A stretch of 54,673 nt of DNA from a virus: IMG/VR virus record IMGVR_UViG_3300009026_000012, positions 1 through 54,673 of that record; one strand, written 5' to 3'. Both the position numbers and the translations under genes were made by a program. The number at the start of each line of letters is the position of its first letter. Within the stretch, counting starts at the first letter, position 1. Under the pieces are notes generated by a model. It saw only the letters and a program-made list of their open reading frames with translations, had not been told where the DNA came from and made no database searches. Below, piece after piece: positions 1 through 54,673 of the stretch.

Positions 1-15
1 GGGGCGAACCTAAAC
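1..15. repeat. Left copy of 15-bp terminal direct repeat (candidate cohesive end)
   Basis: The first 15 bases, GGGGCGAACCTAAAC, are identical to the last 15 bases of the window. Either the sequence is a circular map written with a short overlap, or these are cohesive or redundant ends. The G-rich start resembles the lambda cohesive end GGGCGGCGACCT in composition, and the site is 112 bp upstream of the small terminase start, where lambda-type cos sites lie. An assembly overlap remains possible. Confidence 0.6.
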
Positions 16-74
16 GCCGGGCTAGGGGGTGTGCTCCGGAGAACCTATTTTTTTCTGGGGGGCTGCAGGGCACG

Positions 75-104
75 CCCCACGCGGGCCGTAGCCGCTTCGT
101 GGGG
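75..104. other. 7-bp inverted repeat in the intergenic region near the genome end
   Basis: CCCCACG at 75-81 pairs perfectly with CGTGGGG at 98-104. The loop holds, on the minus strand, AGCGGCTAC, the core of the repeats found at 1036-1251. Bases 1-184 otherwise hold no convincing gene. The hairpin could be part of a packaging (cos) region or an RNA structure downstream of the gene at 185-922. No U-tract follows, so it is not a clear terminator. Confidence 0.35.
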
Positions 105-184
105 GCGTTGTGGATGCTCTAGGTGTTGGCGGGTGCGCCATGTAGAAACGTGCTAGGAGGGGCTAATATGGGGGCTGTACGAGG

Positions 185-922
185 TTAGCGATTTTGGAAA
201 ATATTCTGTCTATCTATCTGTTTGAGGAGGGCGCGCCGGTACATTTCTGGGGCGCGCGGCACGGTCTTGTGTATGGCTGGCTCTAGTGTGGGGGTGCTGG
301 GTATGCGTATGGTGTCGTGGCTTAGGTCCTGCACCATGCGTACCTGTACGCCTCTGCGCCCCCCCTTGCCCCTGCGCTTGGCCTTGCCACGCACTGAGAA
401 TAGGCCACGCCGTGCGCCTAGGTCCATGAATACGAACGAGCGCCCAGCCCCTCCCCTATTGGCGTCTATGGCAGCGGCTACGGTGGCGGCGTTGCGGGCC
501 TTACGGGGTAGCCTGCGCTGTCTGGGGGTAAGTTTGATATTAGCCACCCGGTACGATCTACGGACCATACGCTTAGCGCTGCCCGCTATACGGGCCTCTT
601 TGGTGGGGATAGCAACGCCGTGCCGGCCTTTCTTGCGTTCAACCTTGCCGAATTCTTGGTCTTTCATGTATGACGCTGTGCTGCCCACTGTCGACGTGGG
701 GCGCGCTACGCTGCCCCGCTCTACCTGTATTGAACGCTTTGTAAATTGATTACGGAGCACGAAGCGCTTTTGTATTTCACCTTGCCAAGCGTTGCGCAAA
801 TCGAAGGCTATGCGGACGTTTCCATCGGCCACAGCGTAGGGGACGGCTTTCTTGTAGAGCCTCTCAAGTTGGCCTTGCAATTGGTCGAGGTTGCGCATGT
901 CTAAGCGGGCGGATTCATTCAT
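185..922 (-). CDS. Basic phage structural-type protein (minor virion or tail-completion protein)
   Basis: A 245-aa, strongly basic protein. The N-terminal half (a run of small alpha-helical segments, then a WQGEIQKRF-type stretch, RNQFTKRSI and a VGSTASYMKDQE motif) matches the general pattern of minor structural or completion proteins of lambda- and Mu-type phages. I recognise the pattern rather than a named family. The middle (residues about 115-200) is rich in Arg and Lys, including the KAKRRGKGGRRG stretch, which suggests contact with DNA. No good ribosome site precedes the ATG at 922; the Met at residue 9 is an alternative start. In the circular order it lies between the primase and the small terminase, just across the genome ends. 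A role in head completion or packaging is an inference. Confidence 0.65.
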   Translation of the reverse strand: MNESARLDMRNLDQLQGQLERLYKKAVPYAVADGNVRIAFDLRNAWQGEIQKRFVLRNQFTKRSIQVERGSVARPTSTVGSTASYMKDQEFGKVERKKGRHGVAIPTKEARIAGSAKRMVRRSYRVANIKLTPRQRRLPRKARNAATVAAAIDANRGGAGRSFVFMDLGARRGLFSVRGKAKRRGKGGRRGVQVRMVQDLSHDTIRIPSTPTLEPAIHKTVPRAPEMYRRALLKQIDRQNIFQNR

Positions 923-1287
923 GTGGGGAGAATATCACGCCGGCCACAATCGCGGCAAATTTTAAGAAAAACGTCACTTCTCACTAAAAGTCCAACGCTC
1001 TGAGAATAGTACCCCCCATGGTAGAAAGTGCTCTTCAAGCGGCTACAAGAGAAAAACAGAGCTTTATTATGTTATAAAATTTATAGATATATATTTAATG
1101 ACGTGGTGACGTAGCCCTACTGGCGCTAAGGCTGCGGGCCGTCACAAGCTAAAAAGAAGTGACGTAGAAGTGACGTTTTAGGGGGATAAGTGACGTAAAC
1201 GAAAAGCGGAAGCGGCTACAAGCGGCTCCACGCCGCTACAAGCGGCTACAAGAAAGAGGGGTATGATTTACGTCACTTCTCTAAATA
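923..1287. other. Non-coding repeat-rich region, candidate replication origin
   Basis: This 365-bp gap has three kinds of structure. TGACGT occurs at 1099, 1107, 1160, 1171 and 1191, and in reverse at 971 and 1270; an eighth copy at 1292 lies in the primase end. Five of them share the longer form AAGTGACGT. AGCGGCTACAAG or close variants occur at about 1037, 1211, 1221 and 1241, with one inverted-looking CGCCGCTACAAG at 1231. A pure A+T stretch lies at about 1064-1099. Iterons beside an AT-rich unwinding element next to a replicative primase/helicase gene is the classic layout of an origin. The two repeat families could instead be terminase-binding or regulatory sites. Confidence 0.5.
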
Positions 1288-3654
1288 CTAATGACGTTTT
1301 GGTAGGGCGTGAATATTGAGCACATTTGAGGGGGTTTCGGAGGCGTCTTCTCCGAATGTTTCGAGGTCTCCGGCGATGCACCGAAGCCCCACAAAACCGT
1401 GGTGAGATCCGTCTACTCGGCGGTACTTTATCGGGCTTAACGGACCCACCCCCAGAGCGTCTTTTAACTTAGGTATGAACTTGCGGCGGCCTTCTACTCT
1501 GTCGCTTTCCAGCCACAGGCAATAATCACTATACACGGCCTCGCTGCTACACCTCGCACCGGGCTCTATGACGAGGCGCTCACGTATAAACGCTGCTAGG
1601 GGGTTGTAGCTGTCTAGCATGTCGTTGAGGAGGGGGGCGCACGCGTCGGGCTGGGTGAACTTGAGGGCTCGGGCATTGGTGAGGCCTGCCATGGCCCACG
1701 TGATGATTCCTTGCATTTCGGGCACTAGCTTGTGTTCAAAGAGGTGGAGGTCTTCGCTACCTATGTGAGACTTATCGAAGAGCAAAGGCACGAAACGAGA
1801 CCCCAGCGCCCCCGTGTGGTCGCCTAGGTCGGGTATTGAGTTCCCAGCTAGAACCATACGGGTGTTTAGTTTGACGTCCATGCGGCCGTGCTGGAGCTTG
1901 TGAGCGATCATTTCATCGCCGCCGCTGATCTTCTTAATAGCTTGGCTTATTCGTGCGGCATCCCATGCGTGGATCTTCTGCGGGACATCGCCCTCAAAGA
2001 GTACGGAGGCGTGCTGCACCATGTAGATATAGTTAGGCTCTTTTAATTGGGTGAAGTCTAGGGCTTTGAATGCCTGCGGACCTATGAGCACCTTCAAAAG
2101 GCGGCCTATGGTGCCTTTGCCAGCACGTCCCGGGCCTTTGAGAAACACCACTTTTTGCGGCTCTATGCTCGGGCTTATGCAATAACAAATGATCTCTTTT
2201 AGTAGCTGGATTCTCTCCGGGTCGTTGCTAAAGCACTCCCCGACGAACGCGTCCCAGTGGGGGCACGTGGCGTGCGGGTCCCAGTCAAAAGGGAGCATAT
2301 GTGTGGTTAGGTAGTTCTTACCGTGCGGAAGTAGCTCGAATGTGTACAGGCATAGCACGCCATTAGTGAATATGATCTTGTTATCCAGCGGGCCGAAGTG
2401 CTGCGGGCTATGGCACTGCACCCGGAGCGCCTCCAGTGTGCCGTTAACTAGCGCCATGTTGAGCGGAAAGTCCCCGGCGAACATGTCGCCCATGAGGTGC
2501 TTGATCAGGGAGCCGTTATCCTCGAAGCGCTCCCACACCTTGCCACTGTATGCGTAGAAGCTAATCCCGTCGTGTACGAGGGTGCCGCCCGGGTAGTGGC
2601 GGTTAAGATATAAAAGGGCGTTGTATACGTGCTCATTTTTGACGTAGCCATGCTCGCTAATCTCCGCCTCTCGTTTCTCTTTTTTCTCTGTCGCGGGTTC
2701 GCCTTTCATAGGCTCTAAGCCGGTGCTGTAGAGGCAGATATCTTTACCATCGGCAAGACGTCGAGCCTTCACCGCTTCACACGCTCGCACTATTTCGCCG
2801 TAGCCGAGCCGGTCCCACTTATGGTCCGCCCATTTTTCCATGGATTGTATGAGCTGTCCGCTCTCAAGTATGCGGAGCATTCGCCTTTGGTCGTAGCCGG
2901 TGTGTAGGGCTAGGGTGCCTAGGTACTGGCTCACGGCTTCACTATGAAAGCCTTCGGGCACGTCACCCCGGTGCAAATCCATGAACGTATGCTCCCCGGT
3001 GCCGAGGAGCTTCATACGCTGGTATCGATTTTTGGCGATCTTTTCGAGTAGGACGTCGTCATCCGTGGGACCATTCCATTCAGGGATAGGGCCGTCGGTA
3101 AGGTCTTCTAGCTCGTAGTGGCTCTGTGTGTTGACGTTGCCCGGGCCTAAAAGCCCGTAGTCTGTGAGAAATTGGAGCGCCTGTGGGGTGCAATCCAGTA
3201 GCGTGCCGTCCCCTTGGACCCACTCCTCTGTCATACGAATAAAGCGCGCCGTACCCTCCCCGGCACCCGTGTAGAACTCTAGGCCGTACTCTTTCGAGCG
3301 GTTCCTGTGCTCCGGCAAGGCGGACAAATCGCACCACATATAAATATGATAGCCGTCCCCACTCGTGGAGCGCTCGGCGGGTGTACCGGGGAAGCGTGCG
3401 AAGAGGTCGGCCACGATTGCAGGGCGTTGGGAGGCGTGGTCGATATCAAGGCACACTAAGCCGTGCCCGTTGAGCACAGGCCCAAAACCCGCTACGCCCG
3501 GGGCGGTTGTTAGAGCCTTGGCGGTTTTGTAGTCGTATTGGTTCTCGGGGAGCTGCCACTTATCGAAGGGCGCGCCGCCTATGCCGCAGGGGGCTTTTTT
3601 TGCGTTGCACGTAAAATATTTTACACCAAGGTACGACCAATCGAAGGCACTCAC
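1288..3654 (-). CDS. Prim-Pol / D5-type SF3 helicase primase
   Basis: A 788-aa replicative primase-helicase. The N-terminal archaeo-eukaryotic Prim-Pol domain shows the catalytic pair in LDID (residues 69-72) and SGDGYH (98-103). After a D5_N-like middle comes an SF3 helicase: Walker A GPGRAGKGT (507-515), Walker B VLFEGD (551-556), motif C LAGNSIPDLGD (about 602-612) and the arginine-finger region GSRF (618-621). I chose the GTG at 3654 because it overlaps the TGA of the upstream gene (GTGA) and follows AAGGTGG; a longer upstream reading only shadows the neighbour. It should synthesise primers and unwind phage DNA with the phage family A polymerase. The repeat-rich gap just past its stop is a candidate origin. 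Confidence 0.93.
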   Translation of the reverse strand: MSAFDWSYLGVKYFTCNAKKAPCGIGGAPFDKWQLPENQYDYKTAKALTTAPGVAGFGPVLNGHGLVCLDIDHASQRPAIVADLFARFPGTPAERSTSGDGYHIYMWCDLSALPEHRNRSKEYGLEFYTGAGEGTARFIRMTEEWVQGDGTLLDCTPQALQFLTDYGLLGPGNVNTQSHYELEDLTDGPIPEWNGPTDDDVLLEKIAKNRYQRMKLLGTGEHTFMDLHRGDVPEGFHSEAVSQYLGTLALHTGYDQRRMLRILESGQLIQSMEKWADHKWDRLGYGEIVRACEAVKARRLADGKDICLYSTGLEPMKGEPATEKKEKREAEISEHGYVKNEHVYNALLYLNRHYPGGTLVHDGISFYAYSGKVWERFEDNGSLIKHLMGDMFAGDFPLNMALVNGTLEALRVQCHSPQHFGPLDNKIIFTNGVLCLYTFELLPHGKNYLTTHMLPFDWDPHATCPHWDAFVGECFSNDPERIQLLKEIICYCISPSIEPQKVVFLKGPGRAGKGTIGRLLKVLIGPQAFKALDFTQLKEPNYIYMVQHASVLFEGDVPQKIHAWDAARISQAIKKISGGDEMIAHKLQHGRMDVKLNTRMVLAGNSIPDLGDHTGALGSRFVPLLFDKSHIGSEDLHLFEHKLVPEMQGIITWAMAGLTNARALKFTQPDACAPLLNDMLDSYNPLAAFIRERLVIEPGARCSSEAVYSDYCLWLESDRVEGRRKFIPKLKDALGVGPLSPIKYRRVDGSHHGFVGLRCIAGDLETFGEDASETPSNVLNIHALPKRH

Positions 3655-4076
3655 CCGCCCACCTTCGAAACAGGACGAAGGCCTATAAGCGGATAGGGGA
3701 GAACGTCTAGGCCGCGATTGTAGCCCCAGAGGTACTGGAACCACGCGTAAGCGAAGGCTGTCAAAGAGCTGTACGAAATTAGCAGGATGGGGGGGCGCGT
3801 TGTACAGTAGGCGACCAGCCCCTCCCCGTCTATTTCTAAGTGGGACACTTTGCTCATGGGTAGGTCTTCTGGCTCGGCGATAGAGGCCCCCGACAAGATA
3901 ACATCCTCGCGCACGCGGGAGGCTACGAACTCGTTCTCCGAGTTGGTGCGGTGCACGAGTTCGCATAGCACTAGGACTCTACGTAGGTCCATTTTAGTGA
4001 GGGGGGAGTCTGGGTCGAGAGGCGCCGAGGCGTTAAAATCTTCTAATTTTAGGGGTCGGTATTCTGGGCCAGTCAT
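3651..4076 (-). CDS. Hypothetical protein, translationally coupled to the primase
   Basis: A 141-aa protein starting MTGPEYRPLKLEDFN. The start at 4076 is supported by GGAGA nine bases upstream. The stop overlaps the GTG start of the primase by one base, so the two are probably translated together. Residues about 85-125 are hydrophobic (RPPILLISYSSLTAFAYAWF), perhaps a buried core or a membrane-associated helix. I do not recognise the family. The tight coupling suggests an accessory role in replication, such as primase loading or stability. Confidence 0.8.
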   Translation of the reverse strand: MTGPEYRPLKLEDFNASAPLDPDSPLTKMDLRRVLVLCELVHRTNSENEFVASRVREDVILSGASIAEPEDLPMSKVSHLEIDGEGLVAYCTTRPPILLISYSSLTAFAYAWFQYLWGYNRGLDVLPYPLIGLRPVSKVGG

Positions 4077-4100
4077 GGCAAGGGTCTCCGTTTTTGTTGT

Positions 4101-4186
4101 CTCCCGGTATTTATTAGAAATAGCTCCCCGGCTGATCCGATGCAACAAGGCCGGGAGTAGGCGCAAACATCACCGGGGAGCTATTT
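4101..4186 (-). promoter_or_regulatory. Structured leader with competing stems upstream of the primase operon
   Basis: AAATAGCTCCCCGG (4118-4131) is a perfect 14-bp inverted match to CCGGGGAGCTATTT (4173-4186). Inside the loop, CCGGGAG (4151-4157) can pair with CTCCCGG (4101-4107), and its complement can also compete for the CCCCGG arm. At least two mutually exclusive foldings are therefore possible. The element lies between the 46-aa membrane gene and the 141-aa gene, ending about 25 nt before the latter's start. It could be an attenuator, a processing site or a regulatory RNA. No known riboswitch class is recognised. Confidence 0.5.
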
Positions 4187-4228
4187 GTATGGATTGTAGG
4201 ACGTCTTGGCCGCGCCGTCAATCCGGCA

Positions 4229-4369
4229 TTAGGTCCGCATTGCTGCGAAGCAGTAAATCGCAGCGGATATAAAAAACGTGTATGAGACCATTCCGCTTGT
4301 GATGGTGCCCGTATAAATAAAAAGTAGGCAAGATAAGGCAAACATAGTGCGTTTTTTAATGTTGTCCAT
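4229..4369 (-). CDS. Small inner-membrane protein (46 aa)
   Basis: ATG at 4369 opens a 46-codon frame beginning MDNIKKRTMFALSCLLFIY and ending at TAA 4229-4231. A positively charged N-terminus is followed by two hydrophobic segments (about residues 9-20 and 30-44), so this is a small membrane protein, probably a helical hairpin with its N-terminus in the cytoplasm. AAGGAAC lies eight bases before the start. A longer frame in another register over the same bases has no such signals. Function is unknown; small phage membrane proteins can be holins, antiholins or superinfection-exclusion factors. Confidence 0.7.
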   Translation of the reverse strand: MDNIKKRTMFALSCLLFIYTGTITSGMVSYTFFISAAIYCFAAMRT

Positions 4370-4432
4370 GGGTCTTGTTCCTTGTTTCACAAACACATCG
4401 ATAAAGAGACCTAAAGGCTCGTGATCTTTTTG

Positions 4433-4618
4433 TTATATTTCAATCTCCACCATCTGGACGCCATCATCACCGCCGTAAGTTTCACACCAAGCGACGGCAA
4501 GTGTTGATCCACATGTAGCTTCTCCGTTAAGGGCGGTCAGCGCGTCACCCCTATCAGTGAACACCACACCCTCAACCGAGCCGTCAATCATCGTCTTTTT
4601 AATCAAATAAGCCTTCAT
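4433..4618 (-). CDS. Small hypothetical protein (61 aa)
   Basis: Starts MKAYLIKKTMIDGSVEG behind a very strong AGGAGAAGGT directly before the ATG. The sequence alternates short beta-like stretches and ends in an acidic VQMVEIEI tail, suggesting a small globular protein. It is the last of a run of accessory genes with clearly lower GC than the rest of the phage (about 4430-5163). Function not recognised. A weak hairpin follows the stop before the 46-aa membrane gene. Confidence 0.75.
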   Translation of the reverse strand: MKAYLIKKTMIDGSVEGVVFTDRGDALTALNGEATCGSTLAVAWCETYGGDDGVQMVEIEI

Positions 4619-4626
4619 ACCTTCTC

Positions 4627-4878
4627 CTACTTGGCTATGCTGGGTGGGTTTTGCTCTTTGACTCTGCTCTTGTCAACATATCTAATTCTTTTATGGCTAT
4701 CGGTTCCCTGCCAATACATTCGTCCGAAAACAACTATTTTTAACTTACCTGTTCTCGTCTCTTTAATGGGGATACATTTCATGGCGTAGGTTTTTCTTGA
4801 TTTTCCTATACAGTGACTGCACATCAGCTTATGCGTGGCGCACTCAGCATCGTATTCGGCAAACTCTGATTCCTTCAT
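4627..4878 (-). CDS. Small hypothetical protein with Cys/His residues (83 aa)
   Basis: An 83-aa basic protein beginning MKESEFAEYDAECATHK. C-x6-C-x2-C spacing with a neighbouring His (CATHKLMCSHC, residues about 13-23) could bind a metal, but the set is incomplete for a classical zinc finger. The gene lies 8 bp from the next gene and one base from the previous one, in the AT-rich patch. No known family recognised. Confidence 0.72.
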   Translation of the reverse strand: MKESEFAEYDAECATHKLMCSHCIGKSRKTYAMKCIPIKETRTGKLKIVVFGRMYWQGTDSHKRIRYVDKSRVKEQNPPSIAK

Positions 4879-5163
4879 CTATCTCCCCTTATCTACGCTG
4901 GGTGGGTTAATATCAACAACATGAATCTTACAATATTTCTTTTCTGGCATATTCGTATAGCCAAAAGCTTTTGCGTAATAGTGGGTTCGATTTATTGCGT
5001 CTCTTGCAGACTTTCTGTCTGAAAAAACTGTTCTGTTATAGCCTTCATTCGGCCAAGCAAGAATTCCATCAAGCGGAAGCTTATCGTCATCGCTTTTCTC
5101 GATACAAAGCACCATCTCGTAGTCTTCACAAGTCTCAACAACTATAAAACCCCTGTTCACCAT
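4879..5163 (-). CDS. Hypothetical protein (94 aa)
   Basis: Begins MVNRGFIVVETCEDYEMVLC behind GGGAG. The order of short strands and helices is compatible with a small alpha/beta domain; a SDRKSARDAINRT stretch is a likely helix. The downstream ATG is directly adjacent to its stop. Composition and codon use are AT-rich compared with the neighbouring tail and replication genes, which suggests separate acquisition. Function unknown. Confidence 0.72.
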   Translation of the reverse strand: MVNRGFIVVETCEDYEMVLCIEKSDDDKLPLDGILAWPNEGYNRTVFSDRKSARDAINRTHYYAKAFGYTNMPEKKYCKIHVVDINPPSVDKGR

Positions 5164-5164
5164 C

Positions 5165-5395
5165 TTAGGGGCTCCCTTTAATTTGTCGGGGGTTAACGCG
5201 CCGACACGCTCGCCAGATATCCCGACAGGCTTGGCATGTTATTTGCTTATGTGTGGTCGGCACGGTGGACATTCCGAGTTTTTCATCCCCACCATCCATC
5301 CCGCATACCGTGTCGTATGTACCCCGGTGCGTAGCGATGTGGTTGTCGAGCTCTCCGTCGGCCACAATGGCTATGGTTGATCTAGGCATGTTCAT
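5165..5395 (-). CDS. Small Cys/His-containing hypothetical protein (76 aa)
   Basis: Begins MNMPRSTIAIVADGELDNHIA. The C-terminal half has a His and three Cys including CQAC (residues about 54-57), a possible zinc-binding turn followed by an Arg-rich helix (RDIWRACRRVNPRQ) that could contact nucleic acid. Start overlaps the stop of the gene before it by four bases. No family recognised; a small DNA- or RNA-binding accessory protein is a guess. Confidence 0.7.
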   Translation of the reverse strand: MNMPRSTIAIVADGELDNHIATHRGTYDTVCGMDGGDEKLGMSTVPTTHKQITCQACRDIWRACRRVNPRQIKGSP

Positions 5396-5649
5396 CCCTC
5401 GCTGCTTTTCTTAGCCGGGCAAAAGTGCAACCCCGCGCTACGGCCAAACAAGGCACCGCACTGGCACCGCTTACCACCCCCAGAAAGGGACCATACGTAT
5501 GCTTTTACCTCCTCCATGCAGAAAGGGCAGTCGAACCAGATAACCCGGCTAGAGGGAGGCTCTACGGCGTCGCTGTGCACGGTGTAAAGCCGGCGCTCCA
5601 CCTTGTCGGGGTTTTGCGCGGCATACTCAAAGCTCATTTTTTTGGGCAT
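5392..5649 (-). CDS. Small zinc-ribbon protein (85 aa)
   Basis: Residues about 41-64 hold CPFC and CQC separated by about 17 residues, the spacing of a zinc ribbon, with one further Cys near the C-terminus. The N-terminus is MPKKMSFEYAAQNPDK. It overlaps the genes on both sides, as is usual in this compact operon. Zinc-ribbon proteins of this size in phages are often transcription or nuclease accessory factors, but nothing here says which. Confidence 0.75.
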   Translation of the reverse strand: MPKKMSFEYAAQNPDKVERRLYTVHSDAVEPPSSRVIWFDCPFCMEEVKAYVWSLSGGGKRCQCGALFGRSAGLHFCPAKKSSEG

Positions 5650-5957
5650 ACGTCCTCCTCTAAAGCATCGCCCACACGGCGGTGGAGCTCAGCCTTCCAT
5701 TTTCGGCTAATATGTTCCGCCACGGCCACGGGGGTGGGGGTTCCGCCGTTTAGGTCTGCGTAGTCTTGGCTAGAAAGGTTCTCTAGTAGCTTGTAGCTCC
5801 CTCTACTACTCCGGAAAAGCCCCACCAACATGAGCCCCGGCAAGTTAGACGGGGAGGTTAGGCCCAGTTGCCCGTACCCCATATTTTTGCTCACTCGCGC
5901 GAGGATCTCCCCCGCGTTGCGGTAGTCCTCGTATCCTCCTGTTATTGTTCTGGGCAT
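5634..5957 (-). CDS. Hypothetical protein (107 aa)
   Basis: Starts MPRTITGGYEDYRNAGEILA at ATG 5957; the longer open frame upstream is only a shadow of the preceding gene. Mixed alpha/beta with a glycine-rich middle and a basic helical C-terminus (HISRKWKAELHRRV). It overlaps both neighbours by 16 bases, consistent with coupled translation. Not recognised. Confidence 0.72.
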   Translation of the reverse strand: MPRTITGGYEDYRNAGEILARVSKNMGYGQLGLTSPSNLPGLMLVGLFRSSRGSYKLLENLSSQDYADLNGGTPTPVAVAEHISRKWKAELHRRVGDALEEDVCPKK

Positions 5958-6235
5958 ACGTAAGCCTCCCACAGGATGGTGCAAACGACCCTCCAAAAAC
6001 TTAGCGTTATAGTTATGGGGCGCGTTGGCCCCTCCCCTATGCCTATCCAGCCGGCGCGCTTCCATTCCTCCAAGAGCGAGCCCTCCCTCCGGCTCACCAT
6101 GGAGCGGTCTAGCTGTTTGCTGTTTAACATGAGGTGTTGCACGTAAGGCATGAGCCGAAGCTCTTCGAGGGTTATCTCGCGCCCCAGCTTGGCGACGGCG
6201 ATAGCTTGTATCTCTTTCGTTAACTGTCCGCGCAT
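5942..6235 (-). CDS. Hypothetical protein (97 aa)
   Basis: Starts MRGQLTKEIQAIAVAKLGRE at ATG 6235, placed by a strong GGAGGTG eight bases upstream; the upstream extension of the frame is not needed. The N-terminal half is helical and could form a small HTH-like fold, but no clear recognition helix is visible. A terminator-like hairpin lies immediately before its ribosome site, so its expression may be attenuated. Function unknown. Confidence 0.75.
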   Translation of the reverse strand: MRGQLTKEIQAIAVAKLGREITLEELRLMPYVQHLMLNSKQLDRSMVSRREGSLLEEWKRAGWIGIGEGPTRPITITLSFWRVVCTILWEAYVCPEQ

Positions 6236-6249
6236 GGCGCACCTCCGAT

Positions 6250-6273
6250 AAAAAAGTCCCCCGTCCGTGGGGG
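6250..6273 (-). terminator. Rho-independent terminator or attenuator
   Basis: On the minus strand CCCCC, a six-base loop and GGGGG are followed by AC and six T. It sits between the 59-aa gene ending at 6282 and the ribosome site of the next gene. It should therefore lower rather than abolish transcription into the downstream genes, since no other promoter is visible after it. Confidence 0.65.
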
Positions 6274-6281
6274 TGTGAGTG

Positions 6282-6461
6282 TTATATGTAGTTGCGCTTG
6301 GAGCGTAGAGAGAGGTGATTCTCCCGGGCCTCAATCGTCGAGCGGGTAGGGCTGCGCCCAGCTATGCGCTCGGGGTAACACCCTTGTAGGATGTTTTGGC
6401 GGTTAACTTCGGCGGCGCGTTGGCCCAGTCTGTAGGGTTTATTTTTCTTGGACTTGCTCAT
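6282..6461 (-). CDS. Small basic protein (59 aa)
   Basis: Starts MSKSKKNKPYRLGQRAAEVN at ATG 6461 behind AGGAGGT; a GTG three codons upstream is the only alternative. About a quarter of the residues are Lys or Arg and it has one Cys, so it is likely to bind nucleic acid or be intrinsically disordered. It is the second gene behind promoter module a. Not assigned to a family. Confidence 0.72.
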   Translation of the reverse strand: MSKSKKNKPYRLGQRAAEVNRQNILQGCYPERIAGRSPTRSTIEARENHLSLRSKRNYI

Positions 6462-6473
6462 GGTGTACACCTC

Positions 6474-6653
6474 CTAGGTGTGGTTGGGTTCGGCAATCGA
6501 GAAGCGTATCTCCGGGACCAAGTCCCCCGCCTCGTTCCGGACGTAAGTAGCGCTAATTTCGCGGATGGCTTCATGTGTGCGCCAATCTAGGCCCTCTAGG
6601 GCAGTTTTAACCCCTAAGCCTAAGTCTAACGCGGTCTCTTTATTAACTCCCAT
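6474..6653 (-). CDS. Small hypothetical protein, first gene of promoter module a operon (59 aa)
   Basis: Starts MGVNKETALDLGLGVKTALEG at ATG 6653. The GGGAG ribosome site is the one built into the shared leader of the promoter module just upstream; an in-frame extension would read through the leader and is rejected. It looks like a small alpha/beta protein (helix 5-20, strand pair at about 35-55). No known function. Confidence 0.75.
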   Translation of the reverse strand: MGVNKETALDLGLGVKTALEGLDWRTHEAIREISATYVRNEAGDLVPEIRFSIAEPNHT

Positions 6654-6661
6654 TGTCGTGC

Positions 6662-6717
6662 TCCCGTTTCGTTGTTGTTGGGAGTATTGTACTCTTGTTG
6701 GCGGTAGTGTCAACAAG
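6662..6717 (-). promoter_or_regulatory. Promoter/operator module a
   Basis: Minus strand: TTGACA (6708-6713), 16-bp spacer, TACAAT (6686-6691). CTTGTTG-N10-CAACAAG (6694-6717) covers the -35 box and spacer, so a bound protein would block polymerase. The leader contains CTCCC and GGGAG around AACAACAACGAAAC; the GGGAG is the ribosome site of the 59-aa gene. Upstream A-rich sequence (GTAAAATA, AAAAAAG) could act as an UP element and also carries the stop codon of the previous gene. Confidence 0.85.
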
Positions 6718-6721
6718 TATT

Positions 6722-7210
6722 TTACAATCTTTTTTGATCGGTATATATGCCCGGGTCGTACATGTCGAGGGTGCCGAGCTTCGTCGCGGAAGGCTCGAAC
6801 GTCTTCGGCACTCCGTTCTCTAGCATGTAGAAGATACGCTTAGCGGCGCCCCTTGGGGTGTTGTCCTCCTCCGCCCATCGCGACTCAAAACACCACTCCC
6901 ACACGGGCTCGTACACCCTAGCTCCGAAAAACACCTTGCTGTACCGGTCCCACGTGAGCCCGTCGAGGTCGTCCCCGTTACCTATGCCCGCTGCAGGGCC
7001 ATGCCCTAGCGCACACGCCACGGTGCCGCAACCCTCATACCCGTCGTTGTAGGCGGAAAGCACCCCGTTTGCCGTGCTGTTACCTTGGGCGAAATAGTAC
7101 TCCATATCGAAGTGGGTATAGTCCTCGGGCAAGTCCCATAAGTAGCGGGCTAGCTTTAAAAGGTTCTCTTTGTGCGTGTCGGTTAGCTGTAGCTCGAACT
7201 TAGTAGACAT
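6722..7210 (-). CDS. CGTVACA-motif protein, paralog 1 (162 aa)
   Basis: One of three paralogs in this genome. Shared blocks are HKENLLKLARYLWDLPEDY with FDM, then CGTVACALGHGPAAG, then a W/F-rich segment and DNTPRGAAKRIFYMLE near the C-terminus. The invariant Cys pair, His and Gly in the CGTVACA block could form an active or metal site. Proteins with a CGTxAC block are scattered in phages and bacteria without known function, as far as I recall. This copy has a longer N-terminus and a longer tail than the others. Its last codons and stop lie in the A-rich upstream part of promoter module a. Confidence 0.85.
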   Translation of the reverse strand: MSTKFELQLTDTHKENLLKLARYLWDLPEDYTHFDMEYYFAQGNSTANGVLSAYNDGYEGCGTVACALGHGPAAGIGNGDDLDGLTWDRYSKVFFGARVYEPVWEWCFESRWAEEDNTPRGAAKRIFYMLENGVPKTFEPSATKLGTLDMYDPGIYTDQKRL

Positions 7211-7592
7211 CGACGGCCTCCAGTGTTTTGGTTTTCATGTTAAAGCGGCACGTATATTGCACGGACTCCCAGCGCCCGCCCAACGTCTTGAACTCTACGT
7301 CCCCCCCACCGATAAAAAATGCCCCCTTAGCCCAGCTCACCTCTCTAACGAAAGTAGGCTCTAGTGCGCCCACCCACCGCGCGCCGAATTTTGCGCGGGC
7401 TTCGACTTGGACGAAGCACTCGCGGTCGGCACCCGAGGAGGTGAAGGCCTCCAGAACGTGCACCGGGTGGAGCTCGTCTACCAATGTGGCCGAACCTGTC
7501 ACCCCCGAAAGGGCGAGCACTACCACTAAGCCGAGGAGGCAGCACGGACCGGCAAAATCGCCTAGGCCCATAAATCTATATTTAGCTATCAT
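7200..7592 (-). CDS. Exported or membrane-anchored protein (130 aa)
   Basis: The N-terminus (MIAKYRFMGLGDFAGPCCLL, then GLVVVLALSGVTGSA) is a clear hydrophobic segment, either an uncleaved anchor or a signal peptide ending near residue 34. The remaining 95 residues are beta-rich with three Cys and would be periplasmic. The Met at residue 8 is an alternative start. Overlaps the genes on both sides. It may act at the cell envelope (exclusion or lysis control); function unknown. Confidence 0.75.
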   Translation of the reverse strand: MIAKYRFMGLGDFAGPCCLLGLVVVLALSGVTGSATLVDELHPVHVLEAFTSSGADRECFVQVEARAKFGARWVGALEPTFVREVSWAKGAFFIGGGDVEFKTLGGRWESVQYTCRFNMKTKTLEAVDVY

Positions 7593-7821
7593 TGGTAAGT
7601 ACCGTGTTGTCTGTTATGCGTGTGATTAGCGGGGGGGCTTCGGCCAAACGTACGCGCTTAGGAGCCCCGTAGGCCTCCGCCGCTGCTTCGTTACGGATTG
7701 CGAGGCATTCCATTAGATTGCCCGTCATAACGCACCGAGCGCCGTCGTAGACGCCGTGCGAGCAACTAGGCCCGCGCATTTCTTCGACGGGCAGGGGTCG
7801 TACTTCGTATAGGTATCTCAT
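7582..7821 (-). CDS. Hypothetical protein (79 aa)
   Basis: Starts MRYLYEVRPLPVEEMRGP; ATGA overlap with the gene before it. Three Cys, a central SHGVYDGARCVM stretch and a helical ECLAIRNEAAAEAYG. The compact layout with coupled neighbours supports expression. No recognised family. Confidence 0.72.
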   Translation of the reverse strand: MRYLYEVRPLPVEEMRGPSCSHGVYDGARCVMTGNLMECLAIRNEAAAEAYGAPKRVRLAEAPPLITRITDNTVLTNDS

Positions 7822-8069
7822 TGGCCCACCTCCACTAGGTTGAAGTCTGACTCATCGAAACACACTAAGGTGGGCGCGCCCGTTGTCGTGTGGTCCCCCG
7901 AGATCTCATATAAGTAGGTAAACTCGGCGGCGCCTTTGTGCGTGACTCGGGCCTTTGCGGCCACATCGTTGGCCCACGCTTTTACGCGGTGCGGCTCTTT
8001 AAGGTGCCGCCCCATGTAGTCCTCTAGGCTACGCACCCCGCTAGGGCTCAAACCTTGTATTTGTTTCAT
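7818..8069 (-). CDS. Hypothetical protein (83 aa)
   Basis: Starts MKQIQGLSPSGVRSLEDYMG at ATG 8069; the longer frame upstream only shadows the neighbouring gene. An N-terminal helical part is followed by beta-like strands (EFTYLYEISGDH, TLVCFDESDFNLVEVG). Its stop overlaps the next start in an ATGA junction. Not recognised. Confidence 0.72.
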   Translation of the reverse strand: MKQIQGLSPSGVRSLEDYMGRHLKEPHRVKAWANDVAAKARVTHKGAAEFTYLYEISGDHTTTGAPTLVCFDESDFNLVEVGQ

Positions 8070-8226
8070 CGTTTGCGTTCTCCGTTTTCTTGTTTTGATG
8101 TTCGGCCACAGCGGCGAGAAATAGGTCCGCGTGGAGCTCTTCGCGGAACCCGGCGACGACTCGGCCATCTTCGTAGATGAACCAGCCCCCGCCCCCGCGC
8201 TGCTTATTTAAAGAACGCGCCACCAT
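8041..8226 (-). CDS. Small hypothetical protein (61 aa)
   Basis: Starts MVARSLNKQRGGGGWFIYED at ATG 8226, which lies inside the end of the preceding 55-aa gene. The GWFIYEDGRVVAGF segment looks like a beta hairpin, followed by a helix and a disordered charged tail. Overlaps the next gene by 29 bases. Function unknown. Confidence 0.68.
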   Translation of the reverse strand: MVARSLNKQRGGGGWFIYEDGRVVAGFREELHADLFLAAVAEHQNKKTENANDETNTRFEP

Positions 8227-8375
8227 CCTGCGCGCTCCCCGATAAGTACGTCGCTAGGCTTAACCAAAAGGCCTATGTTTTCCACGGCCTCCTCAAAGGA
8301 CTGGAGTAGCTCTATGTCGAACACTGCTAGCTCGCCGGTGTTTTCGGTTGGTACTGTTATCGTCATAGTTGTCAT
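8208..8375 (-). CDS. Small hypothetical protein, first gene of promoter module b operon (55 aa)
   Basis: A 55-codon frame beginning MTTMTITVPTENTGELAVFD at ATG 8375 and ending with TAA at 8208-8210. It uses the GGGAG ribosome site of the module b leader (GGGAGTAGAAAAAATG). The sequence is acidic, with a strand-helix pattern and a basic WWRVL end. Overlap of 19 bases with the next gene supports coupled translation. Not recognised. Confidence 0.75.
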   Translation of the reverse strand: MTTMTITVPTENTGELAVFDIELLQSFEEAVENIGLLVKPSDVLIGERAGWWRVL

Positions 8376-8380
8376 TTTTT

Positions 8381-8821
8381 CTACTCCCGTTTCGTTGTTG
8401 TTGGAGCTATTATACCGTTGTTGGCGGGAGTGTCAACAAGTATTTTACAATCTTTTTTGATTGCGCCCACCCCCAATATGGCCGCCACTTCTCGGAGCTG
8501 CTCTACGCTAGGCGTGTCTTTTCGGTTGCCCGGCCACGAGTGTATGTACAGTTTAGTGCGCACGGCGTTGGCGATGAGCTTCGACTCTTCGTACTCTTGG
8601 TAGTCTTGCTCGTTCGCAAAAATCTGGTAGTTTGACGAGTAGCCCCACTTAGGCACCCACGAGGATATGTGCACCGGCACCGGCTCGGCACCTATACCGC
8701 GCTGCAGGTAAAAAAACTTAGTCCCTACTTTGTGTACTTCTATCGGCCCCGTAATGTGCTCGAATCCGGGCGCCCCGACGATGTAGAGGGTCTCCCCTTC
8801 TTTCGGCCTGTATGGTCTCAT
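8381..8821 (-). CDS. Hypothetical protein whose 3' end is read through promoter module b (146 aa)
   Basis: Starts MRPYRPKEGETLYIVGAPGF in an ATGA overlap with the previous gene. The first half is rich in beta strands, with a pattern of small barrel-like (SH3/KOW-like) domains, and the second half is helical. From about residue 118 (GAIKKDCKILVDTP) the frame is simply the translation of promoter module b, and the stop TAG lies in the next leader. The ancestral C-terminus has thus probably been replaced by module sequence. Function unknown. Confidence 0.72.
   Translation of the reverse strand: MRPYRPKEGETLYIVGAPGFEHITGPIEVHKVGTKFFYLQRGIGAEPVPVHISSWVPKWGYSSNYQIFANEQDYQEYEESKLIANAVRTKLYIHSWPGNRKDTPSVEQLREVAAILGVGAIKKDCKILVDTPANNGIIAPTTTKRE
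8387..8439 (-). promoter_or_regulatory. Promoter/operator module b
   Basis: TTGACA (8431-8436), 16-bp spacer, perfect TATAAT (8409-8414). TTGTTG (8418-8423) and CAACAA (8434-8439) form the inverted repeat with 10 bases between. The leader again has CTCC, AACAACAACGAAAC and GGGAG. The module lies within the translated 3' end of the 146-aa gene. It drives the five to six genes down to the paralog at 6722. Confidence 0.85.
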
Positions 8822-8973
8822 TGGTAAAGCCCTCTTATAAGATCCGCGTACACCCGGCCTCTAGGCCTAAAAGCGCGCTGTCTGCGGGTCGTGCGTGTTA
8901 TGTCGTTTTGTCGGGGGGTCATGGCCGCGTGCTGCTTTCGGTACGCTTTGCGCAGCTCTAGTACGTCATTCAT
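8818..8973 (-). CDS. Small highly basic protein (51 aa)
   Basis: ATG 8973 opens a 51-codon frame starting MNDVLELRKAYRKQHAAMTP; TGA lies at 8818-8820 in an ATGA overlap with the next gene. AAGGAG stands 11 bases before the start. About 13 Arg/Lys residues (QNDITRTTRRQRAFRPRGRV) make nucleic acid binding likely. Too short for a usual length cutoff but well supported by signals and overlaps. Confidence 0.75.
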   Translation of the reverse strand: MNDVLELRKAYRKQHAAMTPRQNDITRTTRRQRAFRPRGRVYADLIRGLYQ

Positions 8974-9223
8974 GGCTATAAACTCCTTCGATTGTTATCG
9001 GGCGGGCTTGTGAAAGTCTGAGGCTCACCTCGTCGTGTACGGCGACCACCTCGACGGAGTACCCGTAGGGCAGACGAAGCCCGGCGAGCGCGTCCCCCAT
9101 TTCGGCCATTGCCCGGCGCGTTCCCCCGAGGCGTTGCGCTATTAGGGCGTAGCACTCCCGTGCCTCCCGTCGGCAATTTATACAGCCGCCGTACAGTATC
9201 TTGCCGTGGTGACATGTAGGCAT
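8966..9223 (-). CDS. Hypothetical protein with N-terminal CxxC/H cluster (85 aa)
   Basis: Starts MPTCHHGKILYGGCINCRRE. C4, H5, C14 and C17 form a plausible zinc site at the very N-terminus, followed by a helix (AMAEMGDALAGLRLP) and strands. Start overlaps the upstream TAA (TAATG). A second open frame over nearly the same bases is a shadow. No family recognised. Confidence 0.72.
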   Translation of the reverse strand: MPTCHHGKILYGGCINCRREARECYALIAQRLGGTRRAMAEMGDALAGLRLPYGYSVEVVAVHDEVSLRLSQARPITIEGVYSHE

Positions 9224-10002
9224 TAGCTCCCCCCCGCGTGTGCGGCTAAGTGGAGAAGGGCGTCTTTATATTCCTTCCATAGTTCAAGCGCGCCGTCGTC
9301 CATTTCGGCGATAACTTCGTCGGAGAGAGTCCGCCATTGGTCGAGGGTATGAACTTGGCACCCTACGCGCATCGTGTTAGGGGTGATCGTTACTGTCCAC
9401 GGAAAGCCCGTTAGAACTACTGGATTTTTTTCTAAAACGTCCCCGCTGACCTGCGCGGTGCCGTAGACCCACGCGTCCCCGCTGACCCGCGCGTCCCCGC
9501 AGACCTGCGCGTTACCGTAGACCCGCGCGTTACCGTAGACCTGCGCGTCCCCGCTGACCTGCGCGTCCCCGCTGACCCGCGCGTCCCCGCAGACCTGCGC
9601 GTTACCGTAGACCCGCGCGTTACCGTAGACCTGCGCGGTGCCGTAGACCTGCGCGTCCCCGCAGACCCACGCGTCCCCGCGAACCCACGCGTCCCCGCTG
9701 ACCTGCGCGTCCCCGTAGACCCGCGCGGTGCCGTAGACCTGCGCGTCCCCGCTGACCTGCGCGTCCCCGCTGACCTGCGCGTCCCCGCTGACCTGCGCGC
9801 CCCCGCTGACCTGCGCGCCCCCGCTGACCTGCGCGTTACCGTAGACCCACGCGTTACCGTAATGGGTCAGGTTCTCCATAGACTCCACCCATCCGCCTAA
9901 CTCGCCTTCTTTCACGTTAGCGAAGTCGATGCACGCGCGAATTCGGTGCAGGATCTTGCCAACGTGCTCTTTGGTTTCTTCTGTTAGCTCATACTTTTGC
10001 AT
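9223..10002 (-). CDS. Hexapeptide-repeat (left-handed beta-solenoid-like) phage protein
   Basis: A 259-aa protein. The N-terminus (MQKYELTEETKEHVGKILHR, with the following DFANVKEGELGGWVES) matches a common prophage protein family. Then come about 23 units of six residues with the pattern A-[QRW]-V-[YSCR]-G-[NDGT] (residues about 48-190), the hallmark of a left-handed beta helix. A non-repeat cap with a helical end follows. ATG 10002 overlaps the previous TAA. Related proteins are often auto-named polymer-forming or bactofilin-like, without proven function. The long solenoid suggests binding or scaffolding rather than catalysis; no acyltransferase residues are evident. Confidence 0.85.
   Translation of the reverse strand: MQKYELTEETKEHVGKILHRIRACIDFANVKEGELGGWVESMENLTHYGNAWVYGNAQVSGGAQVSGGAQVSGDAQVSGDAQVSGDAQVYGTARVYGDAQVSGDAWVRGDAWVCGDAQVYGTAQVYGNARVYGNAQVCGDARVSGDAQVSGDAQVYGNARVYGNAQVCGDARVSGDAWVYGTAQVSGDVLEKNPVVLTGFPWTVTITPNTMRVGCQVHTLDQWRTLSDEVIAEMDDGALELWKEYKDALLHLAAHAGGS
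9436..9867. repeat. 18-bp degenerate tandem repeats coding for the hexapeptide solenoid
   Basis: On the plus strand, 18-bp units such as GCTGACCTGCGCGTCCCC alternate with GTAGACCTGCGCGTTACC and similar forms, about 23 in all. A four-unit block (AQVYGN, ARVYGN, AQVCGD, ARVSGD) occurs twice in almost identical form, which shows recent internal duplication. Copy number is likely to vary between isolates by recombination or slippage. It is coding DNA, not a CRISPR array. Confidence 0.9.
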
Positions 10003-10172
10003 TAGCTCCCCCCCAGTATTGCTATTAAAAAACTCAATAAGGCGGCATAGCACGCCACAACAACGAGCGCAAACACCCCTAGCGCCCCCCTCTTGCTCAG
10101 CCCTCGCACCCGGCTGCCTGTGCCCAGCGTGAGAGCGGCGAACAGTACCAGCACCCCCACCACGGCTAACAT
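10002..10172 (-). CDS. Small two-helix membrane protein (56 aa)
   Basis: ATG 10172 opens a 56-codon frame starting MLAVVGVLVLFAALTLGTGS, with a basic turn (SRVRGLSKRG), a second hydrophobic segment (LGVFALVVVACYAALLSFL) and TAA at 10002-10004 overlapping the next ATG. The ATG lies inside the end of the preceding gene. Two membrane segments and a short cytoplasmic or periplasmic loop fit a small holin-like or envelope protein, but there is no lysis gene beside it. Function unknown. Confidence 0.75.
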   Translation of the reverse strand: MLAVVGVLVLFAALTLGTGSRVRGLSKRGALGVFALVVVACYAALLSFLIAILGGS

Positions 10173-10390
10173 GAGTTCACCAAGCGGATAGCTTCGCCCG
10201 GCCCTAACACGTGGCCGGTCTCCTCTTCAAAGGCGTGGACCACGGCGAAAAGGGCCGCCGGGCTTTGGTCGTCCAACGGTACGAAGGCCGTCACTTTTTG
10301 GGATATCTTAATCCGTAGGGGGTCGGTTAGCCGGACCTTCGCGCGCGCCTCCACTTTTCCCAAAAAGCAGAGCACTTGGTAGGTGTTCAT
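10166..10390 (-). CDS. Hypothetical protein (74 aa)
   Basis: Starts MNTYQVLCFLGKVEARAKVR in an ATGA overlap with the gene before it. The pattern of basic strands (AKVRLTDPLRIKISQKVTAF) followed by a helix (AALFAVVHAFEEETGH) suggests a small alpha/beta domain. Not recognised. Confidence 0.72.
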   Translation of the reverse strand: MNTYQVLCFLGKVEARAKVRLTDPLRIKISQKVTAFVPLDDQSPAALFAVVHAFEEETGHVLGPGEAIRLVNSC

Positions 10391-10569
10391 GTTGCTAGCT
10401 GAGCGCGAGCCCAGCGGTGTGCGGCGGGTTTACGGGCGAACTTCCGAACGCCTAGGACCTGCTCCTCGCCACTACTGTGCAATCGCACAAAGGTGGCACG
10501 GATCTTGCCGTCGTTTTTGGATATCTTAACCACCTTAGTTTGAGTGGCTTTTCTTAATACTTCCCACAT
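10387..10569 (-). CDS. Small basic protein (60 aa)
   Basis: Starts MWEVLRKATQTKVVKISKND behind GGAGAG. Beta-rich first half, then a basic helix (RKFARKPAAHRWARAQLA) suited to nucleic acid binding. Two bases separate it from the 55-aa gene. Family not recognised. Confidence 0.72.
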   Translation of the reverse strand: MWEVLRKATQTKVVKISKNDGKIRATFVRLHSSGEEQVLGVRKFARKPAAHRWARAQLAT

Positions 10570-10571
10570 GG

Positions 10572-10739
10572 CTACGCTCTCCAGAGATCCGCCTCGGCCT
10601 TACATTGGCCTAGCTTCTCTTCGTCGCCAATGCTGTGGAAGTGCTCCAAGCGTTGGCATAGGTTAAAAATTGCTTTTTGTTCGCGGGCGGTTTTAGACGC
10701 CGCTAAGGTTCTGAGTTCCGCGATTACTGAATATGGCAT
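10572..10739 (-). CDS. Small helical protein, first gene of promoter module c operon (55 aa)
   Basis: Starts MPYSVIAELRTLAASKTARE at ATG 10739, using the module leader's GGGAG; a longer in-frame reading passes through the promoter and is rejected. Almost entirely helical with a Cys near the middle and an acidic tail. Possibly a small regulator of a larger partner. Function unknown. Confidence 0.75.
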   Translation of the reverse strand: MPYSVIAELRTLAASKTAREQKAIFNLCQRLEHFHSIGDEEKLGQCKAEADLWRA

Positions 10740-10748
10740 TTTTTTCTG

Positions 10749-10804
10749 CTCCCGTTTCGTTGTTGTTGAGCTCATTGTACTATTGTTGGCGGGAGTGTCA
10801 ACAA
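10749..10804 (-). promoter_or_regulatory. Promoter/operator module c
   Basis: TTGACA (10796-10801), 16-bp spacer, TACAAT (10774-10779); TTGTTG (10783-10788) and CAACAA (10799-10804). In this leader GCTC rather than CTCC precedes AACAACAACGAAAC and can pair with the GAGC that ends GGGAGC, so pairing with the ribosome site is kept although the bases differ. The A-rich upstream part holds the stop codon of the second CGTVACA paralog. It drives the genes down to 8381. Confidence 0.85.
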
Positions 10805-10809
10805 CTATT

Positions 10810-11229
10810 TTACAATCTTTTTTGATCGGCATAAATATCTGGGGTCCAGCCGCTCCGTGGGGACCTGCGCTCCAGCATGTAGAAGATACGCTTAGCGGCA
10901 CCCCTTGGGGTGTTGTCTTTCTGGCGCCAAGTATCCGAAAAGCACCAAAGCCATTCAGTGGAGTGCCCCGGAAGGCCGAAAGCCTCTAGGGAGTACGAAT
11001 ACCACCCGGCCACGTTGTCGGATGGCTTAACCCCCGCAGCAGGGCCGTGGCCCAGCGCACACGCTACGGTGCCACAGCCCCCGGGTCTTTGTGCGTTTTG
11101 CGGGGGGCAGTGCCCTATAGGGTCCGGTCCATCGAAAAAGGTCTCCATATCGAAGTGGGTATAGTCCTCGGGCAAGTCCCACAAATAGCGGGCTAGCTTT
11201 AAAAGGTTCTCTCTGTGCTTTGCTTCCAT
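10810..11229 (-). CDS. CGTVACA-motif protein, paralog 2 (139 aa)
   Basis: Starts MEAKHRENLLKLARYLWDLP. It shares with its two paralogs the N-terminal helix, FDM, CGTVACALGHGPAAG, a W/F-rich middle (TEWLWCF) and DNTPRGAAKRIFYMLE. Between FDM and the Cys block it is divergent (PQNAQRPGG), as in the other two, so this loop evolves quickly. It ends in DQKRL with the stop inside promoter module c, exactly as paralog 1 ends at module a. The ribosome site AGGAG lies in a remnant of the shared leader. Confidence 0.85.
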   Translation of the reverse strand: MEAKHRENLLKLARYLWDLPEDYTHFDMETFFDGPDPIGHCPPQNAQRPGGCGTVACALGHGPAAGVKPSDNVAGWYSYSLEAFGLPGHSTEWLWCFSDTWRQKDNTPRGAAKRIFYMLERRSPRSGWTPDIYADQKRL

Positions 11230-11247
11230 TGTCTTGCTCCTGTTTCG

Positions 11248-11463
11248 TTAGTAGCGCACCATAGGCGCGCCTAAAAAGTTGACGATATCCCCGCGCACTT
11301 TCACCCGTAGGAGCCCGCGCATACGGAGCCGCTGCAGTTCGCGCAACGCTTGCCCCTTCGCAGCCCGCTCTATGAGAGTGTGGCCGGTATCCTCAATCGG
11401 TTGGAACGCCCGTTCCACTTTACGCGATATAGGCCCCCCGAATTTTAGCTCCTCGTTTATCAT
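11248..11463 (-). CDS. Small basic protein (71 aa)
   Basis: Starts MINEELKFGGPISRKVERAF at ATG 11463, in an ATGA overlap with the preceding gene. Helical and basic in the middle (RAAKGQALRELQRLRMRGLL), ending in beta-like VKVRGDIVNFLGAPMVRY. The layout helix-turn-strand could be a winged-helix-type DNA-binding fold, but the evidence is weak. Not recognised. Confidence 0.7.
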   Translation of the reverse strand: MINEELKFGGPISRKVERAFQPIEDTGHTLIERAAKGQALRELQRLRMRGLLRVKVRGDIVNFLGAPMVRY

Positions 11464-11726
11464 GCTGGGCCCCCCGCCATCAGCCACAGTTGTGTTAAAA
11501 GCTCGTTTGCGGGTTGCCGCTGCATACTGCGGAACACCCGCCCGTCCAGCCTCCACACGATACTCTCGTCGCGGGTGTCCGCGCTTCTAGCTCCCGGCGG
11601 CGTGTTGTCGGGGTGGAGCGCTCGGCTCCAGAAAAGCGCCTCGCATTTTCGGACGAAAGCCGCCGCCCTACTGGACCCCGGGGATATGCCCTCGATACGG
11701 ATCTCTAGGTCTCTTAAGTGTGCCAT
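11460..11726 (-). CDS. Hypothetical protein (88 aa)
   Basis: Starts MAHLRDLEIRIEGISPGSSR behind a strong GGGAGGGGG. Helix-rich, with a central charged stretch (DNTPPGARSADTRDES) and a C-terminal amphipathic part (NELLTQLWLMAG). Coupled to the next gene by ATGA. No known family. Confidence 0.72.
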   Translation of the reverse strand: MAHLRDLEIRIEGISPGSSRAAAFVRKCEALFWSRALHPDNTPPGARSADTRDESIVWRLDGRVFRSMQRQPANELLTQLWLMAGGPA

Positions 11727-11747
11727 TGTCCCCCTCCCGGGGCGCGA

Positions 11748-11996
11748 CTAGCGCGCTATTGCTTGGGCTAAGTATTTAAAAAAGTGCATGACGTCCCCGT
11801 TCTTAAAATCAATCATTACTAGGGTTTTTCTGATCTGGTCTTGTTCGTGCTTTGGAGCTATAAGGATGTGCTCTACGACCGTTTCTAGTGTCATAAAATT
11901 AGTCCCGCTAGGGCCTTCTACGATGATCTCCGAGCCCATGCTTATGCCGTCCTTCTCTTCGATCAAGTTATTTAGGTATGTAGAAATGTTGCTCAT
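11748..11996 (-). CDS. Hypothetical protein, first gene of promoter module d operon (82 aa)
   Basis: Starts MSNISTYLNNLIEEKDGISM at ATG 11996, using the leader ribosome site of module d. The pattern (helix, strand pair IIVEGPSGTNFMTLETVVEH, helix, strand) is a small alpha/beta domain. Acidic overall. Not recognised. Confidence 0.75.
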   Translation of the reverse strand: MSNISTYLNNLIEEKDGISMGSEIIVEGPSGTNFMTLETVVEHILIAPKHEQDQIRKTLVMIDFKNGDVMHFFKYLAQAIAR

Positions 11997-12003
11997 TGTC
12001 GTG

Positions 12004-12059
12004 CTCCCGTTTCGTTGTTGTTGAGCCCATTGTACTCTTGTTGGCGGTAGTGTCAACAA
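12004..12059 (-). promoter_or_regulatory. Promoter/operator module d
   Basis: TTGACA (12051-12056), 16-bp spacer, TACAAT (12029-12034); TTGTTG (12038-12043) and CAACAA (12054-12059). Leader GCTC, AACAACAACGAAAC, GGGAGC as in module c. The stop codon of the 119-aa gene upstream is the TAA inside the conserved GTAAAATA of the module. It serves the genes 11996 to 10810. Confidence 0.85.
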
Positions 12060-12064
12060 CTATT

Positions 12065-12424
12065 TTACTCTGGCACGTAAAGTTTGTCGTGCGGCGGGAG
12101 TAGGAGCTCTCCGTTCTCGTCAACCTCAATAAGGAACAGCTGGTCCTTTTCGGTAAACGCCGCACGTATTCGGAGGATCTTTTCGTGTGTCGTGGGGGTG
12201 AAGCTAAATACTCTTAGCGTCTTGGTCTCGCGAAAACGGCCGCCCCCTATGTGCTCTAGCATGTATATGCCTAGAGTATACCGACGGGCCTCCATTTTCG
12301 CTAAGTCCGCCTTTAGTGCTGCGATCTCAGCGAGTAGGGCCGTGGTCTCCCGGTCGTGTCTTTCTATCATTTTGAAAAGTTCCGCTTCGTTCTCTTTCAC
12401 TAACTTAACTATTTGGTCTTGCAT
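12065..12424 (-). CDS. Coiled-coil protein, single-gene cassette between modules e and d (119 aa)
   Basis: Starts MQDQIVKLVKENEAELFKMI at ATG 12424. Residues about 1-50 form a heptad-like coiled coil (RETTALLAEIAALKADLAKM); the rest is beta-rich (LEHIGGGRFRETKTLRVFSF), ending YVPE. The start is fixed by the module e leader. Likely an oligomeric accessory protein. Function unknown. Confidence 0.77.
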   Translation of the reverse strand: MQDQIVKLVKENEAELFKMIERHDRETTALLAEIAALKADLAKMEARRYTLGIYMLEHIGGGRFRETKTLRVFSFTPTTHEKILRIRAAFTEKDQLFLIEVDENGELLLPPHDKLYVPE

Positions 12425-12431
12425 GGCCTTG

Positions 12432-12488
12432 CTCCCGTTTCGTTGTTGTTGAGTTAATTGTACTCTTGTTGGCGGGGGTGTCAACAAG
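12432..12488 (-). promoter_or_regulatory. Promoter/operator module e
   Basis: TTGACA (12479-12484), 16-bp spacer, TACAAT (12457-12462); CTTGTTG (12465-12471) and CAACAAG (12482-12488). The leader has AACAACAACGAAAC and GGGAGC but only a three-base CTC partner, so the leader hairpin is weaker here. It drives the 119-aa gene and lies about 95 bp downstream of promoter f in tandem. Confidence 0.85.
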
Positions 12489-12558
12489 TATTTTACAGTG
12501 TTAAAGCCGAGCCACAGGCTCCCTCCCCGCAGTTAAGCGGCGTCTAGTGAGTAAGGAC

Positions 12559-12589
12559 ATTGTACTCTTGTTGGCGGTGGTGTCAACAA
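12559..12589 (-). promoter_or_regulatory. Orphan promoter/operator f without the shared leader
   Basis: TTGACA (12581-12586), 16-bp spacer, TACAAT (12559-12564); CTTGTTG (12567-12573) and CAACAA (12584-12589). Unlike the other modules it is not followed by the AACAACAACGAAAC leader or a gene. About 60 nt of non-coding RNA, with a small GAGCC/GGCTC hairpin, would be made before promoter e. It stands directly behind the terminator at 12605-12629. It may be a module that lost its cargo gene, or may make a small RNA. Confidence 0.75.
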
Positions 12590-12604
12590 ATATTTTACGC
12601 ACAT

Positions 12605-12629
12605 AAAAAAAGCGGCTTTTTAGGGCCGC
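12605..12629 (-). terminator. Rho-independent terminator of the 18.5-12.6 kb operon
   Basis: On the minus strand GCGGC, an 8-base loop and GCCGC are followed by seven T. The stem can extend by A-T and G-T pairs into the flanking A and T runs. It closes the long operon that begins at promoter g and ends with the DUF1353 gene, and it is followed 20 bp later by promoter f. Confidence 0.8.
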
Positions 12630-12653
12630 CTTTTCGTCGTTCCCCGCAGGGTG

Positions 12654-13079
12654 CTACCTGTTGCGCAGGTAGGCCACTATTGCGGTTATGAGCTCCACGA
12701 CGGGAAACCCCCAACGAACGCCGATATAGTAAACCCATGCGCGAGTCTTGCCCATGCCATAGCGGCGAGCGGTGTCTCTCATAATGCGGTCATATATGCG
12801 ACGGTTCGAACGAGGCAAGATACCAAGCTCCATGAGCTGGTATAACCCATCATGGACGCCGGAACCTTCTAGGAACTGGTCGTCCGGGACGTAGTTCGCC
12901 CCGTTCCACGCGTAGCGTGGCGCGAGCATGATTTGCTTAGGCGTTACGTATACGAACTCGTTACCCGCTGCCTCCAGCCCGTGAGGGAGGGGGTTCTCGG
13001 ATAGCGTTACCCGGAAAGGCTTGTCTATAATCAAATAACGGTACTTTCCAGACTGTAGTTGTAAGCGTAAAGGCTGCAT
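12654..13079 (-). CDS. DUF1353 family phage protein
   Basis: A 141-aa protein. The motif order YAWNGANYVPDD, then SGVHDGLYQL, then RIYDRIMRDTARRYG and YYIGVRWGF is that of DUF1353, a phage family in which a conserved Asp, His and Asp-rich pattern suggests a metal-dependent enzyme of unknown substrate. It is the last gene before a terminator and one base from the exported protein gene. Its place at the end of the lysis-type cassette is common for this family in my recollection. Function remains undefined. Confidence 0.82.
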   Translation of the reverse strand: MQPLRLQLQSGKYRYLIIDKPFRVTLSENPLPHGLEAAGNEFVYVTPKQIMLAPRYAWNGANYVPDDQFLEGSGVHDGLYQLMELGILPRSNRRIYDRIMRDTARRYGMGKTRAWVYYIGVRWGFPVVELITAIVAYLRNR

Positions 13080-13080
13080 G

Positions 13081-13875
13081 TTACTGCTCTCGGTTGTGCG
13101 GACTTAACTGCCTAGGGCTTCCCCCGCCATTGTGGGGGGCCATGTGCCCTAAGCGCTCCGCCGCTTCATTGTGCACGAACCCGGCACACGTTGTCCATAG
13201 CTCGTCATTACCCTCTGCACTTTCCACGTACTTGTGGAGCTCCATGCAAATGAAGGCCATGTCCGCTCGATAACGGACACGGTCTTGAGTATTGCGGTCC
13301 TCCAGCTTTTCAACCTCGAACCTCATAGCACGGTCTACCCGGCGCCCGGAGCGGAAAAAATCCCAAGGAATAGCTACGCCTAGCTGCACGGAGTTAGTGC
13401 GGCCTAGGACGTCGTTGTCATCCGTTTGGCCCTGTACGTAAAAAGTGCTTATGCTCTTACTCGCCGAGCCTACCCGGGTCTCGCCAAAGCGAACCCCCCG
13501 GAACTGAGTGCGCTCGATGTGGTTGACTACATTTCTATTTGACGTGTCAACAGTAGCCCCGCGCATAGTGGAAAGATCAATATCATTGTTGACGCTAGGG
13601 GCGTCGATATCAATGCCCACGTTAGCCACAGAATTACCGCTATTATTGACTTCCGAGGCTCCTCCAGCACCCCCCGCGCCACCCAGCGCCGTAGCGTTAG
13701 ACAGTGCTCCCGCACTAGCGTTAGAACTGGAATTTGAATTCGCAATAGCTTGGACATCGATATCGGTCTCCTCTTTAGGCTCCGGGCAATTGCCGTGATG
13801 CTGGCACCCAGTAGCGTGGGTTAGCCCTGCGAAGCAGAGCGCAAAAAGTAAAGTAAAAATGTGTAGCAGTTTCAT
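13081..13875 (-). CDS. Exported low-complexity protein of the lysis-type cassette (264 aa)
   Basis: A classical signal peptide (MKLLHIFTLLFALCFAGL, then THA before TGCQ) precedes a short Cys/His stretch (GCQHHGNC), a low-complexity Ser/Asn/Ala/Gly part (about residues 40-85), a beta-like repeat region and a folded C-terminal domain with two Cys. The mature protein should be periplasmic or outer-membrane associated. Similar exported proteins with Ser/Ala/Asn/Gln-rich stretches are often seen beside phage lysis genes. A second reading frame inside this gene (13527-13757) encodes a hydrophobic peptide; see findings. Confidence 0.78.
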   Translation of the reverse strand: MKLLHIFTLLFALCFAGLTHATGCQHHGNCPEPKEETDIDVQAIANSNSSSNASAGALSNATALGGAGGAGGASEVNNSGNSVANVGIDIDAPSVNNDIDLSTMRGATVDTSNRNVVNHIERTQFRGVRFGETRVGSASKSISTFYVQGQTDDNDVLGRTNSVQLGVAIPWDFFRSGRRVDRAMRFEVEKLEDRNTQDRVRYRADMAFICMELHKYVESAEGNDELWTTCAGFVHNEAAERLGHMAPHNGGGSPRQLSPHNREQ

Positions 13876-13890
13876 GGTTGTAGTCCTTTT

Positions 13891-14193
13891 TTAGTGTGTT
13901 TTGTTAGCGCGTTGTGCGGTGCATCTTGGGCAGTCGCAAAGCTCCGCGTTGCGTATTAGTTCCGCGAGGAGCTCCCCGGGCGTGGTGGCCTTTTTCTCCG
14001 GCTCTGGAGGTTTGGCCGCTTCGCGTATCTGCTCTGCGGCCTTTTCTAGCGCGAGTACGAGTGCGCGCTCCCCCCCGACGGCTATCACGTCCGCAAGGAG
14101 CCTGCTGTCTATCTGCATTTCTAGCCCTAGCTCTATGCCGCCTCTTTCCACCTTCGAGGAGGTTCGTTTGATCTCTAAAATTGTGTTGCCCAT
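13891..14193 (-). CDS. Hypothetical protein with C-terminal CxCxxC cluster (100 aa)
   Basis: Starts MGNTILEIKRTSSKVERGGI at ATG 14193, with GGGAG in a leader similar to that of the promoter modules but with no promoter. Mostly helical; the C-terminus holds CDCPRC (residues about 89-94), a possible zinc or Fe-S site. The longer frame is a shadow through the holin-like gene. Lies between the holin-like and exported proteins. Function unknown. Confidence 0.72.
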   Translation of the reverse strand: MGNTILEIKRTSSKVERGGIELGLEMQIDSRLLADVIAVGGERALVLALEKAAEQIREAAKPPEPEKKATTPGELLAELIRNAELCDCPRCTAQRANKTH

Positions 14194-14228
14194 GGTGTTG
14201 CTCCCGTTCTTGTTGGTTGGTTGAAAAC

Positions 14229-14768
14229 TTAGTCCCCGCTCCTCACGGCTCTGGGGGTGCTGCGTAACGACACGCCCCGGGCGGCGAACCACCAAGAGAA
14301 AGCCATAACGGCGAGAAATATAATTTGGTGCGTGGTGTATGAGTAGAGCGTCATTAGCTCGGCCACAGGTAGGGATGTGACACCCCCGACGAGTCGGCCT
14401 ATAACGAAGTGTATCCAAAAGGCATACCCTACAGATATCACGGTTAACAGTGGGCGGACCCATGACTTAGCCGCGTCCATTTTGCTACCGCCGTCCGTTA
14501 GGGATGCGACGAAGCCCTCCGCCTCTTTTAGATCAATGGCGACGTTTCCCTCGGCCTCGGCTAGGTCGATGTTTTTATCCACCATCAAAACTTGCTGTTG
14601 ATGCTCTAGCGCTAGCTCTTGGAGATCTAGGGCGCGCATAGCGGCTTTGTGATCGTTGTCTATTTTACGTTGGCGCGAGTCCTGCCACTTTGTGACAATC
14701 CCGCAGGCGCCTCCTATGATGGCCCCAAAGCCACCCGTCCCCATGAGGGACATGATTGTGTCCAGCAT
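14229..14768 (-). CDS. Holin-like three-helix membrane protein (179 aa)
   Basis: Starts MLDTIMSLMGTGGFGAIIGG at ATG 14768. A Gly-rich hydrophobic segment (residues about 9-25) is followed by a charged coiled coil (about 28-95), then SWVRPLLTVISVGYAFWIHF and FLAVMAFSWWFAAR as two membrane helices, with a basic tail. This arrangement is like the 3TM holin families of phages and gene-transfer agents (GTA_holin_3TM type). It is a candidate holin, next to the DUF5675 gene and the exported protein. Without a clear endolysin beside it, the call is by topology and context. Confidence 0.68.
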   Translation of the reverse strand: MLDTIMSLMGTGGFGAIIGGACGIVTKWQDSRQRKIDNDHKAAMRALDLQELALEHQQQVLMVDKNIDLAEAEGNVAIDLKEAEGFVASLTDGGSKMDAAKSWVRPLLTVISVGYAFWIHFVIGRLVGGVTSLPVAELMTLYSYTTHQIIFLAVMAFSWWFAARGVSLRSTPRAVRSGD

Positions 14769-14769
14769 A

Positions 14770-15180
14770 TTAGTGTTCTCCGCTTTGCGTATGTGAGGGG
14801 GCCGCTTGTATGGGCCTGCAGTGCCCACAGCCCGGCGTTTCCATTCTAGGGGTCCAGCACTTAGAGCACACACCGTCGGCATCCCACAGCCCCGGGAATA
14901 GCTCCGGGTTATACGGGAAGCCAGCATCCCCTTCGGAAGCTATTCGGAGCGCCACGCACGCCACCTGAATGGCTTCGGCTCGGACGCTTAGGTCCGTGGC
15001 GCCCTTTTCGGGCTCGTGTTTTTGGTGGAGTAGCGCCTGTGCCAACTCCCCAACCTCCTCGGCTAGGGCGGCTAGCAAGTCCTCGTTTTTTGGGAATTTG
15101 GCCCTAGCTAGGCCCAACTCCCTAAAAAGATCGACCGCCGCTAATTGTGTTAAGCGCTCCAGCTTTTTACTTTCTGGCAT
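14770..15180 (-). CDS. MazG-like nucleotide pyrophosphohydrolase with zinc-binding tail
   Basis: A 136-aa protein with the all-alpha NTP pyrophosphatase signature EEVGE (residues 41-45) and a second acidic helix around E69 (RAEAIQVAC). A C4 site, C105-x2-C108 and C118-x2-C121, forms a C-terminal zinc knuckle that is unusual for the family. Phage MazG-like enzymes are thought to remove aberrant nucleotides or alter (p)ppGpp-type signals; the substrate cannot be predicted here. One base separates it from the holin-like gene. Confidence 0.8.
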   Translation of the reverse strand: MPESKKLERLTQLAAVDLFRELGLARAKFPKNEDLLAALAEEVGELAQALLHQKHEPEKGATDLSVRAEAIQVACVALRIASEGDAGFPYNPELFPGLWDADGVCSKCWTPRMETPGCGHCRPIQAAPSHTQSGEH

Positions 15181-15181
15181 A

Positions 15182-15586
15182 TCAATGTTCTCCGAAGATA
15201 TTCAACTCGAAAGGCCCGCGAGCGGATAGCTCTCGGAGTTTTACTAGGGCGGACATGCTACTCAAAACCGCCGCCGCGCCCCCCAATTTTCCGGGCCTAA
15301 GCCCTACAAGTATGCACCCCTTAGTATGTTCTACTAGGTTACCGTTGTGGACGAGAATACCCCCCCTATCCGGTACGGCTAAAATGTGCCAAACATCCCG
15401 ATACTTACCGGAAGCGCTGGACTTGATAAAAACCGCTTGGTACTTCCCGGCGGGTATACACGAAACATTGCGCGCGTTGTCTTTCCATGGGCGCTCCAGC
15501 GTGTACAGGACCTCTCCCCCAATGAAGAGGGCCCCACGCGTGTAGCTGGGGCAGCCTGCGTACCTAAGAAGTGACGCTTTTAGCAT
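15182..15586 (-). CDS. DUF5675 family protein with L,D-transpeptidase-like motif
   Basis: A 134-aa protein with the conserved order LYTLERPW, SCIPAGKY, VPDRGGILVHNGN and TKGCILVG, which fits DUF5675. H80 and the T-K-G-C91 segment resemble the His and S/T-x-G-C signature of YkuD L,D-transpeptidases, so a Cys enzyme acting on peptidoglycan is possible. That link is my inference. It stands in the cassette with the holin-like and exported proteins, and no other wall-degrading enzyme is recognisable in the genome. It could therefore serve lysis. No signal peptide is visible. Confidence 0.78.
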   Translation of the reverse strand: MLKASLLRYAGCPSYTRGALFIGGEVLYTLERPWKDNARNVSCIPAGKYQAVFIKSSASGKYRDVWHILAVPDRGGILVHNGNLVEHTKGCILVGLRPGKLGGAAAVLSSMSALVKLRELSARGPFELNIFGEH

Positions 15587-15974
15587 CGTCCGCCTCGGCC
15601 TTTTCTGCGGCTTTTAGCGCTTTCCGGTAGTGTGTTAGAGCATTAGATAAGGTCTGCACATCCGCGCGGGTGGCGTCTAAAGCCTCCCGGTTACGCGCCA
15701 CGGCGTCGGAGAGCGCATCCTTAGCCATGTAGGGAGCGTTATACTCCGCCACGTGGTTGCGGATGGCTTCGTCTAGCGCCGCCCTAACGCTGGGGAAGTC
15801 CTTAGACTTGGCGTGTTGGTCCGAATGTAGGACCTCTCCCCGGTGCACTAAAACGCCGCACGCTCCGCCCTCGGCCGCTTGGTCTTTGTGAAAGCGGAAC
15901 GCTTGCTCTAAAAAATCGAGGCGTATGCGGTCCTGCTGTAGTCGGTCTATCTCGTCTTGGCTTAATTGTTGCAT
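15564..15974 (-). CDS. Helical hypothetical protein (136 aa)
   Basis: Starts MQQLSQDEIDRLQQDRIRLD. An N-terminal helix, a short beta part (GGACGVLVHRGEVLHSD) and a long C-terminal coiled coil (DALSDAVARNREALDATR and on). The middle may be a small ligand-binding domain. It overlaps DUF5675 by 23 bases. Function unknown. Confidence 0.72.
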   Translation of the reverse strand: MQQLSQDEIDRLQQDRIRLDFLEQAFRFHKDQAAEGGACGVLVHRGEVLHSDQHAKSKDFPSVRAALDEAIRNHVAEYNAPYMAKDALSDAVARNREALDATRADVQTLSNALTHYRKALKAAEKAEADDAKSVTS

Positions 15975-15984
15975 GTGTTGGCTC

Positions 15985-16296
15985 CTAAAGCGCTCGCAAT
16001 ACGCGCGCGCGCAGTTTTGGGGGAATCGACTCTATAGCCGGGTGGCGCGTGGCTATTGCCTCGGCTAATACGGCTAGGTTCTCCTCCTCGATAGCGAACT
16101 CGACCACAGCGGTGCGGAGGCCGTCCATGTCGCCGAAATAGTGGTTTATGCTCCCGTTTGCGGCTTTGCTTTTCTCCGCCACGGTATTGCGTTTCATGTT
16201 CTGGAGCCCGACATTCTCCGCTAGTGCTAGCGCGGCCGTGAGTATCTCGCGGCTACGGGCTTCCGGTTTTAACCGTCGTATCTTTCGCTCGGTCAT
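15985..16296 (-). CDS. TetR-type HTH protein lacking a ligand-binding domain (103 aa)
   Basis: Starts MTERKIRRLKPEARSREILT at ATG 16296. Residues about 12-60 match the TetR_N domain: a helix with ILTAALALAENVG, then VAEKSKAANGSINHYFGDMDGL, the recognition helix ending in the typical HYFGD/K segment. Full-length TetR regulators have about 190-230 residues; here only about 43 follow the HTH, enough for a short dimer helix but not a ligand domain. It is the only obvious DNA-binding regulator found. It is a candidate for the protein that binds the TTGTTG-N10-CAACAA operators. Confidence 0.82.
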   Translation of the reverse strand: MTERKIRRLKPEARSREILTAALALAENVGLQNMKRNTVAEKSKAANGSINHYFGDMDGLRTAVVEFAIEEENLAVLAEAIATRHPAIESIPPKLRARVLRAL

Positions 16297-16772
16297 GTTA
16301 CTTTTTCCCCTGTTGAGAATCTCGCGAGGCCCCCATGGGCCTGCGTTATTTCTAAAAATTTCTTTTGTGCCTTTTCCCGGGGGGTTCCCGTATAGACCCA
16401 CCCTTCCGGCTTAGTTTCCACCGCAGTGAATTGCCCGAAGAGCGCGCCCACCATGCCCGGCGTTACTACTATGGGGGTGATCCCTACTAAGTCGCTAGAC
16501 TTAACCACCGCGTTGACCTCTTTCGAGTCATTCGCGAGACCGTAGCGGATAAAATTGCCCCGGTTATCAGTACAGGCCCCCACATTGTTGCGCCATAATA
16601 CCCCACCATTGGCGGCGGCGTCAAGACGTACCCGCGCCGAGACGGCGGCCTCGCTTTTCCCCCGCGTATCGTGAGGCAGAGGGGGGCGATACCCGGCGCC
16701 GAGAATGTCGCGCAGAGCGTGAAGTGCTACGGGCGCCACGCCATACGCGGCGGCCCAATCCTCAAGAGACAT
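16293..16772 (-). CDS. VRR-NUC domain nuclease
   Basis: Starts MSLEDWAAAYGVAPVALHAL at ATG 16772 behind GGGAG; a longer frame is a shadow. The C-terminal two thirds show the VRR-NUC (PD-(D/E)XK) pattern: VLWRNNVGA (58-66), SSDLVG with catalytic D94, and AVETK with E119 and K121, followed by a Gln/Lys helix (EKAQKKFLEIT) and HGGLARF. Such small phage nucleases may resolve branched DNA or nick structures; the family includes a Holliday-junction resolvase. The start lies 11 bases inside the cupin gene. Confidence 0.85.
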   Translation of the reverse strand: MSLEDWAAAYGVAPVALHALRDILGAGYRPPLPHDTRGKSEAAVSARVRLDAAANGGVLWRNNVGACTDNRGNFIRYGLANDSKEVNAVVKSSDLVGITPIVVTPGMVGALFGQFTAVETKPEGWVYTGTPREKAQKKFLEITQAHGGLARFSTGEKVT

Positions 16773-17325
16773 AAGGCTCCCTTCCCGCCTGCGCGCCAAA
16801 AACACAAGAGCGCTCCCAGTGAGGGTCCCCGGGTTTTTGAGCCCGATAGTACACCCGCTCCGCGTTCCACCCCTCACCCTCGGAACTTGACTCTAGCCAC
16901 GGAAAGCCTGTGCGTTCTGTTTTTAGCCACCCCCAGCCCTTCTCCACGCCGTCAACCGTAACCCGTGGCCGGTGTATGAATAAGGTCCAAGTCTCGGGCA
17001 CGGTTTTCACTATGCGGTGGAAAAGGTTGCTAGGTATCCGGCTAAACCACCGCACTGTCTGCCTCTCGTTAACCACCCCCAGCGCTCCAGAGAGCCCGGT
17101 AGTGACGTCCTGCTCATACTGCCCGGCGAGAACAAAGGAGCACGCGTTCCATGGGTGGTCGTGGGTCTCTTCGTCCCCGTCACACCCTACGAAGCGGTGG
17201 AGGTATACGCGAAACCCGAAGAGCTCGGCCACGAAGTAGCGCTCTAGGTACGGCTCCCCGGGGGAGCGTTGTATCAATCGGCACGGCATCCGGGCGGATA
17301 TTTTAAAAAGTATTTTTCTTAACAT
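16762..17325 (-). CDS. Cupin-like metal-binding protein (187 aa)
   Basis: The core YLHRFVGCDGDEETHDHPWN (residues 41-60) followed by SFVLAGQYEQ is a cupin motif with H55 and H57 as likely metal ligands; a second histidine (FHRIV) follows about 45 residues later. This family is frequent in phages of Gram-negative hosts but has no assigned reaction; an Fe(II) dioxygenase-like activity is conceivable. The Met at residue 13 is an alternative start. It overlaps the genes on either side. Confidence 0.78.
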   Translation of the reverse strand: MLRKILFKISARMPCRLIQRSPGEPYLERYFVAELFGFRVYLHRFVGCDGDEETHDHPWNACSFVLAGQYEQDVTTGLSGALGVVNERQTVRWFSRIPSNLFHRIVKTVPETWTLFIHRPRVTVDGVEKGWGWLKTERTGFPWLESSSEGEGWNAERVYYRAQKPGDPHWERSCVFGAQAGREPYVS

Positions 17326-17630
17326 TTTTCTATCTCCTTCAATAGTCGGCGCTCTTCGCGCCGTAGCTCTTTTGAGGCTATAACGGCCTGTTTGGCGTCA
17401 AACCTTACACGGTACAGTAGGCTCTCCAACCGTTGCCGGGTCTCTTCTGGCTCTTCTGGGACCACGGCGTAGAACTCCGCCTCCACGTCGCCGTGGCGCT
17501 CCCAAAGGCGTATCTTTGCGGACGGGTACTTCTCTAGCACTTTCGCTATCACCTCCGCCACATCGGCAAGGGCCGCCCCGTCGTCGAAAACTTCCCCGCC
17601 GGGTATCTCTAATATCTTATTCTGTCTCAT
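17319..17630 (-). CDS. Hypothetical protein with C-terminal coiled coil (103 aa)
   Basis: Starts MRQNKILEIPGGEVFDDGAA. An alpha/beta N-terminal part (ADVAEVIAKVLEKYPSAKIR then EAEFYAVVPEEPEE) precedes a charged helix (KELRREERRLLKEIEKC). Overlaps both neighbours. Not recognised. Confidence 0.72.
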   Translation of the reverse strand: MRQNKILEIPGGEVFDDGAALADVAEVIAKVLEKYPSAKIRLWERHGDVEAEFYAVVPEEPEETRQRLESLLYRVRFDAKQAVIASKELRREERRLLKEIEKC

Positions 17631-17850
17631 CTAGGGACTCCATCAATACGCGCAAATTCTCTGCGAGGAGCTCGGATTCGGTTCGGCACACCGGGTCGAA
17701 CTTCTCGTCCGCATCCCAATAGAACCCACACCGAGGGCACTCGCCCCCGCCTTGCGGCGTTGTTGTTTTTTGGCAAATTGGAGCGCTCGGCTTTCTCTGC
17801 GCCCTGCCTACACCTTGTACGTATACTTGCCCTTCGGTTGCTTTTATCAT
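17617..17850 (-). CDS. Small zinc-ribbon-like protein (77 aa)
   Basis: Starts MIKATEGQVYVQGVGRAQRK. CPRCGFYWDADEKFDPVC (residues about 38-55) and a Cys at about 26 give a four-Cys set suited to zinc. An acidic helix ends the protein. An overlapping frame of similar length is a shadow. Function unknown. Confidence 0.72.
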   Translation of the reverse strand: MIKATEGQVYVQGVGRAQRKPSAPICQKTTTPQGGGECPRCGFYWDADEKFDPVCRTESELLAENLRVLMESLDETE

Positions 17851-17853
17851 GTT

Positions 17854-18264
17854 CTAAAACCTCTCTTGGTTGGCGTAGCTTTCTAGGTTCCATACACTTG
17901 GGGGTGCGCCGTTCTCTAGCATGTAGAAGATACGCTTAGCGGCGCCCCTTGGGGTGTTGTCTTTCCGGCTCCATCGCGCGTCAAAACACCACTCCCACAC
18001 GGGATCGAGCACCCTAGCTCCGAAAGCCTCGGAGGTGTAGTGGCGCCACCCGACGTAGTCGGAGGGCTTAATCCCCGCCGCAGGCCCGTGCCCGACGGCA
18101 CACGCCACCGTGCCGCACCCCGTGGGCAGCTCTCCGCTCCTCGGGGGCCGGAGAGCCCCGGCCACGTTGAAATAGTATTCCATATCAAAATGGGCGTAGT
18201 TCTCTGGCAAGTCCCACAAATAGCGGGCTAGCTTTAAAAGGTTCTCTTTGTGTTTTGCTTCCAT
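17854..18264 (-). CDS. CGTVACA-motif protein, paralog 3 (136 aa)
   Basis: Starts MEAKHKENLLKLARYLWDLP. Same blocks as the other two copies: FDM, CGTVACAVGHGPAAGIKP, DPVWEWCF and DNTPRGAAKRIFYMLENGAP. It is closest to paralog 2 at the N-terminus and to paralog 1 in the middle (FGARVLDPVWEW), which hints at recombination between copies. Unlike the other two, it ends in ANQERF and is not followed by a promoter module. Its ribosome site GGGAGCACGACA is the same as in the module leaders. Function unknown. Confidence 0.85.
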   Translation of the reverse strand: MEAKHKENLLKLARYLWDLPENYAHFDMEYYFNVAGALRPPRSGELPTGCGTVACAVGHGPAAGIKPSDYVGWRHYTSEAFGARVLDPVWEWCFDARWSRKDNTPRGAAKRIFYMLENGAPPSVWNLESYANQERF

Positions 18265-18276
18265 TGTCGTGCTCCC

Positions 18277-18450
18277 CTAGTTAGAAATTTTTGCGATGTA
18301 CGCGGCGGTGGACTTCTCTGCAGCCTTACGGCTCGCAAAATGGCGGCCTTTGTAGCCGTGGGTTACGTTTTCTTCTCCGTCCCGGTCTACACGAACCACT
18401 AGGGCGTAGAAAGTGCCGTCTCTGTTTTCGCTTATTCGTGCTTCGTACAT
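18277..18450 (-). CDS. Small hypothetical protein, first gene of promoter module g operon (57 aa)
   Basis: ATG 18450 opens a 57-codon frame starting MYEARISENRDGTFYALVVR and ending with TAG at 18277-18279. It uses the leader GGGAG of module g. Strand-rich first half, then GYKGRHFASRKAAEKSTAAY, a basic helix: the pattern of a small beta-beta-alpha domain of the kind found in nucleic-acid-binding proteins. It is the first gene of the longest accessory operon. Function not known. Confidence 0.78.
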   Translation of the reverse strand: MYEARISENRDGTFYALVVRVDRDGEENVTHGYKGRHFASRKAAEKSTAAYIAKISN

Positions 18451-18456
18451 TGTCGT

Positions 18457-18513
18457 GCTCCCGTTTCGTTGTTGTTGGAGCTATTGTATCATTGTTGGCG
18501 GAGGTGTCAACAA
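18457..18513 (-). promoter_or_regulatory. Promoter/operator module g
   Basis: TTGACA (18505-18510), 16-bp spacer, TACAAT (18483-18488); TTGTTG (18492-18497) and CAACAA (18508-18513). The leader CTCC, AACAACAACGAAAC, GGGAGCACGACAATG matches module a almost exactly. The -35 box overlaps the last codons and TGA of the helicase gene. It drives about 13 genes down to the terminator at 12605. Confidence 0.87.
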
Positions 18514-20141
18514 CTATCCGCCCACCATTCGCCGATATATCTATTTATTTTTGTAGCCAGTTCGTTGGCCTCTTTCCGGGGTAGCGCCTGCGCACCCAGC
18601 ACATCAACGCCGAACCGAAGAAAAAATAGTTTCTGGGTCTCTCTAACAGATAGCCCCTCGCGGCTCTGCAGATACCCGGCCCACCACTTCATGGACTCGC
18701 GTAGAGACACTTGCGTGCTCATCTTGTCAGCGTGCCTGTTGAGGTTTGCGGCGTGTATGACGCGGTTCCCGTTGGGGCGGGGGAGCGCCTCGTTATCGGC
18801 CACAGCTGCCCGCATGATTGCGAGCTCTTCGGGGGTCAATTGCACGAGGTCGCCGTCTATCTGCTCTAGCAAGGCGGAGCCGCCAACCCCGGGCGGGCGT
18901 GTAGGCTCTGCGCCACAGTAAGGGCACTCTGTTCTAAAACGCTCATACGGCTTTGTGCACTCCGTACAATTGCGCAGGGGTATGGCGTCGCTGTTCGCAT
19001 TCGATCCGCGCCCGGAGAGGCTCCACTCGTGGGGGGCGTCGGGGAGTTGGTGCTTGGCTATGTTCCCCACGTGGTCGATAACTATCGCTAGCGCGCCGTT
19101 TTCTTTGGGCCTCAACACTCGCCCGAATTGCTGGCAATACAGGCTATAGGACTCCGTGGGGCGGCAAAAACTAACCACCTCCACGGCCGGTACGTCGTAC
19201 CCTTCCCCGAACAAATCCACGTTAACTAGCTGGAGTAGCTTGCCGCTTACTAAGTCGCGGGTCGCTTGCTCCCGCTCGTCGTCCGGCGTGTCCGCGTCGA
19301 CCGCTAAGGCCGGGACGCCCGCCGCTCTAAAATTTTCGGCTATTCTCTCGGCGGAGACCACACAATCCGCGAAGGTTATGCCGCGCTTCCCTTTTGCAAA
19401 GCGTAGGTAGGACTGCACCACGTCGCCCGTAATAGTGGATTTTTCCAGCGCTGTCTGTAGCTGCTTCCGGTTCCAATCCCCCGTACCACTGTCTTTTTTG
19501 ACTTTGGACAGGTCAAACGTGCTAACCGGGCAAAAAACCGTGTACTCTGCCAAGTGCCCGAGGTCTATCAGCTCGCGCATTGATGGCCCTAAGACCAATA
19601 CGTCGACTATCCCGTCATACGCACGCCCCAACCCTTTGCCGTCTCCCCTCTCCGGCGTGGCGGTTACGAGGAGACCGCGCGCATTGCTAAAGAAGTTAAA
19701 CGCCCTCCCCCATTTATTCTCTCGTAGAACGTGGTGCCCTTCGTCGATAACTACGAGCGATACTTGCGAAATCCATTCCCGGTAACGCTCCCGACGGTTT
19801 AAAAGGGTATCCACACCGGCCACGCCTATGGGGCTAGAGGCTCGATAGAAGCTCTCCCCAAGCTCCGCTATGTGCGCCCTTACGATCCTTTTTACGGTGT
19901 CCTTGGGGGCCACTATGCGATGGTGCACCCCCCAGCGGGCGAGGGTTAGGGATATCTGCCAGACGAGCTCCTTACGGTGGGCTATCGCTGCAGCTGCCCC
20001 CTTGTGGTCCCGTAGCATTTTAGAAAATAGCTGAGTCTTTCCCGAGCCCGTTGGCATTACCGGCATGACGTTGCGCGCTCCGGCGGCCCACGCGGCATGA
20101 ATGTCCGCCTCGGCGCGGGTCTGGTAGTTCCTTAATTGCAT
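18507..20141 (-). CDS. SF2 DEAD/DEAH-type helicase with C-terminal zinc ribbon
   Basis: A 544-aa helicase. Q-motif-like MQLRNYQTRA, Walker A PTGSGKT (30-36), Walker B DEGH (133-136), SATPER-like VTATPERGDG, then the second RecA domain with GITFADCVVSAERIAENF and QQFGRVLRP. A four-Cys ribbon (CTECTKPYERFRTECPYCG) follows at about residues 394-412, with a helical tail. It belongs to the RAD25/UvsW-like group of phage helicases, likely in recombination, fork remodelling or origin opening. The gene is divergent from the plus-strand replication operon. No strong ribosome site is visible, only an A-rich stretch before the ATG. Confidence 0.9.
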   Translation of the reverse strand: MQLRNYQTRAEADIHAAWAAGARNVMPVMPTGSGKTQLFSKMLRDHKGAAAAIAHRKELVWQISLTLARWGVHHRIVAPKDTVKRIVRAHIAELGESFYRASSPIGVAGVDTLLNRRERYREWISQVSLVVIDEGHHVLRENKWGRAFNFFSNARGLLVTATPERGDGKGLGRAYDGIVDVLVLGPSMRELIDLGHLAEYTVFCPVSTFDLSKVKKDSGTGDWNRKQLQTALEKSTITGDVVQSYLRFAKGKRGITFADCVVSAERIAENFRAAGVPALAVDADTPDDEREQATRDLVSGKLLQLVNVDLFGEGYDVPAVEVVSFCRPTESYSLYCQQFGRVLRPKENGALAIVIDHVGNIAKHQLPDAPHEWSLSGRGSNANSDAIPLRNCTECTKPYERFRTECPYCGAEPTRPPGVGGSALLEQIDGDLVQLTPEELAIMRAAVADNEALPRPNGNRVIHAANLNRHADKMSTQVSLRESMKWWAGYLQSREGLSVRETQKLFFLRFGVDVLGAQALPRKEANELATKINRYIGEWWADSC

Positions 20142-20159
20142 TTTATTTTTTTAGCCTTG

Positions 20160-20188
20160 TTGACAGTCCCGCCATAGTAGGGTTTAAT
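20160..20188 (+). promoter_or_regulatory. Plus-strand promoter of the replication operon (module relative with one operator arm lost)
   Basis: TTGACA (20160-20165), 17-bp spacer, TTTAAT (20183-20188). The sequence CTTGTTGACAGTCCCGCCA is almost identical to the accessory modules, but the right arm CAACAA is replaced by CATAGT and the spacer is one base longer. It lies 37 bp upstream of the 271-aa gene, whose ribosome site is AAGGA. It should escape any repressor needing both arms. Confidence 0.8.
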
Positions 20189-20224
20189 GGCCGCCACGTC
20201 AACCAAACTAAGGAAAAAATAGCC

Positions 20225-21040
20225 ATGTTTAGATTAGAGATCGAATACGCCGACGCTGAAGAGCTCCGCGCTTTTGCTACCGCCCTGAATACCATCGCGG
20301 CCGGCATAGAAGCGCCCGGGGCTGAGACCCCATTCTCCAGCTCTAAGGAAAGCGCGGGGGATTATGAATGCGCCCACCAATTTAAGGCCGTAGAGGAGCG
20401 GTCCGAGGACCGTATATCCGGAGGCACCACTGTAGGGCCCTTCTCGACGTCACTTTTTAACGGCGACGACGATAGCAGCGACGACGATAAGGTCGGGGCC
20501 GATGTTACCGGAATTCTAGCCAACGGCCTACCGTGGGACGCGCGTATCCACAGCGAGGGCCGAAAAACTCTCGCCAAAGCGCCGCACGGGTGGAAGTATC
20601 GCCGGTGCCCTAAAGAACACACCCCAGAGTCTTGGCAGGAGTACATTAATACGGTGGAAGCGGAGCTCACTAAAAGCGTAGCCGCCAACCCCCCGGCCGC
20701 TACTCTCGCGCCCACCGATGTGGTCGTCCAGACACCCGTAGAAACAGTATCGCCACCCGCCCAGCAGCAAGCCTACGTTTTGCCGGGCTCCGCTGGCACG
20801 CCATTGCCTACCGTGGAGAACTTAACCGCACAAGCGCAAAGTAACTACCCATACCCTGCGGACTTCGGGCAGTTTATGGGGGCCATGACTAACGCACTAA
20901 CCTCCGGCGGGGCGTCTTTCGAGAGCATTACGGCGGCCGCAGTACAGGCGGGCCTTACGGATGTTAACGGGCTGAGCGGGAGACCGGACTTAATACCGCA
21001 AGTCTGTGACATCCTGCGGGGTCAAGGCGTCCGAATATGA
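20225..21040 (+). CDS. Conserved phage protein of the DUF2800/DUF2815 replication cluster (271 aa)
   Basis: Starts MFRLEIEYADAEELRAFATA. The central segment NGLPWDARIHSEGRKTLAKA, with KYRR and a helix ending VEAEL, is characteristic of a protein found with DUF2815 and family A polymerase genes in other phages. The flanks are low-complexity and acidic (DDDSSDDDK) or Pro/Ala-rich. A C-terminal helical domain (FGQFMGAMTNALTSGGASFE onwards) completes it. Probably a recombination or replication accessory factor. The stop overlaps the next ATG. Confidence 0.78.
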   Translation: MFRLEIEYADAEELRAFATALNTIAAGIEAPGAETPFSSSKESAGDYECAHQFKAVEERSEDRISGGTTVGPFSTSLFNGDDDSSDDDKVGADVTGILANGLPWDARIHSEGRKTLAKAPHGWKYRRCPKEHTPESWQEYINTVEAELTKSVAANPPAATLAPTDVVVQTPVETVSPPAQQQAYVLPGSAGTPLPTVENLTAQAQSNYPYPADFGQFMGAMTNALTSGGASFESITAAAVQAGLTDVNGLSGRPDLIPQVCDILRGQGVRI

Positions 21041-22206
21041 GCGAACACTCTATCCTCCCTCCCTCCGGGGCGGGGGACATTGTACGGTGCACCGGCGTGG
21101 TAAAAATGCGGCAAATGTTTCCTCCGTTAGAGGAGGAGACGGTAGAGTCTCGCGAGGGCGAGGCGTCGCATTGGGTCGCGGCCACGGAGTTGAACAGCTA
21201 CCGGAACCCGGACGCCGAGGTCCTAACCTGCGAGTCCCTTATAGGGGAGACCGCCCCCAATGGCGTGGTAATAACCGCAGAAATGGCCGAGGCGGCGCAC
21301 GAGTACACGATGGACGTGCACAAGGTCTCTAATACTATCGGCGGCCTTCGCAAAATGTTCGTAGAGCACAAGCTATACGCCCCACAAATCCACCCGCTAA
21401 ACTTCGGCACGTGCGATTGCTTCATCTTTGACCAAGAGCGCGGCGAGCTGTGGGTGTGGGACTATAAGTACGGCCACGATTATGTGAGCGAGTTCGATAA
21501 TTGGCAGCTAACAAACTACATCGCTGGCATCGTGCACCTATTCAAGATAGACGGCATCGCGGACCAACACATTCGGGTACACGTTAGGATCGCGCAGCCC
21601 CGCTGCTATTCTGCGGGGGGCATTATCCGCGAGGCTAACTTCTTACTCTCTGACTTTAGGGGGGATTTTAACTACCTTTCCGCCAAGTTCCACGAAGCGC
21701 TAAGCCCCGAGGCTAAAACAACAAGCGGCCCGCAGTGCCGCCACTGTTCGGCTAGGCACTCGTGTGGCACCGCTCGCAAGGCGGCAAGCGCTGCGATAGA
21801 CTACTCGGAGCACCCCGAGCCTCAAGCATTGGACGACGAAGCTATCGGCATAGAGCTGGCTTTTCTTCGTCGAGCGGCGGACGCTATTAAGTACCGGCTG
21901 GAGGGCTTAGAGGAGTTGGCGGATGTTCGCTCCCGTGCGGGCCACAGCATATACGGACACATGCGGGAGGCTAACAAGGGCCGCACCCACTGGAGCCGGC
22001 CTGCGCCGGAAGTCATTCTTTTGGGCAAGCTCATGGAGGTGGACCTAGCAAAACCTCCGGAGGCAATAACGCCCACACAAGCAACGAAAAAATTGTCTAA
22101 GGCGGGGAAAGATCCCTCCGTCATTAAGGCTTTTTCAACCTACGACACCGGCTCCAAGTTGGTGGCAATTAACAGCGATAAACTAAAGCGGAGATTTAAA
22201 ACATGA
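21037..22206 (+). CDS. DUF2800 Cas4/RecB-like nuclease
   Basis: A 389-aa protein of the PD-(D/E)XK superfamily. Motifs: GTCDCFIF (first catalytic Asp), WVWDYKYGHDYV (D-x-K), then QLTNYIAGIV (motif IV Gln/Tyr). A Cys cluster, CRHCSARHSC at about residues 230-240, could coordinate Fe-S or zinc as in Cas4 and AddB proteins. DUF2800 proteins are found with ssDNA-binding and polymerase genes in phages and are likely recombination exonucleases. ATGA overlaps couple it to both neighbours. Confidence 0.87.
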   Translation: MSEHSILPPSGAGDIVRCTGVVKMRQMFPPLEEETVESREGEASHWVAATELNSYRNPDAEVLTCESLIGETAPNGVVITAEMAEAAHEYTMDVHKVSNTIGGLRKMFVEHKLYAPQIHPLNFGTCDCFIFDQERGELWVWDYKYGHDYVSEFDNWQLTNYIAGIVHLFKIDGIADQHIRVHVRIAQPRCYSAGGIIREANFLLSDFRGDFNYLSAKFHEALSPEAKTTSGPQCRHCSARHSCGTARKAASAAIDYSEHPEPQALDDEAIGIELAFLRRAADAIKYRLEGLEELADVRSRAGHSIYGHMREANKGRTHWSRPAPEVILLGKLMEVDLAKPPEAITPTQATKKLSKAGKDPSVIKAFSTYDTGSKLVAINSDKLKRRFKT

Positions 22207-22694
22207 ACCATAACCAAAGCTTAGAGCTAGAACTCCAAGAGGTCGCACGTAAGCACCTACCCGCCGCAATGGGGGCAGAGCTCGGCGAGTTCGTTAAGCG
22301 CGCCCGGAGCGACGCCGAAGAGGTCGAGGACCTAAAGACAGCAAACCGCGAGCTACACGGTACGCTCGACAAGACCAAGGAGGAGTTGGCGGCTTTAAAG
22401 GAGCAACTCCGGGCCTATAAGGACCTAGAGATACGGGAGGCCCAAGCGGAGGAAGCGCACAAGACCCTAGCATACGAGAAGCAAATTCTCGAACTCCGGG
22501 AAACCCATGCCCGCGAACGTGTCGAGGATCATAAGAACATGTTCGATAAGGTTTTTAAAAACGTGGCCGTTAAGCGCAATATCTTTGACCGTGGAAACAC
22601 TCCTATAGCCGTCCCCGGCGGACACGGGGGGGTGGGGCACGTACAGGAACACCCGTACAGTAAAAGCTACACCGAAGAAACAACCGAAGAGTAA
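22203..22694 (+). CDS. Coiled-coil protein of the replication operon (163 aa)
   Basis: Starts MNHNQSLELELQEVARKHLP. Residues about 30-110 form a long charged coiled coil (KTANRELHGTLDKTKEELAA), and the C-terminal 50 residues are Gly/Pro-rich and flexible. It stands between the nuclease and the ssDNA-binding-like protein and may bridge or regulate them. No catalytic motif. Overlaps the nuclease stop by ATGA. Confidence 0.77.
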   Translation: MNHNQSLELELQEVARKHLPAAMGAELGEFVKRARSDAEEVEDLKTANRELHGTLDKTKEELAALKEQLRAYKDLEIREAQAEEAHKTLAYEKQILELRETHARERVEDHKNMFDKVFKNVAVKRNIFDRGNTPIAVPGGHGGVGHVQEHPYSKSYTEETTEE

Positions 22695-22723
22695 AAAACA
22701 ACCCACTTACAGGACAAAACACT

Positions 22724-23584
22724 ATGACCGATATACTACTTCCACCGGGGCGCCTAGTAGGCGGCTCACTTTATAAGCCGAATACAACCAACTACGAAGG
22801 CGGCCCGCTTACCGATAAACACGGAAACCCGCGCTCTAGCTTTGACTTTTCCGTCGCTATCCCTAAAAACGGAGAGCGCCACTGGGCGGAGACACCGTGG
22901 GGCGCTCCTATCTGGGCCGAGGGAAACCAAGCTTTCCCGGGCGTAGCTAATCAAATGCCCGCTTTTAGCTGGAAAATTTCGGACGGCGATAGCACCATCC
23001 CCAACAAAAAGAACAATAAGCCATGCGACCGTGAAGGGTGGCCCGGCCATTGGGTTGTACATTTTTCTAGCTCTTTTAATCCTCTTATCGTGGACGATAA
23101 AAAGCAAGTTATTGCACAAGAGGACGCCGTTAAGCCCGGCTACTTCGTAGAAGTTGCTGGCTCTGTAACGAGCAATAAGAACCACCAAAACCCCGGCGTA
23201 TACATCAACCACGATGTTGTGTGCTTCCGTGCCTACGGCGAGGTTATCCAGTTGGGGGGCAGACAAGACGCGAGCGCGATAGCATTCGGGCAAGCGGCTC
23301 TACCTCCGGGCGCTCAAAGCACCCCCACGGCGAGCTCTACCCCTATCGGCGGGCACATGCCCCCGCCGGCTCAAGGGCAACCGCCTGCACAGCAGCAGTA
23401 CCAGCCGCCTGCACAGCAGCAGTACCAGCCGCCTGCACAGCAGCAGTACCAGCCGCCTGCACAGCACCAGTACCAGCCGCCTGCACAGCACCAGTACCAG
23501 CCGCCTGCACAGCAGCAGTACCAGCCGCCGGCTCAAGGGCAAACGCCTGCGCAAGGCGGCCCAGAGTTTCTCCACCAATCGTAA
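22724..23584 (+). CDS. DUF2815 ssDNA-binding-like protein with PPAQQQYQ repeat tail
   Basis: A 286-aa protein. The N-terminal 190 residues (LPPGRLVGGSLYKPNTTNYE, then FDFSVAIPKNGERHW, and VGWAGSVTS-like strands with NPGVYINHDVVCF) match DUF2815, an OB-fold-like family thought to act as the phage ssDNA-binding protein. The C-terminal tail is disordered, with six 8-residue repeats (QYQPPAQQ type), as in SSB tails that recruit partners, although the acidic tip is missing. A terminator after the gene separates it from the polymerase. Confidence 0.85.
   Translation: MTDILLPPGRLVGGSLYKPNTTNYEGGPLTDKHGNPRSSFDFSVAIPKNGERHWAETPWGAPIWAEGNQAFPGVANQMPAFSWKISDGDSTIPNKKNNKPCDREGWPGHWVVHFSSSFNPLIVDDKKQVIAQEDAVKPGYFVEVAGSVTSNKNHQNPGVYINHDVVCFRAYGEVIQLGGRQDASAIAFGQAALPPGAQSTPTASSTPIGGHMPPPAQGQPPAQQQYQPPAQQQYQPPAQQQYQPPAQHQYQPPAQHQYQPPAQQQYQPPAQGQTPAQGGPEFLHQS
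23381..23524. repeat. Six tandem 24-bp repeats in the DUF2815 gene
   Basis: The unit CCGCCTGCACAGCAGCAGTA followed by CCAG occurs six times in a row, with two units carrying CACCAG in place of CAGCAG. It encodes PPAQ[QH]QYQ. The near-perfect copies suggest recent expansion. It is coding and not a CRISPR array (no spacers). Confidence 0.95.
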
Positions 23585-23598
23585 CCCGTAGTACTTTC

Positions 23599-23626
23599 GG
23601 GGGTGCTATATGCGCCCCCTTTTTTT
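23599..23626 (+). terminator. Terminator/attenuator between the ssDNA-binding-like gene and the polymerase
   Basis: GGGGGTGC, a five-base loop and GCGCCCCC (one G-T pair) followed by seven T. It lies in the 63-bp gap between the two genes, just before the polymerase ribosome site. It should reduce polymerase transcription relative to the abundant binding protein. Confidence 0.85.
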
Positions 23627-23647
23627 GTCTGTAGGAAAGAGGTGCAC

Positions 23648-25939
23648 ATGCACGAATTAATGGCAGGCCAACGCGTGCGCGCGGCGGCGGGGTTCTCCAC
23701 TATCATGGCGGACATGGACTTCGAGACCAAGAGCTCGGCGGGGTACGACTTCGACGAGGACCTTAACAAGTGGGTCCCGCTCAACGGTTCGCCTCCGTAC
23801 GGGCTCCCGGCGGTGGGAGCTGCCAAGTACGCGGAACACCACGACACCGAAGTCCTGTGTCTGTGGTATGACTTGAAAGAGGGAAAAGGCCCTAGGTATT
23901 GGGCGCCCGGCTTGCCCCTTCCCGTCGATCTGTTCGAGCACATGCAAAAAGGACTACCAATAGAGGCCCATAACACCCTTTTCGAGTTTTGGATATGGCT
24001 AAAAGTGTGCGTGGTCAAGTATGGGTGGCCCGTCCCGGACCTCTCCGCATTCCGCTGCTCCATGGCTAAGTGTATGGCTTTCTCGGTCCCCGCGAAGCTC
24101 GGCAACGCCGGGAAAATACTGCGCCTAGACATCCAAAAAGACAAGATAGGGGAGAACCTTATACGCCGGTACTCTATGCCCAAAAAGCCCACTAAGAACG
24201 ACCCGGCGCGCTGGCATCTACTACAGGACAATCCGGCGGACGCCGGGGCCATGTCGCTGTATTGTCTAGGGGATATACGAAGCGAGGCGGCCCTCTCTCA
24301 AAGGCTCCCGGATCTACAACCACGGGAGCTTGAGCTCTTTAAGCTGGATCTCGCGATAAACGTACGCGGCGTCTACGTCGATAAAAAAACGCTGGATTCT
24401 ATGGGGGAGATACTTCGGCAAGCCATCGACCTATACGAGCCTCTTATCGCTGAGTACTCCGGAGTCCCTACTATGAGGCTTAACACCCTCAAAGAGATGG
24501 CCGCTTGGTTGCTTACTCAAGGGGTCCCGGCGGACGCGGCGCGCACTGACACCGGACAGCTCAAACTAGGCGCCGACGAGGTCGAGACTTTACTAGAGGC
24601 CACCACACTAACACCGGCCGCCCGCAAGGTTCTGGAGCTCCGCCGGGACCTAGGCGGTAACGCCGTCAAAAAAATTAAAGCCATCGAGCTCCGGCTAACG
24701 GCGGACAATCGCCTACATGACCTTTTCGCATTTTGTGGGGCGGATAGGTCTGGCCGTTTCTCTGGGCGCGGACCGCAGCCGCAAAACCTCCCAGCCAAAG
24801 GCCCCAAGGTGAAGCAGTGCGACCCAGTAAACGGATGCGGCCGACACTACGGCCGACACCGCCACACCTGCCCGTGGTGTGGCACCCCCGAACAATGGGC
24901 CTCTGTGGTCGACTGGGGCCCGGAGGCAGTGAATGACGCCGCGCAGTGCATCCAGACCAACAAGCTCGCCGTCGTAGAGCAAGCTTTCGGCGACCCCCTA
25001 GAGATACTAAAAGGGTCCCTACGGGGGCTTTTCAGCGCTGCCCCGGGGCATAGGCTACTATGTTCGGACTATTCCGCTATTGAGGCCGTGGTGCTTGCTA
25101 TGCTTGCGCGCGAGCAATGGCGCATCGATGTTTTTAGGACCCACGGGAAGATCTACGAGAAGGCCGTCGCAGACATCACGGGCATACCCTTCGCCGACGT
25201 AATGGCCGTCCCGGGGTACGACATCACCCAACCAGAATGGTGGAAGCAAAAAGCCACCGGGCCCGACCATCCAGACCGCAAAAAAGTGGGCAAGGTCTCC
25301 GAGTTGGCTAGTGGGTATCAAGGCAGCGTGGGGGCTTGGAAAGCTTTCGGCGCGGATGAGTTTATGGACGACGACCAGATCCTAGCAGCGGTACGCAAGT
25401 GGCGCGCGGCTAGCCCCAGCATTGTGGCTTTTTGGTATGACTTAGAGCGCGCCGCTATGGAAGCGATAAGGAACCCCGGAACCTTTCACCGGGTCAACGA
25501 TGTGGGCTACGGCGTTTTTGAGGATGTGCTCTACTGTCGGCTCCCCTCCGGCCGGTTCTTACACTACCACCAACCACGGGTAGAAATGCGCGAGAAGTTC
25601 GGGAAAATGCGCCCGGCGCTCACGTACTGGGGGAACAATAGCGACTATAAAAAAGGCCCTAAAGGTTGGCTTAAACTGGACACCTACGGGGGGAAGCTGT
25701 GCGAGAATATCACCCAAGCGGTGGCACGAGACATCCTAGCCAACGCCATGCTAAACCTAGAGGCCGCAGGCTACCCTATAGTGCTGCACGTACATGATGA
25801 GATCGTCTCCGAAGTTCCGGAGGGTTGGGGGTGTATCGAGGAGTTTGAGCGAATTATGAACCGAATGCCTTCATGGGCGGCCGACTACCCCATCAAGTGC
25901 GCAGGGGGCTGGGTCGGCGCCCGTTATCGTAAGGATTAG
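23648..25939 (+). CDS. Family A DNA polymerase with 3'-5' exonuclease and zinc-knuckle insertion
   Basis: A 763-aa replicative polymerase starting at ATG 23648 behind GAGGTG; an in-frame extension would read through the terminator. Exonuclease motif MDFETK (D24, E26). Polymerase motif A SDYSAIEAVV near residue 474, motif B KVGKVSELASGYQGS, motif C HVHDE near residue 716. An insertion at about residues 391-411 holds CxxxxxCGRHYGRHRHTCPWC, a zinc-knuckle-like Cys set between the exonuclease and the fingers that E. coli Pol I lacks. It is the last gene of the replication operon. Its TAG overlaps the stop of the converging fibre gene. Confidence 0.93.
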   Translation: MHELMAGQRVRAAAGFSTIMADMDFETKSSAGYDFDEDLNKWVPLNGSPPYGLPAVGAAKYAEHHDTEVLCLWYDLKEGKGPRYWAPGLPLPVDLFEHMQKGLPIEAHNTLFEFWIWLKVCVVKYGWPVPDLSAFRCSMAKCMAFSVPAKLGNAGKILRLDIQKDKIGENLIRRYSMPKKPTKNDPARWHLLQDNPADAGAMSLYCLGDIRSEAALSQRLPDLQPRELELFKLDLAINVRGVYVDKKTLDSMGEILRQAIDLYEPLIAEYSGVPTMRLNTLKEMAAWLLTQGVPADAARTDTGQLKLGADEVETLLEATTLTPAARKVLELRRDLGGNAVKKIKAIELRLTADNRLHDLFAFCGADRSGRFSGRGPQPQNLPAKGPKVKQCDPVNGCGRHYGRHRHTCPWCGTPEQWASVVDWGPEAVNDAAQCIQTNKLAVVEQAFGDPLEILKGSLRGLFSAAPGHRLLCSDYSAIEAVVLAMLAREQWRIDVFRTHGKIYEKAVADITGIPFADVMAVPGYDITQPEWWKQKATGPDHPDRKKVGKVSELASGYQGSVGAWKAFGADEFMDDDQILAAVRKWRAASPSIVAFWYDLERAAMEAIRNPGTFHRVNDVGYGVFEDVLYCRLPSGRFLHYHQPRVEMREKFGKMRPALTYWGNNSDYKKGPKGWLKLDTYGGKLCENITQAVARDILANAMLNLEAAGYPIVLHVHDEIVSEVPEGWGCIEEFERIMNRMPSWAADYPIKCAGGWVGARYRKD

Positions 25940-27990
25940 ACCTCCCACCCTACCAAGTACATATAGATAACCGCGTCGGGGCGTGCGGCACTCCACCGCA
26001 TCCTGAACCTCCCCGTCCCGTCCGCGTGTAGGGGGATGGTTACTTGGTCCACCCCGCTAAACGTGTGGGTTAAGCCCACCGTGTCCGGCCGGCCATCATA
26101 CAAGTATGACACTATATCCGAAGTCGCCGGGCCCGACGATCCGGGGGCCGCGTATACGTACAGCGAAGCCGTCGGGTCTCCGGGCTGCAGTGTTAGCGCG
26201 TATTGAATCCGCACTTTTATAGCCGTAACCCCTACAGGGATGTTGTCCATAGCGGTCCATATCACGTCCGAAGGGGACCCGGTACGGCCTACGCTTCGGT
26301 TCGCGTTGAATGTTAACTCAGAGTGTACGAATAGTGCCGGGTTCGGCGCCCCCACCGAGGTTGGGAAGTATCCAACGTTCCCCCCGCTCCCCGCCGGGAA
26401 CGTGTGAAACCCTTTAGAGCCTCCCGCGTCTGTGCCGTAGTATTTGTTCCCCCCGGGGGAGGTAACATCCCCGGCGAGCTGGAGTGTACGGCTAGCCGCG
26501 ATGCTACCACCGCCGGTTAACGATCCCGTGGTCGATATCGACACCGCGCTATGGTCCACGTTTCTAGCATGTGCCGTGTCTAGCGCGAGGTTGCCGCTCG
26601 TCGATACGTTTCCGGATATTCCAGTTATCCCGGCCACGTTGGTGACTGTCCCCGCGTTGCTCGTGGCTCCGTCCGCTACGTTTAGCAGCGTGCGCACCTC
26701 CGCAGCCGTTAGAGCTGCCGCAGGCCCAACCCCGGCGGAGACCCTCCCTAATAGAACGCCCGCCGCGAAGTCTTGCATTTTTGCCAATGTGACGGCCTTA
26801 GCGGCGATGGTGAGCGCGCTCGCCCCGGTAACGTCTCCGGTGTGGGTTGCGTTGGTCTCTTTCAAGGTGTTAGCCGCGACGGCGGTGTCCGCCGATATAG
26901 CGGCGCCTAGCCCGCCTATGTCCGCCGCTACAAGTGTTACGGCGCCCGTTTTACCTGCAACGCTTGCCACTGGGGCGGAGGTTAAGTACCGCCCGTCTAG
27001 GCTCTCCACCACATCCGGGCCACCGGATTGCGAAAGCGTTAGGTCCCCCGTTCCCGTGTCGAATAGGGCAGAGCTAACCACAGACCCCGCGCCTATGCCC
27101 GCAAGGTCGGAGGTTGTTAGGGCGCGCTCAAAGGCGGACCCTCTCCAGATCTCTACGCCGTCGCCCGGGGTAGTGCTCGTAACCAGAGTTGCCACCCCGG
27201 CGTGGTGTATCTTCGTTTGCCCGTCTATCACAGATAGCGCGGGCTTTACCGCCCCGGCGGCGTCTTTATACTCGAACAGGAAACCGCCACCCCTCGCCAT
27301 ATTTTGCACTAAGTACCGCAGGGGGTTGCTGGCATCCGAGAAACCCATCACAGCGGCCACGTCTCCGGTAGCGTTTAGCAGTCTTTGTACGGTCGACTGC
27401 CCGGCCGTTACGCCGTCGGCGGGGTCGTTGGCACTGCTTCCCAGTATATCCACGCCCTCCGGCCCGGTGCGCAGTACCGTGCGGTCCGTTGCTGGGCTGC
27501 GTAGTTCGGCCTCCCCGTTAGAGTCCGCCGTAGCCCAAAGGCGTAGCGCTCCGGCGTCGTTACGTACGCCGAGCTGCATAAGCCCGCCCGCTTGGTATGA
27601 CTGAATTTTGAAAATTTTCTCGACGGACGGGTCGAACCCGATATCCGCTACGGTTTGGCCCACGCCGTTGGCTAGCCGAATAAGCGCGTCTTGTGAGATC
27701 ACCGGGTCGGGGTCCGCAGGGTCACTCACCCCCGTGCCACGGACGAGCGCGCCCGTACTCGTGGCCGACACTTTTAGCCCGTTTTCGTACAAGCCCTGCG
27801 ACGCCTCTACAATCGCCGCCTGCAGCGCCGTAGCGCCCATCCCGGAGGAGCCGGGGTCGAAGGGGAGGGCGTCTGTAATATCCTGCGCAACCGCTGGGCC
27901 TCCTAATAGGACGTAAAAAAGGTCGTTAAGATCTTGCATAGTCTCGGCGGTTATGACCGTGACCTCGGACGTGTAGGTGGTGTTAGACAT
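25936..27990 (-). CDS. Tail fibre protein (684 aa)
   Basis: Starts MSNTTYTSEVTVITAETMQD. The N-terminal 200 residues contain strand-turn repeats and phrases typical of fibres (LRLWATADSNGEAELRSP); the middle has SVAGKTGAVTLVAADIGGLG, the common phage fibre motif (GKxGxVxLxxxDIxG), and many Thr/Ala/Gly-rich segments. The C-terminal part (SVGAPNPALFVHSELTFNAN onward) is a beta-rich receptor-binding-type domain. It lies after the smaller fibre gene and converges on the polymerase gene with overlapping stop codons. No chaperone gene follows. Confidence 0.85.
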   Translation of the reverse strand: MSNTTYTSEVTVITAETMQDLNDLFYVLLGGPAVAQDITDALPFDPGSSGMGATALQAAIVEASQGLYENGLKVSATSTGALVRGTGVSDPADPDPVISQDALIRLANGVGQTVADIGFDPSVEKIFKIQSYQAGGLMQLGVRNDAGALRLWATADSNGEAELRSPATDRTVLRTGPEGVDILGSSANDPADGVTAGQSTVQRLLNATGDVAAVMGFSDASNPLRYLVQNMARGGGFLFEYKDAAGAVKPALSVIDGQTKIHHAGVATLVTSTTPGDGVEIWRGSAFERALTTSDLAGIGAGSVVSSALFDTGTGDLTLSQSGGPDVVESLDGRYLTSAPVASVAGKTGAVTLVAADIGGLGAAISADTAVAANTLKETNATHTGDVTGASALTIAAKAVTLAKMQDFAAGVLLGRVSAGVGPAAALTAAEVRTLLNVADGATSNAGTVTNVAGITGISGNVSTSGNLALDTAHARNVDHSAVSISTTGSLTGGGSIAASRTLQLAGDVTSPGGNKYYGTDAGGSKGFHTFPAGSGGNVGYFPTSVGAPNPALFVHSELTFNANRSVGRTGSPSDVIWTAMDNIPVGVTAIKVRIQYALTLQPGDPTASLYVYAAPGSSGPATSDIVSYLYDGRPDTVGLTHTFSGVDQVTIPLHADGTGRFRMRWSAARPDAVIYMYLVGWEV

Positions 27991-27993
27991 GGT

Positions 27994-28905
27994 CTAGTAT
28001 CCTATCGCTAGATAAGCTATGCCGCTAGCGAGCACGGAGACCCCGTACCCATCAACACTAGCGGAGAAATTGGCGGCCGTTAGCCCGGTAAGGAAAGGGA
28101 CCCCCCGGCCGCCAACGCCCTGTAAAAATACTTGAAACGCCCCCACAGGAAACCCGCCGGAGTGGAACGTGTGGGATATGCTCGCCGTAGACCCGCCCGT
28201 AATAGTAGGCGCGCCCGTACGGCCCCATAGAGCCCTAAGACCGCCGGGCAAGACCATATACCCGTTAGAAAGTTGTTGCCCTGTAAAAGCGTTGTACAGC
28301 GCATCCGGTGTGACCGCGCGGTCGGTTATGCCTAGCCCGTTACGGTCCACGACGTGGGACCCGTCGGCGTACTTGGTTAAGCCTACCGCCCCGGTGGTGG
28401 GTGTTAGTGTATTTAGTTTAGCTTGCAGCCCCGCCGGTGTGACTGCCAGCGTAGTGCTAATCCCGTCCACGGAGTTGTTATTCGTGGCCGTCTGTATTAG
28501 GCCCTTACGGGTTGTTGATGATGTTAGGGCCGCCAACCCTAGGGGCGTGATAACCCGGTCGTTAATCGCTGGGTTCACAGCCTCCGCCGCTGTGGCTAGC
28601 TCCGATCTACCGGCCACGAGGGTGGTAGCTATGGGGACCGCCGCGTCGGCTTGAATGATCGCTTTTAAGGCGTCCTTTATTTGAGACACGCCAACGGTCT
28701 CCGGGCTATTGCTCGGCACTATGCCAGCCTCGACCATCAACGACTGAAAAAAGCCGTTAATGTCGTTTAAAAAAGCGCGCTCTATTGGGGTGCCGTCTAC
28801 CGCCACCCCGGACGAGTCGTTCCTAAAAGCGCCGTACGTATAGTCGGGGCCCGGCGCTTCCACGTTAGGGGTATAGGTTAGGTCTAAGTTGATCATACTA
28901 GGCAA
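27994..28905 (-). CDS. Tail fibre protein with gp53-like C-terminal domain (303 aa)
   Basis: Starts MPSMINLDLTYTPNVEAPGP, with an N-terminal attachment domain (GVAVDGTPIERAFLNDINGF), helical repeats with SSTTRKGLIQTATNN and TPAGLQAKLNTLTP as in P2/Mu-type fibres, and a C-terminal domain ending GIAYLAIGY, typical of gp53-like receptor-binding tips. It overlaps the gp48-like gene by eight bases and should form a second fibre or the proximal part of the tail fibre. Confidence 0.85.
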   Translation of the reverse strand: MPSMINLDLTYTPNVEAPGPDYTYGAFRNDSSGVAVDGTPIERAFLNDINGFFQSLMVEAGIVPSNSPETVGVSQIKDALKAIIQADAAVPIATTLVAGRSELATAAEAVNPAINDRVITPLGLAALTSSTTRKGLIQTATNNNSVDGISTTLAVTPAGLQAKLNTLTPTTGAVGLTKYADGSHVVDRNGLGITDRAVTPDALYNAFTGQQLSNGYMVLPGGLRALWGRTGAPTITGGSTASISHTFHSGGFPVGAFQVFLQGVGGRGVPFLTGLTAANFSASVDGYGVSVLASGIAYLAIGY

Positions 28906-29596
28906 ACTCCACTATAGCCCCTATCCACAAGTGGGTGGGGCAGATTTTAAGGCATAGGGCTATAAATTCATCTTTACGAGCCGGGGGCACTGTAGCGGGA
29001 TTCGGAAAAGTTTGCCCCCCCACGTACATGAAAAAAGGCCAAGTATCTGGGTCCGTTGGTATCGCCGGGAACAAGTCCCCCGGGTTCCCTGTTACGTTGG
29101 TGAGTGCGAAACCTATAAGGCCTTGGAAGTTTCCGCTACGAGCCTCTACACTCCCGGAGCGTATTATCCCGCTACGAGCTTCGAAAAAAGCCGTTACGCT
29201 CCCGCCCCGTAGCACAGCGTTAGGGTTACGCACGGTGTTGCTGTTAGCAGCATCAAAGGACTCGTGTACGTATACGTCAAACCCTGCGCCTCTGAGCACG
29301 TTCTGGATATACCATGGGGATTGCCCCCCCGTCGCTTTCCATGCGGCGTCTAGTCTGTCCCGTCGCTTCTGCTCCACTGTTACGCTGGGGGGTAGGGCGA
29401 ACTGGTCCTCCCAAAGGTCTAGCTTTCGGGTGTACTGCGGGAACATGTCCCCGTAAATGTCGTCGAAATTGGCGCGCATGGTGTCCGCGAATCTCGCTAA
29501 GCCTACGAAAAAACTCCGGAGAGGCTTCTCGATAGTTATCTTAAAAGCACGGCCACGGGGGAGTAGGTGCTTAAATATCCGGAGAAAGAGCTCCAT
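28898..29596 (-). CDS. Mu gp48-like baseplate/tail protein (DUF2313)
   Basis: A 232-aa protein starting MELFLRIFKHLLPRGRAFKI. LPRGRAF near the N-terminus, the helix with DPRT-like contacts (FDDIYGDMFPQYTRKLDLWE) and RLDAAWKATGGQSPWYIQNV match the DUF2313 / Mu gp48 / YmfQ family, which links the baseplate wedge with tail fibres. It lies between baseplate J and the fibre, as in Mu. Confidence 0.87.
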   Translation of the reverse strand: MELFLRIFKHLLPRGRAFKITIEKPLRSFFVGLARFADTMRANFDDIYGDMFPQYTRKLDLWEDQFALPPSVTVEQKRRDRLDAAWKATGGQSPWYIQNVLRGAGFDVYVHESFDAANSNTVRNPNAVLRGGSVTAFFEARSGIIRSGSVEARSGNFQGLIGFALTNVTGNPGDLFPAIPTDPDTWPFFMYVGGQTFPNPATVPPARKDEFIALCLKICPTHLWIGAIVEFA

Positions 29597-30810
29597 TAGG
29601 AGAACACCACGCCGGTGCCCACAAGCTTGGCTTTTGTCCCCGCCGCTAACGTGTGACTCTCCAAAGGAGTGCCTACGCCGTTAACCGAAAAAGTGGCGGT
29701 GGTAAAACTCCCGCCGGCCGCCGTGACGATATCCTCTATAAGCCCGATAAGCGCGGACCGCGTTATCCGCTCCCGGCGTCGTCCCACAGTTAGCCCGGCG
29801 ATATAGGGCTCGGCGCTTAGGAAAAACTCCCGTACTGCGGTGTTTATGTCTGTTTGTGTCTGTCCTAGGTTGGCAACGCCCGCTAACCCTGTCACGGATA
29901 CGTCAAAAGTAACCCGCGATATCGCTAGCGGCTCCACTAGAGCGCTGATCTGTCGGCGCGTAGCGAGCCCAGACTGGTCTAGGTTTATCGATTCGCCTAC
30001 GGCCGTGAGCTGCGCCGTGGTCGGTATCCCGTCCGGATCTCCGGAGCTCGCCACGGTGGCCTCGCAGTACACGTTAACTTTTCCGGGGATCACCGGGTCC
30101 GTGTACGGGTAGGCGTTGATTATGCCGGGGACCTCTTCGGCCCATTGCTCATAGTCTGCAGTGGCTCCGCCCTGCGGCCTTTTCTGGAATCTGTCGAGAA
30201 CGCGCTGTCTGTAAATGTCCTCTTTCTCGCCGTCGGCGCCTGTGACGAGCACAGCCGTGACGGTGGCGTCCCCTGATATCTCTCCTATGGGCTTAACAAA
30301 CGATAGCACGTCCCCTGCTTCTAGGTTCCCTTGGGAGCCCGCGCCCTGCGTGCCGCTGGAGTCCGATACCGCGCGAATGTCAACGGCTACGGAGGCCGCA
30401 TTCAATAGCACCACCCCCAAGGTCACGTACGTAACCCCGGTCGAAGCGCTAACGAGTTGACTCCCGGAGGCTAGATAGCCGGTTTGCTGTGTAACTGGAA
30501 CGGCCACGGTAAGCTCTGCCTGTGTCGCCGCTCCCGGGGTGCCGACCCCAACCAGCACGCCGAGCTCTATCAGTGGGGTGATAACTCGCCCGTTGATCGT
30601 CGTAGGTTTGAAGCTCGCCGTCCGTACAAATTGCTGCAGCGCGTTGTACCCCCCGTAGTTAAAGAGGAGCTTAGCAATAGCGCCCACGGCTTTAGATATA
30701 ACGGACGTGAAGGCCTTCGGAAGTAGTGGGACGGACTCGTTGAGCTCCGCCTGTAGCATATTCGATACTATCGAGGTGAGCTCTGCGGTCGTGGGGTTTT
30801 GTTGGCTCAT
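29596..30810 (-). CDS. Baseplate J-like protein (Mu gp47)
   Basis: 404 aa from ATG 30810 (MSQQNPTTAELTSIVSNMLQ); the start overlaps the stop of the gp46-like gene as ATGA. It shows the baseplate_J pattern: ATQAELTVAVPVTQQTGYLA, then SGDATVTAVLVTGADGEKED with YRQRVLDRFQKRPQGGATAD, then AYPYTDPVIPGKVNVY. It forms the wedge of the contractile baseplate. Confidence 0.92.
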   Translation of the reverse strand: MSQQNPTTAELTSIVSNMLQAELNESVPLLPKAFTSVISKAVGAIAKLLFNYGGYNALQQFVRTASFKPTTINGRVITPLIELGVLVGVGTPGAATQAELTVAVPVTQQTGYLASGSQLVSASTGVTYVTLGVVLLNAASVAVDIRAVSDSSGTQGAGSQGNLEAGDVLSFVKPIGEISGDATVTAVLVTGADGEKEDIYRQRVLDRFQKRPQGGATADYEQWAEEVPGIINAYPYTDPVIPGKVNVYCEATVASSGDPDGIPTTAQLTAVGESINLDQSGLATRRQISALVEPLAISRVTFDVSVTGLAGVANLGQTQTDINTAVREFFLSAEPYIAGLTVGRRRERITRSALIGLIEDIVTAAGGSFTTATFSVNGVGTPLESHTLAAGTKAKLVGTGVVFS

Positions 30811-31247
30811 TCTACGGCTTTCCAATTCTCTATGTATGAAAAACGGGACTCTATCCCGTTGGCGGATACGTCTACCAAAAACTCCAACGCTCGCGCGTCC
30901 ACGGGGACCACTTCGACCGCTATAGTATCAGCGATTCCCAGCTCTTTAAACACCCGCAAATCGCGGGTAGCGGCGTCCGCTAACAGCCGCAGGGAGTTTG
31001 CGACTTTGGGGAGCCCTCCCATTAGGTATTGGGTCTCGCTTCGTAGCTTTTCGTGCTCGGTCGTGGCGAGCTTATTCCCCCACCATTCCTTGGACCTGTC
31101 GCCCCGCCCGCTGTCGTCTTCATTCCCACCAAATAAGCAGAGATAGGCTAGCGTTTCTAGCCCGAAAGTCATTTCTACGCTACCGCCACGGAGGGATAGG
31201 TCGCCCCCGTCGTCGGTATGCACCATTAAAACGTCACCACCCACCAT
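30807..31247 (-). CDS. Mu gp46-like baseplate protein
   Basis: A 146-aa protein. MVHTDDGGDLSLRGGSVEMT and FGLETLAYLCLFGGNEDDSG, followed by WWGNKL, match the GP46 family (gpW/gp25-like lysozyme-fold baseplate proteins). It lies between the spike and baseplate J as in Mu. GGAG stands eight bases before the start. Confidence 0.9.
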   Translation of the reverse strand: MVGGDVLMVHTDDGGDLSLRGGSVEMTFGLETLAYLCLFGGNEDDSGRGDRSKEWWGNKLATTEHEKLRSETQYLMGGLPKVANSLRLLADAATRDLRVFKELGIADTIAVEVVPVDARALEFLVDVSANGIESRFSYIENWKAVE

Positions 31248-31258
31248 ACAAAAAACTC

Positions 31259-31876
31259 CTAGTTATTGCCCGCCGTAGGCCCGGGAGCGCTTGACCCGCC
31301 CGTGATATTGTGGTCGTGGCCGTCGATCTCTTTCCCGTTCAATATTAAACTGTTAGGAAAAACCGCCGCACCTGTGGGGGATATCGTAACCCCGTTAGCC
31401 TCGAAAGTCCCGCCCGCCTGCAGCTCAAAACTACCGCTTGCGTTGGTTGCTTTGAAGCTCCCGTCCGCTTTGTGCTCTGCCACCCCCCCGGCGTTCGTGC
31501 TGCTAGACCGTCCGTCCGGGTCTAACGTAATGTTCCCGGAGCTATTGAACAGGGAGATAGTGCCGTCGTCTTTAAGGTGGGCCTCGGCCACGGTGGTGCC
31601 TTCTGAGTCCCTCGAATACACCCGAGCTTCCCCCGGTTTTGTTAGGTCCACATTCTTAGGGTCGATGAACCCGAAGCACTCCAGCCGCCCGGAGGTGTCT
31701 GTCCGAGCCATGAGCGCGAAGTCCCCGGGCAAGGGGTTGCCGTCGTACCCCGGGGGAAGCCACACGCTACGGGGGCGGCGGTTGTCTCCGTTCCCTAGGT
31801 CTACCTTAATCTCCGTAAGTAGGACGTCGCCGTCCGCGACGCGCGATACGCTTAGCACTTTTCCAACTATAACCAT
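31259..31876 (-). CDS. Baseplate assembly/spike protein (Mu gp45, P2 gpV type)
   Basis: A 205-aa protein: an OB-like N-terminal domain (VIVGKVLSVSRVADGDVLLT), LPPGYDGNPLPGDFALMA, then a triple-helix-type beta spike (GTISLFNSSGNITLDPDG and similar repeats). It ends in GKEIDGHDHNITGG, the HxH apex that binds iron in P2-type spikes. It is the membrane-piercing tip of the tail. Confidence 0.92.
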   Translation of the reverse strand: MVIVGKVLSVSRVADGDVLLTEIKVDLGNGDNRRPRSVWLPPGYDGNPLPGDFALMARTDTSGRLECFGFIDPKNVDLTKPGEARVYSRDSEGTTVAEAHLKDDGTISLFNSSGNITLDPDGRSSSTNAGGVAEHKADGSFKATNASGSFELQAGGTFEANGVTISPTGAAVFPNSLILNGKEIDGHDHNITGGSSAPGPTAGNN

Positions 31877-33117
31877 GGTAACGTCTTCGGCATTTTGCCG
31901 CTAAGGGACTCGGGGAGTACGAGCTCTAGCTCGGCCTCTTCGGTGTCTTTTGTTTGGTTTAATGCGACGCTTCGGACTAAGAGCTCAGTCTCTTTGTAGA
32001 CCATGGCCTCCGGCGCTAGCAAGGTCACTGTCGTATTAGGAGACCACAGCGCACCCTTTGGGTCTAGCCACCCGGGGACGCTCACGCTATAAGTCACCAC
32101 GTTAGCGAACATACGCCCGGCCATAGCCTCTACGGCTGTTTTCAGATCTCCGCCGGAAGTATCGCCGGCCTGAAAAACAAACGGCCTATGTACCCCTCTT
32201 AAAAAAGGGTTGTTTACTGTGTAGCTCCCTGCTTCAAAGTCTGTGCTGTGGCTTTGTAGTCCGGTCACGTCGCTGTAGAATTCCTGCTCCTTAAAAGTGG
32301 GGGAGACCCTCTCCACGCTGGGGGTGCCGTCTACTAACCTCGCCACGGGGTTGCCGGGCGCCACCGGGGTGAACACCTTACAATCCCCCGCCGGGGTGTT
32401 GGTTAGCATTATGTTGCGCTGTTTGGCTAGGCGTATTAGAAAAGGGAGTACCTTGTCCTTAGCTTCTAACGCCACCCTCTTAAACTTAGGGCCGCCGCTG
32501 CCTGACACCTCTAAACCGAACCCGTAGGGCTCTATAAGCGCCCGAGCTATGTCCGCAAAGCTCTGCCCGTCGTAGTCCAACGGAAACGAAGAGCTAGAGG
32601 CGGTGCAATCGTTTAGCACGGCGGGGGTGGAGTAAGCCGTCACAACCACGGTAGAGCTCTCTGGGGTCGTCAAGGGGGAAGCCCCCACGATATTGCCGCG
32701 AAAGCGCTCCCGCCCTCCTATGAAAAGGGTCACAGGGGTGTAGCACATCGGGTAAACTTTTTTCCTGAATAGGCTATTGTTGGAGTCAAAGGTCGCCGTA
32801 AATTCTAGGGTGCTGAACACGTCGACACTGTCCTCCACAAGTACGGAGGTCCAGAAACGAAAGACCTCTCCGTCTATCGAGAGCGAGGCCTCGGTAGGGG
32901 AGGCGGACTCCACTGTGGTGGCGGGGGCCCGCGTTGTTCTCGGCGGGATTGTAAGCACTACGCCGGGGAGTATCTGCAGAGGGTCGCCGCTGGGGCCCCC
33001 CAACAAGACGGAAGGGTTAGCCTGTCTTAGCACGCCTTGTCGACTCTCTACGCCGTAGACTTTTCTGCTAACCTTTTCGAACGTGTCGCCGGGGACCGTG
33101 GTATAGGTTCTGCTCAT
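31867..33117 (-). CDS. Baseplate hub protein with N-terminal LysM-like domain (Mu gp44 / P2 gpD type)
   Basis: A 416-aa protein. Residues 1-60 (TYTTVPGDTFEKVSRKVYGV, with LQILPGVVLTIPP) form a LysM-like domain. The rest matches the tail hub family (gp27-like): VEDSVDVFSTLEFTATFD, AFADIARALIEPYGFGLEV-like helix and a C-terminal barrel. The LysM part may touch the tube or peptidoglycan. It overlaps both neighbours. Confidence 0.88.
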   Translation of the reverse strand: MSRTYTTVPGDTFEKVSRKVYGVESRQGVLRQANPSVLLGGPSGDPLQILPGVVLTIPPRTTRAPATTVESASPTEASLSIDGEVFRFWTSVLVEDSVDVFSTLEFTATFDSNNSLFRKKVYPMCYTPVTLFIGGRERFRGNIVGASPLTTPESSTVVVTAYSTPAVLNDCTASSSSFPLDYDGQSFADIARALIEPYGFGLEVSGSGGPKFKRVALEAKDKVLPFLIRLAKQRNIMLTNTPAGDCKVFTPVAPGNPVARLVDGTPSVERVSPTFKEQEFYSDVTGLQSHSTDFEAGSYTVNNPFLRGVHRPFVFQAGDTSGGDLKTAVEAMAGRMFANVVTYSVSVPGWLDPKGALWSPNTTVTLLAPEAMVYKETELLVRSVALNQTKDTEEAELELVLPESLSGKMPKTLPWL

Positions 33118-34358
33118 ACGTAGTACACTATTCTTTTACCTGCAGGGAGCTCCAATATCTCCGCCCCGGACAGGTCGTTCGTGTCCATTAAGAAGAGGAG
33201 GCTGTCGTCCACGTCTCCGTAGAGCTCCGCCGCTAGGTCCAACGCGGTGCGGGGGGACACTAGCGTTATGTTTCGCTCTTGGGCTAGGTTAAACGAGATC
33301 TTGACCAGCTGCCCGGCACTGCGCGAGACCGTTTTCAGTAGGGGCGTGTGGGCCTCCCCCGTGTCTATGAGGCCTAGCGCCGCGTGGTTGTCGTCTCTCC
33401 ATGAGGAGACGGAATCGAACAGCTCTAGCACCCCGTTTGCAGCTGCTAGCGCCTCGGGCTTACTTTTAAAAGACCCATTTACCGAAGAAAGCGCCGCCGC
33501 CGAAGTAGCGCCGGAAGCGAAAAGGCTCGCCGCCCTGAAATCGTTCGCCGTGGTGTTCCCATTCCCTTTAGTACGGACCGCCCCGTCTCCGTAGTAGATG
33601 GATTCGGCCAAGTTTTGGTAGGCGTTAAGCTGCGCTTTAATGTCCGCCGCTGCCAGTGCGGGGGCCTGTATCAATTGCAAAGTCTGAAAACCCAACGTAA
33701 GCGGGTCGTCTATAAGCACGTCTATGCCGTTATATATCGAGTCTCTTATCTCGTTAAAGTCCCGCGCTACCTCGTCTCGGCCGTCTGCTAAAGGCTGGAG
33801 CACGGCCACGGTGTTATTAAGCAAGGCCTTGTATGATTCAAGAAAAGCGAAGCGCTCGCTAGGGGCCTCTATAATCACCCTCTCGTCTAGCTCTTCGGAG
33901 GCGGCGGCGTTAAAGGTCTCCACGTCGTTGCGGACTACCTGCCCCCCGTCGGGTTCGACCAGCGGGAACAGGGACTCTATGGTCTCCATGAAACCTATTT
34001 GTAGGGTTACTTGGTTGGCCCCCTCTACCATTGGGTCGGTACGTGTAACCGTACCCAGCGGGGTGGCTTTTAGAATCCCGTGCCTAGGGTGCTCCAGCGT
34101 TCCGAAATCCTGCACTGCGAGACTCGCTTCGAAGGCGTCCGCCTCTAGGTCGCAATCATCGCCGGAGAAAAAAACTAGCATAGGAATAATCCTAGGACCT
34201 AGCCCTCTTTTCTGGACGTACGCGCCGTCTACGTTGGGGAACTCGAAAGCCGTCCCCCGGTGTTCTGTGCTAGAGGTTAGCTCTTTAAAAGGCAAAACGG
34301 TCCGCAGGCCGTTGGGGTCCGTATATGCCGCCTCCCTTATTCGATCACTCCACGCCAT
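33114..34358 (-). CDS. DNA circularisation/tail protein (Mu gpN-like)
   Basis: A 414-aa protein starting MAWSDRIREAAYTDPNGLRT. The N-terminal EHRGTAFEFPNVDGAYVQKR and RHGILKATPLG are the DNA_circ_N signature of Mu gpN. In the Mu-type baseplate it joins tube, hub and tape measure. It ends RIVYYV and overlaps the hub gene start. Confidence 0.9.
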   Translation of the reverse strand: MAWSDRIREAAYTDPNGLRTVLPFKELTSSTEHRGTAFEFPNVDGAYVQKRGLGPRIIPMLVFFSGDDCDLEADAFEASLAVQDFGTLEHPRHGILKATPLGTVTRTDPMVEGANQVTLQIGFMETIESLFPLVEPDGGQVVRNDVETFNAAASEELDERVIIEAPSERFAFLESYKALLNNTVAVLQPLADGRDEVARDFNEIRDSIYNGIDVLIDDPLTLGFQTLQLIQAPALAAADIKAQLNAYQNLAESIYYGDGAVRTKGNGNTTANDFRAASLFASGATSAAALSSVNGSFKSKPEALAAANGVLELFDSVSSWRDDNHAALGLIDTGEAHTPLLKTVSRSAGQLVKISFNLAQERNITLVSPRTALDLAAELYGDVDDSLLFLMDTNDLSGAEILELPAGKRIVYYV

Positions 34359-35953
34359 TACATTGCCCCCGAAGGTTGTAGCGTTATTCTGCTACGCCCG
34401 CCTGCAGAGCCTCTGCGGCGTTTTAATTCCACGTTATCCGTGGCGCCAGAGATTACGAGCTCCGAAGTCTCTCGGCTCTCGGATATGCTGCGGGCGACGG
34501 CTTGCTCCGGAGATACCACCCCGCTGGCTTCGGATCGCTGAGACCTCCGCCGCGTCGTGTTGTCCTCCATGGGGGTGCCGCCGCCGGCCACGTAGTCGAT
34601 AGCTTTACGCACCCAATCAGGTATGAGCCCTTGGACTACGCGGGCGAGCGCTTTCGCGCCGGTCGTTATTTTGTCCCACATCTTCACAAAGAATGAGGAT
34701 ATAGGCTCCCAGTGCTTGCGCACCATGTTAGCCGCGCCTATGAGCATTCCTATAGGCCCCATCAAAAATAGCACATTACTGAGCCCGGAGTCCGCGAAGG
34801 ACATAAATGCCGCTTTTGCTTTGTCCCACCATATAATCACGGCCCCCACGGCGACGCCGAGAGCAACAAAGCCGAGAACCATAAGCCCTAGGGGGTTCAT
34901 CGCCATAACGATGTTTACCGCCGTCATTACGATTATAAACGCCTTGAGGACCGCCATAAGGCCCACAAACCACGCGATAGCCTTAGCGATGGTGGCGCCG
35001 TGTTCCTTAATGAATCTTATCGATGTTTTTAGCCCTTCGACGAAGCCGTCCACCCACTGAGTGACTAGGGCCTCGTTTGCGGAGAGCCACGCGGAGGCCG
35101 TATCCGTGGCCGTTATCATATACTCCACCAACTGCTTAACGTGCGGGGCTAGCTTCTTACCGATACCGTCGGAAACGCCTAGGATCTTATCCGTTAGCGT
35201 GTTCCATCGCCCGGTCAACGTAAGCGAGGCTTTTGTCATAGTGTCGTGGAAAGTGGCCCCCTCTTTGGTGAGCTCTTTCATAGCGGCTAGCACCATTTTG
35301 AACGACACCTCCCCACGCGAGGCCATTTCGAAAACCTCCGCTTGGGTGGTTTTGCTCATCTTAGCAATTACCGAAACCAAGGGGACGCCCGCCGTAGTAA
35401 ATTGGCGTAAGTCTTTAGACATGGCTTTCCCGTTCGCGGATATCTCGGCGAAGTTTATCGATAGGTTGCGGAAGCTCTCGGCATCGCCTGATGTAAGATC
35501 CCCTAGTAGCCGCATTGTGGGGATTACGCTGTCTTTAGTAGCGGCCCCCATGGCGAGGAGGATCTTAGCGGACGCGGCCACGTGTCTAAATGCAAAGGGG
35601 GTACTTTCCGCCTCCCTTTTCAGTTTCTCTACCATTTCGGCGGCGCCTTCCGCGCTGCCCATCAAAGGCTCGAACCCGGTGCGGGCGTTTTCAAACATGC
35701 TAAAAGCTTTTACCACCCCCACTACGGCACCCGTGAGCAAACCTAAGCCCCCTATGGCGAGGCGTTTTAAGTTTTGGCCGGTTAGGCCTATGGTGCGGGC
35801 GAACTTATTAAACCGCCTATTAAGGCGGTCTATGTGTCGAGAGGATACGCGGGAGAACTTGTTCATTCTCGCTTGCATACGCGAAAGCGGTCGGGAGATC
35901 TTATCGACCCCGATCACATCGGCGAATAGGGAGAACCTTCTGCTATTCATCAC
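34358..35953 (-). CDS. Tail tape measure protein (531 aa)
   Basis: Starts MMNSRRFSLFADVIGVDKIS. A helical N-terminal half with RMQARMNKFSRVSSRHIDRL and ARTGFEPLMGSAEGAAEMVE, the phage tail-length tape-measure pattern. Hydrophobic segments at about 305-375 (IAWFVGLMAVLKAFIIVMTA and LMVLGFVALGVAVGAVIIWW) may insert in the membrane at injection. The C-terminus is basic and flexible. At 531 residues it is short, which implies a short tail. It follows the frameshifted chaperone genes. Confidence 0.92.
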   Translation of the reverse strand: MMNSRRFSLFADVIGVDKISRPLSRMQARMNKFSRVSSRHIDRLNRRFNKFARTIGLTGQNLKRLAIGGLGLLTGAVVGVVKAFSMFENARTGFEPLMGSAEGAAEMVEKLKREAESTPFAFRHVAASAKILLAMGAATKDSVIPTMRLLGDLTSGDAESFRNLSINFAEISANGKAMSKDLRQFTTAGVPLVSVIAKMSKTTQAEVFEMASRGEVSFKMVLAAMKELTKEGATFHDTMTKASLTLTGRWNTLTDKILGVSDGIGKKLAPHVKQLVEYMITATDTASAWLSANEALVTQWVDGFVEGLKTSIRFIKEHGATIAKAIAWFVGLMAVLKAFIIVMTAVNIVMAMNPLGLMVLGFVALGVAVGAVIIWWDKAKAAFMSFADSGLSNVLFLMGPIGMLIGAANMVRKHWEPISSFFVKMWDKITTGAKALARVVQGLIPDWVRKAIDYVAGGGTPMEDNTTRRRSQRSEASGVVSPEQAVARSISESRETSELVISGATDNVELKRRRGSAGGRSRITLQPSGAM

Positions 35954-36188
35954 GGGGCCTTGTTAGTTCGCGCAACTCGGGGCGCAAATAGTCGTAGAAC
36001 ATTTGCACCTCTGCAATGGTCAAGGTCCTAGGGTCCGGGAGGTTCCGGTACATTCGGCACACCTGTACAAATTGCTCCATAAGAACATTGTACATCGAGT
36101 GCGCTTTCACAAAGTCCCCGCTGTCCTCGTCGCGCGTAAAGTCTTGAGTATCGGAGCCACTACGTACTAGGGTAGTGACTACCGGGAG
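35943..36188 (-). CDS. Tail assembly chaperone extension made by programmed -1 frameshift
   Basis: This frame has no good start of its own (only TTG at 36215, inside the upstream gene). The upstream gene carries the slippery heptamer T-TTT-TTC at 36188-36194 (minus strand) two codons before its stop. A -1 slip joins its FF codons to this frame (LPVVTTLVRSGSDTQDFTRD), giving a product of about 245 residues. It ends RELTRPRDE, overlapping the tape measure gene. This is the G/GT arrangement of lambda and the E/E' one of P2. Confidence 0.8.
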   Translation of the reverse strand, partial: LPVVTTLVRSGSDTQDFTRDEDSGDFVKAHSMYNVLMEQFVQVCRMYRNLPDPRTLTIAEVQMFYDYLRPELRELTRPRDE

Positions 36189-36673
36189 AAAAAAACGCTC
36201 GCTACCTCCACGCAAAAATTACCGTCCGCGATCTCCATATTAGCGAACGTCTTAGGCGGTAGCCCTGTGACGGCACCCGCGAAGGCTTGCATTTTTTTCA
36301 TGTTTTGGCCTTCTTTGTACTGGTCTAGCTGCATCATCACATTGAATTTTGGTTTTTTAAAAACAACCGTTTCTAAGCTCGCCATGCTGCCCGGCACGAG
36401 GTCGAACTCCAGTGTATTCTCATCCTCAAGTACGCGGAAACGCCCCCGCAGTATCTCGCGGCATACTTTTCGCTCCAGCTCGTCGAAGCCCTGCTTAGTG
36501 TCCGCGTCCATGAATTCGCGGTCCGTGTCAACGTCCCACATTCGCATGAATGCCGCGAACTCGGCCTTAGCCAGCTCCACGGCAGCGTGTTTGCGCTCTG
36601 CTTCGCTCGGTTTTTTTCGTTCTGGCTTAACGGCCTTAGTTGTCACTGTATTGTCTTGCGTATCGTTGCTCAT
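36179..36673 (-). CDS. Tail assembly chaperone, short form (164 aa)
   Basis: Starts MSNDTQDNTVTTKAVKPERK at ATG 36673, which GGGGGC precedes; an ATG four codons earlier lacks a ribosome site. A disordered basic N-terminus is followed by helices (HAAVELAKAEFAAFMRMWDV) and a region with TLEFDLVPGSMASLETVVFK. It lies between the tube and tape measure, and ends with a seven-T slippery stretch that gives the longer chaperone. It should bind the tape measure during tail assembly. Confidence 0.85.
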   Translation of the reverse strand: MSNDTQDNTVTTKAVKPERKKPSEAERKHAAVELAKAEFAAFMRMWDVDTDREFMDADTKQGFDELERKVCREILRGRFRVLEDENTLEFDLVPGSMASLETVVFKKPKFNVMMQLDQYKEGQNMKKMQAFAGAVTGLPPKTFANMEIADGNFCVEVASVFFSR

Positions 36674-36702
36674 TTGTGCCCCCATCGGACAAGTTAAAAA
36701 AA

Positions 36703-36834
36703 TGGTTGACGCGGAAGGATTCGAACCTACCTACAGCCGGTAGACCTAGGGAAGGTTGACCCGGCCAGCGGATTGGGGGCGGCGCTATGTTGGGTAAACT
36801 CGCCCCGCTTGCCTAACCACTCGGCCACGCGTCA
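36703..36834 (-). tRNA. tRNA-like element with enlarged anticodon loop and variable arm
   Basis: Minus strand, 132 nt. A perfect 7-bp acceptor (TGACGCG/CGCGTCA) with discriminator A and encoded CCA; T8 G9; a D arm GCC/GGC with loop GAGTGGTTA, like class II tRNA-Ser; a T loop TTCGAAT with a 5-bp T stem holding one T-T mismatch. The anticodon stem AGCGG/CCGCT closes 33 nt instead of 7, and 36 nt lie between it and the T stem, forming a GCCGG/CCGGC arm. A seven-T run follows CCA. The elbow and acceptor look functional, the anticodon arm does not. It may be an inserted or degenerate tRNA, or a tRNA-mimicking RNA. It lies eight bases after the tube gene. Confidence 0.7.
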
Positions 36835-36842
36835 TTGAATCG

Positions 36843-37232
36843 TTATTGCGGCTCTAGTTGTCCCGGGCCTTCTAGGTCGATAGTGGCGGAAGCGCTCGCG
36901 CTGCCTTGCACTATCTCGCCGACTATCTGCCCCGAGCCTTGGTATATCACCCCAGACCCGTAGGTTATGCCGACACTGAAAAAGTCGTTACGGTCTGCTA
37001 GTTCCTGTAGGTATTCTTGGTCGCCCTGCGCGTCGTCGATAACCACCGCAACGCCTGCGAGCCGCCACCCCTTACGGGTTTTTATTAGGCGGGCCGTCTT
37101 GCCGTCGCCATTCATGGCGACCTCGTTCTCCCAACCGCCTTTCCTTCGGTTGGCCTCGGCGTCGCCTGTTACGGCGAGCGTTCTACCCGAGAGCGTAATG
37201 CTCTCAATACTTCCACCTATCGCGGTTGACAT
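36843..37232 (-). CDS. Tail tube protein (Mu gpM type)
   Basis: A 129-aa protein starting MSTAIGGSIESITLSGRTLA. The beta-rich order AVTGDAEANRRKGGWENEVA, KTARLIKTRKGWRLAGVAVV and GSASASATIDLEGPGQLEPQ matches the tail tube family of Mu-like phages. Directly downstream of the sheath, as expected. Confidence 0.9.
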   Translation of the reverse strand: MSTAIGGSIESITLSGRTLAVTGDAEANRRKGGWENEVAMNGDGKTARLIKTRKGWRLAGVAVVIDDAQGDQEYLQELADRNDFFSVGITYGSGVIYQGSGQIVGEIVQGSASASATIDLEGPGQLEPQ

Positions 37233-37243
37233 CGGTTTGCCCC

Positions 37244-38740
37244 TTATTGGTCAAGTAGCTGCGCTTGCCCGAAATAAAACGAGAAGAGCAAGTCTATGGA
37301 GAATATGTTCGCATTACCCACAAGCGTGATAGGGAGGACCATGTCGAGCCTTTTCGGGTTCTGGTCGTTCACTGAGGCCTGTATGGTCGCATTCGTGGCT
37401 TTTACGTCGGTAAGTATCGCCTGTAGCCCCAACTGAGTGCACATATCTGCGGCCTCAATTTTAGCCGTTCGCGGGAACTTAGCCGTACGGTTGGTCGTGT
37501 ACTCGCCGTCTTTCATCAATGGCGCACCATCCCACTCCGCATTGTTAAAGCGGCGGTCTAGGTTGTACAGCACGTTTTGAATTTTAACGATATCCACAAC
37601 ATAACGGAACTCCGGGTTAGGGTTCGCGTCTGGGTGGTAGAACGTGACCACATCCTTAATAAAGATTATTCCGTCTCGGCTTTCCACAGAGCTAGAGCCG
37701 TCTTTGATCGCGGCGTCGCGGGCTGTGTAGTCCCACTGCTCCGAATCTAAGCCCGGCGCTATGCCTGTGGCTTGTAGGCTGCCATAGTCGTGCGGCGGGT
37801 TGCTGTTCGCCATAGCCACGATGCGCGCTAACTGTCTAGCCGCGACCACGAAGGGCAAATCCAGAGACCCCGGGGCGGGTAGCTGCCCGTTGATCTTGTC
37901 GTACTTACGGACGGCCGAGACCGCGCACGCTAGCGTACGGTTTGCGATGGTGTTCCCGGTAAAGCAGACATAAGGCTTACGCGTCAACGCACCCCAGCGG
38001 CCGTCTCCGTGAGCCTGAATCTTATCCAGCGTGGTGGTGTCTGATATCTCGAAACAATTCAAGAGCATGGACTCCCACACGTCGCCCATTTGCGCGAGCG
38101 CCGGAGAGATATCGGGATTAATAAGCCCCCCCGCTGGTTGCGTAATCGCGAAGGTGATCCCGTTAGAGGGGCCCACCACTTTAATTTTTAGGCCGTTGCT
38201 ACTCGTGCCTTTCCACTTAGCCGTGAGCGTGGCCGTATTGGAGCCGGACGTAGCTGTCATAGGCATTTCAATGATAGCGTTTACCGCTTGCGCGATACGT
38301 GCATCCAGTGCCGTGCCCAGTTCCCCAGCGGAGATAACAAAACTCTCGCTTCGGATCTCGTTCACTTCGACGTAGTAGGCTCCGCTAACTGTTTGGGTTC
38401 CTACGGCTGAAATAGAGCCCACAGCGGCCACGGAGGAGGCTGCGGCTTGCATAGGGTAGATGGTCATAGGAATGGCGCCTATGCCGTCCCGGTTCTCAGG
38501 GAGTAGCTGCATAGCTGCCAAGTGTAACGGGCTGCCATAGCCGTACGTACTGCCAACCTCTCGCGCGCTAGTGTATTGCGCCTTGGTGCTGGAGTACGAG
38601 GACCCGGTAGAACCTTGGCCGAATACGGCGACCCGTTGGGGCAAGAACACTACCTGATCGTTATTTTTACTGCCCGGGGAGGTGGATATACCCACCGTCC
38701 GCGCGCGGTTGCTTTCTGGTACTGCGGCGCTTATGCCCAT
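37244..38740 (-). CDS. Tail sheath protein (Mu gpL type)
   Basis: A 498-aa protein starting MGISAAVPESNRARTVGIST. Typical sheath features: PQRVAVFGQGSTGSSYSSTK near the N-terminus, GYGSPLHLAAMQLLPENRDG, and a C-terminal handshake region with RFNNAEWDGAPLMKDGEYTT and TVALVGNANIFSIDLLFSFY-like strands. It shows that the tail is contractile (myovirus morphology). Confidence 0.93.
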   Translation of the reverse strand: MGISAAVPESNRARTVGISTSPGSKNNDQVVFLPQRVAVFGQGSTGSSYSSTKAQYTSAREVGSTYGYGSPLHLAAMQLLPENRDGIGAIPMTIYPMQAAASSVAAVGSISAVGTQTVSGAYYVEVNEIRSESFVISAGELGTALDARIAQAVNAIIEMPMTATSGSNTATLTAKWKGTSSNGLKIKVVGPSNGITFAITQPAGGLINPDISPALAQMGDVWESMLLNCFEISDTTTLDKIQAHGDGRWGALTRKPYVCFTGNTIANRTLACAVSAVRKYDKINGQLPAPGSLDLPFVVAARQLARIVAMANSNPPHDYGSLQATGIAPGLDSEQWDYTARDAAIKDGSSSVESRDGIIFIKDVVTFYHPDANPNPEFRYVVDIVKIQNVLYNLDRRFNNAEWDGAPLMKDGEYTTNRTAKFPRTAKIEAADMCTQLGLQAILTDVKATNATIQASVNDQNPKRLDMVLPITLVGNANIFSIDLLFSFYFGQAQLLDQ

Positions 38741-38754
38741 GTGTCAATTCCTCG

Positions 38755-38931
38755 CTATACGTTAACGTCTACTATGGCTATGTCTACAATGGCCCGCCCT
38801 ACTATCGCAGTGGGAACCGTTGGGGGTGGTTCTATCGCGGGCTTTCTAAATTTACGCTGTGAAGCCCCTAAAAGTCTGCTATCGAATTCTACCAGTCGGG
38901 CTTTTTTTGGCCCGCTGTCCTTAACCGCCAT
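38755..38931 (-). CDS. Small hypothetical protein of the tail operon (58 aa)
   Basis: Starts MAVKDSGPKKARLVEFDSRL at ATG 38931, inside the end of the preceding gene; a longer frame is a shadow. Basic first half, then a Pro-rich linker and a hydrophobic VGRAIVDIAIVDVNV end. A small gene sits just before the sheath in Mu-type tail operons (gp38 / DUF2635), but the sequence is not clearly that family. Confidence 0.65.
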   Translation of the reverse strand: MAVKDSGPKKARLVEFDSRLLGASQRKFRKPAIEPPPTVPTAIVGRAIVDIAIVDVNV

Positions 38932-39598
38932 AGTTGAACCTCGATTGTGCCAGTATTGCCCCATCACTTGCACGCAATATATCTACGCGGAAGTCGCAGA
39001 GCGGATTCTCTGGAGCGTCCGGGGCGAATTCAAAGAATGCCGCCTCAAACCTAACCCTAGCCGCTATAGCATGGACCGCAGAGTCCCCGTTGTTTTGGGG
39101 CTCGCTCATAGTAATGCTAGCAACCCATTGCCTTTGCACGGCTCCTACGGGGAGTCCTAGGCCTTTATTTATGGGGGAGTCTAAAACAACCCGCACAAAC
39201 TTAGCTATTTTTTGCGCCGCCTTTGCGGCCGCTTCGTCCCCGGGTACATGTGTAGAGTCTGCGCCGTCTTGGCTAACTCCGTACCCGACCACGTCTATGT
39301 TAAACGCTCCGCCGGTTGCCTGTTTGCCGAATTTTTGGCTTTTCGAGATATCGAAGGCGCTGCCCTCATACCAGACATTTATTGCCGCGACGGGGCGGTC
39401 TGAATCTTGCATAAAAAATTGGAGAGGGTTCGCCCTCTCTTGGTACACCCGGACGTCCCACTCTTCGGGGGGGACCCCTGCGACCTCGCAAAGCCTTTTC
39501 TGTTCCTGCACATTCTGGGCGAGTATAACCGTAAGCGCATCACGCACTTTCTCGGAAGTATCTGCCTCAAATAGTAGGGCCGGTAGTACGGGCATCAC
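38921..39598 (-). CDS. Probable tail terminator or completion protein (225 aa)
   Basis: Starts MMPVLPALLFEADTSEKVRD. The N-terminal helix pair (VRDALTVILAQNVQEQKRLC), beta strands (DVRVYQERANPLQFF) and the conserved GYGVSQDG-type segment correspond to Mu gp37-like proteins that end the tube. Position just upstream of the sheath supports this. It overlaps the neighbouring genes. Confidence 0.7.
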   Translation of the reverse strand: MMPVLPALLFEADTSEKVRDALTVILAQNVQEQKRLCEVAGVPPEEWDVRVYQERANPLQFFMQDSDRPVAAINVWYEGSAFDISKSQKFGKQATGGAFNIDVVGYGVSQDGADSTHVPGDEAAAKAAQKIAKFVRVVLDSPINKGLGLPVGAVQRQWVASITMSEPQNNGDSAVHAIAARVRFEAAFFEFAPDAPENPLCDFRVDILRASDGAILAQSRFNYGG

Positions 39599-39971
39599 GG
39601 TATAGCTCTAGCTTACAGTCGACCCGGTTAAGTGTTCTATCCGGCTCGCCTTTAGTGACCTTAAAAATGTGGCTTATGCCGTTAACGTCGGCGAATTCTA
39701 ACAACCACGGTTTTTTCAATTGGCTTGGTTGGTTCCTAGGGAAGTCCATGCCCTTGTCTTGTAGTGCCTTCATGCTGAGCGCTGCAGATACATTGCGGCC
39801 CGAAATCGAGAGCCCTGTCTCTGGGTCGATAGACGTTGACACATCCGTAGTCCAGCCTCGAAAAACCCCCGAGTTTCCCTCGGGGTCCGTGACTCTTATC
39901 TCTACAGTGTTGCCGTCTACGTCGGAGAGTATGAAGTCCGAATCTTGGGCCGCAATGTCTCGCAAGCTCAC
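39567..39971 (-). CDS. Head-tail attachment/neck-type protein (134 aa)
   Basis: Starts MSLRDIAAQDSDFILSDVDG. The repeated beta pattern NTVEIRVTDPEGNSGVFRGW and DRTLNRVDCKLELYRDART fits small phage neck (head-tail joining) proteins. It lies between capsid-linked and tail-terminator genes. Family assigned by position and fold pattern only. Confidence 0.65.
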   Translation of the reverse strand: MSLRDIAAQDSDFILSDVDGNTVEIRVTDPEGNSGVFRGWTTDVSTSIDPETGLSISGRNVSAALSMKALQDKGMDFPRNQPSQLKKPWLLEFADVNGISHIFKVTKGEPDRTLNRVDCKLELYRDARTTGPTI

Positions 39972-39979
39972 TACCGTGG

Positions 39980-40276
39980 CTACGCTTTGTCGTCTTTCTT
40001 GTCGACTCGGCCGTCCATTTCGTCCGCGCTAGACGTAGGCGTGGTGTCGTCCTCCGCCGCAGAGGCCGCCGCTTTCTTGGCCTTAACGGCCTTAGCGTAG
40101 GTGCTCTCTGCGCAAAGGAAACCTTTAGATTTTAAAAGCTTAAAAGTCTCCTCTACGTCCTTTTCATCCATGCCGTTAAGCATGGCCGTGGTGAACTCCT
40201 CGCCGGGGCCTTTGACGTCCCCGTCTTTTGAAGTCACAGACTTGCCAAGTGCTACTACTGTTTTATCTGCTGCCAT
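39980..40276 (-). CDS. Hypothetical protein downstream of the capsid gene (98 aa)
   Basis: Starts MAADKTVVALGKSVTSKDGD. A short beta/helix domain (VTSKDGDVKGPGEEFTTAML, then KDVEETFKLLKSKGFL) is followed by a disordered Lys/Ala/Asp tail. This layout is common between major capsid and neck genes of lambda-type phages; it may be a head completion or decoration factor. Not assigned. Confidence 0.72.
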   Translation of the reverse strand: MAADKTVVALGKSVTSKDGDVKGPGEEFTTAMLNGMDEKDVEETFKLLKSKGFLCAESTYAKAVKAKKAAASAAEDDTTPTSSADEMDGRVDKKDDKA

Positions 40277-40280
40277 GGGA

Positions 40281-41375
40281 TTAAATCTCCGTGTCTAAGC
40301 AGCCAAAACCATCAATCTGCACAGGCAGAAGAAGAGTTCGGCTTTCTAGTTCGCCTATGACTTGCTTACCGTTAGGCGTGCAGTATAGGTTAGGTGTGAC
40401 GTCGAAGTTCCCCCCCGCCGCCGTTGAAGTCAATCGGCCCGGCATGATCGATGCAATGCGAGGATCTGGTCCGATTGGGTGCGGAACGCGCGCAGACACA
40501 CGGTCTAGGCGTGTTTGGGTCGATAACATAACGACTTTATCGTCCGCGATGTACTTCGTAGGTGCGCCCGTGTTCGGGTGGTCATACGTATCTGGATATG
40601 TCCACAGTTCAAACTCGTAAGTATCTACTGTGATCCGGCCGTAACGTGTAGCGCCCGATCTCGCCGAAATTTGAGGGGCAATAGTGCCAACCTCATAACG
40701 GCGGTTGTCTAAGAACTCCTTAACGGAGGTGTCTTTCAACAAATTACGGAGAGCGCTACGTCCCAAGATAATCACGTCCGGCTCTACTTTGCCGTCTTTA
40801 CGGATAACTTCGGCAAGGCTGCCTAGGTCGTTGATCTTATCACTAGCGCCGTTACTCCAGTTAGTGCCCACGGTCGGGAAGTGCGTAGCTTTTGGCTTAA
40901 AATCCAAGTCAAAGCGGACCGCGTCGTCCTTGTCCGTTAGCGAGAGCTTTCCAGTTTGCAAGATCTGCGCCGCCTGTAGCTCTACACCCCGGACGATCTT
41001 GTCATTGATCACGCTGTAACCTTTGACCATGTACGCCATTAGTTGCGCAGCGTACGGCCGCGCAGCTGCGGAGAAAGGATCTACCCCTACCATGCGCTCT
41101 AAAAGGTCGTTAACGTCGAAAGATACACCCTCTCCGTACTGCGGAGGCTCGAACTCTTTCGTAGTGAAGATATCAAGATCGTTAAAGTTAACGCCCGACC
41201 CGCGTGCCACAACTACGGCCACGGCTTCACCAAAGCGCTGAATATCTAACGCCACCATTTTGCTGTTGCTTGCTCCGCCCGGCTTTAAGGTAAAAAACCG
41301 TTGTAGGAACATGTTAGGGCTGCGACGTTGCTCGAACATCTGCATCCAACCCTCTCTAAATGATTGTACTGACAT
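40281..41375 (-). CDS. Major capsid protein (lambda gpE type)
   Basis: A 364-aa protein. Starts MSVQSFREGWMQMFEQRRSP and contains VAVVVARGSGVNFNDLDIFT, KATHFPTVGTNWSNGASDKI, PDVIILGRSALRNLLKDTSV and YRYGITVDTYEFELWTYPDT-like segments of the E-protein (HK97-fold) family. It follows the decoration protein gene, as in lambda D-E. Confidence 0.92.
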   Translation of the reverse strand: MSVQSFREGWMQMFEQRRSPNMFLQRFFTLKPGGASNSKMVALDIQRFGEAVAVVVARGSGVNFNDLDIFTTKEFEPPQYGEGVSFDVNDLLERMVGVDPFSAAARPYAAQLMAYMVKGYSVINDKIVRGVELQAAQILQTGKLSLTDKDDAVRFDLDFKPKATHFPTVGTNWSNGASDKINDLGSLAEVIRKDGKVEPDVIILGRSALRNLLKDTSVKEFLDNRRYEVGTIAPQISARSGATRYGRITVDTYEFELWTYPDTYDHPNTGAPTKYIADDKVVMLSTQTRLDRVSARVPHPIGPDPRIASIMPGRLTSTAAGGNFDVTPNLYCTPNGKQVIGELESRTLLLPVQIDGFGCLDTEI

Positions 41376-41386
41376 ATTCGAACTCC

Positions 41387-41782
41387 TTACTCGTTGTCGT
41401 AGCTGGCTAGCTGCGCAATGTTAGGCTCGGTTAAGAGGCCCATACTACGCAAAGAGTCCGCTAATGCTGGGGAGACGGGTGTTACGCCGCCATGAATGAC
41501 AAGCCCGCTACGGTCAAAACTACCGCTAATTATCGGGCGGATAGCTCTGTCGCCTAAAGCCGTGAATACCTGCTCCTCGGCTAACACCGCGACCGGGTTC
41601 TCTGAGCCATCGGAGGCAGCGGAGTCATAATGGGTTAACTTTCCGCCCGTCGTGATTCTGCCTAGGATAGTGCCGGCCAGATAAGTAACGGCTCCCGCCG
41701 CGCTTAGTGTGTCATCTTGGCGAGTATCGCCGAAAAACACAAACCCCCGTGGGGCGTTTTTTGTAATTTCCATAGTAGACAT
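41387..41782 (-). CDS. Head decoration protein (lambda gpD type)
   Basis: A 131-aa protein with PRGFVFFGDTRQDDTLSAAG, LAGTILGRITTGGKLTHYDS and NPVAVLAEEQVFTAL, the HDPD pattern. Start overlaps the protease stop (TAATG). The Met at residue 4 is a second possible start. It stabilises the expanded head. Confidence 0.9.
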   Translation of the reverse strand: MSTMEITKNAPRGFVFFGDTRQDDTLSAAGAVTYLAGTILGRITTGGKLTHYDSAASDGSENPVAVLAEEQVFTALGDRAIRPIISGSFDRSGLVIHGGVTPVSPALADSLRSMGLLTEPNIAQLASYDNE

Positions 41783-42183
41783 TAGTGAGACGCCTCCATG
41801 TTAACGCCCAATTCATTAGCAGCGAGGGCGAGCACTTCGTTATGTGCCGCATCTTCGTCCGCTTGAGCTGTGGTTGATCCGGTAGCGGCTTGGGCATTAG
41901 AGGCGCCATTCGCGCCCGCTCCTACCTCGGCGTCTTCATCGACGCGGGCTTGTAGATTGCTCTTACTCATGGCCGCCTTAATGCTGTTAGCGATAACAGC
42001 GTCGTTAATAGGGTCCCCTTTTGAAATGGCACTATGGGCAGCTTCAAAGCTCCCCGCCATTTCGCCGTAGGTTAGGTGTGCACTGACTCGGGTGCGCTCG
42101 CTTTGCACGCCCTCGTCATAGCCTTGGCTCCGTAACGTCGCGCACAACGCTGGTTGCTCGGCTAGTAGCTCTTCTAAGGTCAT
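41782..42183 (-). CDS. Nested capsid scaffold protein (lambda Nu3-like)
   Basis: ATG 42183 lies in frame inside the protease gene, preceded by GGAG at a nine-base distance. The product would be 133 aa (MTLEELLAEQPALCATLRSQ), helical, acidic, the size of a scaffold. The known internal start of Nu3 in lambda supports the idea; here it is inferred from sequence only. Confidence 0.6.
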   Translation of the reverse strand: MTLEELLAEQPALCATLRSQGYDEGVQSERTRVSAHLTYGEMAGSFEAAHSAISKGDPINDAVIANSIKAAMSKSNLQARVDEDAEVGAGANGASNAQAATGSTTAQADEDAAHNEVLALAANELGVNMEASH

Positions 42184-43008
42184 CTTGATAGCTCCAGTTA
42201 GTTGGCCGCCGTTACTGGCGGTTATTTTTTTGGGGGTTTTTTTCGCGCGGGCCGGAGCCTCTGCGACGGTATCTATCAACCCCCGTTTTACCGCTTCGCC
42301 CGCGAGCAGTACCGCCCCGCGCCCGAAATCGGAATTTACTACGGCCACGGTGGTGCCGCGTCCGCTTGCTATTGCATCCGCAAAAAGCTCGTGTGTTTGA
42401 TCTACGAAAGCTTGGATCGATTCTCGCCCGCCCTCTGTCTCTGGGTCTGGGGCTTTTAGGGGGGCCTCTGTGCTAGTGATCACCACGCGGTCCTCGCGCA
42501 TCTTGGCGACGTCCGCACGCACCCCAACGCTACCGATCTGGTCGGCCCTACTAGAGGCCTCTATCGTGTCTGCCTGAGCTCCGAGGCCAAAGGCCGCCGA
42601 GGCCATAACGCCACGTACAAGGGCTTTTGTTGGCTTTGTGATAGCTGCTAAGGCGTCTATAGCTTCGAATAGTCCGTCCGTCGAGCCTCCGGGGCTGGAT
42701 ATGTGGAACTCCACGTCCGAGACTTTTGGGTCTGCTTCGGCTGTAAGTGCCGCGTCGACGATATCCGCGTAGGTGGTATTTCCGCCACCAAAAAGGAACG
42801 CAAAAAAATCCGGCTGGGGTGTAAGAACCCCGGCGATGGTTATCAGTCCGGTAGAACCTTCGCGGCTGTACGCCCTAGAGTTTCCGCCGGGGCCTGAACG
42901 CTCGCGGCACTCTAGGGCGTAGGCGGCTTGTTGTTCCGCGCTAACCGCCGAGGCCCGTATCATCGGGTCCTCAAAGGTGCTGCGTAGGGTGTCTGTTAGT
43001 AGCCACAT
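41782..43008 (-). CDS. Head maturation protease, S49 family (lambda gpC type)
   Basis: A 408-aa protein. SppA-like S49 core: FHISSPGGSTDGLFEAIDAL, catalytic S137 in RGVMASAAFG, GSVGVRADVAKM, and K185 in STEAPLKAPD as the probable lysine partner. The C-terminal third from residue 276 (MTLEELLAEQPALCATLRSQ) is a scaffold domain with a Ser/Thr/Ala-rich hinge. As in lambda gpC and Nu3, it probably encodes a separate scaffold protein too. Confidence 0.9.
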   Translation of the reverse strand: MWLLTDTLRSTFEDPMIRASAVSAEQQAAYALECRERSGPGGNSRAYSREGSTGLITIAGVLTPQPDFFAFLFGGGNTTYADIVDAALTAEADPKVSDVEFHISSPGGSTDGLFEAIDALAAITKPTKALVRGVMASAAFGLGAQADTIEASSRADQIGSVGVRADVAKMREDRVVITSTEAPLKAPDPETEGGRESIQAFVDQTHELFADAIASGRGTTVAVVNSDFGRGAVLLAGEAVKRGLIDTVAEAPARAKKTPKKITASNGGQLTGAIKMTLEELLAEQPALCATLRSQGYDEGVQSERTRVSAHLTYGEMAGSFEAAHSAISKGDPINDAVIANSIKAAMSKSNLQARVDEDAEVGAGANGASNAQAATGSTTAQADEDAAHNEVLALAANELGVNMEASH

Positions 43009-43038
43009 AGTGCTATTTTCCTATAGGTTGCTTGCATA

Positions 43039-44748
43039 TTACATGCCCACCTCGCGCTCGTCTAGTAAATCTACTACGAGCTCCTCTACGGCTTCTAGGC
43101 TAGACCCGGCCGTCGGCGCATCTTGGGGGGTCTCTGGGGTTGCCACGAATTCTTGCTCGAACTCTCGGAGCTCCCGATCCGCGTCTATAATTAGCTTGTT
43201 CTCCCGCTTTCTTTGCTGCAGCACGGTGGAGAATTTCATGCCTGTAACTTCGCGAGAGGCCCGCGTATATGTAATGAGTTTCCTGTCCAGTAGCTCCCCG
43301 TAGCCTTTGCCCTGCTTAACGATATCCGCCGCCACTTTAATGGCGCCCGCCCAATCTGCAGAAGTCCAAGCCTCGTACACGTAAAAATCCCCCCCAGCGA
43401 CCACGGAGGCCTCAAATTTAGGGGCGCTTACGTCGCCGCGCATAACGCTAGCTATAAGCCATTCTTCGTATACTGGCTGGTTTACGTTTCCGGCTTGCAT
43501 CTCTCGAATAGGCTGCAGGTATATTTTTAACTCGTTAATCTCGGCCTGAGAGGCCGCAAAATTGGCGGTAAAAGCTAATTTTAAGATGGTGGGGGGCAGT
43601 TCGTTAGCCCACGCCATGGCGTGAATTATTGCATTTTCAAAGGTGCCGAACTCTTCGCCCTGCCCGCTGGCGTTATGGAAGTTGGGCTTTTCCCCTTTCT
43701 GGAGGCGCTGCATAACCATGCCGGGTATGTTGCCCACTCTAGTTTGAGCGACTCCGCTAGTATCCGCGCCGGTGTCCTTTAAGGACGACCTCTTCAACGC
43801 TCCCGCAGTATATGGGGCTGTGGGCGGCGTGTTTTCTTCTTGGGATATGAACAGCGCCAGTATGGAGTTAATTAAGGCCTTTCTTTGTGTGCTGTCCCTG
43901 TATCGATCTAGCTCTTTTAGGGACTGGAGGACGAGAGCCAGCATGGGGGTGCCGCGCACGTCTCCGATACGCTGCTCCGTTCCGTACACCAACCAAGAGA
44001 CCCGGCGCCCTGTGCGGGTTGTACATGCGGGGATTCTTTTCACCGTGGTGTCGTCGTCTTGTTTGACCCAGTGCGCCACAACCCGGCCGGAGGAATCCTG
44101 CTCCACTCCGTGCGTTATGGTGTGGCCGGTGGCTAATGTGTCCAGAGCCTCCAGAGGCGTGACCACCTTGTCCGCCCCGATAACTTGTACCATGGGGAGG
44201 CGGGTCTTAGCTGAGTATCGCATGACGACCAAAACGTCGCCCATAATTAGCGCCTCTCGGCGTATCATGCGCTCTAGCTCCATCATGTTGTGCTTTTGGT
44301 AAAAATCTACTAAGGAGGCCTTTTTTGACCACATCCCGTAGAGCTTCTCTACCTTGTCGGACCATTCATATTGCTGATCCTCCGAGAGCCCCAGTATGCT
44401 AATTTCGGGGGTTGCCTCTAATTTTAGCCCGGTGTTGATCTCGTTAGTGATTAAACGCCGTATTAAGCCTCGCGCGTACAGGTTGTCCGTGAACAGCATG
44501 TTAGACCGGGCCCGGAGGGTCTCGTAGTCCATTTCGTACACGTGCGTGTCGCCGAATCCCCCGGGGAACTTCTCGCCGTCCCAACTCCCCGAAAATCCGC
44601 CGCCCGATATCTCGGAGCCGTCGAGGTTTAACCCATACGCGGCAAGCGCGGGGATAAGCACCTCACGCGCGGCGGTCTCTCGGACTGCGTGCATGTCCTC
44701 CGGCGGCGAGCTCTGGCGCTTTTTAAAAGGGTTTAAGGTGAAGTTCAA
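43039..44748 (-). CDS. Portal protein (lambda gpB type)
   Basis: A 569-aa portal. After MNFTLNPFKKRQ, it has the lambda-family pattern: YETLRARSNMLFTDNLYARG, LITNEINTGLKLEATPE, GDVLVVMRYSAKTRLPMVQV and, near the C-terminus, AWANELPPTILKLAFTANFA with SQAEINELKIYLQPIREMQA. It forms the dodecameric ring of the packaging vertex. Overlaps the connector gene. Confidence 0.93.
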   Translation of the reverse strand: MNFTLNPFKKRQSSPPEDMHAVRETAAREVLIPALAAYGLNLDGSEISGGGFSGSWDGEKFPGGFGDTHVYEMDYETLRARSNMLFTDNLYARGLIRRLITNEINTGLKLEATPEISILGLSEDQQYEWSDKVEKLYGMWSKKASLVDFYQKHNMMELERMIRREALIMGDVLVVMRYSAKTRLPMVQVIGADKVVTPLEALDTLATGHTITHGVEQDSSGRVVAHWVKQDDDTTVKRIPACTTRTGRRVSWLVYGTEQRIGDVRGTPMLALVLQSLKELDRYRDSTQRKALINSILALFISQEENTPPTAPYTAGALKRSSLKDTGADTSGVAQTRVGNIPGMVMQRLQKGEKPNFHNASGQGEEFGTFENAIIHAMAWANELPPTILKLAFTANFAASQAEINELKIYLQPIREMQAGNVNQPVYEEWLIASVMRGDVSAPKFEASVVAGGDFYVYEAWTSADWAGAIKVAADIVKQGKGYGELLDRKLITYTRASREVTGMKFSTVLQQRKRENKLIIDADRELREFEQEFVATPETPQDAPTAGSSLEAVEELVVDLLDEREVGM

Positions 44749-45008
44749 AAGGCAGGCCCCGCATAGACGACCACATCGGCACCGCCGACGCCACAGCGGG
44801 CCTCTAGCACTGCTATGCGGTTGAGGAGCTTGTCCTCGTAGTCTGTTAAGACTACAAGGTTTTGTTTTGTCACTACCTGCCTGCCTTGGACCGTGTCCAT
44901 GGTGTAGCTCTGCAGGTTGCCCACGATTAGCGCCTCTATTGCGGCGCTTATAGGCGCTAGCCGAGCACGGTATCTTGCGAGCTGGTCTATGTCTGTTTGG
45001 GTTGGCAT
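44745..45008 (-). CDS. Head-tail connector (lambda gpW-like)
   Basis: An 87-aa protein: DIDQLARYRARLAPISAAIE, then VQGRQVVTKQNLVVLTDYED with KLLNRIAVLE, the gpW pattern. It is expected to sit between portal and terminase genes in lambda-type clusters; here a large block has been inserted between it and the terminase. Confidence 0.85.
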   Translation of the reverse strand: MPTQTDIDQLARYRARLAPISAAIEALIVGNLQSYTMDTVQGRQVVTKQNLVVLTDYEDKLLNRIAVLEARCGVGGADVVVYAGPAF

Positions 45009-45349
45009 TATAGCTCTATAACCTCAATTTCTACACTACGCTCCAGCACTCCGGCTGTAGCTCCGGAGCCGAAAGCCACGCGATTAGTGAACAGGTACAC
45101 CCCCGGGGGGGCTCCAGCACAAGAGACGCGCACTTGTGTGACTTCGTGGAACACTCCGCCGGAGGCGTTTTTAAAATCCACACTAAAGGCCTCTTCTAGG
45201 GAGGTCCATTCGACCGGCAAGGTCCAAACGCTATCTGTTATTTGCGCGCCGTTTATCTGCGCGTCCCAAACGAAGCGAACCCAGCCGATATCTCTACTAT
45301 CCCACCCCTCACGGAAGCGCGGGACTGTCCGGCCATTGTGAGCGAGCAT
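45008..45349 (-). CDS. Probable fibre/tail adaptor-type structural protein (113 aa)
   Basis: Starts MLAHNGRTVPRFREGWDSRD. Beta-rich with DSVWTLPVEWTSLEEAF, FHEVTQVRVSCAGAPPGVYL and ends EVIEL. Similar small proteins occur beside the connector and decoration genes of many phages; they appear to be an adaptor or head-associated fibre part. Function by context. Confidence 0.65.
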   Translation of the reverse strand: MLAHNGRTVPRFREGWDSRDIGWVRFVWDAQINGAQITDSVWTLPVEWTSLEEAFSVDFKNASGGVFHEVTQVRVSCAGAPPGVYLFTNRVAFGSGATAGVLERSVEIEVIEL

Positions 45350-45711
45350 TAGATCGGATCTCTAAACTCGATATTCCAGCTCGGTATCGTAACCGTACCG
45401 TTGATCGTTAGGGCCTGCAGTGCGCACGTAGTTCCGTGAAGCAAGTCCGTGGCGTCATCTAGCACCAAGTGGGTAGCGTCTCCGCTAGCCGTAATAGGTA
45501 CGTTGGTTTTTATGGGCGTAGACGTTTTGCGCCCTGAGACGTCGCCGTTAGCCTTGGTAAACTCCCCGGAGGCCACTACTACGGAGGCCAAAGTCATGGC
45601 CGCGAGCTCGGACAGGTTCGTCGGTTGCCCGGTGCAAACGCTTAAACGCGTGGCCGTAGCTATTTTGTCTAGTGGCGTGTCTAGCACTACGTCCGCCGTG
45701 AATTTTGCCAT
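45349..45711 (-). CDS. Conserved beta-rich virion-associated protein (120 aa)
   Basis: Starts MAKFTADVVLDTPLDKIATA. LSVCTGQPTNLSELAAMTLA, TKANGDVSGRKTSTPIKTN and a final IPSWNIEFRDPI mark a family found next to capsid-fibre genes in phages of Gram-negative bacteria; its fold looks like an all-beta jelly-roll-type domain. Probably part of the decorations of head or neck. ATG preceded by AGAGGA. Confidence 0.7.
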   Translation of the reverse strand: MAKFTADVVLDTPLDKIATATRLSVCTGQPTNLSELAAMTLASVVVASGEFTKANGDVSGRKTSTPIKTNVPITASGDATHLVLDDATDLLHGTTCALQALTINGTVTIPSWNIEFRDPI

Positions 45712-45727
45712 AGGGGAATTCCTCTAC

Positions 45728-45814
45728 TTATGTGTGGGTGACGTCGCTAGGCCGCAGCACAATATGCCCCGGAGCTTCGTCGGTGTTTAGTGGTGTGGGT
45801 TTTTCTTCGCTCAA
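45728..45814 (-). CDS. Mini-protein of 28 aa with TTG start
   Basis: A TTG at 45814 overlaps the TGA of the large decoration gene (TTGA) and follows AAAGGGG. It opens 28 codons (MSEEKPTPLNTDEAPGHIVL) ending in TAA at 45728-45730. The tight overlap and ribosome site suggest a real gene, but its length makes this uncertain. Confidence 0.42.
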   Translation of the reverse strand: MSEEKPTPLNTDEAPGHIVLRPSDVTHT

Positions 45815-46728
45815 AATATGCCCCTTTCTTGTCGGGTTTTCAGCACGTTAACAACGAACTCGCTACGCTCGGACCCTATGTACAGGGTGAAGCCTTCGTC
45901 CAATACATAACTCTCCAGCCCTAGGGCCTCGGCTATCTCACTGTTGTGGGTTACATTTTCGGCCTCCAGAGCGATATTGTAGTTAAGATTCCCTAAAATT
46001 GCATCTTGCACCCAATGCGCGCAGCCGTCAACCACGAGGGTGTAGTTAAACTCTACCGGGGGCAGTGTTACCGGGCCGGCATCCGCCGACACGTGCGCCG
46101 CGTCGTTGGGCACTAAGATATACCCTAACCCCAGCGCGGGGACCGTCACCGAGCGCAATACATGCGCCGCGCCGGAGGGGTTTAGCGTGTTTTGTTGCGT
46201 AAGTGCCGAAGCCTCCGCCGCCGACACGTGCGCCGCGCCGGAGGGGTTTAGCGTGTTTTGTTGCGTAAGTGCCGAAGCCTCCGCCGCCGACACGTGCGCC
46301 GCGCCGGAGGGGGCGAGGGAGTACGTGTCGAAAGTGAGGGCCACCTGAGTGGCGCCCGAATAGTGCGCCGCGCCGTTAGGCCCTAGCACGTAGTTTTGCT
46401 GCACTTCTGAGGTGTCTATGTCCTGCGCGTGGTACGCGTCCTCGCCCGTCAAAGAGAAAGAAACCGTACCTATGAAAACCGGAGCCGCTGCAGATCCGTG
46501 CCACGCCCCGCTAGGCGCTAAAATTTGAGAGGTGAAAAGCCCCACAGGGTCGGCGGTGGCTATGTGCGCCGCGTCGGAAGGGCTTAGCCCAACCACTGCG
46601 GAAAGCGTTGGAGCTTCGGAGGCGGAAGTATGCGCCGCGCCATCGATAACTAGCACCGCGTCCGGGTCCACTTGAGGGTCCCGGAATATCAGCGCCCCAC
46701 CTATCTGCGGGTCGTGAAAAAAGAGCAT
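45811..46728 (-). CDS. Repeat protein with SGAAH units, candidate head decoration or fibre (305 aa)
   Basis: Residues 1-23 (FFHDPQIGGALIFRDPQVDP) match the start of the next upstream gene. The body is made of about 11 imperfect units with a strand followed by NPSGAAHVSAAEASALTQQN-type text; the key residues are a Leu/Tyr strand, a Gly-Ala-Ala-His turn and Ser/Asp. Two units are almost identical at DNA level. Without a known family match; I infer a beta-repeat surface protein, since it lies in the virion gene block. The C-terminus ends VLKTRQERGIF. Confidence 0.75.
   Translation of the reverse strand: MLFFHDPQIGGALIFRDPQVDPDAVLVIDGAAHTSASEAPTLSAVVGLSPSDAAHIATADPVGLFTSQILAPSGAWHGSAAAPVFIGTVSFSLTGEDAYHAQDIDTSEVQQNYVLGPNGAAHYSGATQVALTFDTYSLAPSGAAHVSAAEASALTQQNTLNPSGAAHVSAAEASALTQQNTLNPSGAAHVLRSVTVPALGLGYILVPNDAAHVSADAGPVTLPPVEFNYTLVVDGCAHWVQDAILGNLNYNIALEAENVTHNSEIAEALGLESYVLDEGFTLYIGSERSEFVVNVLKTRQERGIF
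46163..46312. repeat. 66-bp tandem duplication in the SGAAH-repeat gene
   Basis: Two complete 66-bp copies (46163-46228, 46229-46294) and the first 18 bases of a third. The period is 22 codons, so the frame is kept. The copies are identical by eye, so the duplication is recent. Confidence 0.95.
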
Positions 46729-47090
46729 TAAGCCCCCTTAGCAGTGGCCACAATGGCTATGGGGCCGAAGCCTAGACCGTCCGATATCTTACGGCACGAA
46801 ACGTAAGCGGTATCTCCTACGTTCAACGCCGGGACGTCGACCCGCGCGAGTAGTCCGGAGGCGTCGGTATTATGGGAGGCGGAGTAGTATACGCTAGCAC
46901 CTCCGGCGTTCCGGATAGATATCTCTATTCCTGTGGCGCTGGCGTATATCGCACCGCTAACGCTTTGCGAACGGCACACCCCCAGCGTATCAAGGGCGAG
47001 TTCCACGACGGGAGCCCCGCTCGAATAGGGGACGGAGGGGTCCCGCAATAACGTGGCCCCCGACACCCTAGGATTATGAAGATAGGCCAC
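46728..47090 (-). CDS. Short decoration-type protein made of shared end domains (120 aa)
   Basis: Start is GTG at 47090 (overlapping the upstream TAG), giving MAYLHNPRVSGATLLRDPSV. Its first 20 residues resemble the start of the 305-aa protein; residues about 25-118 (ASATGIEISIRNAGGASVYY, then LNVGDTAYVSCRKISDGLGF) resemble the last 90 residues of the 732-aa protein. It appears to be a domain-swap product linking both neighbours. It probably folds as a beta sandwich and attaches to the particle by the N-terminal peptide. Confidence 0.75.
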   Translation of the reverse strand: MAYLHNPRVSGATLLRDPSVPYSSGAPVVELALDTLGVCRSQSVSGAIYASATGIEISIRNAGGASVYYSASHNTDASGLLARVDVPALNVGDTAYVSCRKISDGLGFGPIAIVATAKGA

Positions 47091-49288
47091 TAGGGGGCGC
47101 TCCCGTTAGTTACTAGCATTTGTATGGGGCCGAACCCCACACCGCTAGAGGTCCTTGCTCCGGACACCCATACGGTATCCCCCACGCTCATAGAGGGCAC
47201 GGGTACGGCGCTCAATCGCCCGGAGCCGTTGGTAGCCGCGACGGCCGAGAAATACAAAACTGCGCCGGCTACGTCCTGCACTGTGATCCTAAGATCTGAG
47301 ATACTGGCAAAAAGTACGCCGCTCGCGTCGTTCTCTCGTAAGGGGTCCAGAGTAGACAGATCAACCACGGGGGTTATGAGCTCCAAGACGTTGACCCCTA
47401 CCGGGTAGTTAACCGCCGCGTTGACGGTGTCGTCGGCTACAAAAGTGACCTCATACACGTTGTCGACGTTGGCGTCTAGGGGCGTGTCGTATACTTTCGC
47501 CGCTAATGTAGTGACCCACAGGTCCCCGGACGGATTGGTCGGAGCCGTGAAGAGTCCCGCGTCTGCCCCGGATAGTGTGGGGGTCTGCCCGTCTAGGTTG
47601 GATATGTTAACGGATACGTTCGCCGCATTGCCCTCGACTACGTCCACCGAAGTGGCGCCGGTTATGATCGGGGCCGCGTTGCCCGCGACGGGCGCTAATA
47701 GCGTGACCGTCATCGTAGGCCCGATAGTGCCGTCCGGCGCTATTAGGTACGTGTCGAATGTCTGGTCCACTGTGACGGCGGGGTCCACTGTGAAAGTGGC
47801 GTCCGCTAGCACATTGACCGCGCCCCCGGTAGAGGTTAACGCGTCGTACACGGCCTGCGTTCCGTCCGTATAGGTCCCAGAGCCACCGCTGTAGAGGAGT
47901 ATAGAGGGGCCCCCATCGATCCAGCCGTCTACGCCCCCCTCCACGGGTTCTATAGTGCTGTTCGTGATCGGGTCGCCTACGCCTCGGGTGAATTTAAAAC
48001 CTAGGTGATAGACCTCCGCCGTGTCTGGGTAGTCGGACCCTGAGACCCATTGCTCTGCGGGGGTTAGCCCGTCCGCTAGGTCGGTAAAATCTTGGTCTGC
48101 GGGCTCCGCGAAAGTGAGCGCCGCCGCCGTCGTTGCGACTGCGTTCTCCGTGAGAACTAAGTCGTACAGGTCTACGCCGTGCTGTAGCGGAACGGTGAGA
48201 GGTACGGCCGCGTCTAAAGTGTACGCGTTGGCCCCGGTGGAAGCCAGATTCGATAATGTTAGAGACACCCCTCCGAAAGTGAGCGAAAAGTCCCCGATAA
48301 CAAGCCCGTCCGCGCTGGCGTCAGATATCACTAAGCCTATAATGTCGGTGCCCCTTGTTAAAGACGCGGGGGCTATCATAGAGATTGTCGCAGGCGCCGC
48401 GCCGAGATCCCAAATAGCGCCGAGGTCCGAACCGTCCAACGCCGCACCAATTACAGGGGCGCCCGCTTTGAGCGTGAAATCCGCCGCAGGGTCGACAAAT
48501 ACGTCCGAAGCCAATAAGTTGAACTGGTTGTTAACCCCGGTTGACCCGGGTATAGAGGCTCCGGAAATCCCGTTATAGTCAGAGGCCGGGTCAAAGTCCT
48601 CTGAGTACATGGATGTGCCAAAAACGAGACTATTCGTCAGTAGAGTGTTGCCCCCACCCCCCGCACGCACATAAGTACAGTCTATAAAGGTCATGTGGTC
48701 GATAGTGCAGACATTAGAGTTACCCTTCCGGTAGCCCCCGGTAGCAGCCTGCTTTAAGCCGACTAAAACCCCGTTGCTTATACTGCCCGCATCAATCTGG
48801 TACACGCCTCCGAGCTCAGGGCGTCCGCCGGGCGTCCAATCCACTATGTGGAAGTTTCGCAGCCCCGATCCTAGGCCGCTCATACTTATAGGCGTCCGTG
48901 TCTGCGTGCCCGCATCTAGCTGTATTCTCAAGTCCTTGGCACCGTTCTCGCCCCTCATTTTTAGGTATGGGCGGGACAAGGTTATCGTAGAGCTGGTAGT
49001 CGCCGCTATCTCCGCTAGGGTGGGGGTGAAGGCGGCCACACGTTTAAAAACTACCGTGATGTTGCCGTCGACATGCGCCGAGCCGCCACCGCCCGAGACA
49101 TTCATCGGGGCGAACGGCGTAGCGTCGTCCTGCTCCGCATAAATAAAGTTCTCCCCGTAGTTGCTGCTGGCTACGTCGAAGTTTGGGTCTATGGCTACAA
49201 TGGCGTTGTAGGCTGCGGTTAGGGTCGCGTATACGTTACCTGAACCCGCGCCCGCCCCGCTGCTTCGTACTATATACTCGACGGCCAT
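47090..49288 (-). CDS. Large virion protein: beta-helix domain, Ig/cadherin-like middle, shared C-terminal domain (732 aa)
   Basis: Starts MAVEYIVRSSGAGAGSGNVY. Residues about 1-290 carry the pattern of a right-handed beta helix (YLKMRGENGAKDLRIQLDAG, IDHMTFIDCTYVRAGGGGNT, then the LKAGAPVIGAALDGSDLGAI end cap). Residues about 300-390 and 540-630 look like Ig or cadherin-like sandwiches (GLVIGDFSLTFGGVSLTLSN; VEGNAANVSVNISNLDGQTP). The last about 90 residues match the 120-aa protein. Such domains bind or cut surface polysaccharides. No catalytic set is evident, so receptor or mucus binding is as likely as depolymerase activity. Confidence 0.8.
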   Translation of the reverse strand: MAVEYIVRSSGAGAGSGNVYATLTAAYNAIVAIDPNFDVASSNYGENFIYAEQDDATPFAPMNVSGGGGSAHVDGNITVVFKRVAAFTPTLAEIAATTSSTITLSRPYLKMRGENGAKDLRIQLDAGTQTRTPISMSGLGSGLRNFHIVDWTPGGRPELGGVYQIDAGSISNGVLVGLKQAATGGYRKGNSNVCTIDHMTFIDCTYVRAGGGGNTLLTNSLVFGTSMYSEDFDPASDYNGISGASIPGSTGVNNQFNLLASDVFVDPAADFTLKAGAPVIGAALDGSDLGAIWDLGAAPATISMIAPASLTRGTDIIGLVISDASADGLVIGDFSLTFGGVSLTLSNLASTGANAYTLDAAVPLTVPLQHGVDLYDLVLTENAVATTAAALTFAEPADQDFTDLADGLTPAEQWVSGSDYPDTAEVYHLGFKFTRGVGDPITNSTIEPVEGGVDGWIDGGPSILLYSGGSGTYTDGTQAVYDALTSTGGAVNVLADATFTVDPAVTVDQTFDTYLIAPDGTIGPTMTVTLLAPVAGNAAPIITGATSVDVVEGNAANVSVNISNLDGQTPTLSGADAGLFTAPTNPSGDLWVTTLAAKVYDTPLDANVDNVYEVTFVADDTVNAAVNYPVGVNVLELITPVVDLSTLDPLRENDASGVLFASISDLRITVQDVAGAVLYFSAVAATNGSGRLSAVPVPSMSVGDTVWVSGARTSSGVGFGPIQMLVTNGSAP

Positions 49289-49579
49289 CTAGTTAACCCC
49301 TGCTATTTTGCGGTTTTTGAACATGTCGCGCCCGGCCATATCGTTGACGGCCTTACGCGCTTTTTTAAACTGTCGACGAGCCACCAAGGCGTACACCTCC
49401 GCGCGCAGCTGGTGCGACACCGGATTATTCTTAACAATAGAGTCCACCGCCGTCAGTATCGAGGAGCGGGCTATCTTGTCGTTTTCCTTTCGTTCGCTAT
49501 CTTGGAACTCCGCGAAGTCCTTCGCGTTCTCAATGGCGCGTTTTTGCGCCGCTGTTAGGTATACGTCTGCTTTTTTCAT
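49289..49579 (-). CDS. Helical basic hypothetical protein (96 aa)
   Basis: Starts MKKADVYLTAAQKRAIENAK. Almost entirely helical, with many Lys/Arg (RRQFKKARKAVNDMAGRDMF). It lies between two large virion proteins with no gap and may be a chaperone or linker for them. Not recognised. Confidence 0.72.
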   Translation of the reverse strand: MKKADVYLTAAQKRAIENAKDFAEFQDSERKENDKIARSSILTAVDSIVKNNPVSHQLRAEVYALVARRQFKKARKAVNDMAGRDMFKNRKIAGVN

Positions 49580-49582
49580 AAT

Positions 49583-51070
49583 TTACGCCGCTACTTGGGC
49601 ATTGCCCCAAGTGTCCCAGTTATCGGGCAACTCGTACACGAACACCTCGGAATGCCCGAGAGTGCCGCCCCAGTTGCTAGAAATGTAAAGCCTGTTCCCG
49701 TGCATATTTACGGCGACGGGGCCCTCATCGCGGTAGCTGCCCGCGTATCGGTTGTTGGTGGACCCTATAGGTATGACCACTTGGCCCGCGCCGGCGATCA
49801 TTTGCATCATAAAGATACCGTCAACCGCGTACCCGGTGTCGTAGGCCGGACTATCTATGTTCGAATACGTACCTAGTAGCGCCCAGCCGGGGCGGGAGGG
49901 AGGCATTTTCCCGTAGTGGAACCCGTTAACCCACCCCTGCTCCGCGTGGCTCCCTATGATTAGGGGGGCCGCGTACGTTGGGCCTGTGCCGTCCGCTGCA
50001 ATAGCGTCCAGCATATCGGTGCGGTTGTTCTGGCTAACAAAGCACAGCTTACCGTCCAGCCTGTAGGCCCATCCGCTATGGGTCTCGCCGACGGATATCT
50101 TAACCGGGGTTGTGGTTGCGTAGTCGAAATCTACGGGCCACGCGTGCGCCCCATCGTACCACGTCCCGATCCACGCTATGCCATTGCCTCCGTAGGCACT
50201 ATCGTCCCACTTGCGGCCGTGGTGCATGATGAACTTAGTACCATCCGGGGACATTTCGACCATGTTAGGCCGATAGGTGAAAGTAGTCCGCCCAACCTCT
50301 CCCGCTAGGTTCGTGCCCGCTAAGTCATCGGGCACCAACGTGTGAACGGTGTCGGTGTACATGTTGTAGTGGATGTATTTATCGACCACGTAGGTGGAGC
50401 CGTTATAGTGCGCCGCCATCCAAGCCCAGTGCCCTGAGTTGTTCGAGCTGTCGCCCTCCACATCGTTATAGATCAACGTAGAGGAGGGGCTAGTCGCCGC
50501 GAAATCTCGGACCAATTCAGGCACGGGCGTGCGTACGTCCGGGATCTTATAAAATCCGGTCCCGTATCGATAATAGGCTGTATAGGGGTAGTTTCCGCTT
50601 AGGTCGAAGCGTACTTCGTGGTTTTCTCCGATGGTCGCGCCGTTCGTGTGCACCAACTGTGCCAAAACGGTGCCGGAGGTGCGGTTCGACACCCATGAGG
50701 AGGCGGAATTGTCGCCAAAGCTAAGAAATAGGTCCCCGTTAGTGTTCTCCGGGGTGTATCTGGAGTAAACAATATAAGCGTTAGACGTGCCCGCGAGCTC
50801 CGAGGCGTCCGTCAATCGGGTAACGCGTACGCCGTTGGACATGACGCGCGTTTCCATCTTGGCCGGAACGCTACCGCCGAGCTCCCAGCTTTGCCGGGTT
50901 TTTCCTACCGCTAGGTTGTTGGTTACTAGCGAATTCGGCGACGCTGGGTACGGCACCTCGGACCCCCCCGTCGGGGGCGGGGTCGCGCCTAGAGGTAGGG
51001 CGCTATTAAATATTAAACCGCTCGCGAAAAGCGCGGTATTTACGGTTTTGACGTTTGGTAGTGTGATCAT
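49583..51070 (-). CDS. Propeller-like virion-region protein (495 aa)
   Basis: Starts MITLPNVKTVNTALFASGLI, a hydrophobic segment that might be an anchor or virion plug. From about residue 80 it shows repeated blade-like units: strand stretches ending in D-G/N turns (TNGDLFLSFGDN, GNYPYTAYYRYGTGFYKI, SPDGTKFIMHHGRKW, YRLDGKLCFVSQNN, MHGNRLYISSNWGG). I infer a six- or seven-bladed beta propeller, as in TolB- or lyase-like proteins. His/Asp/Asn pairs in the loops could bind a metal or sugar. A receptor-binding or glycan-degrading role is suggested by its place in the block. Confidence 0.72.
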   Translation of the reverse strand: MITLPNVKTVNTALFASGLIFNSALPLGATPPPTGGSEVPYPASPNSLVTNNLAVGKTRQSWELGGSVPAKMETRVMSNGVRVTRLTDASELAGTSNAYIVYSRYTPENTNGDLFLSFGDNSASSWVSNRTSGTVLAQLVHTNGATIGENHEVRFDLSGNYPYTAYYRYGTGFYKIPDVRTPVPELVRDFAATSPSSTLIYNDVEGDSSNNSGHWAWMAAHYNGSTYVVDKYIHYNMYTDTVHTLVPDDLAGTNLAGEVGRTTFTYRPNMVEMSPDGTKFIMHHGRKWDDSAYGGNGIAWIGTWYDGAHAWPVDFDYATTTPVKISVGETHSGWAYRLDGKLCFVSQNNRTDMLDAIAADGTGPTYAAPLIIGSHAEQGWVNGFHYGKMPPSRPGWALLGTYSNIDSPAYDTGYAVDGIFMMQMIAGAGQVVIPIGSTNNRYAGSYRDEGPVAVNMHGNRLYISSNWGGTLGHSEVFVYELPDNWDTWGNAQVAA

Positions 51071-51423
51071 TTGGAGGACCCTTGGTTCGCGATGCTTCGA
51101 TCTAGCGCGCTCTTTCTTTCGAGTAGCTCTTCTAGGCGCCGCTGTTCGTAGAGTGTTAGTTCTCTTTTGCCTTTGAGCTCTCTTATGTCTGCCTTCACGT
51201 CGCTACGCTCCACCACCCAACTAAGGCGGCTTATGGATTTTCGTATCCCGTCCCGGTCGTGGTCGGCGTCATCTACCCGCGACTCCATTCGCTTTATGTT
51301 GTCTGCTAGAGCGAAATTGCTATAGGGCCACGTGGTGTTGAGTAGCGCAATAATGGAGAGTAGCGCGGTTGCATAGGCCCCCCATTTTAATAGGTTTGGT
51401 GTTCCCGCTGGTTCTGGAGTCAT
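51067..51423 (-). CDS. Membrane-anchored coiled-coil protein (118 aa)
   Basis: Starts MTPEPAGTPNLLKWGAYATA. One transmembrane helix at about residues 12-30 (WGAYATALLSIIALL) is followed by a charged coiled coil (residues about 42-110, with DKRELTLYEQRRLEELLERK-like heptads). The topology is of a bitopic inner-membrane protein, as in XhlA-like or spanin-type lysis proteins. It lies between the terminase and the propeller-like gene; ATGA overlap with the latter. Role unknown. Confidence 0.7.
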   Translation of the reverse strand: MTPEPAGTPNLLKWGAYATALLSIIALLNTTWPYSNFALADNIKRMESRVDDADHDRDGIRKSISRLSWVVERSDVKADIRELKGKRELTLYEQRRLEELLERKSALDRSIANQGSSK

Positions 51424-51465
51424 GCAAGCGCGCCTTATGGAGTTCGGTGTCCTGTAGTCTAGTGG

Positions 51466-53472
51466 CTAATCCTCCGCACTGTCAAACCAAAACATGCCCT
51501 CCTCCAGCTCTGTATAGGCTACATCGAGCTCCACTACCTCCATTTCGAGAAGGCGGAGGCAAACATCCGCGACTACCATGTCGTACCCCGCGCAGCAATA
51601 CACAAGCAAATCCCACCCCTCGTTAGGGGCGTTACCCCCGCCGGGGCGATACCACTCGAACCCGACACGCTGCCCGGTTCGAGCGTTTACCACTTCGCGC
51701 TTATACTCCTTACACAACTCGTCGAAAAAACGGTCCGTAAATTCCTGCGGGAAGTTTAAATGGTTCAACCCCAAGGCACCGGAGTCCGGCCTCTCCCGGC
51801 GCAACGCGCTAGCACACCGATCTTTGTACAAGTCGACCACGATGTTATACCCGGTCGTCCCTAGTTTAGATACGAAGGGTTGAAACTCCTTGACTACGGC
51901 ATTCTTTTGGGGGGTGGCCCGTCCCATGATGGGGAACACGCCCGCCGCATAAGGGGCAGAGAACCCGTACGCTAGATCTGAGTTGTACCCCGCATCAATC
52001 AACGATATGGCGATAGGGTACACTTTGCCGTCGTCGCTCGCGTACTGCTTTGTATCAATCATTTTTTTAAGCTCCACCCACGGCTCATTGTCCAGCGATG
52101 TGCAATCCCCCTCTATTACCCGGTGTTCTATGCCGTAGCCTATACGATTGTGCCCCATACCCATGACTAGCACGTCCAAGTGGGACTTGTGCACGTCCAC
52201 CGCCAAAGTGAGCGCGTATATGGGGTGGCCCGTCTCTTCTATCGCCAATTTGTTGGGGACCATCTTCTCGTGGTACTCCATGCGGCGGTGCAGCTGGACG
52301 CGCTGCTTACTGAGTTTCTCCCCCACGGCACGATACGGGGAGCCTAGGACGTTATTGTAGAATTGTTGGTGTAGTTCTAGGTCTTTGACGCGGTTCGCTG
52401 TCGGATCATAGCTCCGTAGGTACTTGATAACCTGCTTATCCCAGCTCTCAAAACTCGAATAGTAGGCCGGGGTATGGTAGCTGCGGTGGTTTTGCTGGTC
52501 CGGGTCGGCCGTAGGCTCCCACGCGCAGTGCCTCCCGCCATCCCTGTACCAGTACGATACGTCCGCATGGCGGTGCTCGTGCTGGCAAAACTTGCACAGG
52601 TAACGGGTAGACCCCGGAACCAATAACCCGGCGGAAGTGGTTTTCCACCGCATCCCCCACGCGTTGCCCGTTTTCCTGTCGACCCCGTCCCATTTAAGGG
52701 ACTGGTACTTCCCGCACCCCTTGCACGGAACCATGTAGAGGCGCCGGTCCCCCGACAAAAACCCCTCGTTGATAGGGCTTGGGTCCAGTAGGGGGGTGGA
52801 GATCCGAAATATTTTTCTACGATGCTCGTACGTGGTCGTCCTGTCTTCGGCAAGGGCGCCGGGCTTCCCGTCTTTACCTGCCCGGGTAGCGTAGGAATCG
52901 ATCTCATCCTCTAGTAAAACCATGATAGAAGTAGAGCGGAGCTTCCCTGGGGAATTCGCCCCGAATGTTAGCAAAAAACCCCCGCCTAGCCATTCGATAG
53001 AGGACTCTTTTAGCCCCGTTTTTCGAGGGTTCCTACTGTCGTTAGACTGTATTAGGTGGTAGAGGTCCGAGTGCTCTAGCATGGGAATGATGTATTTTTC
53101 GACCCGAAGCTTAACGAGATCCGCGTCGGTAGACATTAGCATCATAGGCGCGTCTTTCACGTGCTCGATGTAGTAGCCTATGCCATTTTCGAGCACCCCC
53201 ACCGTGGCGCCGATCTGTACACCCTTCATGTAGTCGACAATCTCCACCGGGGAGTATGGGCTCAAACAATCCACTATCTCCCGGAGGAAAGGCGCCGCCT
53301 CATACCGGTAAAAGCCCGGGCGCGCTGTGACGTGGGGGGGCAGGTAGCGCGTTTTTTCCGCCCAGTCGCTAGGTTGTATTTTTTCGTGGAGGGTGGGGAG
53401 CGCGAGAATTTGCGAGATCATCCAGTCCCGCTCCCTCGTCCGCTGGTCCCCGCTGGTAAAATTAACAGCCAC
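51466..53472 (-). CDS. Terminase large subunit (lambda gpA type)
   Basis: A 668-aa protein. ATPase with Walker-A-like KGVQIGAT (83-90) and Walker B SIMVLLEDE (182-190); a zinc-like set C250-C253 and C293-C296 that the family often has; nuclease start LAVDVH with D426 and a later Asp in SLIDAGYNSDL. This is the GpA-type packaging motor, which in lambda cuts at cos. The upstream small gene overlaps by 11 bases. Confidence 0.95.
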   Translation of the reverse strand: MAVNFTSGDQRTRERDWMISQILALPTLHEKIQPSDWAEKTRYLPPHVTARPGFYRYEAAPFLREIVDCLSPYSPVEIVDYMKGVQIGATVGVLENGIGYYIEHVKDAPMMLMSTDADLVKLRVEKYIIPMLEHSDLYHLIQSNDSRNPRKTGLKESSIEWLGGGFLLTFGANSPGKLRSTSIMVLLEDEIDSYATRAGKDGKPGALAEDRTTTYEHRRKIFRISTPLLDPSPINEGFLSGDRRLYMVPCKGCGKYQSLKWDGVDRKTGNAWGMRWKTTSAGLLVPGSTRYLCKFCQHEHRHADVSYWYRDGGRHCAWEPTADPDQQNHRSYHTPAYYSSFESWDKQVIKYLRSYDPTANRVKDLELHQQFYNNVLGSPYRAVGEKLSKQRVQLHRRMEYHEKMVPNKLAIEETGHPIYALTLAVDVHKSHLDVLVMGMGHNRIGYGIEHRVIEGDCTSLDNEPWVELKKMIDTKQYASDDGKVYPIAISLIDAGYNSDLAYGFSAPYAAGVFPIMGRATPQKNAVVKEFQPFVSKLGTTGYNIVVDLYKDRCASALRRERPDSGALGLNHLNFPQEFTDRFFDELCKEYKREVVNARTGQRVGFEWYRPGGGNAPNEGWDLLVYCCAGYDMVVADVCLRLLEMEVVELDVAYTELEEGMFWFDSAED

Positions 53473-53737
53473 GAGGTTCCTCGCTGTTGCTGTCGTCGTA
53501 GATCTCTAGTTTGGTTTTGTACTCGGGGTGAGACTGGTCAGCCGCTATGCGCTCGGCGTTGTCTTTCGACCATTCGCGGATCTGGCGTTTTACCCGGCCC
53601 ATTAGGTGCGTGGGCAGCGTTAGCGGGTAGTAGAAATTCCCTTCGTAATAGTACAGCGTCCACACCGCCCCTTTAGCGGTGGACCACCCGGGCACCGGGA
53701 GCCGGCCGCTGTCTATCAAAATGCTTGCACCGCTCAT
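53462..53737 (-). CDS. Small protein between the terminase subunits (91 aa)
   Basis: Starts MSGASILIDSGRLPVPGWST. A compact aromatic-rich middle (GAVWTLYYYEGNFYYPLTLP) and a charged helix (KRQIREWSKDNAERIAADQS). It overlaps both terminase genes by four and 11 bases. It might regulate terminase assembly or the packaging nuclease; family not recognised. Confidence 0.72.
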   Translation of the reverse strand: MSGASILIDSGRLPVPGWSTAKGAVWTLYYYEGNFYYPLTLPTHLMGRVKRQIREWSKDNAERIAADQSHPEYKTKLEIYDDSNSEEPRGC

Positions 53738-54561
53738 TGTTCCAACTCCTTTAATTTTTGCACGGCGGATTGTTGCGCCTGTGCTAGCTGGCTGCTTATC
53801 GCGTCGTGGACGGCGAGCTCCATGTCAACAATGCTAGCGCCACTCTCGACTAATTGCTTTAAGTGCACGGCTATGGCCTTGGGGGTGTCTGTGAGTAGGC
53901 GCTTTTGCGTAACCCCTAGGAGCCCAAAAAAGTGCGATTGTACGAAAGACTTGCTAATACTACGCCCCTCGACCTCTTCGGATTTTAGTTGTTTTTGCCG
54001 GATATCTTCTATCGACTTCCGGGCGTCTAGTAGCGTTTTAAACTGGGGGAGGGTGCCGAATTTTAAAATAATGTCCTCTAACGGCATCCGCAAATAGGGC
54101 CGGACGTGCTCGTCGATAATCGCGAGCGAGGAGGCGGGGGGTTCGTACTGCGTGTCGGCCACGTTGGTGGGCGGTATCTCCGCCGGGGGGGTCCGTCTAG
54201 CGCCCGCCTGCTCCTCGACCGGGGCCACTGTCCCCACGTCAATGCCTTGCAGCGCCATCATGTCCACCAACTTAGTGGCGCGGTTGTGCCCCACCTTCGT
54301 GGCCTTTCTCACCACGTGCGTACTGATAACCCCCGCCACCCGGCACGCTTCCACAGCGTCTAGGTATAGAGGGTCTTGGGCGTTTTTACCGCGTAGGTTG
54401 TCTAGGCGCTGCTTCCACTTCTCGACTAGCGGGTGGGCTAGGTCGATCTTCTTACCGATCAAAGCGGAGCGAAGCTCCCCTTGTATCAGTCTGGTTACTT
54501 GGCTAGGCAAAACGTCGTGGAGCCGCCCGAATTCGGCCTTAGAAACGAGTTGTACAGTCAT
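53734..54561 (-). CDS. Small terminase subunit with FtsK-gamma-like winged helix
   Basis: A 275-aa protein. Residues 1-50 (VSKAEFGRLHDVLPSQVTRL) are a Nu1-like winged helix as in lambda gpNu1. Residues about 62-110 (DPLYLDAVEACRVAGVISTH then KVGHNRATKLVDMMALQGID) match the FtsK gamma domain (DPLY-x-AV ... GYNRA-x-xLID-x-ME-x-x-GI), the DNA-reading domain that recognises KOPS. A Pro/Ala linker and a long helical C-terminal half follow. It is positioned right at the genome ends. Two DNA-reading domains would be unusual for a small terminase. Confidence 0.85.
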   Translation of the reverse strand: MTVQLVSKAEFGRLHDVLPSQVTRLIQGELRSALIGKKIDLAHPLVEKWKQRLDNLRGKNAQDPLYLDAVEACRVAGVISTHVVRKATKVGHNRATKLVDMMALQGIDVGTVAPVEEQAGARRTPPAEIPPTNVADTQYEPPASSLAIIDEHVRPYLRMPLEDIILKFGTLPQFKTLLDARKSIEDIRQKQLKSEEVEGRSISKSFVQSHFFGLLGVTQKRLLTDTPKAIAVHLKQLVESGASIVDMELAVHDAISSQLAQAQQSAVQKLKELEQ

Positions 54562-54585
54562 GGGGGAGGAGTGTACCCCCGAATC

Positions 54586-54599
54586 CTGTACGCGTACAG
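54586..54599. promoter_or_regulatory. 14-bp perfect palindrome before the small terminase gene
   Basis: CTGTACGCGTACAG is fully palindromic and lies 25 bp upstream of the small terminase start, between it and the genome end. It may be an operator, an IHF/terminase-type (cosB) site or a recognition site of the small terminase. It resembles a LexA box (CTGT-N8-ACAG) but has only six bases between the half-sites. Confidence 0.5.
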
Positions 54600-54658
54600 C
54601 CTAAAGCCGCTAGGGGTGAAATTTTGGGAAAAAAATCAGTGAGTCACAAATAGTCGCG

Positions 54659-54673
54659 GGGGCGAACCTAAAC
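54659..54673. repeat. Right copy of 15-bp terminal direct repeat (candidate cohesive end)
   Basis: GGGGCGAACCTAAAC, identical to bases 1-15. See the left copy. One extra G precedes it (five G in all). The 112 bp between it and the small terminase, with the palindrome and a TAGCGGCTTTA-like repeat relative, may be the terminase-binding part of a cos region. Confidence 0.6.

Follow-up and report, generated by a model that had tools for sequence, protein, structure and literature searches.

A tRNA-like element at a phage tail tube-chaperone junction, and its likeness to an RNA fold able to hide the chaperone Shine-Dalgarno sequence

Between the tail tube and tail assembly chaperone genes of a 54.7-kb virus record (54,673 nt, analysed at its full length and referred to as the window) lies an element with the skeleton of a class II tRNA, in which a long loop complementary to the Shine-Dalgarno (SD) sequence of the chaperone gene occupies the place of the anticodon loop. 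Relatives carry a family of RNA elements at the same junction, and the pseudoknot of this family covaries with the SD. Comparison with about 100 relatives suggests that the window element is the tRNA-like form of an RNA fold that is widespread, apparently undescribed and able to hide the chaperone SD. It is considered reasonably probable that the element is a tRNA-derived cis-acting RNA that gates chaperone translation through SD sequestration.

A class II tRNA skeleton between tail genes

The minus strand of the window carries a myovirus-type structural operon in the order terminase, portal, major head protein, tail sheath, tail tube, chaperone and tape measure. The gap of 157 nt between the tube gene (36843-37232) and the chaperone open reading frame (36179-36685) contains the tRNA-like element. 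The chaperone probably starts at the ATG at 36673-36671, 5 nt past the GGGGG SD, because a further in-frame ATG upstream, at 36683-36685, overlaps the SD strand of the pseudoknot. The chaperone gene has TTTTTTTC near its end, at 36188-36195 (minus strand), and an open reading frame at 35943-36215 overlaps that at 36179-36685 in another frame; the two together likely mark a programmed frameshift yielding a longer tail chaperone. The parts of the locus, in the direction of the message, are as follows.

36843-37232, minus strand: tail tube gene (phrog_4699, E 7e-34), directly upstream of the element
36703-36834, minus strand: whole tRNA-like element, unique in the skeleton scan and identical in contig L003
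36828-36834, minus strand: acceptor stem, 5' strand TGACGCG, read from the sequence and retained in the minimum-energy fold
36811-36825, minus strand: D arm GCC-GAGTGGTTA-GGC, serine-tRNA-like, with A14, G15, G18G19, A21 and a 3-bp stem
36805-36809, minus strand: anticodon-position stem P2, 5' strand AGCGG, read from the sequence
36772-36804, minus strand: 33-nt loop, made of the inner hairpin GGCG-AGTTTACCCAACATAG-CGCC and then the anti-SD; its AGTT..ATAGC.CC.CCC can be aligned to L144 and L148
36774-36780, minus strand: anti-SD GCCCCCA (PK5), with 7 contiguous pairs to 36684-36678
36767-36771, minus strand: P2, 3' strand CCGCT; the 5-bp stem closes exactly 33 nt
36736-36765, minus strand: variable arm, stem GCCGG/CCGGC, with the motif GGGTC..GTCTACCGG inside
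36714-36730, minus strand: T arm GTAGG-TTCGAAT-CCTTC, with one T.T mismatch, flush with the acceptor
36707-36713, minus strand: acceptor stem, 3' strand CGCGTCA, forming a 7-bp stem with TGACGCG
36703-36706, minus strand: discriminator A and CCA, followed by T7 (36702-36696)
36678-36684, minus strand: TGGGGGC (PK3), which contains the chaperone SD GGGGG and is complementary to GCCCCCA
36179-36673, minus strand: tail assembly chaperone gene (phrog_4648), aligned with the chaperones of relatives

U8 follows the 5' strand of the acceptor, and the variable region spans 36 nt. A pattern scan that required the acceptor, U8, the core bases of the D arm, the T arm and CCA together finds a single site in the 54.7 kb; 150 dinucleotide shuffles of the window gave no match, and the matches of the scan over the collected loci of relatives are copies of the window element only. 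One such copy is carried by contig L003, which is 99.97% identical to the window over 6988 bases. A first-pass annotation of this DNA had described a class II (Ser-like) acceptor, D arm, T arm and CCA here, a 33-nt loop closed by the anticodon stem, a 36-nt variable region and an unusual position between tail genes; all of these hold on the minus strand, and relatives carry RNA elements in the same gap. Among the three readings it had offered, a tRNA mimic, a tRNA with an intron-like insert of 26 nt and an RNase P/Z processing signal, the mimic fits best, with tRNA core bases and ACCA retained and the anticodon loop replaced, while the intron finds no support.

The element is not a decodable tRNA. 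It has the acceptor, T arm and D-arm core bases of a class II serine tRNA together with CCA, but a 7-nt anticodon loop with U33 and an anticodon is absent, both directly and after intron removal; on inspection, no pairing of the two ends of the 33-nt loop that gives 7 nt has U33. Neither a group I core nor a bulge-helix-bulge was seen in it by eye. ARAGORN under default settings calls no tRNA or tmRNA, with or without introns, the Rfam tRNA model gives no match up to E 10, and Rfam 15 as a whole (4227 models) yields only chance-level matches for the window element and for those of relatives. A tmRNA was discarded because neither ARAGORN nor Rfam finds a covariance match or a tag, and an integration attachment site because both tRNA halves are present, unlike in attP; no integrase was found among the 20 window proteins scanned.

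The serine-like D arm, long variable arm, T arm and CCA would also be expected of a phage serine tRNA gene that is damaged or interrupted by an intron and landed in the operon by chance. This origin is nevertheless distinctly improbable: no contiguous excision, of 26 nt or otherwise, leaves a loop with U33, and ARAGORN searching with introns makes no class II call. Permissive ARAGORN settings force tRNA-Arg/Ser models whose 58-nt "intron" swallows most of the variable arm, which is not credible. Moreover, homologous pseudoknotted elements stand at the same junction in other phages. The first-pass annotation had named relatives with an ordinary 7-nt loop as the sign of a damaged copy here, and no relative was found with a normal tRNA at this place.

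A pattern search for further tRNA-like leaders returned at least 120 stretches, and 94 of the 120 listed are called tRNA by ARAGORN, mostly ordinary ones. A few odd short tRNA-like leaders are left among those listed, and the two inspected precede other genes. On the minus strand of L224, at about 10826 of the reverse complement, a very short tRNA-like leader with a 7-bp acceptor, a T arm, ACCA and one small hairpin, lacking D and anticodon arms, precedes a papain-type-protease-like gene.

A covarying pseudoknot at the same junction in relatives

The tube protein, used as a query, matched 40 phage records (38-59% identity among the matches listed) and many viral contigs; the phages are those of Vibrio, Shewanella, Acinetobacter, Oceanospirillum, Aeromonas and Pseudoalteromonas. 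L003 is the only near-identical relative, and the tube-chaperone gap of the others usually holds a different, compact RNA, here called type I. It consists of a stem P1 of 7-8 bp, a stem P2, usually of 3 bp (GGG/CCC), that closes a loop of roughly 8 nt, for example CGCCCTAT, and a stem P3 of about 5 bp, which in most cases abuts P1 directly, much as a T arm stacks on its acceptor; its 3' part comprises sometimes ACCA, an A/T-rich linker, a copy of the SD (ATAGGGC) and the ATG. The hairpin loop is complementary to this SD copy, which gives a pseudoknot. The window element lies at the same tube-to-chaperone junction, and its acceptor stem is equivalent in position to P1.

Judged by its alignments, the type I pseudoknot is real and covaries strongly with the SD. 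Across 28 aligned elements, 95.9% of pair cells are standard pairs and 15 of the 22 pairs show two-sided changes, with no shuffle among 500 matching any of the measures. Pairing falls to 44-51% when partners are shifted by one column, and shifts of one to three columns destroy it. The pseudoknot helix taken alone is 99.4% paired, with two-sided change in three of its six pairs. Pairing of 48 loops with their own SD leaders averages -14.0 kcal/mol, against -10.97 +/- 0.29 for permuted partners (0 of 10000), a permutation test that overstates independence, the loops including both related and divergent sequences. Distinct pairing solutions include AGGGC/GCCCT, TAGGAC/GTCCTA, GGGGGT/ACCCCC, CAAGGC/GCCTTG and AAACACGG/CCGTGTTT. 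A covariance model built from the 28 elements (R1) finds the element at the tube-chaperone junction in loci outside the building set (best E 1e-17), and its strong matches in whole phage genomes occur one per genome and only at this junction; at the window element R1 gives no match. Rfam 15 returned no match in the loci of 12 relatives, and no description of a tail-junction pseudoknot element was found in the open-access literature. The comparison with related phages that the first-pass annotation had proposed turned up, at the same place, a covarying pseudoknot that can sequester the SD; that annotation had described the shape of the window loop correctly and overlooked the main point, the complementarity of its sequence to the chaperone SD.

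This covariation bears on two further accounts of the window element. According to one, cleavage by RNase P on the acceptor's 5' side separates the tube mRNA from the chaperone mRNA, SD pairing being incidental or secondary. The 7-bp acceptor, stacked T arm, RCCA 3' end and tRNA core are classical RNase P features, the T-arm-like hairpin of type I is likewise flush with a 7-bp stem, and RNase P cleaves pseudoknot RNAs with a 3' RCCA, as well as tRNA-like ends of plant viruses, in vitro, its targeting of such RNAs in vivo being described as an open question (PMC12710915). However, only 14 of the 50 leaders parsed have ACCA after P1, several of those 14 being close relatives, and the covarying loop-SD pairing would be left unexplained, so that RNase P processing as the main role is unlikely. 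According to the other account, the element is a transcription attenuator or a protective 3' end of the tube mRNA, as could be suggested by a strong stem followed by ACCA and T7, and by the T runs that follow P1 in many relatives too. But the T run begins 4 nt past the stem, a scan for intrinsic terminators and promoters finds none at the element, and SD pairing is again unaccounted for; this account is barely plausible.

Most type I leaders (among them L004, L032, L015 and L111) have a second SD-like copy, of the ATAGGGC type, just after the tube stop, which can pair with the same loop. The upstream copy, too, favours its own loop, though less strongly (-11.7 against -10.8 +/- 0.28; 14 of 20000), and in nested folding of L004 and L032 the loop bases pair with it. 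Two SD partners suggest a switch with two states, which could be tipped by a ribosome finishing the tube gene. In the window, no such copy follows the tube stop. The flanking SD-like repeats were also considered as a target duplication left by a mobile element, an idea that was set aside because such a duplication is indistinguishable from deletion between repeats; the upstream repeat may instead be an alternative pairing partner.

On a tree of the tube protein with 103 rows, 72 rows carry type I, 26 no element and 5 a tRNA-like or type II element, which requires at least 19 changes on a tree with few columns and weak support and with element labels assigned partly by eye. Presence and absence are cleanly separated in the close pairs L044/L048 (92.0% identical flanks), L034/L045 (84.2%) and L004/L041 (84.6%), and most sampled relatives without an element have a plain SD before the chaperone. 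In Vibrio phage 1.181.O (L013, 2911-5094), a minus-strand block including a cytosine methylase is annotated behind the tube gene, in the place of the chaperone of relatives. Behind the major capsid gene, L176 (KY622015, 11696-11742) and L179 have a hairpin GGCGCC..GGCGCC, and its loop region is able to pair with GAGGGCG, the SD of the gene that follows. A second pseudoknot behind this gene, which looked likely in SppYZU01, was rejected as a general feature, as other phages mostly have plain hairpins there.

Type II elements and the place of the window element

Elements of another build, type II, are found at the tube-chaperone junction of L056, L144, L148 and L170. They comprise a D-like hairpin, a hairpin of the GGG-AGTTATAG-CCC kind with an anti-SD directly behind it, and a variable-arm-like hairpin. 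The hairpin of L056 is GGG-AGATAATAG-CCC, and this element further includes a hairpin resembling a T arm, with TCCGAAT, and an acceptor-like stem of 9 bp; a T arm is absent from the L144 and L148 elements. In the place of P2, other pairs were identified by eye (GCAA/TTGT in L056, GTAA/TTAC in L144 and CGA/TCG in L148). The anti-SD and SD read CCGTGTTT/AAACACGG in L056, CCCTATTTA/TAAATAGGG in L144 and CCCTATT/AATAGGG in L148, and equally good pairing is reached by 0%, 2.1% and 4.8% of shuffled loops, respectively.

Alignment of the window element with those of L144 and L148 scores 39.5 and 38.5, against 19.9 and 19.8 for shuffled sequences, with 1 and 2 of 1000 shuffles as good. The similarity runs through CGAGTG, which belongs to the D arm of the window element and is common to L144, through AGTT..ATAGC and through GGGTC..GTCTACCGG..AGG. 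Among 2.9 million viral contigs, GGGTC..GTCTACCGG together with AGGTAGG occurs only in L003 and L174 (the L144 contig), both times at the tube-chaperone junction. The likeness to L056 is weak (96 of 1000 shuffles as good), and L056 is similar to L144. Sequence comparison of the window element with the type I element of L004 found nothing. The features by which type II homology was recognized, namely the D-arm loop, the AGTT..ATAGC hairpin and GGGTC..GTCTACCGG, are all present in the window element, and in the type II frame its 33-nt loop would correspond to P2 enclosing the inner hairpin and the anti-SD GCCCCCA. Types I and II may or may not share ancestry.

The anti-SD (36780-36774) and the SD strand (36684-36678) form a loop-leader duplex of -16.4 kcal/mol, and 22% of shuffled loops pair equally well with the window leader, which places this pseudoknot, taken by itself, within what composition would give. 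The sole close relative, L003, is near-identical, so the window element offers no direct covariation. The claim of a pseudoknot in the window is therefore based on homology and position, and the position of a tRNA-like element between tail genes is explained by the SD-pairing RNA that relatives carry in the same gap. The nested minimum-energy fold of the element (-54.9 kcal/mol, z -2.4) keeps the acceptor stem and not the cloverleaf, which at about -40.4 kcal/mol, without pseudoknot or tertiary terms, lies 14.5 kcal/mol higher. This fold has an acceptor and two arms, a topology much like that of type I, and pairs the GCCCCC stretch with an internal GGGGC of its own stem. The nested minimum of L144, L148 and L170 also differs, being a long hairpin.

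Possible control of chaperone translation and known systems

Under the favoured reading of SD sequestration, GCCCCCA in the replaced anticodon loop would pair with TGGGGGC, which contains the chaperone SD; the resulting pseudoknot on its tRNA-shaped scaffold would keep ribosomes from loading. With GCCCCC held instead by the internal GGGGC, as in the nested minimum, the SD would be free. Chaperone would thereby be made in low or regulated amounts beside abundant tube protein, and RNase P or some other factor that binds tRNA may be recruited by the tRNA body. From these sequences, we infer that the window element works like those of relatives and lowers chaperone translation, with competing pairings that would allow switching. 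A more speculative and, taken whole, rather doubtful picture is that of a class II tRNA turned into a control device embedded in the mRNA: its anticodon loop would have become an anti-SD, its body would be recognized by RNase P and perhaps by seryl-tRNA synthetase (SerRS) or EF-Tu, recognition and SD sequestration would jointly set the tube-to-chaperone ratio, and the compact pseudoknots of relatives would be reduced descendants or functional equivalents.

Binding of SerRS, EF-Tu or a phage protein to the tRNA-like domain could also gate chaperone translation by itself, the element then being a protein-sensing tRNA mimic. A model for such control is the thrS leader, at which threonyl-tRNA synthetase gates translation, and the class II shape with its intact elbow would suit it. 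The changed anticodon arm would not prevent SerRS binding, because SerRS recognizes the variable arm and not the anticodon. However, U1-A72 and the discriminator A are atypical for serine, and the related L144 and L148 elements are without a T arm, which makes protein sensing highly improbable.

From a single message, phages need tube protein in large excess over tail chaperone. To our knowledge, the setting of this ratio ahead of the programmed frameshift has been little studied. A widespread pseudoknot that uses the chaperone SD as one strand, and that has no counterpart in Rfam, would offer a point of control open to direct testing, and its tRNA-like form would be a natural test of RNase P action on pseudoknotted tRNA mimics in vivo.

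Among known RNAs, class II tRNAs of the serine type share with the window element the acceptor, D-arm core bases, long variable arm, T arm and CCA, but the window element differs from them in its 33-nt loop, in having no usable anticodon and in matching neither ARAGORN nor Rfam models. At the thrS operator of Escherichia coli, mRNA leader domains that imitate tRNA control translation. That operator imitates the anticodon arms of threonine tRNA, whereas the window element imitates the elbow, D and T arms and CCA, its anticodon loop being replaced. A pseudoknot in a phage mRNA leader controls translation of the downstream gene in gene 32 of T4, T2 and RB69, described in a 2010 review of T4 as perhaps the only viral example in translational autoregulation (PMC3014915). 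That pseudoknot is located 67 nt upstream, where it nucleates the binding of protein across the ribosome-binding site, whereas in the window the SD itself would be a strand of the pseudoknot, in a tRNA-like form. The translational operator of E. coli rpsO, encoding ribosomal protein S15, also contains a pseudoknot (PMC3014915), but it belongs to a cellular gene under control of its own protein and is without a tRNA-like domain. The 3' tRNA-like structures of TYMV and TMV are, like the window element, tRNA-like and pseudoknotted with a CCA end (PMC12710915). However, they form the 3' ends of plant RNA virus genomes and hold their pseudoknot inside the tRNA-like fold, whereas the window element is internal to a DNA phage message and its predicted pseudoknot reaches out to a downstream SD.
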